Positions 1 through 64,000 of a stretch of DNA of 64,000 bases are shown here, piece after piece. Positions within the stretch are counted from its first letter, which is position 1. Each line of letters starts with the position of its first letter. Made by a program: the position numbers and the translations under genes. The notes under the pieces are model-generated. The model saw only the letters and a list, made by a program, of their open reading frames with translations. It was not told the origin of the DNA and made no database searches. Origin of the DNA: Clytia hemisphaerica (Eukaryota > Cnidaria > Hydrozoa > Leptothecata > Clytiidae); assembly GCA_902728285.1 (NCBI GenBank), contig CACVBU010000259.1:62001-126000 (forward strand), given 5' to 3'.

Positions 1-1170
1 AATTATTGACAAGCTACTTAAGGCCCTTAAGTGTGATACCTGCAAGCTTTATTACACCAAATATTTTGATTGTACCGAATGAGATGCCTTTGATATAAAT
101 AGATAAATATTTTCAAAAGGCAAACACTGGGAAAGGCAGTTTTAGAGATACAATTCTAATTAAATATTCCATTGTCCTTATTTTGATAAAACCACTTATT
201 TTAATGAAATAACGATCTGATGGTCAAATATAAAGCTTCTTTAAACAACTCCAGCAAAGGTTTTGTCACTTATAAATTTGATGCTGATAAAACAAAAGGA
301 TAGAAATTGACAACCTATTCAAGCTTCAATAGCTTTCAAATGGGCTGTTCTACAATCATGGTCAAAATTTATTGAGAATTTAGCTTGTTTTCTCGTTTTT
401 CGAATTTGGAGTTCGGGAGAGAAAGTCGATTTTGGGCCATTTCAATTTTGGATCTTCAGATCCTAAGGTCCTAAGTCTTAATTCTAACGTTAAAACTCTA
501 CCCTTCCAACCAAATTTAGAGCACTTCCAAGTCGTTTGTGGTTTTGAAAATTTGCGAGAATTTCTCTTTTTTCTAAAATATTACGACAATGATTGTACAC
601 GTTTTGCACGTGATCTTATAATTACTGTTGGTGAAACAACCCTTCAGAGCCACCATTCTCAGCCTGTTACATACCTTGTTACCCGCTGTTACCCTGTGTT
701 ACACTTTTTAGTAACAACGCCTCTTACCCCCGCACGGGAGCACTTTTCTCTACAGTACTTTACACTCTTGTAATGTAAATACATACTTTTTGTACATTTT
801 TTTCTTTCTCCACCAAACTAATGTTTGCTCTTTTTTATGTATAATAGTGAGCAGCAATGATCATTTTCTTTTATCAATAGAAATGTTTTTCACCCTTCCC
901 TTACTGACTTTTCGATTTGCAACTCGCACTTTTAATTTGCAACTCGCACTTTTAATTTGCAACTCGCACTTTTAATTTGCAACTCGCACTTTTAATTTGC
1001 AACTCGCACTTTTAATTTGCAGCTCGCACTTTTAATTTACAACTCGCACTTTCAATTTGCAACTCGCGAAATTGCGTGTTAAAATGTAACTCGTAACTCG
1101 CAACTCGCGATTTTATTTTGTTAGAATGCAACTCGTAACTCGTAACTCGCAACTCGCATCTTATCATATC
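1..1170 (+). repeat. Dispersed repeat element, copy 1 (may start left of window)
   Basis: This segment is closely similar, in the same orientation, to 17345-18720. Both open with AATTATTGACAAGCTACTTA-like sequence, share the AAGTGTGATACCTGCAAGC block and a CCCGCNCGGGAGCACTTTTC block, and end in tandem AACTCGCAC repeats followed by a TTATCATATCAC motif. Short ORFs inside it do not look like genes. The family is not recognised; the tandem-repeat tail would suit a non-autonomous element such as a Helitron derivative, but I see no diagnostic end. Confidence 0.7.
905..1165. repeat. Tandem array of ~20-bp AACTCGCAC repeats
   Basis: About eight near-identical 20-bp units (AACTCGCACTTTTAATTTGC) run from about 918 to 1070. 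They then degrade into shorter AACTCGTAACTCGCAACTCG units. The same array recurs at 18440-18700 and, inverted, at 16580-16865, so it is part of a mobile family rather than a local expansion. Confidence 0.9.
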
Positions 1171-1421
1171 ACGATATAGGTATCTTTTTGTATAGGAGAG
1201 GTTTACACAAAACATAAGCCCTAAAGGTTTACACATAACCAGGCTTGAAACAAGAGACTTGTCACAACACGAATAACATAACATTAAAAGATAATAACTT
1301 CGTAACAAAATTTCCGACACCCCTGAAAACGCTACTGGGGTATCCAGGAAAAAATTCCTACTTCACAACATGACTACAAGTAGAAAATACTTGTTGTAAT
1401 AAAATAGCCAGAAAATTAAAG

Positions 1422-2108
1422 TTATGATTCAAAAAACATTTCGACAAATATTTTTCAGCATAAGCTTTTCGTTTTATTAAAAAACATCATCAGTGCATAT
1501 GTATACAAGTAAAACGTTCAAATTAAATTGTTATCAAATTTATAAAAAAGCTAAAAGTAGAGATAATTGCACTAATACTCATAAGAGTATACAAGGTATT
1601 CTTGCAAATATCTCTAGATGATAAAATGGCAAACAAAGAAAGCTAAAAGTTTGTTTACAGTAAAAAGTCAAAATCCTCACCCATCTTGTAAAATCCATTT
1701 CGGTGAATGCAGCTGTGGTGAGACATATTTGGGGGAAACTGTCAAAACACTTAAAAAGTAACAATGATCACGCATTTACTTGGAGAATTCTCTCATCAGC
1801 GCCAAAGCATACCCGAGAGAGAAAGAATCTTGAAGCTTCAATAATAGCAATTAAAAACCTCTCATTAAACAATCAAATTGAAAATTTTACAACTTTTTAG
1901 GCATGGGATTACCTAGAGAAATTTGCAAGAATACCTTGTATACTCTCATGAGTATTAGTGCAATTATCTCTACTTTTAGCTTTTTTATAAATTTGATAAC
2001 AATTTAATTTGAACGTTTTACTTGTATACATATGCACTGATGATGTTTTTTAATAAAACGAAAAGCTTATGCTGAAAAATATTTGTCGAAATGTTTTTTG
2101 AATCATAA
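1422..2108 (+). mobile_element. Penelope-like element remnant: inverted terminal arms around a GIY-YIG fragment
   Basis: Two arms of about 196 bp (1422-1617 and 1913-2108) are near-perfect reverse complements. Between them, plus-strand frames around 1705-1760 read GECSCGETYLGET, and 1760-1900 gives HAFTWRILSSAPKHTRERKN...EASIIAIKNLSLN. This resembles the GIY-YIG endonuclease of Penelope-like retroelements, whose partial LTRs are often arranged in inverted orientation. The reading frame is broken and no reverse transcriptase is present, so this is a dead remnant. Each arm carries a CTGATGA...CGAAA core resembling a hammerhead ribozyme (2037-2076 on +, mirrored near 1455-1495 on -). Confidence 0.65.
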
Positions 2109-2109
2109 T

Positions 2110-3180
2110 TAGAAAGTATTTGTGTGTGTTAATTATGTTTTTTGAGTTTTTGTTTCATTCTAACCATGAAAGTGTTAATTACCGCGTTGCATTCACAAGA
2201 GAAATTAGACATACACACACAACAATTGTTTGGTCTAATCTTAAAACCATCATCATTTCCAGTATTAAAAACAATGAAAGTAGGCTCTTTTAAAAAAGAA
2301 AAAAATTATCCAAATTAAATCAAAACCGATTCATTTGGAGTAGAGAGGGTTATTTTGTAACCGATAACGTACCTGAATAATATAGTCTTTCATCGTACCT
2401 GAATTATATAGCACCGCCTGTGAAAGGCGTTTTAGCTGGAATCGGCCTTCCTTTAGAACTTTGGAGTAATAAATTTTGACTTTCAGCAATTAAAAATGAA
2501 CTTTTAAATGGATTGAGCAAATTTTTTGGCGTAATTTTAATTGAAGTTTAAAATGCCTAAAATCTGAAGATTTTGGAGATTTTTCTTTGCTCGGCCGAAG
2601 TTAGGCCGCGGATATGTGACCGCGGATACGATATAACCCTCACCGTTTCATTTGCTTCGTAAAAATTCAACTCCAAAAAAGTCAATTAAGATGCAATCAA
2701 TTAAAGTTCAATTAAATTGCTTTCATAATTAATTAGTAATTACTGAAAAAATACCTCATTGTGCTTTTTTCCTGTTTTTTTTTTTGGTTTCATAAAAAAT
2801 GCACTTTCTTGTACACTTGTATGACTTTTTTATGCGAAGCAGTAAATTTTCGATGAAATTTATTCGATGTTTTTATTTTTTGGCGCTAAATAGACCGAGG
2901 TAATGTATTTCAGCATAAGTACGCTGTTTTAACTAGTTTTACCCAATTTTTGCTTAGGATTCAGCAATTCTAGCTTCTGAATTGTTCTTAAATTGTTCTT
3001 ATTTTTTTAGCCTCTTTGTACTCATAATATTGCTTTAATATCTTTAACGATTTACTTGACTTTCAGCATTAAGAAAATGTATTTATATTTTTTATTTCTT
3101 AATTACTGGTAAGAGCTTCCTTTATGGCTTTAAATTCAGTACGTGCTCGAATTCTTTTTTTAAGATCATAGTCCGTAAAA
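2110..3180. other. Non-coding, no recognisable feature
   Basis: AT-rich sequence with frequent stops in all frames. I see no exon-like ORF, RNA gene or clear inverted repeat here. Confidence 0.6.
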
Positions 3181-3425
3181 AAAACACTGGGCAGAATAAG
3201 AGATTTCCAATCCTGGAAATATCTTGAAAATATGATATTTCCATATACTTTTGTAAATATGGAAATTTGACTTTTCTATATTTCCAAATTTGTGGAAATA
3301 CCATATTTCACGATATTTCCAAAGTTGTGGAAATATCTTGAAAATATGATGTTTCAATGAATTTCAGAGTTGGAAATATCATGAAATATGATATTTCCAC
3401 AACTTTGGAAATATAGAAAAGTCAT
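3180..3425. repeat. Short-period repeat of palindromic GGAAATATC units
   Basis: Repeated variants of GGAAATATCNTGAAAATATG and its reverse complement GATATTTCC occur about every 25-60 bp. The ORFs on the minus strand here are translations of the repeat. The Mutator-like element at 3434 inserted into or beside this array. Confidence 0.75.
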
Positions 3426-3808
3426 ATTTTCATGGGTTATTTTAAAAGCATGGAACCCAATTGGTGCACCAATTGGGGTACTTATTGGGGTACCCATTTA
3501 ATTTACTGACCAGGATTAAATCTTGCGAAAAAGAATAACATACGCTTTTAAAAATAAATGTAGAGTGATAAAATAATAACATATAATAATATGTGTTTAT
3601 AACATAATTGCCCCGCAGGGGCTTTTGTTGCTTCACGTAGCGGACTTGCTCGCCAGAAAAATATTCATGTTCATGTTGTTGTTTCTTCCGAATTTTTTCG
3701 TGATATTTTTACAACTTTCGTGCATTTTACACAGAGCATTTGTGAAAGCGAGAAATCGAAAGTCCCGTCTGCACTGCCACACGGCTAAGCTTTCACAAAC
3801 CGACAATA

Positions 3809-4127
3809 TCAGGGGGGTCGGGGTCAAAAATCCGAAGCACGGAGGCCGTCGTTAAATTCATAGAGGTCGCTGTAGAAATCATCGATGTCGTCGTCTATTA
3901 CATAGAGGTCGTGAGTGGACTATAGAGGTCGTAGTGGGTCCATGTTATAAATCAAAGACCAGATCTTAAAATGTTGAATTTTACACTACGACCCACTACG
4001 ACCTCTATAGTCCGCTCACGACCTCTATGTAATAGACGACGACATCGATGATTTCTACGGCGACCTCTATGAATTGAACGACGGCCTCCGTGCTTCGGAT
4101 TTTTGACCCCGACCCCCCCCCCCCTGA
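3809..4127. mobile_element. Foldback MITE with long inverted arms and TA duplication
   Basis: The two arms (about 3809-3945 and 3975-4127) are reverse complements, with ends TCAGGGGGG...CCCCTGA and shared blocks such as CCGAAGCACGGAGGCCGTCG. TA is found on both sides (3807-3808 and 4128-4129), as for Tc1/mariner-type insertions. It is nested inside the 3434-7251 element. ORFs on both strands here are products of the palindrome. Confidence 0.85.
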
Positions 4128-4129
4128 TA

Positions 4130-7100
4130 CGACAAACAACAAACAGCACAAGACTTTTGCTTGGTTAATATCTTTTTAACGTAGTTGCTCAAAACTAAAA
4201 CTGGATTTACTTGAGGGAAATTGTTTACTACTGAATGAATAACTATCAAACTACTGATATTGGATCAAACCTTATACGATTGTCAGAATGGACGACATCT
4301 TCAATGACAGTGTATTACACACACAGTGTTATGCACTGCTCTACCGAAACCCTACTGGTATTATAAAGGCATAGACAAAAGGGAAATTGACCGTTAATTC
4401 ATATTGTCTATCTATATAGTGACTTCATTTTGAATGAAATTAAATTGAAATTTTTGGTAGAAAGACAAAACCCAGTTACCCTCTATGGATATTGCATGCG
4501 CCGAAAGTAATTTTTCAAAGAGTAAGCCTTGTGCCATGCCAAAACGTGCCAAAAACTGGTACCAACATTGAGTTTCTTACAGACAACAGAAGGTTTAGTG
4601 AGTGAGACATACCAATGAGAATATACTATGACTAACATGAACTGATTCATTCTCGTGGACATTTGAAGCACAGTGTTACAGCAAAAAAATGGTTGAGCAT
4701 GGGAGCAGCGAGCAGAAAAATGTAAACAGAAGCGGAACAAAAGCCGAAAAACGGTGGATTATGGAGTATTTGATGCTATTTTGTGAATAATTCTTTACGC
4801 CGAAGATTTTCAGCCTTAGTTACCTGAATTCCAGACTGGGACAAAACATTTCAAGCTTCTAAGAAAAGCTTATTATTACACACGCTATTGGAGTAATTTC
4901 AATTTGAATTGTTTTGTCACATATTATGAACAGACTCAAACACTCTCTCTACTAATACCACCACTGCACACTGTACCATGTTGATGTTTTTTGAACATCA
5001 TGTACTTTGAACAAACTTTTTGACTATTTAGAACCGGACGTCCAATAAAATACAAACACAATGTTGTACCTACCTGTGAAGTGAAAAGTTTTTAACCCTG
5101 TTGACGGTGGTTACAACGGGACACGGTATCTGAAATTCCCTTGGCCTTTATTTTCAAAACATATGGATTGAAGACAAGATGAATCTATTTTTATGGGAGC
5201 GAGACAAACACTACTTTGATTGGATCAATTTTCGCAGGAATTACTTTAAGAGTATGAATTTATGCAAGGATAAATTAATGCAGGATTAATTAATGCCAGG
5301 ATTAATTGATGCAGGATTAATTAATTAGGCCCTAATTCGTATTATTTAAATTTGGCAATTCTTCAGCCATTCACATTGATTTATTCCACATATTAATTTA
5401 TTCTACCGTTAATTTATACTCACGGTTGGGCATCCACTATCCACAAAATTTAAGCTTTTTGTAAGAACTTATTTTCGTGTTTTCCCACGTTAAGTTATTT
5501 TCAAAAAGTGATAAAATAAGTTTTGGTATTTTTATGTATTTAACAGTCATTTCGTTAAAGAATCTCCGTGTACAGTGGCGGATTAAGTGATGTTTTAATA
5601 TTTTCATGGTGACTAATTTTCGCTGAAGGCCTCTTTTAAGATTTTCTTAGGATTTTATTTTATGGTTTTTTGTAAATAAGAACAAAGACTGTGAAATCCG
5701 GGAAATTTAATCCCTGAAAATTAATACCTTTATTAAAAGTATCTGATTCAACTGCCAAATTTGAGAGCAACTATCAAATTTATATCTTTAGTAACCACGA
5801 AGAAACTTTATTCAAGCTAACTGAACAATTTTTGCAGAAACACGTATAAACATTGTTAAAGTTTTTCAGATAATTTTCAGTAACCTTTGATACAAATAAA
5901 TTATATCTACAGTATGCCACCAGTCCAAAGTTACTTACTTTCTAAATTTCAAATCAAATGACTGAAATTGTATTCAATTTCATTTTGGAATTCACCTTTA
6001 ATCTGCATTATGTATTCTTTATGGGAGGGAAGCACTTTCAGTTTCACAGTACACATTCTTATGTTTGGGTTTTCAAAAGCGATTTTTATCTGGTGATTGA
6101 AGAAAATCAACTTTGATATCATTCTAGTTCTTAACATGTTGCAAAACCTGTAATGGTTTTAATTTAGGTCACTTTGCATCAGAAAGTGTAGATTGACACT
6201 TTCGTTAAGTATGGATCTTATTGATGAAATTTTAACCGCATCTGCTCGTGTTTCTTAACTTTAAACAGCTCTAGTAACATTGAGCACTTTTTACGAAGAC
6301 TCGTTTCACCAATTTATAGTCTGATTATGATTCCCTTGCTCTCTTCATGGCTAAGTTCCTCTGGGCTAATATCTGCTATCGGCGGGGCATTCATAGCGAC
6401 AGCTACTTGCTAGTATTATGCTTGTTTGCTTTAAAACACGTGTTTGAGAGAATCAAGGACTACTTCCTAATGTCAATTCATATCCAATTATATTTCCTGC
6501 ATCATATTGAGTATAAATGTAATTCTTAATCAAAGTAACCTTAGAACTATTGCATTTTATGATGTCATCAAAATTTTTGGTAGAAAGTGTCAGTTTAGTG
6601 ATAAAAATGACAAAAGAAAATGTCATTGCTTTTCTTGCTCTAAAAGCTATCTTTACAAATTTTCCAAGGCTAAAATGACTGTTAATTTGTATCATTTTGT
6701 ACAATGAGCATCACCTTCAGTATAATAAATCTTTTTGGAGGAATTTGACTTACGATTATTAGATTTCAATTTTTTGTAAATATTTTTGCAAGAAAGTGCC
6801 TTTTTTTGTCAGCATTCTGACATGTAAAAAGAAGAGATAATAATAAGATGTTACCAGCCAGCACCTTACAATTCTCCTGATTTTAAGCTATAATATGATG
6901 TTGGTTACTTGATTGGAATACTGTTTTCTTTGGTTACTGAATTTATTCTGGTCTTACCTATTCTGGTCTGTAAATTTTTGAAGTAGGAAATGAAAAAAGC
7001 AAGGTGGCGGCTGATTTAATTAAAAAGCAGTAGACTTTCACTACCTGTCGGAGAACGGCAACTGTGACAAAAGTTTTGTGACAATCTTAAATCAAACTTT

Positions 7101-7185
7101 ATTAAACCATCAATGAAACGGTTTTAGCACCATATTATAATTTTTAAATGAAATTAAGTGTAATTTAACCAAATTAAGGGCGGAA
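4130..7185. other. Interior of the Mutator-like element; no gene seen
   Basis: AT-rich filler of unknown origin. Small ORFs near 5949-6137 (-), 6347-6529 (+) and 6453-6707 have no recognisable domain, poor start contexts and overlap on both strands. I do not support any as a gene. Confidence 0.5.
5268..5326. repeat. Short tandem repeat of GGATTAATTAATGC
   Basis: Three to four imperfect 14-16 bp units of GGATTAATTAATGC(C/A). It is small and non-coding. Confidence 0.7.
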
Positions 7186-7301
7186 AGTAGTATCCCAATA
7201 AGTACCCCAATTGGTGCACCAATTGGGGTACCATGCTTTTTAAAATAACCCTATTTTCATGTTATAAGACTCTGTCTACGTTGCAAAATAATGAAATCGA
7301 G

Positions 7302-7646
7302 TACCTTAAAGGAAGAAATTTTGGCGGGAATTTAATTTGGCGGATGGCCGAAAAAGTTTTTCCAGAGGGAATTTAATTTGGCGGATGGACGAAAAAACTA
7401 AATTTGGCGGGAATTTAATTTGGCGGTCGCTTAAAAAAATTTACCTTAAGATGGCGTCAAAACAGCGAAAAAATAGCAAAAATACCTTAAAAGAGATCAT
7501 ATTTTCAAAATGTTTAATTTGGCGGGAATTTAATTTGGAGGATGGCGGAAAAAAGAAATTTTGGCGGGAACTTATTTGGCGGATTTCAGCCAAATCCGCC
7601 AAATCCGCCAAATTTTCTTTCCGCCAAAATTTCTTCCTTTAAGGTA
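7302..7646. mobile_element. 345-bp MITE with TTTGGCGG internal repeats and 6-bp duplication
   Basis: Terminal inverted repeats TACCTTAAAGGAAGAAATTT(TGGCGG) begin at 7302 and end at 7646, flanked by ATCGAG at 7296-7301 and 7647-7652. The interior repeats GGGAATTTAATTTGGCGG several times and ends with a run of CCGCCAAAT. The plus-strand ORF over it (7337-7642) is the translated repeat, not a gene. Confidence 0.85.
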
Positions 7647-7654
7647 ATCGAGAC

Positions 7655-7805
7655 AAAAAAAAGTTGATATCGAAAAAAAAGTTAATATTAAAAAAAGTTG
7701 GTATCGAAAAAAAAAAGTTGGTATCGAAAAAAAAAGTTGATATTAAAAAGAAATTGGTGTCGAAAAAAAAGTTGGTATCGAAAAGAAAAGTTGGTATTAA
7801 AAACC
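7655..7805. repeat. Tandem repeat of AAAAAGTTGGTATCG (~21-23 bp)
   Basis: Six to seven units of GTTGGTATCGAAAAAAAA with TATTAAA variants. ORFs on both strands translate this low-complexity array. Confidence 0.85.
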
Positions 7806-7809
7806 CTTT

Positions 7810-8330
7810 TGTCGCGCCATACTTTTGTTTCTTTCCATTGTTTCTTACTTAATCTTGCGTTTGAGAAATGAGTTTTTTGCTCACTTTTGATCAAAAAGTA
7901 AATCGATTTTCATCTTCTAAAGGTTTTGTTTTGATTGGTCTGATGAATAAATGCTGATGTAGTAAAAACAAGTCAAGTGTGACAAGATTAGAAAAAGGTT
8001 TTGAAAACATGAAAATACATTGAATAAAAAAACATTCCTCGAACAAAAGGACTTTTACTGAGCGGCTGATTTTTAAACTTCAAAATCTTTCAAAATTTCG
8101 AAAATGACGATGAAAAAGATGAAGATGTTTTCTACTTGACCAAAAATTTATACTTTTTTAAAAGTTTGAACTTTGCTAATTTCAAATATATTTTTAGATC
8201 TTTTATATCTTTCTTAGATCAAAAAGTGGGTCCATTCTGCCCGTTTTTGGCCATTCTTATTCCACAGATTTTATCTTTCATCAAGGTTTTTTGAGTGCCC
8301 TTGTAACATGCTTTGATATATATTACTTTC
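7810..8330. other. Non-coding upstream of the ubiquitin-like gene; 3' splice acceptor at its end
   Basis: AT-rich with no ORF. A plausible 3' splice site (ATTACTTTCAG, AG at 8331-8332) ends this stretch. The reading frame of the downstream gene is open back to that AG. Confidence 0.5.
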
Positions 8331-8442
8331 AGGAATAAGTATTAAAAACATAACAATCATATCATACCGCAGTGGGTGTAGTGTGGTAACAGGTGGTGTA
8401 ATTACCAGTTCCCTTCATGTAAACCTTCTGACCAAGAACGAT

Positions 8443-9774
8443 ATGGAGCAACAAATAGAAACTGTACAATCTCCTTTAAAGACTTGGTGCGCGAGTCGAC
8501 CAATGAGGGTTTTTATATTCAATTACCATCAAACAAGAGTTTTTACCTTCACCTTTGATCTATTTCCAACATTGTTAGATATTAAGGACAAGATTCAAGA
8601 AAAAATTGATATTCATCCTGACAATTTGATTCTCTATCAACATCAATTCGATGGTGAACGAGACAACGGTGGTTATATCCGTTGTCTCTTGACAAAACCA
8701 GTGGAAACTTTACAATTTAATAGCAAAGTTAGTGAAACTGTTATGAACTTCATCTTGGTTATTCGTTGCAATGAAAGGAACTACTTTAATAAATTCAATT
8801 TTGAGACTCTTGATGATTTGGAGCTTCCAGTGGTCGGCTCTAAGACACAAATTAAGATCTTAACGATGCAAAGATCAAGTACAATTAAGTCGATCATTGC
8901 CTTAAAATTCAACATTCCCATAAATAACCAAGTATTATTTCACAATGATAAAATATTAGAGCATGATGGACGAATATCTTCTCACTCCTTGTATTTTGCA
9001 ATAACAGGAGATGTGCCACCCGAAGCTGAAAGTTGGTTAAGAGAAAACGACATTTCAACAACCTTAATCTTCAAGTTAAGATTTCTTTCAAAGATTGATT
9101 ATATGAATGTCATGGAGTACCACTCCATCCGGAGCATAAGACAATACATTGAAATTCAATACAAAGTACGCCGTAATGATCAGATTTTATTATTCAAAGG
9201 TGAAGAAATTAGGGAGAACCAATCATTGTTGAGTTTAATGACCAATGGTCCTTTGGATGACTTTCCTTTAAATTTAGTCGTCGTTAATAGACCTTTTACG
9301 GTGAGAGTAAGAAGGGCGTACGAGAGATACTCGAATGAGTTTGGCGTTGAAGTCTTAAATTCAAACACAATTGGTGAAGTCAAAGTGAAGATTGCTGAGA
9401 GAAATGGTATACCATTACAATATGTAAAGATATCTAGTGATGCTGATGGTAAAGAAGAACTTAAAGATGATTCGAAATTAATCGAAGATTGTGGTTTAGA
9501 GCTTTACCCGATAATATGGATGAAGCCTGTCCTACGTATACACGTTACATTTGTCGAATTTCCTATCGAACATTCCACTGATTATGAAATTCTTGAGGAA
9601 CATTCTAAATTGAAGGATGTGATAAAGAAAATAAGGAAAGCTAACGGACTGAAGAAAATCGAAATTAGAGATGCGGACGCTGAGTTGTTAGAGCCGAACG
9701 TTTCATTACTTGATGTGGCTGAAATACACGTCCAGGTTCATAATCCTCTTAAAAAGTCTTGCATTGTAATGTAA
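8443..9774 (+). CDS. Multi-ubiquitin-like-domain protein with C-terminal CaaX box
   Basis: An uninterrupted 443-codon frame from the first in-frame ATG (8443). It is open further upstream to a splice acceptor at 8331-8332, so an upstream exon is possible. Counting from that ATG I see five beta-grasp (ubiquitin-like) segments at about residues 21-109 (starts MRVFIFNYHQ), 135-188, 206-283, 284-360 and 363-433. Each shows a two-strand opening, a helix of the type LLDIKDKIQEK, TIGEVKVKIAER or LKDVIKKIRKA, and an I/L-rich second half. None ends in the GG needed for conjugation, so these should act as binding modules rather than conjugated modifiers. The protein ends KKSCIVM: a CaaX motif with Met at the last place, which in known proteins favours farnesylation, next to a small basic patch. 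Membrane anchoring is therefore inferred. Prenylated ubiquitin folds are known in the single-domain UBL3/MUB family; a five-fold version is not one I recognise. Confidence 0.85.
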   Translation: MEQQIETVQSPLKTWCASRPMRVFIFNYHQTRVFTFTFDLFPTLLDIKDKIQEKIDIHPDNLILYQHQFDGERDNGGYIRCLLTKPVETLQFNSKVSETVMNFILVIRCNERNYFNKFNFETLDDLELPVVGSKTQIKILTMQRSSTIKSIIALKFNIPINNQVLFHNDKILEHDGRISSHSLYFAITGDVPPEAESWLRENDISTTLIFKLRFLSKIDYMNVMEYHSIRSIRQYIEIQYKVRRNDQILLFKGEEIRENQSLLSLMTNGPLDDFPLNLVVVNRPFTVRVRRAYERYSNEFGVEVLNSNTIGEVKVKIAERNGIPLQYVKISSDADGKEELKDDSKLIEDCGLELYPIIWMKPVLRIHVTFVEFPIEHSTDYEILEEHSKLKDVIKKIRKANGLKKIEIRDADAELLEPNVSLLDVAEIHVQVHNPLKKSCIVM

Positions 9775-9914
9775 ACAAAAATGTCGATTTTTCAAAATTT
9801 CTTTTCCAAATTTATATTTGTTCAACACTAGGTAGGGGAATAACAATGTCCCGGGATTAAACTTTTCGGGAAAGTTTTCTTTTACCAGATTAAGTTTACC
9901 GCATTAAGTTTTAA

Positions 9915-10235
9915 CCCTTTAACTGCCGACATGGGCACTTTCCATTCCTTTGCCGCAAAATTAACACTTCTACAAAGATTTTGTATTAGATGGTTTAAAA
10001 TGAAAAAAGATAATAGTTAAAAGCTTTTTTATGTTGAAAAATACCTATTCAACAATATCCAACTCAAAATTATAGTCCTTGGCTGATACTTCATATATTA
10101 TTCAGAAAATAAAGTCGAAATCGCTACCTTTTGCCCATGTCGGCATATGCCGACATCTGGCAAATAGGTCGAACCTACTTTTTTTCCCGTGGCAAATAGG
10201 TCGAACCTTAAAAAATACGAACGGCAGTTAAAGGG
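9915..10235. mobile_element. 321-bp MITE with CCCTTTAACTGCCG ends and TTTAA duplication
   Basis: Inverted ends CCCTTTAACTGCCG / CGGCAGTTAAAGGG, flanked by TTTAA at 9910-9914 and 10236-10240. The interior holds the palindrome GTCGGCATATGCCGAC and a repeated CAAATAGGTCGAACC. It lies just downstream of the ubiquitin-like gene. The near-TTAA duplication and CCC start resemble piggyBac-type MITEs, but the extra T leaves this open. Confidence 0.75.
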
Positions 10236-10603
10236 TTTAAAGAAAAAATTTATGAAATTATTTTCTCAAAAAATTAAATTTCCAAAGATTATGTCCGAGT
10301 TAACTATATTAAAAAGATCATCTTAAATTTTATGTAAACGTTTTTTATAATTCTTCGTTAAATGTGTCTTAGAAACGCCCCCTTGTTAATTTGAATTTAA
10401 TTTGAAAAGGAAAAGAATATCACTGAGGTATAGACAGGTAAGATTTGAAGCGGCTTTTTCCCTGAGTTAGATCGATCTCGATACAGGTTGGTTTTCACAC
10501 AAACTACATTAAAAGTAACATTTAACCCATCAGACATTTTGAAACGTTTGCCACGTAAATATGAAGTAAATCCGCTGTTGGAAATTTCGGAGTAAATCTT
10601 ATA

Positions 10604-10738
10604 CAGTAGATTCTCGTTAATTTACACTTCTCTATTATTCGAATCTCTCTATAATTCGAAATAAGTCTGGGTTCCCGTCAAGGGAAAACCTTAGTAAAAT
10701 ACTCTCTATAATTCGAATCTTTCTGTAATTTGAAACTG
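10604..10738. mobile_element. 135-bp pogo/Tigger-like MITE
   Basis: Begins CAGTAGATTCTCG and ends GAAACTG, with TA on both sides (10602-10603 and 10739-10740). It contains several copies of CTCTATAATTCGAA, the motif of pogo/Tigger-family ends. No coding capacity. Confidence 0.75.
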
Positions 10739-10755
10739 TAGCATTACTTTAAAAC

Positions 10756-10918
10756 GCCTTTTCGACCGTAGCCACCAATTGCCGCGCAGGCATTTTTTTG
10801 TCCGCTTTATCCCAATAAAACCGTCCCACTCATAGAAAATGCGTCAAAAAAGGATTGGGACGGTTTTAGTGGGATAGAGCGGACAAAAAAAGGCCAGCGC
10901 GACACGGTTGAAAAGGTG
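10756..10918. repeat. Foldback repeat around TTTTGTCCGCT
   Basis: Left arm GCATTTTTTTGTCCGCTTTA and onward pairs with the right arm over about 65 bp (AGCGGACAAAAAAA, GGGACGGTTTTA), with a short loop near 10840. Probably a small MITE; target duplication not resolved. Confidence 0.75.
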
Positions 10919-11004
10919 TATTGCCTGGGAAACGTGATGATTCACACCAAGAATTTGACTATACCTTATTAGAAGAACATTATCACAAACAAAGCATATC
11001 TTAC

Positions 11005-14000
11005 CCCGAAGCTGTCTCCACGCCTGAGAACATTCACCGTTTTCCATTCGTTCTTTTGAGTGAATTTATTGAACACCTGCTTGTTAACAAACACAGATCC
11101 AGTGTATATCAAATAAAAATCATGCCCAATATGTCCTTCACGTAGCACAATCCTTTTACGCGGAACTCTAAAGAATAAGTTTACTTTCAATGAAAAAATC
11201 CGTCAATACACTCTTCTTGAGGCATAAGGAAGTAAAGTGAGTAGTTGGTATACAACCGCAGTCGGAAGCTACCCAAAGGTTCCTTCTTTGATAGCTTTCT
11301 ACCCCAAAAGTATGGAAGGTCGAGGCATCAAGTATCTTTTGTACTTGCGCACCGTAGCCGGATGCTCTACCACTGCACTACGGTCGTGGCATAACAAATT
11401 CATTGCGAGTCTACTTTCAAAGACACGCACCCATGTATGAGGCAAAGATAAGATCTTTCCAATTTTTGAATAATTGGGATGGGCAGACAGGCCGATAGAC
11501 CTTCTAGCTTAACTGAAGTTGAAGCAAAAAATGTTAGTGAGCGAAAGAGTACCTACTTTGAATAAGTGAACATGCGGCACATGACTGCTCGTACAGAATA
11601 CGTGAATTTCTCATTAAATTTTTTCAATATGGATAACATACGTAGTAGACCGTACACATCATTCACAGTTCGTGATGGGCCCTCTCTTCGTAATACTTCT
11701 TTGGCCCAGGTTGGAACTTCACATCCAACATGCTTAAAAAGGGAAAAACATTTGTTCTGCAAAGTATCGGGATCAATGTCTTTTAAGTAGGCCAAAGCAA
11801 CTAAAACAGACAATAACACTAGCGAGCGTTTTAAAGGGAGGTACTATATTGTCAGATAGTAAAAATGACTAAATTTTACCTAATTCTCAGGATGTTCACT
11901 ACAGTGCCCTACACGTTTGTTACAAGAACAAACTAATTCGGGTAATAAGGACATAATGACTGAAATATCAAGAAACAGTCAAGAATATTTGAAGGCTTTG
12001 TGGACTCTAAAACACAAAAACCACACAAAAATTGGCAAAAAAAATGAAAATAACATTTTGAGAACATCCCAACGCTTTAAAAGTTTTAGAGAAAAAATGT
12101 GTTTAAAAGTGGTTTTCAAAAATGGTTTAGATGTAGAATCATTTCAACCAATCATCTGAAAACTTGATGTAATGTAATGCTTACCTCGGCATTTTTTGTG
12201 AAGTCCTCTCGATTGAACGGTATCAGAGTATTAGACAAATATGACTCTTCATTGGATGAGTTAGCTAGTTCCCAGGCTTCCATGACAGTTGTTTTTGGTG
12301 TGTTGTCATATGAAAAGGATGCCATACTTGTCAAAAGTCGTTTAGAGTAAAGCGCCATTTTGCCAAGTAAAACGATGGAACAATTCTATGAAAAAAGGAA
12401 GTCATTTCATCATGGATATTCTTACCTATTTATGGAGAAAATTAATTCCAAAATGTTCTCTACAGTATTCCTGGTTAGGATCCAAATGCAACCTAGTTTG
12501 AAATATGATACCAATGAAGTATAAGCCCACAGGGCTAGAATCGAATCTTCTTGGTAGGATTTGAAGCCTAAAAAATCCTACCAAAGTTGCGCGGCCTAAC
12601 GCGGTCCGTCTGGTTTTTACACAAATGACAGATTGAAAATAAGATTTACACCTAAATTTCGAGAAATACATCACTCGAAAACAAAGGAATCGCTAGATTC
12701 AATCCGTCGTCAAAAAGACGGCGTATATTTTAAGGCTTCATTTTTTCTTGCCTGAGGAAAGTTAAAGATTCAAATGTAGCCCTTCGGGCTTATACTTCAA
12801 TGTGTGACACTACACTTAAGCAAAAATATGTCATTTTTGAGAGTCTAGAGCATCGGGGATAATTTACGTATAGGCACAAATGCTCTTTTAGGTAGGTTCC
12901 GTTGGCAAATTCTATGGTTGTGATATCTATTTCGGCCACTTCTTTCGTATCATGAATATTCTGATAGAGTACATTTCTTATAAAACGGCGTGTACACGTT
13001 TAAAAAGAAACAAGAACAAAGTATACAAAGGAACATAACCTTTCTAGGCAAAAAAGAGAAGAAAGTTCCAAGATCATTGCGAAGCCTCACAGAATCTTAA
13101 ACACGCACAATCCCTAAGGAAATCGTAGCCTGCCAGATACTCAAAATGTGCTAAAAATAAGAATACTTTAAGAACATCTTCATGCTTAAAACCAAACAGG
13201 TTACGAACGCCCGAAGACTTAAACACATTCAATATGTTTTAGTAAAAATCAAAAGTAGATTATAAATGATACGCGTTTTTTTATAAGAACACCCGAAATT
13301 TTTGAAGCCTTTGGATGTTCTTAATTTTTGAGTTTTAAACCTAAAAATGTTTCGCCATTTTTTGAAATATTTTGTCCATTTTCGTAAGAAATTCGGTGTT
13401 TTAGAGTCTGCAAAGCCTTAAAATGTTCTTAACTTCTGTTCTTAACATTTTGGCCATCGAAACCTTATGTTCTTATAAAGTTTGTTCTTTGAAAAAAAAC
13501 GTGTTCAACAAACCTTTCGCCTTCTCTCCTTGAATGCTTTAATCTTCTTCAAAAACATCTTCGCTGATTGTTTTTCGACCGGTGAAAATGGTCTTGGAAC
13601 TATTCTCGGAGTTTCCAAATTAACATGGGTGTCCATCATCACTATAGCTGGTAACTTAGTTCCATCCTTTGATTCTTTGATTTTAATATTACCTTCAATA
13701 TCCGCTGTTAAGCGTCTTATGCGTCGATGAAGCGAATCTTTCAGTACGCTATCGAAGATATTATCCACCACCGAGTTTCCATGCGTCGCCATATTTTTTC
13801 GGTCTTTGTTGTTATAGACAATGGAACTTCTGTCTTGAATTGTTCGCAGAAATATTGATCTAGATTTGTGCTGTTCTGCGTTCGAAACAAGATCTTTTAA
13901 GAATTGATTGAGACGTGATTCTTTTTTGGTTAGTCTTTTTAATGGTCGCGAAGGACTCTCGTCTGTTGTTAAGTTTGTATCTATACTCGATTCTCTCTTC

Positions 14001-14011
14001 TCGCTTTCCAT
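11005..14011 (-). CDS. Cyclic-nucleotide-binding-domain protein, partial (four 5' exons)
   Basis: Four exons on the minus strand join in frame: complement 13514-14011 (ATG at 14011, 166 codons, donor GTTTGT), 12185-12385 (acceptor TTTTTTCATAG, donor GTAAGC), 11557-11756 (acceptor TACTTTGCAG, donor GTAGGT) and 11005-11167 (acceptor ATTCTTTAG, donor GTAAGA). That is 354 codons so far. An alternative acceptor for exon 3 at 11801-11802 has a better pyrimidine tract but the wrong phase unless a further small exon exists. The last exon reads RKRIVLREGHIGHDFYLIY and ends LRRGDSFG: the first half of a cNMP-binding beta-roll, as in CNBD2-like proteins and PKA regulatory subunits. The piece that would hold the phosphate-binding cassette (GE...R) should follow, but I could not find it between 9780 and 11004, so the gene is either truncated or its last exons are unrecognised. 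Binding of cAMP/cGMP is thus unproven. Introns carry a SINE and several MITEs. Confidence 0.7.
11240..11400 (-). mobile_element. tRNA-derived SINE, internally deleted copy
   Basis: On the minus strand, CCGTAGTGCAGTGGTAGAGC is the A-box/D-arm of a tRNA-derived head, matching the copy at 37079-37314. The tail (TTGATGCCTC, GGGTAG, CTTCCGACTGCGGT) also matches. The segment with the B box (GGTTCAACCCC in the other copy) is missing, so pol III transcription is unlikely. It lies in the intron between exons 3 and 4 of the cyclic-nucleotide-binding gene. Confidence 0.8.
11909..12110 (-). mobile_element. Degenerate copy of the ACACGTTTTTTATAAGAAC MITE family
   Basis: Starts ACACGTTTGTTACAAGAAC and contains AAGAACATCCCAACGC and AAAAGTTTTAGAG, matching the reverse orientation of the copies at 13270, 14217, 17063 and 23484. 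The far end is unclear. Confidence 0.5.
12535..12800. mobile_element. Dispersed repeat related to 19795-20105 and 28429-28680
   Basis: Shares TTTTTACACAAATGACAGATTG-type sequence, the CAAAGGAATCGCTAGATTCAATCCG block, a TTGCCTGAGGAAAGTTAAAG block and AGCCCTTCGGGCTT with the other two copies. Non-coding; it lies within an intron of the cyclic-nucleotide-binding gene. ORFs over it are repeat translations. Confidence 0.75.
13270..13504. mobile_element. ACACGTTTTTTATAAGAAC MITE, copy abutting a splice donor
   Basis: Inverted ends ACGCGTTTTTTTATAAGAAC and TTGTTCTTTGAAAAAAAACG(TGT). The interior is built of TGTTCTTAA and GAAGCC(T)TTGGATG repeats. The right end (13504) lies only a few bases from the donor of exon 1 (13508-13513) of the minus-strand gene. 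Confidence 0.8.
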
Positions 14012-14216
14012 GTTTTGAGTGTGAAAAAATTTCGTCTAATTAACCTATAAAACAAAAGAAAGGTGTCATAAATTAGTGATATCAATGGTACACTGTAATT
14101 AAATTGATTTTCATTTTTTGGAAATGAAGCTTTTTTAAAAAGACATGAATTTTAAGTAATTACTAAAATTATTATCATAACTAAGCAATCAAAAATAATC
14201 ATGCATTCTGCCAACT

Positions 14217-14448
14217 ACACGTTTTCGTATAAGAACATCAACATTTTTAAAGCCTTGGGATGTTCTTAACTTTTTAAACCTAAAAAAGTGTTCTTAACAT
14301 GTTCTTATTTTCGCCGTTTTTAGAGTTTTTTTTGTCCATTTTCCTATGAAATTCAGTGTTCTAGAATCCGCAAAGCCTTAAAATGTTCTTAACTTGTTTT
14401 TAACATTTTGACTATCAAAACCTTATGTTCTCATATACTAAAAAACGT
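14217..14448. mobile_element. ACACGTTTTTTATAAGAAC MITE copy
   Basis: Begins ACACGTTTTCGTATAAGAAC and ends ATGTTCTCATATACTAAAAAACGT, with internal AAAGCCTTGGGATGTTCTTA and TGTTCTTAAC repeats matching 13270-13504. It lies just upstream (promoter side) of the cyclic-nucleotide-binding gene's start codon at 14011. Confidence 0.8.
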
Positions 14449-14449
14449 T

Positions 14450-15285
14450 AAAAGCAAACAGTTCTCCCTCTATTCTTAGTTCAGAGCCACTTGAAGTCCC
14501 CGCCATCAGCCCAAATCGGAAAGATTTTCCCAATAAGGTTTCGTTTCACCTTAATCTTAATGTTCAGCGGGACTTCTCCATCGGGTAGGATTGGAAGTAA
14601 CGGGAACGGGAAGCTTGTCGTTTGAGCAGATTCAAAAGGTATTTATCAAAAAAGTAAGATTGGAAAAGTGAAAAATCTGTGAAAAATCTTTCCGATGGAG
14701 CTAGTGGTGGGGACTGACTTATTATGAAGTATATTCCTTTTATTAAGGAGGAGGAAATGTGGTCCATAAATACAATTATTAATAAGAATGACTTTATATG
14801 CTGAAACTCTTACTTGGGTCTTGAAAATTAAGATAGTCAAGAGATCGTGCATAAGTTTTCCAAAACATATAAAAAACGATAGCTGCCATTTCTTTTATAT
14901 CTTAACATTGAAATTCTTTTTCATTTTGTGATCCATGTAAGGTATTTTTTGCAGAAAAATAGAAACTTAATCCTCGTTCCTAGGTCATGTCAGTGTATAT
15001 ACATGTTTTTTCTTTTACAAGCATTGCACTGATAAGCATATCTATGCTCAGATATGAGGAAAAATTAAGCATATGGCAAGCATTACTTGAGCCTACGAAA
15101 AATGTTTTTTTCCTGATTTTGGCTTTTTTTGGCTGGAATTTTACGGATTTTCAGTATTTCCCTAAATTTATGCTTTAGATTTAAGCATCCCCTCAAGCAT
15201 TTTTCAGCCTTATTAAGCTTTCAACCTAAGCATCTCTGAGCCTGTTTTCGGATTTTTGTATGCTTATAAAAAAAAAATGAAAAAA
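14450..15285. other. Non-coding, nothing recognised
   Basis: AT-rich sequence. Small ORFs on both strands show no domain, exon signature or repeat copy elsewhere in the window. Confidence 0.5.
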
Positions 15286-15657
15286 AAAACATGTACGCCA
15301 AATAGGTTCATTGTTTCAAGACTAAGATTCCACAAAACCAAAAAAACAAAAACATGTACGCCAAATAGGTTCATTGTTTCAAGACTAAGATTCCACAAAA
15401 CCAAAAAAAACAAAACATGTACGACAAATAGGTTCATTGTTTCAAGACTAAGATTCCACAAAACCAAAAAAAAACAAACATGTACGCCAAATAGGTTCAT
15501 TGTTTCAAGACTAAGATTCCACAAAACCAAAAAAAAAAAAACATGTACGCCAAATAGGTTCATTGTTTCAAGACTAAGATTCCACAAAACCAAAAAAAAA
15601 CAAACATGTACGACAAATAGGTTCATTGTTCCAAGACTAAGATTCCACAAAACCAAA
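15286..15657. repeat. Minisatellite: six ~62-bp units
   Basis: Six units of CATGTACG(C/A)CAAATAGGTT followed by CATTGTTTCAAGACTAAGAT and a CCACAAAACC plus poly-A spacer. Units are nearly identical, varying mainly in A-run length and a C/A change. Long ORFs on both strands (15256-15666 + and 15264-15845 -) are repeat translations. Confidence 0.95.
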
Positions 15658-15966
15658 TCAACATGAAAAGATAAACAACACTGTCTAAAATACAGTACAA
15701 CGTTCCCAGTCAAATAGTTCTGATTTTTGAATGAACGCAAAAACAATGGAAAGAGCAAAAAAAAAGAGCTAATATTTTGATGAGGAAAACAAAATAAAAT
15801 ATATTGGAAGACAACCTTTTTAATAATAGTGTTAATTTTTGGCAATTATTTATAAAGTATGCGTCAATTCTAAATTCTTTCATTCCGGAAAGTGCCAATA
15901 TATGTAGTCCGCTAAAAGTGATGTGGTGTAAGAAAGTGGCAAATTTTTGGAAGAATATTTCCTTAA

Positions 15967-16524
15967 CCCTATTCGTACTAGGGGGGGCTCTTTCTGTTCG
16001 GAGGTCAAACTATTGCTAATAGCTCCTGAAATAATAGAGCTTTTGCCGTGAAATTTTCTGTAAATTCCTAACTTTTATTTAGCTTCAAAATAAAAAAAAA
16101 TTTGACACCTAAATATTTTCACACCTTGAACATGATGACATTTCTGACAGTAAGATGTCACAAAAATTGACACTTTTCCAATACAAATTTATTTTCATTG
16201 TCAAATATATCGTTTAAACCGTAATTTATTGAATATTTAGGATAAAATAAGCATTTTAAACTCAGGCAACTTTTTTCTAAAGCCTTTGTTAGAATATAAT
16301 AGCTATTTATAAGAACAAAGGAAATTTTCGGTTTTTGCTCACTTTGGGCATGATGAGTGACGTCATCAAAGAAATTTTTTGTCGAAAGTTACCTTACGTC
16401 ACAAGGATCTTGTGTGCCAAATTTCATCCAAAAAGACCCACTAGATCAAAAGTTAAGGGGTGGTACAGGAAAAGCCCCCCCCCCCTAGTTCTGAACCGCC
16501 CCTAAAAGCCTAGTATGAATAGGG
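15967..16524. mobile_element. 558-bp MITE with TTAA duplications
   Basis: Inverted ends CCCTATTCGTACTAGG / CCTAGTATGAATAGGG (15 of 16 bases pair), flanked by TTAA at 15963-15966 and 16525-16528. TTAA targets with a CCC start are typical of piggyBac elements; Kolobok also uses TTAA. No transposase. Confidence 0.85.
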
Positions 16525-16579
16525 TTAAAGGATGAAATTTGAAATTCATTTGAACCCGGAGTCTCATAAATTAAGCGAG

Positions 16580-16865
16580 GATTTTTCATATGCGAGTTAC
16601 GAGTTACAAGTTACGAGTTACGAGTTGCATTTAGAACCACGAGTTACGAGTTACTTTTTACGAGTTACGAGTTACGAGTTGCATTTTAACAAAATAAAAT
16701 CGCGAGTTGCGAGTTACGAGTTGCATCTTGACACACAAAATTCGCGAGTTGCAAATTAAAAGTGCGTGTTGCAAATTGAAGGTGCGAGTTGCATATTAAG
16801 TGCGAGTTGCATATCAAAAGTGCGAGCTGCAAATTAAAAGTTCGAGTTGCAAATTAAAATCAAGT
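16580..16865. repeat. Inverted copy of the AACTCGCAC array
   Basis: CGAGTTACGAGTTAC and GCAAATTAAAAGTGCGAGTT units are the reverse complement of the arrays at 905-1165 and 18440-18700. It may be the tail of a reversed relative of the 17345-18720 element. Confidence 0.85.
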
Positions 16866-17062
16866 CTGAGATTGTTATCTTAAATAATAACAGCACAAAA
16901 AAAGCTAAACCCAAGGCAAAGCATGGATACGTTTTGTGATTAAAGTTGTGAAACCACTCAAATCTATGCTCAAATCACACATTTTTCGCTCATTTTCGTA
17001 TAAAAACAAAACAGAGCATTACATAACTTTAGTTTTGAAAGGAAATGCGCGTGTTTCTTCCT

Positions 17063-17263
17063 ACACGTTTTTTTTATAAGAACGTCAAAAATTTTCGAAG
17101 CCTTCGGATGTTCTTAGTTTTTTGGATTTGAAGCCTAAAAATGTTCTTAAGTGCATGTTTTTAAGTCTCCAAAAGCCTTAGAATGTTCTTAAAATGTTCT
17201 TAAATTTTTGGGCCTCGAAGCCTTATGTTCTTATATAGTTTGTTCTTATAAAAAAAAACGTGT
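17063..17263. mobile_element. ACACGTTTTTTATAAGAAC MITE copy
   Basis: Inverted ends ACACGTTTTTTTTATAAGAA and TTGTTCTTATAAAAAAAAAC(GTGT). It contains the family's TTCGGATGTTCTTA and AAGCCTTATGTTCTTA repeats and is the cleanest of the copies here. Confidence 0.9.
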
Positions 17264-17344
17264 ATCGAGAATTATCTTTAATGTTGCTTTTAATAACGTG
17301 GACGTTACCTGTCATTTTCAAGACTAAGTGACACTTTTTGACAA

Positions 17345-18720
17345 AATTATTGACAGGCTACTTAAGTGTGATACCTGCAAGCTTTATTACACCAAATATT
17401 TTAATTGTACAGATGAATGGGATGCCTTTGATATAAATAGATAAATATTGTCAAGAGGCTTTGGGAAGGGCAGTTTTATAGATACAATTCTAATCAATTA
17501 TTATTATAGAGATTTTGGGCCATCTCTTAAATTTAATCGGATATTTCAATTTGGCACGGGTTTATAGATTTCCAGGCTATATTCTGAGCTGTATTGGACC
17601 ATTTTTGAACTTTTGGATCCTCAGATCCTAAAGTCTTAAATCTAGCGTTAAAACTCAGAGTTAAAACTCTATCCTTCCAACCTAACTTAGAGCACTTCCA
17701 AATCATTTTTAGTTTTGAAAATTCGTGGGGATTTCCCTTTTTTCTAAAATATTACGACCATGATTGTACACGTTTTGCATGTGATCTTATAATTACTGTA
17801 GGTGAAACAACCCCTTACAGCCATCATTCTCAGCATGTTACCTTGTTACTCCCTATTACCCCGTGTTAACCTTTTTAGTAACAACGCATCCAAACCTATT
17901 ACATACCCCCGCCCGGGAGCACTTTTCTCTACAGTTCTTTACACTCATGTAATGTAAATACTTTATGTACATTTTTTTTCTTTCTCCACCAAATATTTGC
18001 TCTTCTTATGTATAATAGTGAGCAGCAATAATCATTTAATCATTTAAAAGGGGGGGGTTCAGGGGGTACCCGATTCCGCAATTCCGCCAATTTTTTCTCC
18101 AATTTCCGTCAAACCGTCTTAAATTAAACCAAAATTCCGTCACCGAAAATTCCTTTGAAATTCAATATTTTTGTCGAAAATTCCGCAAATTTTGAATATC
18201 TTTTACCAATTCCGAAATTCCGCAAATTTTTTTGCTAAATTCCGTTTTTCCGCACTAAAATTGTCTAATTTTCCGTCTCCGTCAGAGAACCCAATTTCCG
18301 TAATTCCGTCTAAATTTTCGCCAAATTCCGCCACTCCGTCCGAAAAAAGGGCCGATTCCGCTCCTCCGCCAACCATGAAACACCCCCCTTAAAAAATATC
18401 ATTCCTTTTATCAATAGAAATTTTCACTCTTACTGACTTTTCGATTTGTAACACGCACTTTTAAGATGCAACTCGCACTTTTAATTTGAAACTCGCACTT
18501 ATAATTTGCAACTCGCACTTTTAATTTGCAACTCGCATTTTCAATTTGCAACTCGCGAATTTTGTGAGTTTAAATGCAACTCGTAACTCGTAACTCGCGA
18601 TTTTATTTTGTTAAAATGCAACTCGTAACTCGTAACTCGTAAAAAGTAACTCGCAACTCGTGGTTCTAAATGCAACTCGTAACTCATAACTCGTAACTCG
18701 CAACTCGTATATTATCATAT
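17345..18720 (+). mobile_element. Dispersed repeat element, copy 2
   Basis: Same organisation as 1-1170: AATTATTGACAGGCTACTTA start, AAGTGTGATACCTGCAAGC block, tandem AACTCGCAC tail (18440-18700) and closing TTATCATATCAC. It is longer because of an insertion at about 18050-18392. No coding capacity. Confidence 0.8.
18050..18392. mobile_element. ATTCCGC-rich insert nested in the dispersed repeat
   Basis: Comparison with copy 1 (near 860-885) shows extra sequence here. It runs from AAAAGGGGGGGGTTC to CACCCCCCTTAAAAA and is filled with degenerate ATTCCGCAAATT units. G-rich and C-rich ends pair. Probably a MITE; target duplication (ATCATTT-like) is imperfect. The ORF at 18171-18392 is its translation. 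Confidence 0.7.
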
Positions 18721-18724
18721 CACA

Positions 18725-19478
18725 ATTAAGCAAGGAACTTGAATTAAGTCAGAGCAAAACACCAAAGTTTAATCGAATAATTGATTCTCAAAAGAAACAA
18801 GCAACATGCTGAATGAACCTACCTGATAAAGGTAGTCGGAAACATGCTGAATAAAGATGAAAATGTACATTTTAAGGATTACCATTTTGCATCACTGTGA
18901 AAAAAATTCACACAGCAAAGTAAAAAAAAAAACATTTTAAGGCCCTTTTTGCCCTAAATTTACCCAGAAAATTATTTTTTTGGAAATCGGGGCTCCATCA
19001 GATTTTAAATATTACCATTTTACATCATTGTGCAAAAAATCAGAAAAATTACCGAGGCAATCGCGAGAAATGCTCATTCTCCCTATATAATAAAAGGGAA
19101 TTTCCCCAAATACGAAAATCCGATCTTTACAGTGATATTACTTCGCCACGGCATTTTGTTTGTTCAATACATTTCATGATAAAGATCTAATTAATCAATT
19201 CTCTTTAATTTAGAGTCCATCATCAGAGGAGTATTTTTTTCCGCACATAGGGTTACCACAAGAGAATAATGTTCAAAGAAAAGAAAATTTTAAAAGAGAA
19301 AAAATAGAATTTCATTTTGACAAATCTCATAAAAATAATAGAAACTCATTTCGATAGACAGCTTTATGATTACTTCAAAATTCCGATTATATTCAAAATA
19401 TTTAGAATTTGTTCCCTTGCACACTTAAAGAGGATCTGGACTTCAGTTAACAACGCAAAAGTTCGATATTGAGAGATG
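18725..19478. other. Non-coding, nothing recognised
   Basis: AT-rich sequence without exon-like ORFs or clear repeats. Confidence 0.5.
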
Positions 19479-19576
19479 CCCAGCTGGCACACAACGTTGT
19501 TTCAACGTTCATTTAACGTTATATGGACGTTATGAACATTAGATTAACGTTGAAACAACGTTGTGTGCCAGCTGGG
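19479..19576. repeat. 98-bp palindromic MITE (CCCAGCTGGCACACAACG)
   Basis: Near-perfect hairpin: CCCAGCTGGCACACAACGTT pairs with AACGTTGTGTGCCAGCTGGG. The arms also contain repeated AACGTT. The loop is about 30 bp. Confidence 0.9.
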
Positions 19577-19794
19577 TGGCTCCAAAAATTATGCATGATT
19601 TCAAAACATACTCTCGCAATACTTGTTTTATTTGTTTTTTTAGTTTATAAACCCGGGAAATCAGTTAACAGGAGATTCAACATTACCATTCCTGTACCAA
19701 AAATGACATTTAAAGGTGTGTTTAAAGTAAGGGGATATATTCAAATCTAGCAAAAATAATATTTAGGATTTACAAAATAATACTGAAGTCAATT

Positions 19795-20105
19795 AATTTC
19801 ATTGAGTTTAAAGCCCGAAGGGCTAAAGGAGAATCTCTAACCTTTCCCAGGCAAGAAAAAGTGAAGCTACTTATTTTCCATCCAGAACGCGCCTAGAACG
19901 CGCCGCAATCATGACGACTAATTGTATCTAGCGGTTCCTTTGTTTTTGATGACTGCATTCTTTGAAATCTGGTGATAGACTTTGCTTTCCATCCGGCGTT
20001 TATGTAAAAACCACGAGCGGGTGTTCTGGATGGGATTTCCCATCCATGAGTCTCGAGTCTAGCCCTTCGGGATTGGAAATCAATAGTCAATTTTCTATTA
20101 GCGCG
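19795..20105. mobile_element. Dispersed repeat, reverse relative of 28429-28680
   Basis: Contains TTTCCCAGGCAAGAAAAAGT, CTACTTATTTTCCATCCAGA, TATCTAGCGGTTCCTTTGTT and AGCCCTTCGGG, all shared with 12535-12800 and 28429-28680. The minus ORF at 19893-20108 is a repeat translation. Confidence 0.75.
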
Positions 20106-20154
20106 CACTTTTTTTAGCTACTTTGTGGAAACCATGTCAGCATCTATAAGAGTG

Positions 20155-20370
20155 GTTTCTACTTGCAGTAAAGAAGAGAATGCACCTTAGATATGCAGGC
20201 TAATATAACAAATAGGTACGTCCATTCGCTTAAAACTTCACTCTTTTTGCTGCAATATGGAAACCATGTCAACGTAAAAAGACTGGTTCTCTTGAAAGTG
20301 GTTTCCACTTGAAGCAAAGAAGAGTATGAGCCTTTGTTGGATATGCAGGCTAATAAAACAATAAGGTACG
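20155..20370. repeat. Imperfect tandem duplication (~130 bp unit)
   Basis: GGTTTCTACTTGCAGTAAAG...GATATGCAGGCTAATA is repeated as GGTTTCCACTTGAAGCAAAG...GATATGCAGGCTAATA. The minus ORF across it is a by-product. Confidence 0.75.
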
Positions 20371-20429
20371 TAATAAAAACAAGGTAATCAACAAAAATAA
20401 TTGTATACATGATGTACCTCATTAACAAA

Positions 20430-21290
20430 AAAATAAATTACCTCATTATAGCTTTACATACAACAAATGAACAATAGCTAGCGATTAACAAGAGCTGACA
20501 ATTAACAAGAAATCCGGATCATAGACTTGTTGTCAAGGAGATTAGAAATAGAGGTGGTCGAAAGCTAATTTTTTTTAAAGATGTATATACATCATATTGT
20601 TAAAGGAGTCGAGGGTTTGAATTAGGCCATTTTTTCTGTTTTGCTTTTTGAATGCGTTGGTACGTGTTGTATAGTTTATATGATGAATTAGCTTTCAAGT
20701 TTGACATTTAGATTTCTGACATTTTCCAAACGCACGAGGAGTTTTTGAGAACATGTGTGTATGGTAAGTTACTTAAGCTTAAATACAAAAACTTATACAA
20801 GTAAAAGTTGAAGGTAGATGGTATGGAATCGAAGTTAGATATAATATGAAATCAATTACACATTTTTTGTTATAAGCAACCCAAATTTTCGGCTCGGGGC
20901 TGGAGTTGCAAAGGATTTTCTGGCTTTCGGTAAAAAAGTCGCTTATGGATTTTGAGCCAAAATAATGCCTAGCAACTTCTAAAATTTTGGCTTTTTTTCT
21001 CATTTTATGTCCAAAATCTCTTAAATAGGTATTAAAACACTATCAGTAAACATTTTGATTCTAAATAATGCCGAAAATGCTTCTTTTTAGATATTTTTGG
21101 TTGCTTTCCCGGTTCATGCTCAGTTTCAGAAAAAGCACTACCCTCTTTTTATTAGAACTTGTAATTCTTTGTTCACACTCAACTGTTCTTACTTTATGGG
21201 GCTTTCATTGCCCTCAAAACTAGAAATTCAGGAAAATCAGGCTTTGTCATTGAGCTGTACAACATGTTCTTTTCTGAAAAGAGTGTACTG
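20430..21290. other. Non-coding, nothing recognised
   Basis: AT-rich. Small ORFs on both strands (such as 20779-21003 - and 21097-21564 +) have no domain or splice structure that I can support. Confidence 0.5.
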
Positions 21291-21466
21291 GACTTTTCCA
21301 TTAAAAATTCGTACATGGGAGGTGGAGGATATATTAGATATATTGTCCAGGGGGTCAAATATCGCAATATATTTTTTTTTTTGGGGGGGGGGGGGAGGGA
21401 AAATTTCCAATAAATGTCATATCCTCCACCCCCCATATCCAATTTTTTTCTGGAAGAACCCATTGG
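21291..21466. mobile_element. Degenerate MITE, relative of 26228-26489
   Basis: Ends TTTTCCATTAAAAATTCGTA with GGGAGGTGGAGGATATAT, and ATATCCTCCACCCCCCATAT with TTTTTTTCTGGAAGAACCC, match the TIRs of 26228-26489. The interior has a poly-G tract. Confidence 0.7.
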
Positions 21467-21469
21467 TGT

Positions 21470-23050
21470 ATCTATCTATCTCTAATGCGTCTAATGGACC
21501 TTTTTCTCTCTCCAAAAATATCCACAATCTAACAACCATAGGTCTTAAGCACCCTCATCGTTAGAATTGTACTCAGGGACTAGAATTAGAATCCTTATAA
21601 TACTTCTTATAAAAAAAAATTGAACCGCAATATTTTCTTTTTGAGATAATGTAAAAAAGTAATTGATAAAAAAAGAAGAACGAGAAAAAAGAAAGATGAT
21701 AATGAAATATTAGTTGAAAAGAAAATCTGGAAAAATAGTTTGCATTGCAAGCTAACTGAATTAAAGAGAAAAAGAAGAGAGTTAGTGAGTGGAGGAGGTA
21801 AAATAAGAGGGAGAAAAGTAAATCAGAACCGTGTTTTTTAAACATATGTTTCTAAACGTGACAAAAATACTGTCGCAGAAGAAAAAAACCAGGTTTAACG
21901 TGTCCTTAAATGGAGAAATATACTGTAATAGATTGCCAACTTTATTGATTAGAGAGACAAAAAAAAGTTTAATATGCTACAATGGGAGTCTAGATGTATA
22001 GAGAACGTTTTATTTAGGTTTTCAAGTTAGAAGAAGAGGAGTCTATTCTTTATTATTCTCATAAGCGTGACTAATGTGGGACTACTAACGTGTGGATGGG
22101 AGATGCAGCGGGGGTGGGTATTATCTAGCCAAAAACAAAGAACCAGTATTTTTTTGTTGCAGCTCTACTGTTCTTTACTTTTTGGTACTTTAAACATTGT
22201 ATTGTTTTTTATATTGTTATTTTTAAGACAAAGTTGTGATATTTTAGACTTTATAGTAAACACGATTTTTAATACTTTGACCTTGAGATTACTTGGATTT
22301 TGGCAATTCCAGGGCCAGCCTTGATCTTAAATTATTCTTATTTTGTCGATTATTTTGGGCCATTTGTTCTATTAAATTGTGTTATAAAATAGTGTATTGG
22401 CACTTTTCCAACAGGAGATAAAAAGAGGTAGAGAAGGCAGAGGGAAGGCCAATGATCTTTTTTTAGACTACATCCACACGTTAAGGTTTGTCATTACTCT
22501 TAAAAGAAGTCATAATTATCTCTAAATCTTGAGACTTATATCCTGACCTGTTATTTAAAATTCGCCACCTTTCGGAAATCGGAGTTTCTGGAAAATTGGT
22601 TCTCTTATGGAAGCAGTACTTTTTAGCGGTGTTTAGATATTTTATTTCTGGAAAAGTTTGATGTAATAAAATCATATTAATAAATTGAATAACGCTATAT
22701 TTCTAGTTCGAGTAAAGAAAATGTGTTAAAAGGCCTTAAAAGGTATAATTTCGTGAACTTTTTCTCAACTGTACTGTAGTTTTAATGTCAAACAAATTCT
22801 TTGAAAGACTAATCTACCTTCGAATCATTTAGTATTTTATCACTTAAGATATGTAAAATTCCGCGAACTCCTTTCAAGTAACTACAATACTCTTAGAAGG
22901 ATTCTCTTGACGTGGGCGATATTTCTTGCCCCTTTTTTGACCAAAAGGAATATTGGCTAAATACTGTGTATGTGAGAATTGTGAAAGAGAACGTATATTT
23001 GAAAATGACTGAAGAGTATCCATTGAATCAATGATTATTTTGAAGGTAGG
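21470..23050. other. Mostly non-coding; one possible orphan exon at 22546-22657 (-)
   Basis: AT-rich. On the minus strand a stretch bounded by an acceptor (ACTTTTCCAG) and a donor (AACAG|GTCAGG) near 22657-22546 reads KYLNTAKKYCFHKRTNFPET and onward. I found no neighbouring exon that joins it, so it is noted rather than called. Confidence 0.3.
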
Positions 23051-23053
23051 GTA

Positions 23054-23252
23054 GACCTTTTCATAAATTACGTCATGAACATCACTTGCCTCGTATTCAA
23101 ACAATTACCATGGTGATTATATCCCTTGAGACATTAAATGATTCTTTTATGAATAGAAAATAGTTATAATAAAATCTGCTGGGAGTTAATCACCTTGGCA
23201 ATAATTTCAAAACAAGGCAAGTGATGTTCGTGACGTAATTTATGAAAAGGTC
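23054..23252. mobile_element. 199-bp MITE with TA duplication
   Basis: Ends GACCTTTTCATAAATTACGT / ACGTAATTTATGAAAAGGTC, about 40 bp of inverted match, flanked by TA at 23052-23053 and 23253-23254. It overlaps the start of a minus-strand ORF (22874-23104), which is therefore suspect. Confidence 0.8.
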
Positions 23253-23483
23253 TATTCTGGGAGTACTTATTGGGCATTGTATGGACCTTCTTTTGATACT
23301 ACGGAGAGAGATTGAAGGGATCGAACGGAAAAGGACAGTTTAGTAGACTAGCAGAAAGATTCCAAAAATTCTAATAGGTTTTTAAGAAAGCCAGTTTTAA
23401 TGTTTTCTTTTATAGTTTCCGTTTAATATTTGGTAATAATGTTTTGATTCAAATGTTTTGATGTTGTTTAATAACATCAATTG

Positions 23484-23721
23484 ACACAATTTTTTATAAG
23501 AACCAGTAATGTGGGCTCATGCTAAGTTGTTCTTAACTTTTTAAAATCTTAAGGCTTAAATGTTCTTACGATGTTCTTAAAAATGGGTTTAAAATCTGTT
23601 AAAATCTGATAAATTCAGTACTTTCTATTGAATTTCAAAATGTGAGGCTAATTTGTTCTCAGTTTTTTGGTAATTTTCAGCCTGGTGTTCTCATAAAATT
23701 GTTCTTATAAAAAAAGAGTGT
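23484..23721. mobile_element. ACACGTTTTTTATAAGAAC MITE copy (diverged)
   Basis: Starts ACACAATTTTTTATAAGAAC and ends GTTCTTATAAAAAAAGAGTG(T), with several TGTTCTTA repeats inside. A diverged member of the family seen at 13270, 14217 and 17063. Confidence 0.75.
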
Positions 23722-23897
23722 AAGTTTACAGTTTTTCTCGATCGATGCTCCCTTTAAAATACAGTACAATTCATTTTACTTGATTTTAGTAAAAAACAAT
23801 TGAAATCGAAACTATGGGTTGAGAAAAGCGATTACAAAAATTGCTGATGTGCGGAATGCCGGAATTTTAATAATATTCAAGAAATAACGTAAACACG

Positions 23898-24380
23898 ATG
23901 AATCAATTTACCATACCAAAGATTGTTGTTTTTTCACCATGGGAAGTCGATGAATTAATTGGGAATGTCACTAATAGCACCAAGCCACCATGTGATCAAT
24001 CGACCAATCGAAAACTAAAAGAAAAATTATTAAAAAATCGTTTCATGAGAAAACAAAATGGTAAAATAGAAGAAAAATGTGGAGCAGGAGTTGAAAATAA
24101 AGTGGAAAAACATCGGAACCAAAATGATCAAAATAATAACTGTATGGATATCAATGTTGACCAAAAGATTGATAGTGGAAAGTTGAAGCCATTTCTACCC
24201 TTAAATTCAACGTTCCAATTCATAAAACCAGAACTAGATTATTTAATACAACCACATTTGAATGTTAATAATCTACAAACTGATATTGGGAAAACGAATT
24301 CACTTGGCTGGCCAAAGAGAAAACTCATTGATGATGCTGGCAATCCAGCAATACCAGCAATTAAAAAAGTAAAGTTTTGA
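23898..24380 (+). CDS. Hypothetical single-exon protein, 160 aa
   Basis: An ATG-initiated 160-codon frame. It is longer than expected by chance in this AT-rich sequence and has gene-like amino-acid use, unlike the surrounding repeats. The product is hydrophilic, with no signal peptide or membrane segment. It has a short N-terminal motif IVVFSPWEVDEL, a lysine-rich middle (about 35-60), an Asn/Asp-rich stretch (about 70-95), a hydrophobic-aromatic patch LKPFLPLNSTFQFIKPELDY (about 97-116), and a basic tail ending AIKKVKF that could be a nuclear signal. I do not recognise the family. No splice partner exons were identified. Confidence 0.5.
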   Translation: MNQFTIPKIVVFSPWEVDELIGNVTNSTKPPCDQSTNRKLKEKLLKNRFMRKQNGKIEEKCGAGVENKVEKHRNQNDQNNNCMDINVDQKIDSGKLKPFLPLNSTFQFIKPELDYLIQPHLNVNNLQTDIGKTNSLGWPKRKLIDDAGNPAIPAIKKVKF

Positions 24381-24483
24381 TTGATTGAAAATAGAAAATT
24401 TTTATATAATTTAATATCTTTATTTGTTAATTGTATAGTACTCCATGAAATATTGTTAACAAAGTATACATGGCATGGACCAG

Positions 24484-24730
24484 GGGTTTAGGTACCCCCT
24501 AACAAAATAGGTACCCCCTGAATTTTAGGTACCCCCAAACAAAAGACGTTAGTAGGTACCCTTGTGACTTGAGTATATGTCAAGAAATGAAAAAACTGTA
24601 TATTTTTATAATTAAAAAGAATAATGATAGTTAGATAAAAGCAAGATATAAAATATAGTTCCTCAGCCCCCAGACCTTACAGTATAAAAGTTAGGTACCC
24701 CCAGAGATCATAGGTACCCCCTGAAATTAA
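24484..24730. repeat. GGTACCCCCT-rich repeat
   Basis: At least six copies of TAGGTACCCCC(T/A) are spread irregularly over 250 bp, with a T-poor spacer in the middle. Probably the remains of a MITE with internal repeats, similar in style to 26228-26489. Confidence 0.7.
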
Positions 24731-24739
24731 AAAAAATCC

Positions 24740-26227
24740 AGTCCCCAGCCTTTTTCAGGAAGATTTTGGTTGTAGCCCCCCCCTGCGGGCTGGGGGGGTT
24801 CATACCATGGTATAATAAATAAAATGCACGATATATATAAAATGGAGTTCTTGAAAATGCTCAAAAAAATAATCAACATAGGCGAAAATAAAAACAATGT
24901 AGTGTTTCCGGAATGCGGGTGAAGGAAAAAAGCTCTGATGCGGCCGGCCGGAAAAACTTTCTTTTTGCTATTTTTAACGAACAAAACTTGATTTACAAGC
25001 GGGGATATCTAACCAAACGACGTTTGATTAGCTTGAACGGTCAACTTAATTGATGAACCCATAGTCTGCGGCCGGGTCAGAAAAATTATTTTCTTCACCC
25101 GGCCGGTTTCCGGAATTGTGAACCTTGCAAACCAGAGAAGTGTAAAGAGATGGAAAAACAGCTTCTTGAAAACAATGAAAATGCGGCTCGTCATGTACCA
25201 GGTCGTTTGCCCTTAAGGGAGTTTTTTTCGGTTAATGGATAGTTTTTGGTATTGATAATAAAAAAGTGCATGATTAGCGTGGCGTGTTTTGTTTGAGTCT
25301 AATTATGCGTAAACTTTAGGGTTTTATATTTTGGAAAAACCTCACTCATACCAAAAGATACCTATATTTCCTTGCTCAGAATTTTCTAGCAATTCTAATG
25401 ATATAACCGCATCACGACCGCATCATTAGATAAAACGTCTGAATGCAGGAAGGTAAGAAATTGAATCTTCTTTTCCCAAAGCTCCATCAAATTTTATTGA
25501 AACAATTTAATATCATTGTGATGTGAATTTTTAGGCACAAAATGGTGTAAAATGTGTTACTTCACACTGAAAGTTTAGAGAGCAATCTGTTAAGAACGAA
25601 AAACGTAAATCCACTTTTATGATCAAAGCATATAGAAACCGGCCAATTTTTAGGACGAGCCGTATTTTCTTGAACTTTTTCTAACGACCTAATCAAAGCT
25701 AAAACAAAAGCGTTTTCAATAAAAACAATCAGAACACTTTGGATAATCAAAGAAGCTGTTTTTCTTTTCCATTTCATTTCTCTGGACAAACGAAGGTAAA
25801 TGCATTTTCAGGAGAGAGTTATAAAACCAAAACCAAACCCAGTCTACAGAGCCTCCTCCTGATTAGAATAATTGACTGGAAAATCATCCCTTGTGAGATC
25901 AACACCGTGAAATTCTATCGCGATCTCAAAACTCGCTGAACTCTCGTCCCCACTAGGAATGTCACTGTTATTTTTTGAATCCACAATGGACCTCTGATTT
26001 TGAAACCATAGAAATTAGAATTTTCGTCATGATAAAAAACGGGTGATTTTCTAAACCCAATAGCATTCTTCAAAGCGTTCTTCCACTCTTACCTCACAGT
26101 TAGAAGATAATTCCAGCTGAGTCACTGAGACTGGGCATAATTTCCTGGGTGGTTCAAATCCCCCTATATAATCAACCCCCACCCTCCTAAAGGCCAAAGG
26201 CCAAACCCTCCTATTAATATATAAATT
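24740..26227. other. Non-coding, nothing recognised
   Basis: Contains GC-rich patches (GCGGCCGGCCGG near 24940 and CACCCGGCCGG near 25097) that look like decayed inverted-repeat ends. No supported gene. The ORFs at 25562-25789 (-) and 25739-25939 (+) lack domains. Confidence 0.45.
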
Positions 26228-26489
26228 GGGCTCTTCCAGAAAAAATCCGTTCATGGGGGGTGGAGGATATATTATTTTTTTCATGATTTACCCCTGGACA
26301 TTTTGATTTTTGACCCCCTGGACACGGGTTATACCCCTGGACAAACATCAAATCAACCCCGTGGACACAAAAAATTACCCCTGGACATTAGAATTTACCC
26401 CCTGGACATTTCAATTTTTTGGCATTTTTTCAATACCCTGGACGATTCATCCTCCACCCCCCATGAACAGATTTTTTCTGGAAGGGCCC
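26228..26489. mobile_element. 262-bp MITE with CCCTGGACA internal repeats and ATT duplication
   Basis: TIRs of about 40 bp (GGGCTCTTCCAGAAAAAATC...GGGGGGTGGAGGAT and its reverse complement) are flanked by ATT at 26225-26227 and 26490-26492. The interior repeats CCCCTGGACA seven to eight times, which produces overlapping ORFs in two frames. A relative lies at 21291-21466. Confidence 0.85.
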
Positions 26490-26494
26490 ATTTC

Positions 26495-27170
26495 TCAGAC
26501 CACCCCCTTATTAACCGAGGTCTCGAACCCTGGGATAAAATTTTAAATAATTAATTCATTTGGTTAAAAAGTTTGAATCCCCCTTATATAACCAACCAAC
26601 CCCCCCCCCACTAAAGGGCAAACCCCCCAATTAATTGAGGCTTCTTCGAACCCCCCCCTTACAGGGTTGTCTGAGAATTTGAAAACACCTCCTAAATTTA
26701 GGGGGGAGGAAACTATGTGGGGTCTAAACACATTCATTAGCACTTGCCTTATGTTAGTAGAATTATGCGCGTAATCTCATATTCGAAAAAATTGTGTCCA
26801 CATTCCATATAACCTTTCTAAAAAAATATTTGTCCATTCGAAGTTTTTGTACAAAAGTTCCTTCCTCTTTGCTGCGATTTACCAAATATCTTATAATCCT
26901 TTTAAAGTAACGAATGATAATTCATTTTTATACATCATTGTCAAATGAGGCATCTATTAGATGACATGTTAAGATCAGCTACATACTGCATGTAGCTTTT
27001 CCCTTTCACAGTACGTACAGTGTATCGAGAATACCACAAAAACAGTTTTCCATTTTGTTTTCCAAATTTTTCGTTTATATTATCGCATTATAATATAGAA
27101 TGACAGTTATTAAAAACACATTACTTGTAGTTGCAGCTGTAGAAATGATCCTCATTCTCATTTTAAAATG
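26495..27170. other. Non-coding, downstream of FLCN
   Basis: C-rich decayed repeat (26575-26660) followed by AT-rich sequence without ORFs. Confidence 0.5.
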
Positions 27171-27176
27171 AACGGT

Positions 27177-27182
27177 TTTATT
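27177..27182 (-). terminator. Candidate poly(A) signal for FLCN
   Basis: AATAAA on the minus strand, about 290 bp downstream of the FLCN stop codon. It is the first perfect hexamer I see there. Poly(A) use is inferred. Confidence 0.45.
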
Positions 27183-27473
27183 CATCCAAACATCTCAATC
27201 ATAATCAATAAACTTATAAAAATATTTCTCAGTTTAAAGACCGAAAATTCCATCATAAAGGTCCATTCCAATCGTTTATCTGCTATTTAAAATTATCATT
27301 CCAATAAACATTTCCGAAATGTAAACGAAACATGCCTTCAAAGCAAACTTCCAAAATTCCATCGTTACCAAGTAAGAAGAATCGGAATGACACAAAGAGC
27401 AAAGGTAACATACCAAACTTGATTGCCACCACCTTACTGCCACCTTTCGTTTAGCGTCTCACCCGCACTATTC

Positions 27474-30400
27474 TCACGTTGTTTCTTTAGAATCTTGGCT
27501 ACTACTGCTGCTTGTCTCAAGTAAGTGTGTTCTGTATGATTGACTGAGTGACGTCATCCAATACTTTAGAAGGATTTCGTCATCAACAGTAGCGTCAAGA
27601 ATGTTTAACAATCTGAACCATAAGAGAATAACATATGTTATTGATATACTCATAGGGTTAAGTTTACGTCCATTTTTCCTATCAGAAACACTCAATAAAT
27701 TCAGGATTTACGCTTGTTTTACCGTTTAAGTAATTTTGAAACTAAAATGTAAATTCGCTCGAATTCAAGTTTGCTTTTTATTGTTTACAAAAACTTTAAA
27801 AAGAGATGTCATAGCTGAAAACAGCATTCGATCTTTTATTTTGCTTGGAGTGTATTGTTCTATAACTAAACGGCTTTAAAAATAACTTTATGATTTTACT
27901 TTTGCTTGTCATCTTTGGTACGCATTCCAGTCTTCGAAAATTTGAACATCACTTTTACTTTTCTGAATGAAGAAAAGAAGATGAAATTTATCAATATGGT
28001 ACAGTCCTTGACTTCAAATGTTATCAAAACTTAAAATGGAAAGGTTTTCTTGAAAATATTTAACCGTTCCCTTATTAAAAAATCCAATTTTGCAAATGCG
28101 AGCAACAGCAATACAAAATGCAAATGTAAGTCATAATCCAAAATAATAGTTGATATTCCTACAAATATGACATAAATGAAACCATACCCCATCCATTGTT
28201 CTTTCAAAGTCACCAAGATTAATTGAAAAACTTTGTCATTGATGGTTTCATCTTTCAACGCTTGGATAACATGCTTCAAATAAGTTGGCTCTAAAAAGCA
28301 AGACCGTCAAATCTCTGTTATTTTCTTCTGTCATTCACTGACTGGTAGCAAATCCTACCACGACAAATAATTTCCTAGGTTGTACTCTAACCCGTACGAA
28401 GAGCTATAGTTCGATCCATTGAAACCACTTATTTTCCATCCAGAACGCCCGCGCGTAGTTTTTACACAAACACCGGATTGAAAATAAAATCTATCGCTAG
28501 ATTTCAAAAACTGTAGTCCTTCAAAACAAAGGAACCGCTAGATACAATCCGCCGTCAAGATTACGGCGAGTTCTATACGCGTTTGGATGGGAAATAAGTA
28601 GCTTCAATTTCTCTTGCCTGAGAAGGGTTAAAGTTTCACCTCTAGCCCTTCAGGCTTGAAACTCAATGGTTCGACCACCCAAGATGATGACAAAAAATAG
28701 GAAGGGTAGTGAAAAATTTTCCCAAGAAAAGGATAAGAAACACAAAAGTTGAATCTTATAAGAATGGAGGATTAACACAAAAAAAAACAAAAATCCTTCA
28801 CTTTCTGGTCAAGTTGGGTATTTTTTACTTTTGTACTTTGAAATAATAGGGGAACTGGAGAAGTCAAACCGTATGGATAGTATAAACACAACAATGATAC
28901 CGAAACCTCCTTTAAGCTAACAATGAATGAAGATAAATCAAACCTTTGCCAGCATCAGCTCCGGCAACTGTGAAGACCGTCCCGTCGAATGAACTATCAA
29001 TTGAGCTAAAGCTAAAATACAGTAACATTTTTAAGGGTATGCACTAACAAGAGAGTATATTATTTGAGAATACATCTGTGTTTTACATGTTTTGTAAAAA
29101 ACTACAATCTAGTCTTTAGTTTTGATGAACGAGTTTATATGAACGGGGTCGTTCATTCAAATTTGAAAAAAAATAGAATCCTTACTGGGACTTCACGGTA
29201 CTCTTTTCAATTTCCTGAAAAAAAAAGGAAAATATCCTAAATATCCTACTTACTTATACTTACTTGGGATCCGCCATTATGGATTTCCAAATTTATTAAT
29301 TTTTTTCATTACTCAGACGGAAGACAGAAAACCCTGAAATTTTCAATCAAATCCAATAAGCCCCACAAATTTGAGGATAAAATATGTTTTTTCAAAAAAA
29401 AAAAGAGTCGGAAATACTGCGTATCTTCAAATAGCCAAATTTTCAGACCATGAACTCAAGTTCCTTAGGGGGGTATAATGTTTTTTACTGGACAAACCTC
29501 TTTATCAGTTGTTATGTCAACCAAGACAAACAAATCCGATTCGAGCACGTGGTCAGGTACTTGAGCTTCTTCTTGTAATCCAAGAAAATTGCAACGAAAT
29601 GAATCCTGTGCAAAAGAAATATACAAATGTCTATGAAAATCGTAACAAAAATATACTTTTTCGTCTATCTAGGCCACTAACTTTTAATTAAAACCTGGAC
29701 TGAATTATACAGTCTGTGCCACTAACCCGATCGGGAAGATTCTTCCGAAATGGGAAGAAACTTTCCGAACGGGAAGAACTTAGGCGAATTTTTTCTTCCT
29801 GATTGGGAAGATTCTTCCTCTTTGGGAAGATGAAAAATGACTGAATCTTCGGCGAAACTGTACGATGACCGGCGAAAGTTGAAACATTTTGGAGCTGATA
29901 AAGTATCAAATTTTAAGATTTTTTACCGAAAGAAAAATAAACTTTACCGTAGAAATTTGGTTTAATTTTGAAAAAACTTTGTTAACTTCCCAAACGGGAA
30001 GTTTCAACCCGATCGAAAAGTCCTAGGTAAGTAAAAAAGCGGGAAGATCTTCCCGTTCGGGAGTCAAGTTAATTTCTCGTTCGGGAAGGTTCTTCCCATT
30101 TCGGAAGAATCTTCCCATTTTGGAAGAATCTTCCCGATCGAGTTAGTGGCACAGACTGTTATACGCACCGCATCATTGATCGGGGATTTTTTGAAATGGG
30201 CATTTCTTTTTACGAACATAACTTCTCTATAGAAAGACAAGCGAATCATAGCAATATAACATTTTTCGGAATTGAAATAGCTTTAATTCAATCTTACAAC
30301 GTATTCAACCTCGTGATAGCGACACCCTTGCACACATCCTGCTGGTACTAAAAGCTGAAAAGACAGAAAACTGAAACTGCTAATATTATAATCGAAGTAC

Positions 30401-33400
30401 CGTTTTCAAAATAAAATTAAACATATCAACTCAAAATAATGAAACGTATCAGCGTATAATATAAAAAGTTATGAAGATTATAATGACATCGAAACAGGTA
30501 TCATAAGTACTTGTACTATAAATGCGACCTAGAGACTAGGTTGACACGATAACATTAAACTAATGGACAAAAGATAACTGTGCCTTCCCATGTAGATGTT
30601 ACATGCAAAGACCTAGCAATATTCTCACATCGTATTCCTAGAGCCACGAGAAAGTCAACCGTAAACCTAAAGGGAACCAATCTTAGCAAAATGACGTACA
30701 CGTTTTTAGCGAGTTAATTTAGCGACTGAGAACCACTTTTTTGCGGAAATTCTTTTATTTCCAAACGGCTAATATTTTGTATTTTGAGGAGTTAAATTTC
30801 ACAGTATATACTCAAAACCGAGAAGTCTAGTTCTCACGAAGACGAGTTTCCTAAAAGTAGAGGTTACTGGTACCTTCGCAGTTTCCAATACAGAAGCGAC
30901 GGTTCTTTTGTATTTCCCACGAACCACTAACTGGTCACCTCTCACTACATGGTATGCCATCTTTAAAAAGTTGGCGTTTCCTAGGATCTGAACAGAAGAA
31001 AAAAAAAATGACAATAATGACAAACAAAAGGATAGACAAATAGTTTTAATTGTGAAGTACACTATTCTAAGCAATTTTTTGATGTGATTACTTTTTTTGG
31101 TTGTATTTTAGCAACCCAAGACTAAAAAAAAACAATACAAACTAAAATCGTGAAGGGTAAGAGGTATAATATCAAAGTAAATGGGGAAAAGAAGGCACAG
31201 TACCTTACTAGAATTCAAAGTTCGGTTAATGATATAAGTCTACAAGCTAACATTGACTGGAGACACATGATAAAAAAACCTAACGAGGTGTTACCTTGTG
31301 CATTTGGATGAGTGACTGGAAAATTGGACCATCTTCATTTTGATCATTCAATAAATCGTGAATTTCTAGAATGTAAGGCAAATTATTTTAAGTCAAAAAG
31401 TGTTTATAATATTGGTCTCTCGACGGAGGTCGAGCCATCTAAAGGGACATCAAGAGCAATATTTCAAAATAAATACTAGTTTTTCGACAATCAATTAGAA
31501 AAGCAATTATCTTGAAAAGGTCCAGTCTAGAATTACTGAAAGAAAAATTTCATTGCGCTCCACGACACCGGGAGTTCCCAGGCGGCCCCCCATCCAAGTA
31601 CTATCCCGGCCCGACGATGCTAATATCCGTGATCAACAAAATAATACTAAAAATAATTTCAAAATTACAATGCTAAAAAGTTGAAGAGTGAAAAGATTTA
31701 AACAAAAATAAATAAACAAAACCTTTATCGAATTCTTTTTCTCCTTGATTATTTTCGTCCAGTAAATACTCTTCCTGAATAATGGTACAAAAATGATACA
31801 CGAATTGACAAAAAAATTATTTATAAATTAATGTCTGATAGTTAAAAGGTAAAAAGACTTTGAGAATCTTTTTTTCAAACCAAAATTGAGATCAGCCATT
31901 GAAAAGATTACAAATATCGTCGATTGCATTTTACAAATTCTAGGTCTCCAATTAAATAGAAATTGAATTTTCATCGTTACCTTAAAGACAAAGAAAGAAT
32001 GAGCAATCGAAGCCAGTGAGATTTGCTAATTGATTTACGGAGTCCTATGGATGTTCAAGAGCTTTTCTTGGCAGAGGATCATTTCAGATGTCCTGAAAAA
32101 AGGCTTTCTGTTTGAAAAATCTCAATCTCAATCACCAAAAATTGACTTACAACAGGAGGTCCAACTAGGACTTTTTCAGTATATCTTTCAATACCACCAG
32201 CCTTTAATATCCAACCAAACATCTTGTGCAAGTATTGGAAAACATCCTACACATGAAACAAAAAATAAATGGAATTCGATTTCTGCATGCACTATATGTG
32301 TGATTAAACCTTATCGAGGGGACAGGCAAGTCTAAGTTTAAAACTAATTTAATTTATAGAAGTGTTTTCTCAGGTCTATTGACATCTATGAAACAATCTT
32401 ACATCTTTACAATTTATAGATCTTATCATTCTATTCGTTTGTCAATTCTAGTTTGAATTTCCCTACGGACGGTGCGTTTACAACATTGGTTGCCAAACCG
32501 TTCCTAGTATCAATGCTCCTATAGTAAAGTGAATTTGTTTGCTATCCTATAATACCGTCTTCAGCGAAATTCCTCTTTAATTCGAGATTGTGCTTAGGTT
32601 GAGGCCGATTTCGAAGAACGAGTAAATAAACTTAGTGCTTTTATATTACACATACACATTTAAAAGGGTTGAATATCCAAAAATATCGCCAAATTCGCAA
32701 AAGCTAGTTCATATCATTTTCATCAAAAACATAAGAAGATTAAATGAAAAGTATACTGTATCTTTGGTAATATCAGCTAACGACCGGTAAACCTGTCCGA
32801 CTCTTCGGAATTGGTCTGAAAATTAACAAAACAAAGAAAATTTACAATTGAGACTTTGAAAAAACAGATCCGTGACTAATATATAAGATAGGAAACACTC
32901 GCAAAGAATGATTGAATTCTTAAAAGGACGGAAGAGACACATTCACTTTTTCCCTACTACTAACTCCAAACACTTTAAAAGCAAAACGAAAAAAAATAAC
33001 CAGTAATCACTAATCTCAACCCACTAATGCAAAGGAAAATATAAAAGCAAACCACATCGGCAGATGTATAATACACTCCTGTCTCACAGACCCCGTGAAA
33101 CTTTTTCCTACAGCGGGAATAAAAATTTCGATTGAAATCTTAATAGGGATAAAAATTCTATTGTTCCAAGGTTAACCCAGTAGTGATATGGTTCTGGAGT
33201 GCAATTTCTAAACAATGAATTCGAATGGGGATGAAATTAAAGTCAATTTCTCAGTGGGGCTGAAATTCTAGGGTATTTTTCCCACCGGGGACAAAATTTT
33301 TGCCAAATTTTAACAGCGGAGCCACATCGGGTCTGTGACACAGGGGTGTTGAAAAAAAAATGAAAAAGAATTTTATTGGTTCAAAGTTTTTTCAGACCTG

Positions 33401-36400
33401 GATATAGAGTATTTCTTGGTTGGTGTAGTAGAACTTCAGCAGATTGTGGGCCTTTAGATGACGATTGTTCTTCTTTGTAAACTCGCTCTGATTTGTGCTG
33501 TAATTCATCAATGATCCCTTTGAAATTGCTGTTATCCAAAAAAAAAAAGTAAAAAGATTATTGTTATTAAAATTTCTTGGCCAATATAGATTTGTTTTTT
33601 AAACTAAAAAAATTTTAACTTAAATTTAAACCTCTTGTAGTGAAGGTCGAATATATAGTTTTAAAATAGAAACATAACGCTTCTGGTTACTCTTTTGACC
33701 ATTATAAAGCAAAAAATAAAAAAGAATTTACGACACTTTTGCTTTCTTTGTCCTCTTCTTTTACAAAATGTTTTGACACTTTTTAATAGATCAGAATTTT
33801 TTCCTTGTAGATGATTGTACGCAATTACATGAAGCTTTTATTTATAGGTTTTAACATTTTTGATTTCTTGAAAATTCTCAGTCTATGGTCAACTTTTTAT
33901 AAAAACAAGACCGAGAGGAAGTTGAAATTACACGATTATGAAAAAGAATTGGGATAATCATCATCAATTGAAAGAGGCCCTATAGTAGAATAAAAATATA
34001 TACCTAATAAGGAATTGCCAGGAATTGACCAGAAAGATACGATCCATCATAACACAAATCAAACTATACCTAAAAAGAAAAATTACAGTCCATCAAATCA
34101 TAAACTATAGTCTCTTTGGCAACTACCCCCATACTTTCAGTTTTAATACCATACTAGAGAATTGAACACTTTTTTGAAGGTAATCTTTTCTAGTGGCTTT
34201 GTAACAAAACCCTTTGTGATAGCAACCATTGACACTGAATACACGACACTCAAAAACAATAGGCATTCGCAATCATAATTAATTAAAGTTTCTGTTCCAA
34301 TACTCCAAAGACATTATACAGAACATTAAAAATGATAAACGAAATTTCAAAATGAAAATCAAAACAAACCATCTTTGGAAACCACGTGACTGAAGATCTT
34401 TCAAATGAAAAGTATGACTGAACACATATCCTGATGATTCGTCGCCAAACATGATGGGACCCTCTCTACCTGGGCACACTTCACAACTGAGACTAAAAAG
34501 GATTAAAAAGAAATGGTTGTTAACAAAGAATACACATAAAAATTAACAGCTTCAGGAGTTATTCCTGGCTTAAAAGTAAAATTAGCTGAAAAAAAAAGAA
34601 GTCGATTTTAATCACCATATGAATTGAAGAAGTCTCGATGTGCTGCAAAATATCATTATAAAACTGCAATTTAAAAAATATCATCCTAAAACTGCAATTT
34701 TAAAAAGCAATCAAGAAAACAATATTTCAAAATCCAATAACATTAATAAGCAGATATTACCAACGAAAACCTATTGAATATATGTTTTATTATATACCTA
34801 GACGAAAAAAACAAAACATTAATTATGTCAATTGTCGAACGTTTCACATAAAACACTCCCATAATTGAACGTTCGAATGTTTTTCTTTTTTAATGATTTT
34901 CTTAATTACCTCCAGTCATAAAATTTGTTCATGAAATTGACAATAGATTTATTTTAATGAATTTCTTTGATATAACAACAAGAGAATTAAAATTTGAAAG
35001 CAAAATTTAAAAAAAAGTCTACCGTGGTATAATAGCTATGGTATATCAGGAATTATTCAATGACTGTTTTTATCTACAGGTATATAATAATAGCAGATAT
35101 TCCGTGGTCTCTCATTTGATATTGCAAATTATTGACTCAAGGTGAGTGATACAGCATGAATTATCAATAATGATAAGTGTTAGAAAAGAGACAGAAAAAC
35201 TACCATTCTTCATATAGCTACCTTCTAACACAAGCATGTCTAAGGACAGCGAAGAGTTCTGGTTCATCGGGATGTTGAGAGCTGATATAACTGATATGGT
35301 ATTCACGGTCGATACTTATGTACCCTGGCTGTCCTGGTTCAATGGACCTACATCCCTAACAAGAAAAAAAAAATCAGAATAACACTTATATAAATACCCA
35401 AGGATCTACTGAACTAAAAGGTATTTAATAGTAAAACCACAACAATCCCACAAGCCCAATGTAAGAATTAAAAAATAGAATGTTGATTTTGGAATTAACC
35501 TTTTATTGTTTGCTTGATAATGTCCTAATTTTATCCAAAATCGAATAATTATGACCACACACTTTTGAGATTAAAAAATGATTTCAAGAAAATTCATCTG
35601 TAACATAAAAAAAACTATGGCAGATCATCACAAAATTTTAACTCAAAGAAACTTATCATTCCATTTCAGTGATTTTAGAAGTGGCTCAAATTATGAATAC
35701 TAAAAGTGAAAACACATTCTACCTCACATGTTGATGGTTTGGGTATTGTTGATGACTAGTGTTTAAAAAAAGAATATTTATATCATTATGATGCATGTAT
35801 TATGGTAAATGATAAATAGCACTGAGGATATAAAATTTCAAATCTTATTTATTTCAATACTTTTGAAAACTACCGTAACTCCGTGTATTGCCGACATACC
35901 TTGTTCACTAATTTCGTCATAACAAAATGTTTATGAATAAAACCCTATGAGTAAGCTGTTAAAAACATTACCCTAACTTCTTTGCAGGCCAGATATTTGC
36001 TACCAACAAAGGTATACCGGTATTACACAAAGTTACGGTAATGGAAGAATTCATATTGACTTGAAAATCTTTCACCACCAACTAAAACTCAAGCTGCAAC
36101 AACAGAAACCAAATTTTTGTTAAGAAAATAAAAAAAACACTCACTTTTGGTTTTTCAGCTGATTCATTTGTAGCTTCCGATACTGAAGAATCTGAATTGT
36201 TTCTGTCAAAATAAAGAAGAAATAAGTTATGAAAAGAGCTACTCTTAGGTTCCAAATAAACGCCCCCCCCCCGCTTGTTAATTTTTCAAAAATTTTCCAA
36301 CCCCCCCCCCCCAGACCTTATTAGGACCCCTAGTCTATTATTTTTAAAGAAGTTTTCAGCTTTCAATGAGAAGGTCTCTTATTCTGCTCTAAATAGCCTA

Positions 36401-37502
36401 GAATAGCCTGATTTTAGCCTATATTTACCTTATTTTTGGGTTTTCGCAAGTACAATTTCCAAAATTTTCCAACCCCCCCCCCTGTTTATTTGGAACCTAA
36501 GAGTAAAGCTAATCTTGCAGGAAGGTCAGTTAGAGCTGAAACTAAAACTAGTCTCATTAATAGTGGGCAAAGCTTGCATTTCAGACAGAAATAGAACTTT
36601 TACACAACAAGTTATAGCCTATCTTACTAATATTTTATTAATTTTTGTGGCTTTGTGAGAAAACCATATGCCTTATAAATCTTGAACAAGAACAAAGTTC
36701 ATCTTTGATGTATATAGAGCTTTGAAAGCTGAATTCTAAGATAAAACATAAAGAAACTTATTTAATTTTTGTAGTGAGAAAACATGTTCAAAAAAATCGT
36801 GTTCAAGAAAATTTACCACATAATTCTTTCATACCGACCTTTTGTATGTAATTCCACATAGAGAGGGAGAAGGAGCTACTCCATTTCGGATGTCATTTGG
36901 TGTGTGGTTTTGACAGTGAAATGGCTGGAAAACATTAAAAAGCGAGAATAATTAAGTTCTATTTATTGCTAAAAGATAACAAGTGAAACCATTTTTGGTC
37001 CTGTAAATTCTAAGGTGAATCAGTATTAAGCTGTAATAAAGATAATGTGATATATATTTTGAGTACCTAAGTAACTGCGACCGTAGTGCAATGGTAGAGC
37101 ACCCGGCTACAGTGCGAAAGGTTGTGGGTTCAACCCCCAGCCGTGTCATACTGAAGATTTCTAAAATGGTACTTGATGCCTCTCTGCTTCAAGCGTAAGT
37201 GGAGCAAATCAGGGAGGAAGAGTGTCGCCCTCCCCTACCTTCGGGTAGATAGCTATTAAAAGAGGAGCCTTTCAAGTCGCCTTCGAGTCGCCTCCGACTG
37301 CGGTCGCAGACTTACTAAGTAACTGCAATTGAAATTGAATTTATAAAAATGTTGAGCTTTTCTCATAACCAGATCTGTCAATTTAATTATCAAATTATCA
37401 TGACTATAAAATGTTAAAATGAGACAAAAATACCTGTGTACAGAAAAGGATGCTTGGTCCATGTGCTTCACAAAAATGACATAACGCTATGATAGCATTC
37501 AT
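27474..37502 (-). CDS. FLCN: Folliculin, complete, 20 coding exons
   Basis: Predicted 552 aa (human 579). Exons, all complement: 37434-37502, 36839-36924, 36145-36202, 35723-35755, 35222-35355, 34370-34492, 34004-34069, 33398-33528, 32757-32815, 32151-32246, 31723-31774, 31295-31365, 30874-30987, 30298-30354, 29498-29605, 29186-29214, 28944-29011, 28188-28290, 27900-27962, 27474-27612. All introns are GT-AG and all phases join without a stop. Start [16 protein letters not shown], the block [40 protein letters not shown] and C-terminal [17 protein letters not shown] match folliculin throughout. The N-terminal longin half and C-terminal DENN half are both present, joined by an acidic linker (exon 11). 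Arg163 in LQSRGFQRW aligns with the human arginine finger Arg164 used as GAP for RagC/D. Role: with FNIP at the lysosome it controls Rag GTPases and TFEB/AMPK signalling. Includes micro-exons of 33 and 29 bp. Donor GTCGGT of exon 2 and GTTTTG of exon 11 are weak but required by phase. Confidence 0.97.
28429..28680. mobile_element. Dispersed repeat in FLCN intron 17
   Basis: Inverted ends ACTTATTTTCCATCCAGAAC / GGATGGGAAATAAGT enclose the AAACAAAGGAACCGCTAGAT block shared with 12535-12800 and 19795-20105; the tail has TTGCCTGAGAAGGGTTAAAG and AGCCCTTCAGGCTT. Confidence 0.75.
29710..30158. mobile_element. 449-bp MITE in FLCN intron 14, TTATA duplication
   Basis: TIR CAGTCTGTGCCACTAACCCG pairs over about 50 bp with the right end. 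TTATA flanks both sides (29705-29709 and 30159-30163). The interior is built from CTTCC(C/G) and GGGAAGA blocks, so it could fold extensively. ORFs on the minus strand here are repeat translations. Confidence 0.85.
31552..31635 (-). ncRNA. 5S rRNA-derived fragment in FLCN intron 11
   Basis: On the minus strand GATCACGGATATTAGCATCG, then GGGCCGGGATAGTACTTGGA, then TGGGGGGCCGCCTGGGAACT resembles the 3' two-thirds of eukaryotic 5S rRNA (helix III through C box and GGATGGGNGACCGCCTGGGAA). The 5' third is missing and several paired positions are changed, so it is a pseudogene or the head of a 5S-derived SINE. It is in the same orientation as FLCN. Confidence 0.75.
33074..33348. mobile_element. 275-bp MITE in FLCN intron 8
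   Basis: Ends CACTCCTGTCTCACAGACCC / GGGTCTGTGACACAGGGGTG are inverted repeats. The interior contains GGGATGAAATT-like repeats. Target duplication is not clear (TA on the left only). Confidence 0.75.
35873..36038. mobile_element. 166-bp MITE in FLCN intron 3, TA duplication
   Basis: Ends CCGTAACTCCGTGTATTGCC / GTATTACACAAAGTTACGG, TA at 35871-35872 and 36039-36040. The ends resemble those of 48182-48396 (CTGTAAGTTGG / CCAAGTTACGG), suggesting one family. Confidence 0.75.
36242..36503. mobile_element. 262-bp MITE in FLCN intron 2, TA duplication
   Basis: Ends CTCTTAGGTTCCAAATAAAC / GTTTATTTGGAACCTAAGAG are perfect inverted repeats followed inward by poly-C tracts. TA at 36240-36241 and 36504-36505. 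Confidence 0.85.
37079..37314 (+). mobile_element. tRNA-derived SINE with 12-bp target duplication
   Basis: Head GACCGTAGTGCAATGGTAGA has the A box and a D-arm (GTGC/GCAC); GGTTCAACCCC is an intact B box. The anticodon stem does not pair, so it is not a functional tRNA. The body runs to 37314. CTAAGTAACTGC is repeated exactly at 37067-37078 and 37315-37326, as expected for LINE-mediated insertion. It sits in FLCN intron 1, antisense to the gene. A deleted relative is at 11240-11400. Confidence 0.9.
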
Positions 37503-37647
37503 ATTTATTTATTGCAAAAAAAATAATTCTCTGAAAAAAAAAAAAAAAATGTGACATAAAAGATTTCAGTTTAACTTCTTTTCTTGAGACCTTTAAAATC
37601 TAAATCTAAATGTTTCAAAACTATTTTACAATGCAAATGCATATGTA

Positions 37648-38328
37648 AAGTCTATTCACGATAAGTGTGCACTCTTTTTTCTTTCACCTATAACTTTTGA
37701 AGTAATTCTTCAATCTTTATAAATTTGGTATCATTGGAAAGATATTAGTGAGTGGAACAATTTGAAATGAAAAAAATTTCAAAAAAATTCTAAAAATGAA
37801 GATGAAAATGAAGAAGAAAAAAATGAAGATCTTGTAGAAAAATGCTATAACTTTCATTTTCACTGGAGAGATTCTTTGATCTTAGGAGATCATCACTGTG
37901 GAAGAATTTCATTAAAATATTTATTCAATACAAAGTTATGATACAAAGTTAATAAGTGATTGACCCCAAAAAACAGCAAAAAACTGCAGAAAACAGCGTT
38001 TTTAGACGTCAATCAGCTTATAACTTTATTTGATATCTTTTGACTGAATGATTATTTTTGAGAATTTTTTTCACAGTGATGACGTTCGATGATTAAGGAT
38101 TCACTTCAGTGAAAATAACAGTTATATATAGCACTTTTCTACAAGATCTTCATTTTTTTCTTCTTCATTTTCATCTTCATTTTTAGAATTTTTTTGAAAT
38201 TTTTTTCATTTCAAATTGTTCCACTCACTAATATCTTTCCAATGATACCAAATTTATAAAGATTGAAGAATTCCTTCAAAAATTATAGGTAAATGAAAAA
38301 AGAGTGCACACTTATCGTGAATAGACTT
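37648..38328. mobile_element. 681-bp foldback element between FLCN and CSN7
   Basis: Arms of about 200 bp (AAGTCTATTCACGATAAGTG and onward) are reverse complements, with TA at 37646-37647 and 38329-38330. The arms include GATGAAAATGAAGAAG purine runs. It fills most of the space between the FLCN start codon and the CSN7 stop codon. Confidence 0.85.
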
Positions 38329-38544
38329 TAGTACACTTTTTAATGACTTTAGAGTTCTCTCAACGATGAACACGTCAGCATAATAGATTCAAGCTAAATA
38401 TTTGGGAAGATACAAAGATTAAGGAGAAGATGAACACAACACCATCCATTCATGGAAAGATTCTTCTTGATCTTGTAAGAAAGCTGTTGCAAATAAATAT
38501 AAAGTATAAACAATAAGAAATGTTTAGAGTAAAATGTTGTGAAA

Positions 38545-39342
38545 TTATTTCGTTCTTGACGTTGATGGTTTTACTGCAGATTTCATTATAGTCTTTGAAG
38601 ATGCTTTCATCTTCTGATTTCTAGCTACTGGAGAACCACTGGATTCTGGTTCCAGAACTTGCTGCATATCCTGTGCCCGATGTATCTTCTTCATACTCTC
38701 AATATTATTTTCGATATCTTTACGGTGTTGGGCTTTAGATTCTTTGTTCACATTGGCACGACTGCTTTGTACGTCCAGATTTACCATTGCAGCTTCACAT
38801 TTTGCTGACCAGTTTTGAAGAGTATCAATGATGGTTTCAATCATCTCTGGCTTTATATCTCGACCAACCACAAAATCAACTTCCAAACGCTTCTCCTTTT
38901 GGTTGATTTTCCCTTGTAAGATATCTGCATATATCGCTTCAATAATCAAGTCTTCCAACTGTCTCAAATTATCAAGTCCTAAGCTACTTTTCAAACTGTC
39001 ATAATAGACAAACTTTGATTTTGAGGCTAGTGTAGCTAGTGTCAAAAGACGTAGCTTTCTTATTTGAGCATCATTCAATTCTGGAAGACTTTCTTTTTTT
39101 TCTTGAAACTCCTTGTAAACACCAAATGCATACAATTGTAGGAGCCTCCAATATTGTGAATGTGTTTCATTGTTTTCCAACTCCTTAATACCATCAAGTT
39201 GAAGTAGTTCTCCAAAAACAAATACATTAGGGGCTTCAGTTACTTGTTGCACTAGTTGTGAAGCAGCAGCTCCTCGAACATTCTTCCCCAATAAGAGAAA
39301 TGGCTCTAGTGGATCAATTGTTTTGGTTTTTTCAGCAATCAT
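38545..39342 (-). CDS. COPS7: COP9 signalosome complex subunit 7, uninterrupted 265-aa ORF
   Basis: The ATG at 39342 gives 265 aa, against about 264-275 aa for human COPS7A/B. The sequence runs co-linear with the human protein from PFLLLGKNVRGAAASQLVQQ through NVFVFGELLQL, RQLEDLIIEAIYADILQGKI (the PCI-domain winged helix), LEVDFVVGRDIKPEM and the basic tail. The PCI domain spans about residues 40-165, with a long helix afterwards (about 170-225). CSN7 is a scaffold of the eight-subunit COP9 signalosome, which removes NEDD8 from cullins. The ORF has no intron, unlike neighbouring FLCN. A 3' splice site (TTTGCAACCTCTCCAG) ends 11 bp before the ATG, so a 5'-UTR intron or trans-splicing is possible. 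Start chosen by alignment to the family's N terminus. Confidence 0.96.
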   Translation of the reverse strand: MIAEKTKTIDPLEPFLLLGKNVRGAAASQLVQQVTEAPNVFVFGELLQLDGIKELENNETHSQYWRLLQLYAFGVYKEFQEKKESLPELNDAQIRKLRLLTLATLASKSKFVYYDSLKSSLGLDNLRQLEDLIIEAIYADILQGKINQKEKRLEVDFVVGRDIKPEMIETIIDTLQNWSAKCEAAMVNLDVQSSRANVNKESKAQHRKDIENNIESMKKIHRAQDMQQVLEPESSGSPVARNQKMKASSKTIMKSAVKPSTSRTK

Positions 39343-39890
39343 ATTTTTCAAACCTGGAGAGGTTGCAAATTAGAACAGATTTTAGTTTAGAGTGCTCCTA
39401 TAAATGTCAGTACCTTTACTGTGGTACAAGCCTTAATCTTTTATTTAATCTTAGTTTTTATATACTCAGCTTTTAGGGGAAGTTGAGAACTAGGGAGCTG
39501 TGCTTTCCACACCTTAGTTCCTGAGTTCTCCAAGCTTTGCTAAAAGTGTTGCGGTGTATGAGAGTTTAATATTTACTCAAACTGGAAAGAAAGTGTGAAA
39601 CAATAATAACTCTTTAAGTGTGTTTTGAAAGTAAAATATTTCTTGTCCAGAAGATTTAAAAAGCATTGTTTGCAGTATCTCATAAAACATCACCCTAGTA
39701 TAATGTTGCTTACTTGTTTAAGAATCAACAAGTAAGGCTGTTAGTGTAAACTAATATAGAGATATTGGACAGTCTAAAGCTAATCTCGACAATTTGGGTA
39801 TTTGCCCCCCCCCCAAAAAAAATGTTTTTCCAAAAGTTAATAGCTTTGAAAAATCTTGTATTAATGGCTTCATTTTGAACATAATCCTTA

Positions 39891-40590
39891 TAGCCCGTCA
39901 GCTAGGACCTAAAAATTCGGTTTTTCGTCTCCGGAATGGGAGTAATCCTAAGGTGGTTTTTTTGTATCCTTAGACATCCTAGTTATGGAAAAAGTTGGTC
40001 GACCAGATCAAATCGGTAGCTTAATATGATTTTTAGGCCCAAATGTGTGGCTCGGTGGTGTGAAATTACAGCAAAAAAATCGCTATTTTGGGGGGTCTGG
40101 CTAGCTTGATTCTGCCATAACTTTTGATCTAATAGTGTTTTGTGCTTGACATTTGGAGGAGTTTTTCATCATTATATGTTAAATTCAATGGCAAAAATTT
40201 TTTTTCAAAAATATGTAGTGGGGACCTACAACCGGCCCTCTGAGGCCGGTGAAGACCTAAAAATGAAATTTTCACACGTGAGCTATATTTTTGAGCGTAT
40301 ATCATGATGAACAGGCCGAAATATCTTGAAAATGCTTTGAAATAGCTCACAAAAGTTCACAAACGTGAAATATATTAAAAAATATTATATACTGGTCCTA
40401 ATTAGTTAAAGGTAAGGAAAGATAGAACTCAAAATTCTCAAAAAATCACTTTTTTAGCATTTTCTATACAAAAAATGTCATATCTTTTCATTGAATGATC
40501 AAAATCACTTGAAGTGTTAAAGAATGTTTTCTTTACTGAACCCAAACTAGAATAAAGGGGTAGGGTCCCAAGACAGGCCCTCAAAGGCGG
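39891..40590 (+). repeat. Left terminal inverted repeat of the Academ-like element
   Basis: About 700 bp, reverse complement of 46581-47271. Shared blocks include CGTCTCCGGAATGGGAGTAA at the outer side and GGGGTAGGGTCCCAAGAC at the inner side. The minus ORF at 40129-40350 and the plus ORF at 46821-47042 are mirror translations of the repeat, not genes. Confidence 0.95.
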
Positions 40591-40981
40591 AATAGGGCTG
40601 CTGGTTAGAGAAAATCACTTCATTTTTATCATAATAATTATCGTCCATTATCTTTTTTTCTTCACAATAATATCACAGCAATTAACACGTTTTATATGCA
40701 GTGCAGTCGATTTTGTAACATGTTTTGTGTGGGAAATACTTTCATATTTTACAATCAAATTATGGTCTCAATATTTATAACTAGTGGCAGTGACAGACTA
40801 ACAACATTACGGTTATGTTTTTCTTGATTGGCTGAATTTTAGACAATTATAATCGATCCACAAAATCTTGGCTTTTCGTGTTTTATTTATAATCGATTAA
40901 AGATACTTTTTATTATTTCAGATTGAAATGAAATTTAATAAATAGATAAAATGGTTAAAACAAGTAAGAAAAGGAAAAAGG

Positions 40982-43900
40982 ATGATGACGAAGATTGGGT
41001 TTCCAGAAGGCAAAAAGAAAAAGGTAGTTGCAAAGAAGAAATCCAAGTACGCAGGTCAATCTTGCTTTATACACATTACGGACTCTAGCGAAGACTTGAC
41101 AAAATTACCCTCTTCTGAATCATGGAAGAAACTGTTGGAAGCCGCTCGAATTCGAAACGATGAAAACGTATTGGAGTTAGAAATTCAACGTACTGCTGAT
41201 GGTGGAAATGATGATTACCCTGATATATTCTATCATTTGAAGTGTAGAAATACATACACCCACTGGAAGACTCTAGATAACATTTTAAAAGTAAGTATAT
41301 TTTAACAACTGACAGTTTGTCACAGAGTTCTTGGTTTAACTAACCCAAGAGAATCCGCAAGTCACCACTGACTTATTTTGAATGATATGAGACAGGGGTA
41401 TAAGAGATGTGATATATTGATTTTCACTAATGGTTTATACTAAATTATATTTCAGAGCACCCAACCACTATTCACCAACGAGAAAACCGATTACGAAAAT
41501 GTTGAAAATGAGCCCCCGAGAAGAAGGTCATCACGTCATAGTTCTGTTGAATCGGGAAGCAGTATTCTTCCAAAAAAGTGTATATTTTGCAAAGCAGACA
41601 AATACGTTTTAAGCAGTAAGACACGAGAGATTCTGACGCCTTGTGTTCAATTACGAGCAGATGATAAAATCAGGACATTGGCTCAGGAAAGATTCGACTC
41701 TGATGTTCTTGCTGTCACAAGCGATGAATTAATAGCAAAGGAAGCCCACTACCACTTTACGTGTTACAGAGATTATGTCCGCATTCGACCAAACGACGAG
41801 AACCAACAAGAACCATGTGGTGACACCGATACTGTTTTTGACGATGGAGATAACGATGACCTTACCGATCTCCTCAACTGTCTGAATGATCTACACCAGA
41901 ACCCGAGATACATCGAATTAAAATTTCTACAATCGTTAGTTAAATCAGAAAGTGGGAAGCGAAACATTCGACGAACCATCGAAAGAAAAACAAACGACTT
42001 CGTTTTTCTCTCTCGTGGTAAAACTATTTTCCTCTACCCATCTTCGTGGGAGAAAGAAGATATAGTGTCAGAATTGTATGAGGCCAAATTGAAACTTGCA
42101 GAAATCGATCAAGCTCAGGAACCAAAAGCGGTTGTTTGTCAAAGTGGCAGTATTATGAGGAAGGAAATAAAAGACATTGACTACACAATGCCATGGCCAC
42201 CTTCTCCTGAGGATATGAATGCCATCGATTTTCAAATACCAGAACATTTGGATTCATTCTTATCAGTCTTACTTTCTGGCAACATCAATTCTCAATCAGA
42301 TCGAGTAAATCGACTCAAACTTTCGTTTGCTCAAGATCTCGTATACGCAGGTATGTCGAACCTTTTAAAATACTTGAACATTGTAGGGATGTTGCTGTTT
42401 AAGAAATTTAAATTCATTTCATGATTTTACAAAATATCTAGTTTCTGCTTTAAACCAAATTATACTATATCAATTTTAGTGCACAACGGAGAGAAACTGA
42501 CACCCAAAAGTTGTTTATTGGCTTGTCAGATCAAAGACTTGACGAACAATGTGGAACTAATACGCACAATGAACAAATTGGGCCACGGGATAAGCTATGA
42601 TGTGGTTCAATCGTTACTGACAGAGGTGGCTTACCAAAAAGTTGACTCAACAGATGGAGAAAAGGTTCAACTTCCGGAAACCACCGAAAAAGAAACGTTT
42701 GCCATGCTTGCTGAAGATAACATTGATCGCCTCGAAGAAACACTATCTGGTATGAAATTAAATTATTCAACAATTCCAAAATCATTTCAAATAACAATAT
42801 CAATACCCTCGGCGTTTTAACATCTTGGATTTCTTTAAAATATCAAAAGAAACCCGTCATGTTATTTATTTTAGGGGAAGGGACGACACACAAAGTTAAT
42901 TCAATCATTATCCAGCCAGACGTGAAGAAAACAATTGAAATCGATGGACGTGGAGGAAGTTTCACAACGGAGCCTGTACATACAAAGCGAAGGTAATTGA
43001 TTTGCAAACGAACATAATGGAATTTCTGAATTGCTCTTGATCTGTTTATGATGATGGATTTCCGTAGTCTGACCGTTTATGTTAAAGCATATTATTTCAG
43101 CAATGAATAAGGCAAATATCTTGTTTCCCTTTTAGATCTTTTAAAAGCACCCCGACGTTGCTCGAAGATTATATTCTTGGAAAAAGGGTTGGGCCAAAGG
43201 CAACCTCAGCTGCCAAAGAAGATTCTTTCGCTGATATCCTCTGTGCCGATCAAGTCCATCTCTATAACACATGGGTAGCTTTAAGAATCCACCAACCAAT
43301 CATGCAACACGTGCCAAGCTGGACAGGCTTCTTTATCAAGATAAGGCAAGATATACCTATAAGACCCAGTCAAGTTGGTTATCTTGATTGTTTGGACGCC
43401 CCCGCCACTGAAATGTCGACGATCTATCACATGCTGGAGCGGGCTATACGAATCAAAGATCAACTCAATGTCAAATCAATCGTTTGTGTTTACGATCAGG
43501 CGATCTATGCTAAAGCGTATCAGATAAAGTGTAAGGAGCCAGAGAAGTTTAAAAGCGTCTTCCTTATGATGGGCACATTCCACATCATTATGACCTTCCT
43601 CGCTGTGTTGGCTACCAGATTCAAAGACGCTGGACTGAAGGATTTAGTCATCCAAAGTGTTCTTGTCGCCGAAGGTTCAGTTGATACAATGTTTTCGGGA
43701 TCACGGGCTTACAAGAGGGCAGTTAGAGCATACAAGATACTGTATGAAGCATTTTCACGTTTGTTACTGGAAAAATTCAAGAAGGAACATCCTAAAACTG
43801 TCAAAGCGTTGTATGACAGCATTGGAAGCAAAACCATCGAAAATTACACCGATGTTGTATCTTCAACGGAAATGCAAGAATATTCCAACAAACTCGTTTC

Positions 43901-46433
43901 ATTCAAAGAAAGTTTGTCTGACAAAGGAGATCTTCCAAAGTTTTGGTTAACCTTTCTTGAAATGTGCGAGCTGCTCTTCAACATAATCTTTGCAACTCGA
44001 AGTGGTCATTGGTCACTCTACCTTGTTTCGCTTAGACAGGCTTTACCTTGGTTCTTTGCATACGACCGTCCAAATTACTCGCGTTACCTAACTGCTCACT
44101 ACCAAGAACTGACACACCTCAAAGAAGATTTTCCTGATATTTACGACGAATTCCAAAGTGGTAACTTCTCCGTCCAACTGTCATCTGATAATCCTTTCGG
44201 AAGAATGGAAGCTGATAAAGTCATCGAAACTACAATCAACAAAGACACAAAGACACCCGGTGGAACAACAGGTATGTGTTTGATTTTAACCAACTACTTT
44301 AAACAATGACTGGAAGACATTGCCTGAAAGCTAGTAGCCTAAAGCAGATTGTAAAAAAATAGTTTTTAAAAGAACTTTGTTTACTGAAAAGTAAAAACTG
44401 TCCATTTTCAGACTTTTATTGATTTATTTTCAGGCTTCAGTACAAACCACGGAGCTGTTCAAAGATGGGTTCTCACTGCAGCATACAGAGCGGAAGTTAG
44501 GAAGCACATGCAGGAGTTTCTTTCCATGTCAAGGAATTCCAAACACCCAGACCTTAGCCCTGCTCGAATCAGACGGGATCAAAAGGATGTAAAGAACGTC
44601 AAAGATACAATTGATTCAATGTTCATCAATCCTTTTGAAGAATGCGATTTGATGAGCTTGACATCTGGTGTTGCACCCACAGAAGAGGTTAAAGATCAAC
44701 TTCTTGATGCTGAAATGCTTGGTGAAAACGCTTTGATGAAATTCCAACAAGAAAGATTACAAAGTAACGAAGTTGACTTCTTCGCAACGTTAAATAGGCT
44801 TAATTTGGGTACTTTCACCAAACTATTGAGGAAAACAGTAAAGATGCCAAATGGTAAAGAAGCTCAGTTCTCAACCCAGAGCAACATTTTTGGCAAGATT
44901 GCATTAATCCAACAATTCCGCCAACTCGACCTCAAAGAAGTATTTCGTTTTCCGCTTGGTCCCGTTCCATGGTCTTTGGCTGAATCCAATGGATCACTAA
45001 ACAAGACAACGAAATCTTCATTGATGCATCATTTGGAAAAAGATGTTGCCCCTCAGCAGAAAGTTGACAAACCATTTGCTGCGATCATCGACGGTATGGC
45101 ATTGGTACGAAAAGTAAAACCAACAGGACACACTTATCAAAGTTATGCAGATCATCTCCTAGCATCGGCCATATCTTCCTCTGGAAATGCATCACGAGTG
45201 GACATCGTTTTTGACGTTTATCGTGACAAATCGATCAAAAATGCAGAAAGAGAGAACCGAGAAAGTGGAAAACTGGAGATCAAGAAAATCATTGGCTCTC
45301 AGAAGATCAAGCAATTCACGTCTCTTTTGTCGAATGGCAAAAACAAGATGGCACTGATTCGATACCTCGCTGAAAGATGGAAAGCCAACCATACATGTAT
45401 TGGGACGACTAATGTGAATGTTGGCTTTGATCAAACCTGTATCAACATTCAGAATGATACAAACGTATCAGAATTGTTCTGTAACCACGAGGAAGCAGAC
45501 ACTCGTTTGATCTTTCACGCCAAGCACATATCCCAAACCTTTGACAAAATTGTAATTCATACCCCAGACACCGATGTCCTGCTAATTGCTCTTGGGCTCG
45601 CCAATAAAATCAACTGCACGCTTTTTATGAAAACCGGCGTAAAGAACAAAGCAAGAATCATCAGTCTGGATGGAATCGTAGAGTCACTGGAAACCAAGTA
45701 TGGAGTCAAAGATACCGTCAACGCATCGAAAGCACTCCTTGGATTACATGGGTTTACTGGCTGTGACACGATCAGCTCATTTGCTGGGAAAGGAAAAGTC
45801 CAGCCAGTGAAAACAATGATGAAAGACCAAGATTACATCAACCTTTTCGCCAACTTTGGAGTGTCACCCGAATTGACGGAGGAGCAGTTCGAGCAAATCC
45901 AGAAATTCGTGTGTGACCTATATGGTCATAAAGAAGACGACACGAACATTGTGCGTTACAAGATGTATGCAGCCAAACATGGTCATCTGGACCCGAAGTC
46001 AATACCTCCGTGTGCTGACAGTCTCAGGCAACACAGTATGAGAGCCTCATACCAGGTTTACATATGGAGGCAATCATTGGAGAGTCATCCAGAAATTCCA
46101 TCTCCTATTGGATTGGGTTGGGATGAAAATGAAGGAGATTTCATCATTTCGTGGAACCATGTCAAACCTGCACCTGACGAGGTGCTTGAAATGATGTTTT
46201 GTACTTGTACAAAAAAATGTGTGGCTGGTTCATGTCCTTGTGTAGACAATTCTTTAAAATGCACAGATGCTTGTACGAAGCAAAATTGTGATAACTTCGT
46301 GGTTTTTGAGTTAAACAACGACGATTTTGATGAGGGGGATGGTTTTGATGAGGAAGTTAGCGATGAGGAAAATGATTTTGAAAGTGAAGAAGAATCAAAT
46401 GAAGATGAAGATTGTGATGAAGTCTTCATTTAA
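40982..46433 (+). CDS. Academ-like transposase: PIN/XPG-like nuclease with Cys8 module, six exons, 1575 aa
   Basis: Exons 40982-41290, 41456-42350, 42480-42749, 42875-42992, 43136-44271 and 44434-46433. Donors are GTAAGT, GTATGT, GTATGA, GTAATT and GTATGT; acceptors end TTTCAG or TTTTAG; all phases join to one open frame. N-terminal part: a Cys/His cluster in exon 1 (CFIHI...YHLKCRNTY) and a second in exon 2 (CIFCKADKY...HYHFTCYRDY), likely zinc-binding. Counting from Met at 44508 in the last exon: D195 (AAIIDGMAL), D236 (IVFDVYRD), E328-D331 (NHEEADTR), D354/D356 (HTPDTDVLLI) and D420 (GFTGCDTISSFAGKGK) form the acidic set and helix-turn-helix-like segment of XPG/FEN-type PIN nucleases. C565-C594 hold eight cysteines (CTCTKKC...CPC...C...C...C). 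The tail is strongly acidic. An upstream ATG at 40951 in another frame reads MVKTSKKRKKDDDED, which looks like a genuine N terminus; a one-base change in the A-rich run near 41005-41025 would link it. Function as transposase is inferred from context. Confidence 0.8.
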
Positions 46434-46580
46434 TGAACTTTTTTATTATTTAAGTGATTTTCTATATTTATTTTATCTACTTGTCTATTATAAACTATAC
46501 TTTGCTTTTGAGACTATTCAAAATATCTCTGAAAACTTGAAAATCGGACCAGGAATAAACATAGCATTTTCGGCCTCAGA

Positions 46581-47271
46581 CGGCGTTTGAGAGCCAGTCT
46601 TGGGACCCTACCCCTTTATTCTAGTTTGGGTTTAGTAAAGAAAACATTCTTTAACACTTCAAGTGATTTTGATCATTCAATGAAAAGATATGACATTTTT
46701 TGTATAGAAAATGCTAAAAAAGTGATTTTTTGAGAATTTTGAGTTCTATCTTTTCTTACCTTTAACTAATTAGGACCAGTATATAATTTTTTTAAATATA
46801 TTTCATGTTAGTGAACTTTTGTGAACTATTTCAAAGCATTTTCCAGATATTTCAGCCAGTTCATCATGATAGACGCTCAAAAATATAGCTTATGTACGAA
46901 AATTTCATTTTTAGGTCTTTGCTGGCCTCGAAGGGCCAGTTGTAGGTCCCCACATCAAATTTTTGAAAAAAAATTTTTGCCATCGAATTTAACATATAAT
47001 GATGAAAAACCCCTCCAAATTTCAAGCACAAAACACTATTAGATCAAAAGTTATAGCAGAATCAAGCTAGCCAGACCCCCCAAAATAGCGATTTTTTTTG
47101 CTGCAATTTCACACCACCGAGCCACACATTTGGGCCTAAAAATTATATTAAGCTACCGATTTGATCTGGTCGACCAACTTTTTCCATAACTAGGATGTCT
47201 AAGGATACCAAAAAACCACTTTAGGATTACTCCCATTCCGGAGACGAAAATTTCACCTATCTGACCGACTA
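46581..47271 (-). repeat. Right terminal inverted repeat of the Academ-like element
   Basis: About 691 bp. Its inner edge (CGGCGTTTGAGAGCCAGTC) starts about 150 bp after the transposase stop codon, so it may also supply 3'-end signals. Confidence 0.95.
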
Positions 47272-47274
47272 TTA

Positions 47275-47968
47275 TAATTAGATGCGTTTTCAAGCAATCT
47301 AAACACCTAAAATTGCGAAATTTTTTCCCTCGGTTTAATATTTCTCACTTTGCCCCCTCAAAATGAAAATGCTTCGGATGACCCTGCTGCTTATATTTAT
47401 GATGAATATTCACCAAACTGTGAAAGGTTGAGGCTTTTCCTGAAAATATTTGCGCTGGAATGGTAGGAAAGGCCAGACGCGAGTCTCACTTTTTTAACGT
47501 ATTCTGTATTTTTTTTTAAATAAAGAAAGTGTCATAAAATGTCATCTGTTGATGGAAATGACCTGAAATTTTTGCAGTCGTTCCCTTAATGCCAATGATT
47601 AGTTGGCTAGAAGAGAAGATCAACCCATATCTTGACAAGAATTAACCTTTAGAGCCCCTAAGGTTTGATTGGCTTTCAAAATCTGCTCCCCACCAGAGTT
47701 CATGATTTTTAGGGGCCAAGTTTTGCTTTATAGCCTATTTTTGAGTAGACAGGAGACCCGTCCTGTATTTTCATAATCTGATGTATAAAGGATGGGTATA
47801 TATGACCTGTGAGGCAAATTTCTGCCTCAAAAATTTACAGTGGGAAATTCGAATTTAGCGCAGTCTCACTCTCAGCCCATACCATGCTATATTTTTTGCC
47901 ATCAGTATATAGAATATCATAGCGGATCTCAAGGCTAATCTTTAGGACACTGTATTTTCAAAACTAAG
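47275..47968. other. Non-coding, nothing recognised
   Basis: No exon-like ORF or clear inverted repeat. Confidence 0.5.
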
Positions 47969-48115
47969 TGGTAGAGTAGAGCTGTGACTGTGAGCGAGCA
48001 GAGCTGCGTAGTTTCTTTATTTTGAAATTTTGCTGCTTTGATATTGATTGGTCAGTCATTTGATGGCTATGGGCAAGTTTCCCTCCACTGATGCAAGTTA
48101 CCTGACTTCACGATA
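47969..48115 (+). repeat. Repeat shared with 52418-52540
   Basis: TGGTAGAGTAGAGCTG, TTGAAATTTTGCTGCTTT, GATTGGTCAGTCATTTGA and CCTCCACTGATGCAAGTTAC occur in the same order at 52418-52540. It is probably part of a dispersed element whose limits are not visible. Confidence 0.75.
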
Positions 48116-48181
48116 TACAATACGGCTAGTGCTTTATGATCATTCACGGTGAAAATATATTATCTACCGTGAAGTCGGGTA

Positions 48182-48396
48182 CTGTAAGTTGGTCTAATAT
48201 CGACATCCCTCATCTAATTCCGACACCCTTCTTTAGAGACAGGAATAATATGAAAGTTTGAATCACTAATTTAAAAAGGATTATTCCTCCCTGACCACTA
48301 AGCATAAAAAAATAGCTTTGACCTTTCTATCAATTTCAGCTGATAAAAAGGGTGTCGGAATTATAAGAGGGTATCGATATTAGACCAAGTTACGGT
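48182..48396. mobile_element. 215-bp MITE with TA duplication
   Basis: Ends CTGTAAGTTGGTCTAATATC / GATATTAGACCAAGTTACGG are inverted repeats extended by TTCCGACACCC. TA at 48180-48181 and 48397-48398. Related to 35873-36038. Confidence 0.85.
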
Positions 48397-48839
48397 AAAA
48401 CAATAAGGGCACAGCCACCATCTTTTTCAGATAATAATAAGAAAGAAAGAATTATTAAAAATCATCTTAAAAATCTACACTGGTGAAGACAACTGCTGCA
48501 GTTTGGTGTCAACCAACCCAACAACAATATCAAACCAAAGTGCCACCAAAATCAAAGTCTGCTCGTGATAGCAAAGCAACAAAGATAAAGACAGCATTTA
48601 AAGAGGAAACAAGACCCCTCAGCTTTTACACACCAGGTTAGCCCACAGGTATAACTTTCTTCCTATTATTACGTTCCTCGAGCAGCAGGGTCCTGTGTCT
48701 TGGTCAGCTCAGGCATTTTGTTAATCACCTTGGAACGGCTGCACTCTTAGCTTCGAGCTAAAGTTCAGCTGATCAGGTATCTATTACTCTTATTCTAATG
48801 TCATCATGAAATTGCTCAAATTATTGATCATTCTTTTGT

Positions 48840-50600
48840 ACACCACTTTGTGGCCAAGACAAGACCAAGATTGTACCCTCACTTTGTTAATGTAACTGAT
48901 GTGAGCTTTTGCCCTCTGACACGCTTCAACCAAGAAGTTTTATTTTTCATATTCCACGCTTACTCAACAAACTCATCTTACATAAAATCAACCTGCTCAC
49001 TTGATAGACTTGCTACTAGTCTTGAGTGGTCAAATCGAGATCAATCCTGGCCCACCTGTCAAATTTCCATGTGGTGAATGTTCTTCAGCTGTCAGATGGG
49101 GACAAAATGCAATTGCCTGTGACACTTGTAATCGCTGGTTCCATGCATACTGCATCCAAATGAACAGTGTAATGTATGATATCTATCAGACAAACAAATG
49201 CAGACAAACAAAGCATTCCTAAAGGAGCTTGGTAATGAAATTGCACCTGGACTAACATTGGTAATGCAGGCATCCGTACTGCAGTCAATGACTCCAAAGG
49301 ACTGGCGTCATGCCTTGGTTGCCCCAGTCTTCAAACCAGGGAAAACAGACCGAGCCAAAGCTGAAAACTACAAGCCTACAAGCCTAACATCAGTATCATG
49401 CAAGATATTTGAGCATATTCTTCACAGTAATATCATCTCCCACCTTGACAAAAACAACATACTAACTGATACACAACATGGCTTTCGGAAAAATCGTTCA
49501 TGTGAATCTCAGCTTTTACTCACCATTAATGACCTTGCAAAATCGCTTAATGAAGGAAGTCAAATCGATTCCATCTCGCTTGATTTCCCAAAGCATTTGA
49601 CAAGGTAGACCATGACAAACTGTGCATTAAGCTTGATCACTACGGAATAAGACGTAATACTCTCTCCTGGATTAGAAATTACCTTGCAAACAGAACGCAA
49701 ACTGTAGTTGTTAACAGCAAGAGCTCAGACAAAGCCATGGTATATCTGGTGTTCCCCAAGGGACAGTATTGGGACCACTTCTATTTCTAGTGTACATAAA
49801 CGATTTACCATTGAGTGTGAACTCTCAAATTCGTCTTTTTGCGAATGATGCTCTATTATACAGAAAAATTGAATCAGTCAATGACGCTTATCAACTTCAA
49901 CATGATCTAAATAATCTGATTGAGCGGGAAAGGCATTGGTCCATGGAATTCAATACAGACAAATGTTAGGTCCTCAGAGTCACCAATAAGCGCATAATCA
50001 TCCTATCTGACTATTCCATGCATAACCAGATCCTTGAGCTTGTTGACTCAGCAAAATACCTTGGCGTATTTATACACAAAAAGTTATCTTGGAATACCTA
50101 TGCCAACTACACCTTGAAAAAAGCCAACCAAATCAGATTCTTCCTCCAGCGTAACCTGCGTACATGTAGTAACCAAGTTTAATCAAGCTCCAAGCTTATC
50201 GTACCTATGTGAGGCTGATTCTTGAATACGCATCAGTTGTCTGGGATCCTCATGCTTGGTCCAACGCAAGGCATCCAGATTTATATGTAATGATTGAAGA
50301 TATTGCAGTAGTCCAACCTCCATGATTCGTAATCTTAACCTTAACACCCTCCAGAAAAGACGGCTTGAAACTAAACTGAACTACATGCATAAAATTCTAC
50401 ACGGTCAAATTGCTTGTTTATCTTCCCTTGTATGTCATCTTGTACCGCTAACTTAAAAATTATACCAATAAATGCACGAATCCAGTCATATGAATACACC
50501 TATGTCCCCTCAACAATTAGGTTGTGGAATGACTTACCAACCCATATCGCCAATGAAGAAGACCCTGACAAATTTAGCCTTAGCATTTTAAAATACGTTC
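48840..50600 (+). pseudogene. Degraded non-LTR retrotransposon (CR1/L2-like): PHD finger plus reverse transcriptase
   Basis: 49001-49190 reads LSGQIEINPGPPVKFPCGEC then CDTCNRWFHAYC, the PHD-type finger found ahead of the endonuclease in CR1/L2-type elements. At about 49198 it jumps straight into the reverse transcriptase (PKDWRHALVAPVFKPGKTD, FEHILHSNIISHLD, QHGFRKNRSCESQL), so the endonuclease is deleted. Frame changes occur near 49600 and 49740 and a stop near 49967. The catalytic box reads FAND instead of F/YADD. Later parts (YLGVFIHKKLSW, ILEYASVVWDPH) reach about 50250. Not functional. Confidence 0.88.
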
Positions 50601-50602
50601 TA

Positions 50603-50756
50603 GTTATCGCATGATTTTGAGTGCAATACGAGAAATATTTTACGAGTTCCGAGATTTTTCCGTAATATTTTTCAGAGCCTTTAGGCGAGGAAAAATATCG
50701 GTAAAATCTTGGAACAAGTAAAATAATGAGTATTGCACGAGAAGTCATGTGATAAC
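50603..50756. mobile_element. 154-bp MITE with TA duplication
   Basis: Ends GTTATCGCATGATTTTGAGT / GTCATGTGATAAC pair as inverted repeats, with GTGCAATACGAG mirrored inside. TA at 50601-50602 and 50757-50758. It sits at the 3' side of the non-LTR remnant. Confidence 0.7.
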
Positions 50757-50759
50757 TAA

Positions 50760-52417
50760 TTTATTGTCGACTCAAAAAAATTGTCCTTTTTTTTGTTTCA
50801 AAACTTACTTCCGCCTTCTTGCTTCTGTGTAGTTTCGAATGTTTTTATTCGAAAATTTAATTCCAATCGTTAGATTCGAACAAAAACATTCGATAACTTC
50901 CCGCTGAAAATATTCACACAAAAACAAAACTTTTCGATCATTTTCGATCCAGAAGTTTTGTTTGAAAGTTTCTCGATTGATAATTCAAAATGCAGATGAT
51001 GTACAGTATTGTTTCGATGGAGAAGAAACCCTCCATCATTGGATTAATCAGATTGATAACATTCAGTCTTTTTCTATTTTTTTGTTTCGATGACATATAG
51101 CCATGGAAAAGAATAGCAGAGGAAAGGAGTCCCACGATGGAAATGTATGCTTGTAATAATGGTTAAAGAACAACATTTTTTCAACAGCAAAACAATTTGG
51201 ATACTTTCTTGATTATCGTCAAGCTCTAAATGTTTTCGATTTCAGAAGGAAGATGTAATGATTGTTGAGTTGAAAAGTCAAGGACGTACGTTGTTGTCAA
51301 GAACGAGAATTAGGAGAGAACTTTTATAAAAATCACTCGTCATTTGGTTTAATACAAGACATTACACTTCCCTTGTTATGTCATGAGAAATTTTATTGGC
51401 CAACATTCAAGAATCTCAAGTTATTTTGCATGCATTGATAAAAAACTGTTTGGTTATACCACACGGACAAATTTGCCAAAAGTTGAAAATATTTGGGTGG
51501 TGTCAAGTAGTTTTATAATTTCTTAGTTCATCAGATTTGATTTTAGTGTCTTTTATGGAAGAACTCTAAAGTAAAAGTTAATCTGAACATATTTTTGTTG
51601 CGTTTTTCCCTTTGATTCCCAAGTCAGTTTCTCCGAAGGTCAGTTCTTTTCGGCTGTTTTGTTTTGATTTTTCTCCCGCTGCTTACCCAGTCCCCCAAAA
51701 GTCAACGCGGTCATATTTCCAGACTAAAGAAATGTGAAATATCGCAAATATCTCGATGCTCTCGACCAATCAAAACGCTGATATTTTTTTGGGTCGGCAA
51801 TAAAAATTTTTTAACTTGTGGAATTTTTTATTTTTTATTTCTTTTTTATTTTTACTTTTTTCTATCCTGAGCTAGTCCTTTTTGTGTCTTGTGTCCCCAT
51901 GCTTGTCTTCTTTTTGAAGAACAATTTTTGCGCTGTGTTTTCTTTTTTACTTAGCACTGCTGGCCTCATCACCATTGTGGAATCATTCACATGGATAATT
52001 TTAATATTTCAACTTAATAATTTTATCTTACATTTTGATATGAAAATATTTTATTTCAATAGTTTTTAATTTCCAAATTACAAATATTTTTCCCTATAAT
52101 TCCTACAATTTTTCTACTTAGCTTGGCATGTCATTGTCTCATCCAAGTTCCCTCTTACACTTTGAAATTTTGAGTCTACACCTACTTTTGTGCTTTCCAC
52201 ATTTTCACCAGCGTCTTGGAACATCTTGCGCTAATGTTTTTAACTTTTTATTTTATTTTTATCCTTTATGTTTAAAATCACGAAAATGTATGTAATGTAT
52301 TATGTGATAATTCAATAGAACTAGAAGGTAACTTGCATCAGTTGAGTTTAACATGCATAGCCCTCAAACGAATGACCTGTCTGGTCCTTAAAATACAACG
52401 TTAAATCAAAAGAAAAA
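50760..52417. other. Non-coding, nothing recognised
   Basis: T-rich between 51780 and 52070. The small membrane-like ORFs there are products of poly-T composition and have no gene structure. Confidence 0.5.
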
Positions 52418-52540
52418 TGGTAGAGTAGAGCTGCGAGCGAAGCTGTGTTAATTGTTCTGAAATTTTGCTGCTTTTGATTGGTCAGTCATTTGAGGGATAT
52501 GCATGTTAGCCTCCACTGATGCAAGTTACCCGACTTCAGG
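52418..52540 (+). repeat. Repeat shared with 47969-48115
   Basis: Same ordered blocks (TGGTAGAGTAGAGCTG, GATTGGTCAGTCATTTGA, CCTCCACTGATGCAAGTTAC) as at 47969-48115, with small deletions. An inverted CAGTGTAGACCTAA pair (near 52610 and 53195) lies beside it. Confidence 0.75.
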
Positions 52541-52544
52541 GTAT

Positions 52545-54180
52545 CAATCTATATCTTTCATCAACTTCCCAAAGTTTTTTTTCAACTACCCACACACAGT
52601 CCTGGCAGTGTAGACCTAACTCTTCACACAAAAATTACGGGAAACGCATGTTTGGACTTTGTACCCCATGCTGCACTCAAGCACTTAAGCCAAAGTCCCG
52701 CAAAAGCGGGACAAAAATCAGTTTTTTGAAGTTTGCAAAAAAACGCCACATAGAAGATCTTTCAAATTCAGAATGTGAATAGAGCAGTAAAAAATACAAC
52801 TTTTCTATTTTTCCCTTTTTTTGCAAAAGTTCTAGGAATGAAAATAAAGGGATAATGATAATTGAATACTATCCATTGATGACCCGCCGCACTATCGTAA
52901 AGCTAGAGAGTTCTCACCCGCGCAGGAGTTCGCGGAGCGTTCTCGGCTCAATCCTCGAACCGCGCTAAAAATGGTAGACTGAGCTGTGGTAGATCATTTC
53001 GATGGAAGTTGTTGGAATGTTTACAAGGCTCTTGACAGAAAATCGTTTGTTTTATTGTCAATGATGACAGTGCGGTTATTAATTTTGTTAGATCTGACAA
53101 ATTGATATTTGTAAGTGCACTTTATAGTTTTGATTTCCATTGAAGAATCATATTCTGGTTTTCATGTTATTAGATGCTGGTTTAGAACTTTAGGTCTACA
53201 CTGCCTGGTCTTTTTCCGCTATAAAAGTGGCAAAGGAATCTTAGTTGTTTTAGCGTGGAGATAGGAATCTTATACAAAATGACGATAGTGTATATGTAGC
53301 AGATCAGACGTGTGAGTCACTCTTCTCGAATCAAAATAAAAACACCAAAAAACTTAGCCTGGGAATCCAAGCGTTAAACTTTTTTCACAGTCTAGTTTAT
53401 GATATTTTTGCTGCTGGTTTAACGCTTGGTGCAGGTAACTCGCCTGAAGGGGTATTTTTCCCTGCAATGCAGGTTTGGCCTGATTGGCCAGCTTTCGGCG
53501 TATTACTTAGCAGTACTTTCGTGCGCATTTTGATAATTTCGATGTGCGCGCATAATTTATGGAAAAAGCTGACTTTGCAGAAAAAAGGAACACAAATGAA
53601 AATGAAAACATAGATTCATTTCAAAACAAAATGGCTGTTGGCTGGTGTCTAAATACATGTGACTGATGTTTTGATGTGGTTTTTAATAGTTTTGAAAGTC
53701 TTTAGAGCTTTTGAAAGAGTTTTTATGGTAAGTTGATTATGTGTCTTTGCCTGGGTTTCCAAAGTTCAGAAAGTCTGTCAACAAGGGTTCATACACAGAC
53801 TGTTTATAACATTCTGTGTCAGACTAATCTACCTGCACCAAGCTCTATAATTTTAGAACTTTGTGAGGTGAGGTATTTTTGCAAAGCGAATTTATGAGCG
53901 AAGCAGTTTTATTGTGCACGTACCTTTAACTTCTATCCCAAGCAAAAATTTGCTATAAAATTTGCTATATAAATCACATCTTCAAATCGATGATTTTATC
54001 GAATAAAAAGAAACACCATAATAACTCCAAATTTGAGTCAAAGGCTGATCCGGTGTGGAGGAAAAGCCTATCTTTTTCAGGAAAAAATAAAAAGAACAAA
54101 TAAAGAAGGAACAAATACTAAAGTAAAAAGAAGAAGATAACTCATACAATTGTACGGCAAATGCTGCTACGCCGGTTAAG
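52545..54180. other. Mostly non-coding; decayed repeats
   Basis: Contains the inverted pair GGCAGTGTAGACCTAA (52610) / TTTAGGTCTACACTGCC (53195), probably MITE ends. A plus ORF of 87 codons at 52519-52782 overlaps the repeat and is not supported. Confidence 0.45.
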
Positions 54181-54184
54181 ACAG

Positions 54185-54400
54185 CACTATAAAAGGGATG
54201 CGATCAACCTGAACCTTCAGAGGTTAACAGTTCAATAATTAGGGGTAATACTGTTTAACCCTTCAACACAGTACTAACAGGGTTGCGATCAACCTGAACC
54301 TTCACTTTAGAGGTTAAAAGTTCATTAGGGGTAATACTGTTTAACCCTTCAACACAGTACTAACAGGGTTGCGATCAACCTGAACCTTCAGAGGTTTTAA
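54185..54400. repeat. Tandem repeat, ~107-bp unit, 2-2.5 copies
   Basis: GGGTTGCGATCAACCTGAAC, AGAGGTTAAAAGTTCA, TTAGGGGTAATACTGTTTAA and CCCTTCAACACAGTACTAAC recur in order. A copy-specific CTTTAGA variation lies within. Confidence 0.9.
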
Positions 54401-54557
54401 CTGTAAAAGTTCATGCATGGCTGCTGTCAACAACGATGAGTAGCTTGCTTTCCCAGAACTTTCAAAGAAAGTCCTTTCAACCAATGGTTTACGTTGCGCA
54501 CACATAAATGTCAATGGGCTCCTACACAAAATTGAGCAGATTCGCTTACTCCTATCC

Positions 54558-55396
54558 AGGGGGGGTCAAGCAGTTAGTACAAGACATCATGCCTACTAAG
54601 TGATTCTTTGGAGGAAAGAGGCCACACCACCACCCTTTGACAGTTAGTATGAAATATACTAAGTGATTTCAAAGGAAATTCACTAAGGACCACCCCTTAA
54701 AACCTATCAAACGAGAGTGTGATATTTTACTTTTGTCAAACCATGTTCCCAAAATTGTTTTGAAACAGTTATTGATTTGGTATGATGAATTAAAATGAAT
54801 CAAAAATTTTATTTTAACACAACGCTGTACAGCGATATATGTACAAGAGTTTCAAATAACGAAGTACTTCTCAATTGATACAATAATGAAACACTGTAAA
54901 CCAAAAACATAAACATATAATAATTCTACTAATAACACAAATATCAAACCAATAAGTGTGACATCATTTAAACACAAAACTTTTCTTAAGTACAGGGAAT
55001 TACCCTACGAACATTAGGAGAAAATCAACTGACTTTTTTCTTTTATTTATCAATCTATAGTTAGGGAATTCCCCTGATATAGTGTTTAACTAAAGGGTAA
55101 TACCAAACAAACTCCAAAGGGGAAGACTTAAATGTCTTAGGTTCTTTGATTTCTCTTATGGAGGGGGATTTCCCTGATTGCTTTTAGTATTTATTTTTAA
55201 TATTTTTCTAGAAAAGGTAAAAAAGTAGCACTTAGTATTCATTTGTACTAACTGTTTTCCTAGATTTTTTACTTGACACCACCCTAGCAGTCACTTAGTA
55301 CCATCAAGTACTAACTGATTTTTGAAAATTTTGTAGGTATACCACCACGGTACTAACCGGCATGATGTCTTGTACTAACTGCTTGACCCCCCCCTG
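54558..55396. mobile_element. 839-bp hAT-like MITE, 8-bp target duplication
   Basis: Ends (C)AGGGGGGGTCAAGCAGTTAG and CTAACTGCTTGACCCCCCCC(TG) are inverted repeats that extend into GTACAAGACATCATGCC. TCCTATCC is duplicated at 54550-54557 and 55397-55404. An 8-bp duplication with CAGGG ends is typical of hAT elements. Subterminal AGTATNAACTG / ACTAAGTGATT motifs are repeated inside. It interrupts the endonuclease frame exactly. Confidence 0.88.
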
Positions 55397-55707
55397 TCCT
55401 ATCCGAATGTAAATTTGACATACTAGCTATTACTGAAACTCACTTGAAAAGAGAGGTTGGTGATGAAAAGATTACAGCCTCAAACTACGAGTTTATTCGT
55501 AAAGACAGAAAAGATGCTAAAAACAACTGGGGTGGAGTTTTGATTTATCATCTCAAAAATTTGAATATTGATGAATATGAGATAAAGTGTAAAACTGGCC
55601 GCACTGAAACTGTATTTGTTGAAATTAGTATCAAAAATGAGAAACTTATTGTAGCTGCAATCTACCGACACGAAAAGGATAAAAAATTCATCAACACATT
55701 GGAGCTT

Positions 55708-56397
55708 TAGTAGGGGAAATTTGTTCGTTTTTTTGAGGTCGCTCTATTTTTTTAGTCAAAGCACTTGTTATACATTTTTGGAAAGCTAAGGGGTAGGGAA
55801 ATCAAAATAACTTGGGTGCCAATTTTATTTCGGACACTTTGGTGTGATTTTTGGACAAATACGACGGTCTCGGGCAAAAATCATAGGGTGAAAAGTTAAT
55901 GAAAATTTCAGCTTGAGAAAACGGAGACCTGTTGTATATTTTTGGAAAGCTCTCAAAAAATTAAGATTAGTGATATATTGCGAGTATAGGTGATTTCAGT
56001 ACCTAACTCGAGATATTGAGCTTCCGAAAGCGCAAAAACTGGACAAAACAGCTGTTTCTGGCTGAAAAACACTGAAAAACACTGTTTTTAAGGATTAATA
56101 TCTCGAGTTAGGTAAAGAAATCACCTATACTCGCAATATATCACTAATCTTAATTTTTTGAGAGCTTTCCAAAAATATACAACAGGTCTCCGTTTTCTCA
56201 AGCTGAAATTTTCATTAATTTTTCACCCTATGATTTTTGCTCGAGACCGTCGCATTTGTCCGAAAATCACACCAAAGTGTCCGAAACAAAATTGGCACCC
56301 AAGTTATTTTGATTCCCCTACCCCTTAGCTTTCCAAAAATGTATAACAAGTGCTTTGACTAAAAAAATCGAGCGATTTTACAAATTTCCCCCTACTA
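55708..56397. mobile_element. 690-bp foldback element with TAG...CTA ends and CTT duplication
   Basis: Two arms of roughly 330 bp pair along almost their whole length around a centre near 56060. Ends TAGTAGGGG / CCCCCTACTA. CTT is duplicated at 55705-55707 and 56398-56400. It interrupts the endonuclease frame exactly, which confirms the borders. TAG ends plus a 3-bp duplication are shared with the Academ-like element at 39891-47271. Confidence 0.9.
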
Positions 56398-57669
56398 CTT
56401 GTCATGAATCAGATTGGTCATCGAAAGAACATTATCCTACTGGGAGATATAAATATTGACATGCTCAAAGATAGCTCACTTGCTGCAACATTTAAACGCA
56501 TGCTTTATACATACAACTTGAAAAATATTATAAAAGATCCGACACGCATCACACCAACACCAACATCCTCCACTTTAATTGATCTAGCAATTCTCTCAAA
56601 CCCTTCTTCAGTTGCAATTTCTGGAAGCTTCAATACATGTATATCAGATCATAACCTTGTTTTTGCAAACCTTGATATTGCCCTCAGAAGGCAAAATGCA
56701 CCCAAGTTGATCACAGTTAGTAACTATAAGGATATTAATATGAACAATCTGAGATATGATCTTGAAAGCGCACCTTGGAGCTTGATCGACTTGTTTGATG
56801 ATCCTGATGATGTTAAGGCAGGCAACCTTAAGTTCTCAAAATCTCAGAGTCCCAAACAACACTCCCACCATTTTTCACAGTGTCATTTTCTGTGTCTTCA
56901 TTTGTTTTTGTCATGTTTGTTTACATTTTTTGGTTTGGTCTGCAATTTACACACTTTTCTACCACTTTTGGTATTTTTCTTTAGTTTGTGAAATTTATAT
57001 GTTTGGTCAGTATTTTATTCATTAATTTATTTCATTTTTTGTCAAACTAATTTTTGGTCTGTAATTTATGCATCTGTTCTGCAGAATGCATAAATAGAGG
57101 TCATTTCAGCCACTTGCCTCACTTCAACAGAGACATTCAAGGAGTCAACATCAAATTAGTCTCTTATCAATGCAAACTTAGTCACTTTTCATACACTTGG
57201 TGTTAGTAACACACCCTGTGTACATGCTGCCTACACAGCTTTCACATTCAGGCCAGCTGGTGAGTTTTTCTCTTTTTGCTTTCCCTTCCTTTGCCTTTTG
57301 CTTTCTTACAGTGGCTATTAGGTTTAAGATACATTTTTCATTACTTATTTTTCTACTAGCATTCAATTATACTTAGCTTACACATAGAACTTTGTCATTC
57401 AAACTTCAATTTTACTTTATTTTCATATATACATTAGGACTTAGTTTTTGTTCAATTTTCTATTTCAGTTTGAACATATTCAATGCACACTACAGTGTTA
57501 ACCGTTACGAACACGGCTTCCGCCTACCTTCATTGACTCCTATCCTGTTTGCTCATCTCTGACCCCACATTCAAACAGAGCCGCTATCAACCGTTATCAA
57601 CATAAACTGATGCATCACCACATCACGCACTGTTCAATCAACATTCACCGACCAACCGCTGTTTGGTAG

Positions 57670-59763
57670 ATGAGTTATAACTTGAGACCGAAAAATCGTT
57701 TCAACTTCAAGACTTATGGAAACACTGGGAATAAGACTCAACTCAACTCAACCGTAAGTGATACAACTCATTTGTCGTCCGACTCAACTCACTTCTCGTC
57801 CGACTCAACTCACTTGTCGTCCGACTCAACTCACTTGTCGTCCGACTCAACTCACTTGTCGTCCGACTCAACTCACTTGTCGTCCGACTCAAACTCACTT
57901 GTCGTCCGACTCAACTCACTTGTCGTCCGACTCAACTCACTTGTCGTCCGACTCAACTCACTTGTCGTCCGACTCAACTCACTTGTCGTCCGACTCAACT
58001 CACTTGTCGTCCGACTCAACTCACTTGTCGTCCGACTCAACTCACTTGTCGTCCGACTCAACTCACTTGTCGTCCGACTCAACTCACTTGTCGTCCGACT
58101 CAACTCACTTGTCGTCCGACTCAACTCGTCGTCCGACTCACTCACGTGTCGTCCGACCAACTTCAAACCGTCGTCCGACCAACTTCAACCGTCGTCCGAC
58201 CAACTTCAACTGTCGTCCGACCAACTTCAACTGTCGTCCGACCAACTTCAACTGTCGTCCGACCAACTTCAACCGTCGTCCGACCAACTTCAACCGTCGT
58301 CCGACCAACTTCAACCGTCGTCCGACCAAGTCATCCAAATGGACGGTAAACCAGAAGTTAAAGCATTGTTGTTCTCGCTCATTGGCTATCAAGATGAAAT
58401 CCTTGACATCATTCAAGACTTTGCTCCACCTCTAATCAAACAATCGACTGATGTCATGAAACGTTGCATCACTGACATCCAGGCGCTCCGCAAGAAGTAC
58501 AGAGATAAAGATAGAGAGCTACGTTTCTTACTCCAAGACCATCGAGACTCTCTGGAAAACTATGAACAAAAATATGGTAAGCCATACTCTTCAACAATTA
58601 ATGAGGTTGCTACCTATGTCCAAATTATTCAGAAACAAATTCAAGATATTGATCTTACCACTACCAAAGAGACTCAATCTGTCAATTCTCAAAAATCAAC
58701 CTTTATCGCTGAAGAAGCTACACGGGCAATAGAATATCTCACCAAAGTCTTTACCGTCACCATCACAACTGTTACAAATGATGACTTGAAATTACGCAAA
58801 AAGCAACTACAATCACGCATGTCAGAAGTTAGCACTATCTCAGAAAACCTAAAGGAACTGATTGAACTCAACACCAGTGCAGCAGTCTATGGTCCAATCA
58901 AGACAAACTACGATACACTTCACAAATCTGCTCAACAGTATGAAAAGACCATAAACGATGAAATGAAATCTCGAGAACTTGATAAACTTGACTCTTTCAA
59001 AAAGGTTCAACTAAATATCAAATTGCCCAAATTCATTGGTTACGAAGCTGAGATTGATATTTACACATTCATTGACAACTTCAAAAAACTTTATTCTGAT
59101 CACGTACCAACATCCTTACAACCAGACTTTGTGAAAAACAATCACCTTGGAAAACATGCGTTTGAACTTGTTAAGAACGTAAATGACATCGATGAAATCT
59201 GGCTTCGACTCAAGGACGCCTTTGGAGACCGAAAGCTACTACTTTCGCAAAAGCTCGCAACCCTCACATCCATTGATATGAAGGTTAAAGACTCAACCAA
59301 GATCACAGAATCGCTCAGCAAAATCGTCAATACCATGCGAGATTTGATGCTTCTAGCCTCAACGCATCACATCGAGAATGAATTATACTATGGGGACGCA
59401 CTTACACACCTCTCAAACAAGTTGGGCCAAAGCAGACTGATGAGATGGCTTACATACAGCTGTGACAATCCGAGAGAGGGAAAATATAAATGGAAGCTCA
59501 TGATCGACTTTTTGGAGAAGGAGATCAAAATCCAACAACAAGTTACCATCCTTCACTCAAATGTTGGCACCACCCCTGGGAAAGACAAGGATAAAGATGG
59601 AAGGCAGAAAGGAAGAGGATCATCCTACTTTGGTCAACAACCAAGACAACCAACACCACCTCAACAACCATCATTGTCAACATGCTTCATTTGTGGTGCC
59701 AATGATCACGTTCCGACCAATGGCCCGAAGAACACCAAGCTGATACCAATACTTCTCGTGTAA
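57670..59763 (+). CDS. BEL/Pao gag-like protein with expanded repeat region
   Basis: 697 codons from the ATG at 57670. Residues about 30-215 are encoded by the 21-bp minisatellite. About 215-440 is coiled-coil-like. About 440-640 contains the gag core typical of BEL/Pao (KLPKFIGYEAEIDIYTFIDN, LRLKDAFGDRKLLL). A basic Gln/Pro-rich linker leads to a zinc-knuckle start (CFICGANDHVPTNG) before the stop. The usual continuation of this family lies in the next frame just downstream, so the stop follows a frame change near 59741-59750. Old or damaged copy, or a programmed shift. Confidence 0.9.
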   Translation: MSYNLRPKNRFNFKTYGNTGNKTQLNSTVSDTTHLSSDSTHFSSDSTHLSSDSTHLSSDSTHLSSDSTHLSSDSNSLVVRLNSLVVRLNSLVVRLNSLVVRLNSLVVRLNSLVVRLNSLVVRLNSLVVRLNSLVVRLNSLVVRLNSLVVRLNSSSDSLTCRPTNFKPSSDQLQPSSDQLQLSSDQLQLSSDQLQLSSDQLQPSSDQLQPSSDQLQPSSDQVIQMDGKPEVKALLFSLIGYQDEILDIIQDFAPPLIKQSTDVMKRCITDIQALRKKYRDKDRELRFLLQDHRDSLENYEQKYGKPYSSTINEVATYVQIIQKQIQDIDLTTTKETQSVNSQKSTFIAEEATRAIEYLTKVFTVTITTVTNDDLKLRKKQLQSRMSEVSTISENLKELIELNTSAAVYGPIKTNYDTLHKSAQQYEKTINDEMKSRELDKLDSFKKVQLNIKLPKFIGYEAEIDIYTFIDNFKKLYSDHVPTSLQPDFVKNNHLGKHAFELVKNVNDIDEIWLRLKDAFGDRKLLLSQKLATLTSIDMKVKDSTKITESLSKIVNTMRDLMLLASTHHIENELYYGDALTHLSNKLGQSRLMRWLTYSCDNPREGKYKWKLMIDFLEKEIKIQQQVTILHSNVGTTPGKDKDKDGRQKGRGSSYFGQQPRQPTPPQQPSLSTCFICGANDHVPTNGPKNTKLIPILLV
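57773..58334. repeat. 21-bp coding minisatellite, two sub-families (~17 and ~8 units)
   Basis: First array: TCAACTCACTTGTCGTCCGAC, about 17 units to 58143. Second array: TCGTCCGACCAACTTCAACCG (C/T variants), about 8 units from 58149. The arrays share the TCGTCCGAC core. Single-base indels (extra A near 57891; a shortened unit near 58120; extra A near 58165) move the gag frame between repeat phases. Several other frames on both strands are open across it. Confidence 0.95.
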
Positions 59764-60715
59764 GACGTTCGTAGACATGACAGCCGACCAACGTCTGAAG
59801 TTCCTCAAAGACAACAGCCTGTGCCATCAATGCCTCTACCCTGGAGCGAAGATCAGCACAGGCAAACACAATGAAGGGAGATGTCAACACAGATTTATTT
59901 GTCAACATCCGTCACACGCTAATGAAAAGATCAAGAAGCATATCCTTGTCTGCGACGAACACAAGCTGGAACAAGTCAACAAGGACATCCTGGAACACTA
60001 CAAGGACGTTTGCATCCGAAAACATCCACTACCAACCTATTCAAAGGACATCAGGATTTATCATAGTACATTCAAATCAAATCATCATCAACAAGTGGAT
60101 GACTCAAACAATGCTATCTTTATGCTACAGTCAATCTGCATCAACAAGCAAACGTACACGATCTTCTACGACACTGGCTGCAGTGACTTTGTCAGTCGCT
60201 TCGAAGCAGTCAGACACCTGGGACCCAACGCTGTCAAACACTCATCATACGAAGTCGAAATGAATGGTGTTGGTGGCTCAAAGAATGTATCAAGACGTGG
60301 TATCTACAAAATATCAATTCCACTCAGCCATGGATCACAAGCCGTGATGATTGGCCCATGTATGGATCGTATCACTGAAACCTTTCCACAATATCCACTA
60401 CAGGGAAAAGTTTACGATGACATCAAAGATTGCTACATCAAGGAAGGTAACAATATTCAATTCCTTCCTAGCGTTCCTAAATCAATCGGAGGTGATGTAG
60501 ATTTCATGATTGGGATGAAGTACAATCGCTATTTTCCAGAACCTGTCTTTCAACTACCATCCGGACTTACCATATACAGATCACAGTTCGTCAACACAGA
60601 TGGTTCATTTGGCATCATTGGGGGACCTCATGAGGTCTTCAACAGGATTGGTGCAGCACACTTATCAACACACTTTGTATCAAACCAACTTCGTCTTTTT
60701 TCACAATGGGTATGA
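59744..60715 (+). CDS. BEL/Pao zinc-binding and aspartic protease region
   Basis: Frame open from 59744 (ATG at 59777) to the stop at 60713-60715. The N-terminal part has a Cys/His cluster (CHQCLYPGA, CQHRFICQHPSH) typical of this family. A pepsin-type catalytic site YDTGCSDF lies at about residues 131-138 counted from the ATG. It is one base out of phase with gag upstream and with pol downstream. Confidence 0.9.
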   Translation, partial: YQYFSCKTFVDMTADQRLKFLKDNSLCHQCLYPGAKISTGKHNEGRCQHRFICQHPSHANEKIKKHILVCDEHKLEQVNKDILEHYKDVCIRKHPLPTYSKDIRIYHSTFKSNHHQQVDDSNNAIFMLQSICINKQTYTIFYDTGCSDFVSRFEAVRHLGPNAVKHSSYEVEMNGVGGSKNVSRRGIYKISIPLSHGSQAVMIGPCMDRITETFPQYPLQGKVYDDIKDCYIKEGNNIQFLPSVPKSIGGDVDFMIGMKYNRYFPEPVFQLPSGLTIYRSQFVNTDGSFGIIGGPHEVFNRIGAAHLSTHFVSNQLRLFSQWV

Positions 60716-63700
60716 CGTTAATCCAGACATTCGTTTACTCGGTTATCTATCACAAATTGGTGACGTCTTCAACAGTAAGAGTAATCATTTTGATGATGAA
60801 CAATCAACAATCAACACCTTCAACGAAGCAGAACGTGCTGGAAGTGAACAAACTTTTCGTTGCGTCAGTTGCAGAGGATGTGCCAAATGCAAAAACCTCA
60901 CCAACGAGATCATGAGCATCAAAGAAGAAACTGAACAACAATTCATAGATGATTCTGTCACAGTGGACATACAAAACCACCAGTCAATTGCTACTCTTCC
61001 ACTCATGGACAGTCCAAGCAGATTATCTCCAAATCGAGGCATTGCTCTCAAAGTGTATAATCAACAGCTTCACAGACTCGTCAAAAACCCTGATGACAAA
61101 GATGACATCATTAACTCCGAACACAAACTCCAAAAACTTGGCTACGTCGACTATGTCAAAAACCTCCCGAAGGAAATGCAACAGTCATTGGCGCAATCAA
61201 ATCTACAAAATTACATCCCATGGCGCGCCGTTTGGAAAGAATCATCAGTATCAACACCATGTCGGGTGGTATTCGATGCATCCATGACCACCAACTCTGG
61301 ATTTTCGCTCAATGACCTTCTCGCCAAGGGAAGGAATAACATGAACCGTCTTGTTGACATCTTCGTGCGGTGGAGGTGTCACTCCGTGGTTTTCCACACA
61401 GATGTTCAAAAAATGTACAATTCAATCAAACTACATCCAAGCCACTGGGGTCTTCAGCGTTACCTTTGGCAAGATCAGCTCGACTCTACAAAGCCACCAG
61501 AAGAAAAAGTGATCAAAACCCTCATATATGGAATCAAATCAAGTGGCAATCAAGCAGAAAGAGGATTGAGGGAAACTGCACGACTGTTCAAAGATGAGTA
61601 TCCACAAATCCATCAAATAGTTTCAAATGATGTGTATGTCGACGATTGCCTATCAGGAGCACCAACAGTCAACTTGGCCCACAAACTGGCAGACGATCTT
61701 GAAGTTGTCATCAGTCATGGTGGTTTCAGTCTAAAAGGGTTCACTTTCTCTGGACAAAGACCACAAGAATCACTATCAAATGATGGAGAAACAGTATCAG
61801 TGGCTGGACTTAGATGGTTCCCTCATGAAGACGAAATCTCACTTGATGTACAACAGCTCAACTTTGCCAAGAAGTCACGAGGGCGAAAACCAACACTGCA
61901 ATCTACAATCCCAAAGGATCTAACTCGACGTCAATGTGTTGCCAAAGTTGCAGAGTTATATGACATCACCGGACTTATCACTCCAATTGTAGCAACCATG
62001 AAGTTGGACCTCCACGATCTGGTCAAAAGAAAGATGGATTGGGATGACGTCCTTCCAGATAACCTCAGAAGTCTCTGGATCAATCATTTCGAGATGATGG
62101 ATGAAATCAAGAAAGTCAGATTCAAACGTGCAATCATCCCAGACGATGCAGCAAACTTGGACATCCAGACACTTGAATTTGGTGATGCCAGCAAATATCT
62201 TGTCTGTATCGCTATTTATGTCAGATTCCAAAGGAAAAATGGATTGCATTCGTGTCAACTCATATTTGGTCGTTCAAAACTGATTTCACAAGAGTACACC
62301 CAACCAAGGGCTGAATTGTTTGCTTCAATGATCAATGCTCATTCAGGACATACCATCAAACAAGCCCTCAAAGACAAGCACAAGTCTTCCATAAAATTCA
62401 CAGATTCACAGATCACATTATATTGGATTAGCAATGACAACCTGAATCTCAAGCAATGGACAAGAAATAGAGTTTCAGAAATACACCGATTCACAGACAT
62501 CAATGAATGGAAATACTTAAAGTCCGAAGACATGATCGCAGACTTGGGCACAAGAAGATGTGAATCAATCAAAGAAATAGATCAAAATTCTCACTGGATC
62601 CAAGGATATCCATGGATGAATCAAGACGCATCAACATTTCCAGACCAATCAGTTCAGGAAATCTCACTCAATGCTCAGGAGAAACAACTCAAACAACTCA
62701 TGAAAAAGGAATCAAGGGATGATGATCGAAAAGAAGTTATCAATTGCTTCATTTCCTCCACAAAACTAACACTTCCTGAGGCTATATCAGACAGGTACAA
62801 GTTATCATGCTACTTGTTGGATCCCAACTTCAAAAGATTTCACACGGTCATCAGAATCATGGGATATGTCATCAAATACATCAATGCTCTTCGAAAGAAA
62901 TTTACCATAACTTCTAAAATCAATCCTCTAAATCAATTACCATCTTTGACCGATGAGGATATCAGCAACTCCAGACAATACTTCTTCAAGAAGGCAACAC
63001 AAGAGGTGAAGCACTTCAACGATCGATCAAAGTTCAAGAAGATCTCAGAGGAAAAGGATGGAATTCTTTACTTCACTGGACGTATCCTGCCAACCGATCA
63101 AATCTCTACACTTGGAAAGGCAACATCCACGATGAAGGACCTCACTGCTTCAACCTTTTGCGTCCCACTTGTCGACAAGAATTCCCCATTGGCATATTCA
63201 ATTATTATGGACATTCATTGGAATCACCCCACCGCTATGCACTCAGGAGTGGAAACAACATGGCGTTACGTTCTTCAGCAATGTTATATCTTAGAAGGAC
63301 GATCACTGGTCAAGATGGTCAGATCATCCTGTCCACGATGTCGCTACCTGCTAAAGCGGAAGTTCAATGTCATCATGGGTCCTCTCTCAGAGGATAATCT
63401 CAAAATTGCACCTGCTTTCTACACCACAATGACTGATCTGGCTGGTCCATTCTTATCATACTCCCAGCATCACAAACGAACCACAGTCAAAATTTGGCTG
63501 GTAGTATTTTGCTGTGCAACAACGACATCAACAAAAATCAAGGTCATGGATAATTATGACACTCTTGCTTTTCTTCAAGCATTTACAAGATTGGCATGTG
63601 AAGTGGGCTATCCAAAAAAGCTACTTGTGGATGAGGGAAGTCAACTAATAAAAGCATGTGAAACCATGGAATTGAACCTCGTCGATATTCAACAACATCT

Positions 63701-64000
63701 ACATTCCAAGCTCAACATTGAATTTGCCACGTGTCCTGTTGGAGGACATAATGTTCATGGTCGGGTTGAGAGAAAGATATCTGAAATCAAGAAGTCAATT
63801 GAAAAATCTATCAACAAAGAACGTCTATCCATATTGCATTGGGAAACACTTGCATCAACCATCTCAAACACAATCAACAATTTACCACTAGCTGTTGGAA
63901 ATCATAAACATTTCGAGATGTCAGATCTACTAACTCCAAATCGTCTACTTCTTGGGCGTAACAATGAAAGATCACCGACAGAACCATTATCTGTGTCTAA
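60690..64000 (+). CDS. BEL/Pao pol: reverse transcriptase, RNase H, integrase (partial, open at window end)
   Basis: The frame with codons at positions divisible by 3 is open from about 60630 to 64000, about 1100 codons, with no stop. Reverse transcriptase runs about 61100-61900: CRVVFDAS, VFHTDVQKMYNSIKL (first Asp) and NDVYVDDCLSG (catalytic YVDD). RNase H region: FGDASKYLVC, QPRAELFASM and FTDSQITLYWI. Integrase: an HHCC zinc module near 63200-63350 (HWNHPTAMHSG...CPRC) and core residues in TDLAGPF, VDEGSQL and VERKISEIK. The 5' limit is uncertain because the frame changes near a six-T run at 60696-60701. The 3' end, including the integrase C terminus, is outside the window. Confidence 0.92.

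Follow-up and report, generated by a model that had tools for sequence, protein, structure and literature searches.

A recent copy of a probable AcademX-type transposon in Clytia hemisphaerica with a putative DDE/D core and an EXO1/FEN1-like nuclease in one spliced gene

How a nuclease of the XPG type relates to transposition is the question raised by a 7,381-bp element at positions 39891-47271 of a 64,000-nucleotide stretch (the window) of the Clytia hemisphaerica contig CACVBU010000259.1, which corresponds to C184:62001-126000 in our numbering of its own genome (417 Mb, 951 contigs). An earlier note, made from the letters of the sequence, had described it as an apparently intact and recent Academ-like transposon with XPG and Cys8 parts in place of an RNase-H-fold transposase. 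We consider it very probable that the element is a recent copy of an Academ-type cut-and-paste DNA transposon, of the lineage AcademX that is reportedly due to Kojima (2020), with one spliced gene encoding both a DDE/D core and an EXO1/FEN1-type nuclease.

Borders, copies and insertion site

The element is bounded by long terminal inverted repeats (TIRs). The left TIR occupies 39891-40588 on the plus strand, with the tip TAGCCCGTCAG, and the right TIR occupies 46583-47271 on the minus strand, with the tip TAGTCGGTCAG. The arms align from 39922-40588 to 46583-47250 with 94.6% identity over 668 columns, and the outer tip TAG(C/T)C(C/G)GTCAG extends them to 39891 and 47271, past a stretch with 10 gapped columns, in agreement with the inverted repeats of about 700 bp that the earlier note had seen at both ends. 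Short motifs within the TIR repeat at spacings of 348 and 366 bp. An arrangement of each TIR as two tandem units of about 350 bp was rejected, since alignments of the halves were no better than those of shuffles (scores reached by 280, 41, 109 and 301 of 500 shuffles in four comparisons).

A search of the genome with the left TIR gave at least 41 matches, and eleven places were fetched. Two further full-length copies were found, on C339 (99.16% identity over 7,406 columns) and on C338 (98.51% over 7,383 columns), and both end at bases identical to those of the window element, so that the borders proposed at 39891 and 47271 were correct. C295, C332 and C522 contain partial matches only, and C113, C780, C340, C545, C544 and C787 represent families about 70% alike to the window element. 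Perfect 3-bp duplications flank four of the six copies with two ends: TTA in the window, ACA on C339, TAT on C338 and TAG on C780. The two other two-ended copies, on C295 (TTT/GAT) and C113 (GGA/TTA), are without matching 3-bp flanks; each has one altered tip and a border placed by eye. Thus, from full copies that end at the same bases and carry 3-bp duplications, which the earlier note had suggested looking for, we conclude that this is a mobile element with exact borders. A search with exon 5 returned 120 scored matches in the genome, several of which may come from one element.

In the window, the TTA already recognized on both sides lies at 39888-39890, where element-free sister repeats put the junction within about 1 nt, and at 47272-47274, as read from the flank. 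The element-free sites were retrieved with the window flanks joined and one TTA removed. This query gave 41 matches, two of them the flanks themselves; among the 39 others, C472 and the second C250 match stop short of the junction, and the 37 that were fetched all span it by selection. By these sites, the element lies within a repeat of roughly 200 bp that is dispersed in the genome. At the junction, 34 of the 37 fall exactly one base short of the length expected from a clean TTA duplication, and not one equals the joined flanks in length; the remaining three have extra bases just downstream (L097) or a gap at the junction (L110 and L117). Thus, the empty sites called for by the earlier note confirm the insertion site and do not reproduce its length exactly. 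The simplest reading of the shortfall is that the repeat in the window was already one base longer than its sisters when the element inserted, and we take 3 bp as the rule because the duplications are perfect at three other loci. For the C339 copy no clear element-free site was found among the joined-flank matches, which, besides its own flanks, lay to the right of the junction, the one reaching furthest across it (C317) doing so by 9 bases.

The gene, its intactness and its age

Six exons on the plus strand join in phase into 1575 codons with one terminal stop, as the earlier note had proposed: exon 1 (40982-41290, in the frame of that note), exon 2 (41456-42350), exon 3 (42480-42749), exon 4 (42875-42992), exon 5 (43136-44271) and exon 6 (44434-46433). 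Exon 2 contains a zinc-finger-like stretch (C145, C148 ... YHFTC ending at C206) that may bind zinc; a second such finger duplicated in exon 1 was rejected, as its score is reached by 88 of 1000 shuffles. Exon 5 holds the putative DDE/D transposase core, which is DUF6589-like and includes D651 and E895. Exon 6 encodes the end of this core, the EXO1/FEN1-like PIN nuclease (about aa 1120-1400), the Cys8 cluster (1499-1528), an acidic tail and the stop. All five introns are GT..AG and 125-165 bp long, with a GC content of 25-32% compared to 38-44% in the exons. The longest open stretches, of 681, 400 and 326 codons, exceed the maximum of 252 in 500 first-order Markov shuffles. In a relative on C309 (L040), a frame open over 1,241 codons aligns in one piece with aa 145-1373 at 30% identity, and relatives on C192, C604 and C649 span aa 630-1403 without intron 5. 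Because these intron-free relatives align across the exon joins, they support them over aa 145-1403, a range with exon 1 and the far C-terminus outside it.

Comparison with the sister copies on C339 and C338 indicates that the native start codon is probably the ATG at 40951-40953 (plus strand). In both sisters exon 1 is open throughout from this ATG, over 113 codons; in the window copy the same ATG does not share the frame of the long gene and runs into a stop at codon 46, exon 1 being frame-shifted relative to both sisters by a 1-nt length difference near 41000. The ATG at 40982, which starts the 1575-codon frame, is probably not the native start. The C338 copy contains one 1-nt difference in exon 6, and the C339 copy contains six small exon insertions, five of which are exact tandem duplications. 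In the present assembly, a fully open gene is found in none of the three full copies. The element is therefore nearly but not fully intact, which corrects the description as apparently intact, and translation of the window copy starting at 40982 could still yield nearly the whole protein, minus its lysine-rich first residues.

The sister copies, 99.2% and 98.5% identical, bear out a recent insertion. The window copy differs from C339 at 9 of 4,727 exon sites and 0 of 722 intron sites, and from C338 at 47 of 4,727 and 11 of 721, respectively. Dating the insertion by the divergence of the TIR arms (5%) was rejected. With the outer 30 columns omitted, distances are 1.9-2.4% between left arms and 0.7-2.8% between right arms, compared to 3.6-5.4% between left and right, and 12 sites are fixed for side across the arms of the copies; in the 70% families on C113 and C780, too, the left tip is not the same as the right. 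Since each arm is closest to the arms of its own side in other copies, the divergence between the two sides is not a measure of age. Arms that had started out identical would predict about 5 stops in the gene; none occurs, an outcome with a probability of 0.003 or 0.0075, depending on which of two rates is used. By these comparisons, the left and right ends are distinct and maintained.

Over five computable pairs, dN/dS lies between 0.05 and 0.33. The ratio is 0.135 for the window and C338, and 0.33 for the window and C339, the latter from 9 changes only. Exon 5 of the window compared with C38 gives 0.10 (NG86) or 0.16 (YN00); for the nuclease part of this pair, dS gave no value. Two relatives compared over aa 630-1403 give 0.054, with saturated synonymous sites, and two close relatives give 0.18 for the nuclease part. 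Measured in this way, the protein has been under purifying selection, the nuclease included.

The nuclease, the cysteine cluster and the transposase core

We characterized the nuclease with two profiles. A1 consists of 11 sequences over aa 1110-1403 (of 11 nuclease stretches retrieved, the stop-bearing L029 was omitted), and A3 consists of 20 more diverse rows, six from A1 and 14 newly fetched, which represent fewer than 20 independent lines, as L040/L049, L070/L071 and L073/L077 are near-duplicate pairs. Searched against the PDB, A1 matched four sequences up to E=10, all of them EXO1 (E 0.14-0.89). A3 matched eight: the top four are EXO1 (E 0.0022-0.0078), human EXO1 first, followed by a cytochrome (0.056), EXO1 again (0.14) and S100-A9 (0.74 and 0.87). 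This match is weak; the four best hits are all forms of a single protein, and the cytochrome and S100-A9 hits are unrelated. Two collinear blocks, VFD..S.K..ER.R and SGCD.S...G.G, align with human EXO1. Ten A3 columns are invariant in all 20 rows (D61, Y63, K69, R76, K105, D179, D181, H239, G243 and D245), and D20, E153, E154, A155 and D156 are among those conserved in at least 90%. The acidic active-site set of the EXO1/FEN1/XPG superfamily, together with its Lys/Arg, is therefore present in the A3 columns; in the window protein the acidic motif residues are D1129, D1170, E1262/E1263, D1265, D1288, D1290 and D1354. By analogy with that family and from the EXO1 alignment, we take the conserved residues to be the probable equivalents of the catalytic residues of FEN1/EXO1.

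None of the 11 A1 sequences was assigned to an XPG family by Pfam, NCBIfam reported no family for three pieces of the protein, exon 6 alone had two PDB matches (E 0.24 and 0.64), and the single-sequence AlphaFold model of the nuclease has a pLDDT of 34. Exon 6 found no relatives in the viral and prokaryotic collections searched, and degenerate-motif stretches (viral contigs, 0 and 8; genome contigs, 9) proved on tblastn and frame reading to be short chance matches. The aligned blocks and the conserved acidic set establish kinship with EXO1 at the level of sequence, and an XPG-type nuclease in the last exon, as the earlier note had proposed, is upheld by the A3 profile (EXO1, E=0.0022) and its conserved catalytic-type residues. 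Unlike the EXO1/FEN1/XPG nucleases, this one lies within a transposon protein of 1575 aa and its overall similarity to them is weak. We interpret it as an EXO1/FEN1-like enzyme that is probably active.

C-terminal to the nuclease, the eight cysteines recognized earlier in the last exon are at 1499, 1501, 1505, 1510, 1512, 1519, 1523 and 1528, with the spacing CxC-x3-C-x4-C-x-C-x6-C-x3-C-x4-C. The cluster resembles the Tesmin/TSO1-like CXC domain (Pfam TCR) in cysteine spacing and differs from it in having eight cysteines rather than nine; a search of the window protein for nine at CXC spacing counted eight. The best TCR match scores 15.8 bits (E=0.017), below the cut-off of 23.5. One relative (L080) has ten cysteines, nine with CXC-like spacing, and there Pfam did not report TCR.

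The middle of the protein matches Pfam DUF6589 with E=0.0015 and 17.8 bits, below the 27-bit cut-off. In the alignment A2, from which nine stop-bearing stretches of 19 were omitted, DUF6589 was matched by seven of 11 sequences (E up to 1), the best at 6.3e-6. D651, H680, D891 and E895 are identical in all nine covering sequences, E735 is present in nine of ten, and the D618 column, an uncertain candidate for the first acidic residue, is acidic in five of six as read by eye. The A2 profile had a single, unrelated PDB match (E=0.28), and 24 cytochrome b5 chains matched by exon 5 alone, from E 0.021 up, were taken as chance. We found no mention of DUF6589 in the literature searched. In the excerpts available, Academ is listed among the DDD/E superfamilies (PMC9587614) and counted among the DDE/D superfamilies in work that used DDE/D profiles (PMC10294476). 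With these papers and the conserved D651, H680, D891 and E895 in a DUF6589-like middle, the view that XPG and Cys8 parts take the place of an RNase-H-fold transposase is not supported in that form. We infer that the middle of the protein is a DDE/D catalyst, with D651 and E895 as two candidates for its three catalytic residues.

Alternatively, as the earlier note implies, the XPG/EXO1-like PIN nuclease could itself act as transposase, with the middle part serving as a scaffold for DNA binding or dimerisation. The strict conservation of the catalytic-type set in the nuclease is compatible with this, as is the putative status of the RNase-H fold in the middle part (mean pLDDT of 45 in the AlphaFold exon-5 model). 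However, D651 and E895 are identical in all nine covering sequences, and the two papers count Academ as DDD/E or DDE/D. According to the accessible part of PMC10045372, AcademX encodes a nuclease and makes duplications of 3 or 4 bp, whereas AcademH encodes a helicase and makes duplications of 9 or 10 bp, a difference that seems related to the encoded enzymes. With a helicase reported in its place in AcademH, the nuclease is not a general feature of the Academ superfamily, and the link between duplication length and encoded enzyme fits an accessory role. We consider a PIN transposase unlikely, and the nuclease is probably accessory to the DDE/D core.

Classification and a proposed role for the nuclease

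The proposed name Academ is based on domain content and on duplication length. Assignment by description would leave room for a separate, related superfamily of transposons that acquired its XPG fusion independently, which we consider less probable still than a PIN transposase. The Cys8 cluster and the very long protein argue against it, as they presumably match features of Academ. The encoded nuclease and the length of the duplication also agree with what PMC10045372 reports for AcademX. Like AcademX, compared by description only, the element is a DNA transposon with TIRs, a nuclease and a 3-bp duplication (four of six two-ended copies, within the 3 or 4 bp of AcademX), and its TIR borders are common to other copies. 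AcademH, described in the same excerpt, presumably has the same transposase core, DUF6589 as the shared part being a guess, but differs in its helicase and its 9 or 10 bp duplications. Judged by domain content and duplication length, the element is probably a new family of a known kind, AcademX. A domesticated host gene flanked by repeats by chance, which purifying selection and five introns might suggest, is contradicted by the TIR at either end, by near-identical full copies on two other contigs, by the 120 scored matches to exon 5 in this genome and by the element-free sites, leaving it a negligible chance; the claim of a mobile element rather than a host gene stands.

For the AcademX-type element, we propose the following mechanism. 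The spliced gene would encode one polypeptide of about 1,585 residues, starting with the zinc-finger-like part. The DDE/D core in the middle would excise the element at its TAG...CTA ends and insert it at the target with joints staggered by 3 bp. The EXO1/FEN1-type PIN nuclease, presumed active, would trim 5' ends or flaps, either at the donor ends or at gaps and flaps of the new site, and the Cys8 cluster would bind DNA. Extended to the lineage, this would make AcademX a two-nuclease machine in one chain, in which a DDE/D transposase is joined to an active flap nuclease that is required for transposition and perhaps processes 5' ends or flaps to yield the 3-bp stagger; exchange of this module for a helicase would give AcademH with its 9-10 bp duplications, and the transposase core of Academ would correspond to Pfam DUF6589. 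We hold this extension tentatively, as a credible idea that falls slightly short of probable. Among the matches listed in our literature search, with subscription literature mostly outside it, we found neither experimental work on an Academ transposon at the bench nor a functional study of an Academ nuclease.

Three full-length copies with exact ends and many diverse relatives thus occur in one genome, with an EXO1/FEN1-type nuclease under purifying selection inside the transposon protein. Whether a transposon employs a DNA-repair-type nuclease of its own as a functional component thereby becomes testable, and a role for Pfam DUF6589 is suggested.

Arm motifs and a sister copy

Each inverted-repeat arm of the Academ-type transposon carries a short tip motif that occurs a second time 348 bp further in. 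The motif is GACCTAAAAAT in the left arm (39906 and 40254) and ACGAAAATTTCA in the right arm (47244 and 46896). The recurring motifs of both arms are possible transposase binding sites, and we regard them as candidates for this role. A full-length sister copy on another contig of the same genome (L056, C339:326813-334214) differs from the element's gene in the window by 9 substitutions over 4,727 exon bases. Six insertions of 2-8 bp were also found in its exons, 5 of the 6 being exact tandem duplications. These microduplications form an odd excess beside so few exon substitutions.

Other repeats and open frames

A 20-bp satellite unit, ATTTGCAACTCGCACTTTTA, is common to three places in the window (915-1067, 16744-16859 and 18444-18556), and is present as the reverse complement at one of them. 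Pfam searches revealed fragments similar to LINE-type reverse transcriptase and endonuclease at 49180-49608 and 56359-56991, with matches to RVT_1 (E=7e-6) and Exo_endo_phos_2 (E=2e-5) that both fall slightly under the Pfam cut-off. A 485-codon open frame on the forward strand (8317-9774) contains ubiquitin-like domains, characterized by two stretches matching Pfam ubiquitin (E=9.9e-19). Inside a 697-codon frame, a 21-bp unit is repeated in 27 copies (57764-58333), and three frames are open across this array. No Pfam family was found in the scanned portion of the 697-codon frame (58399-59760).

The insertion site and the neighboring gene

The element is inserted in a dispersed repeat of ~200 bp (about 39796-39890 and 47275-47375), for which the genome search returned 39 further matching places. 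The neighboring open frame on the reverse strand (38545-39369) was identified as COP9 signalosome subunit 7 by homology to CSN7B in the PDB (E=1.4e-55) and by the Pfam CSN7 and PCI domains. This frame is apparently without introns. Its likely start is ~550 bp from the element, indicating that the transposon lies within the upstream region of CSN7.
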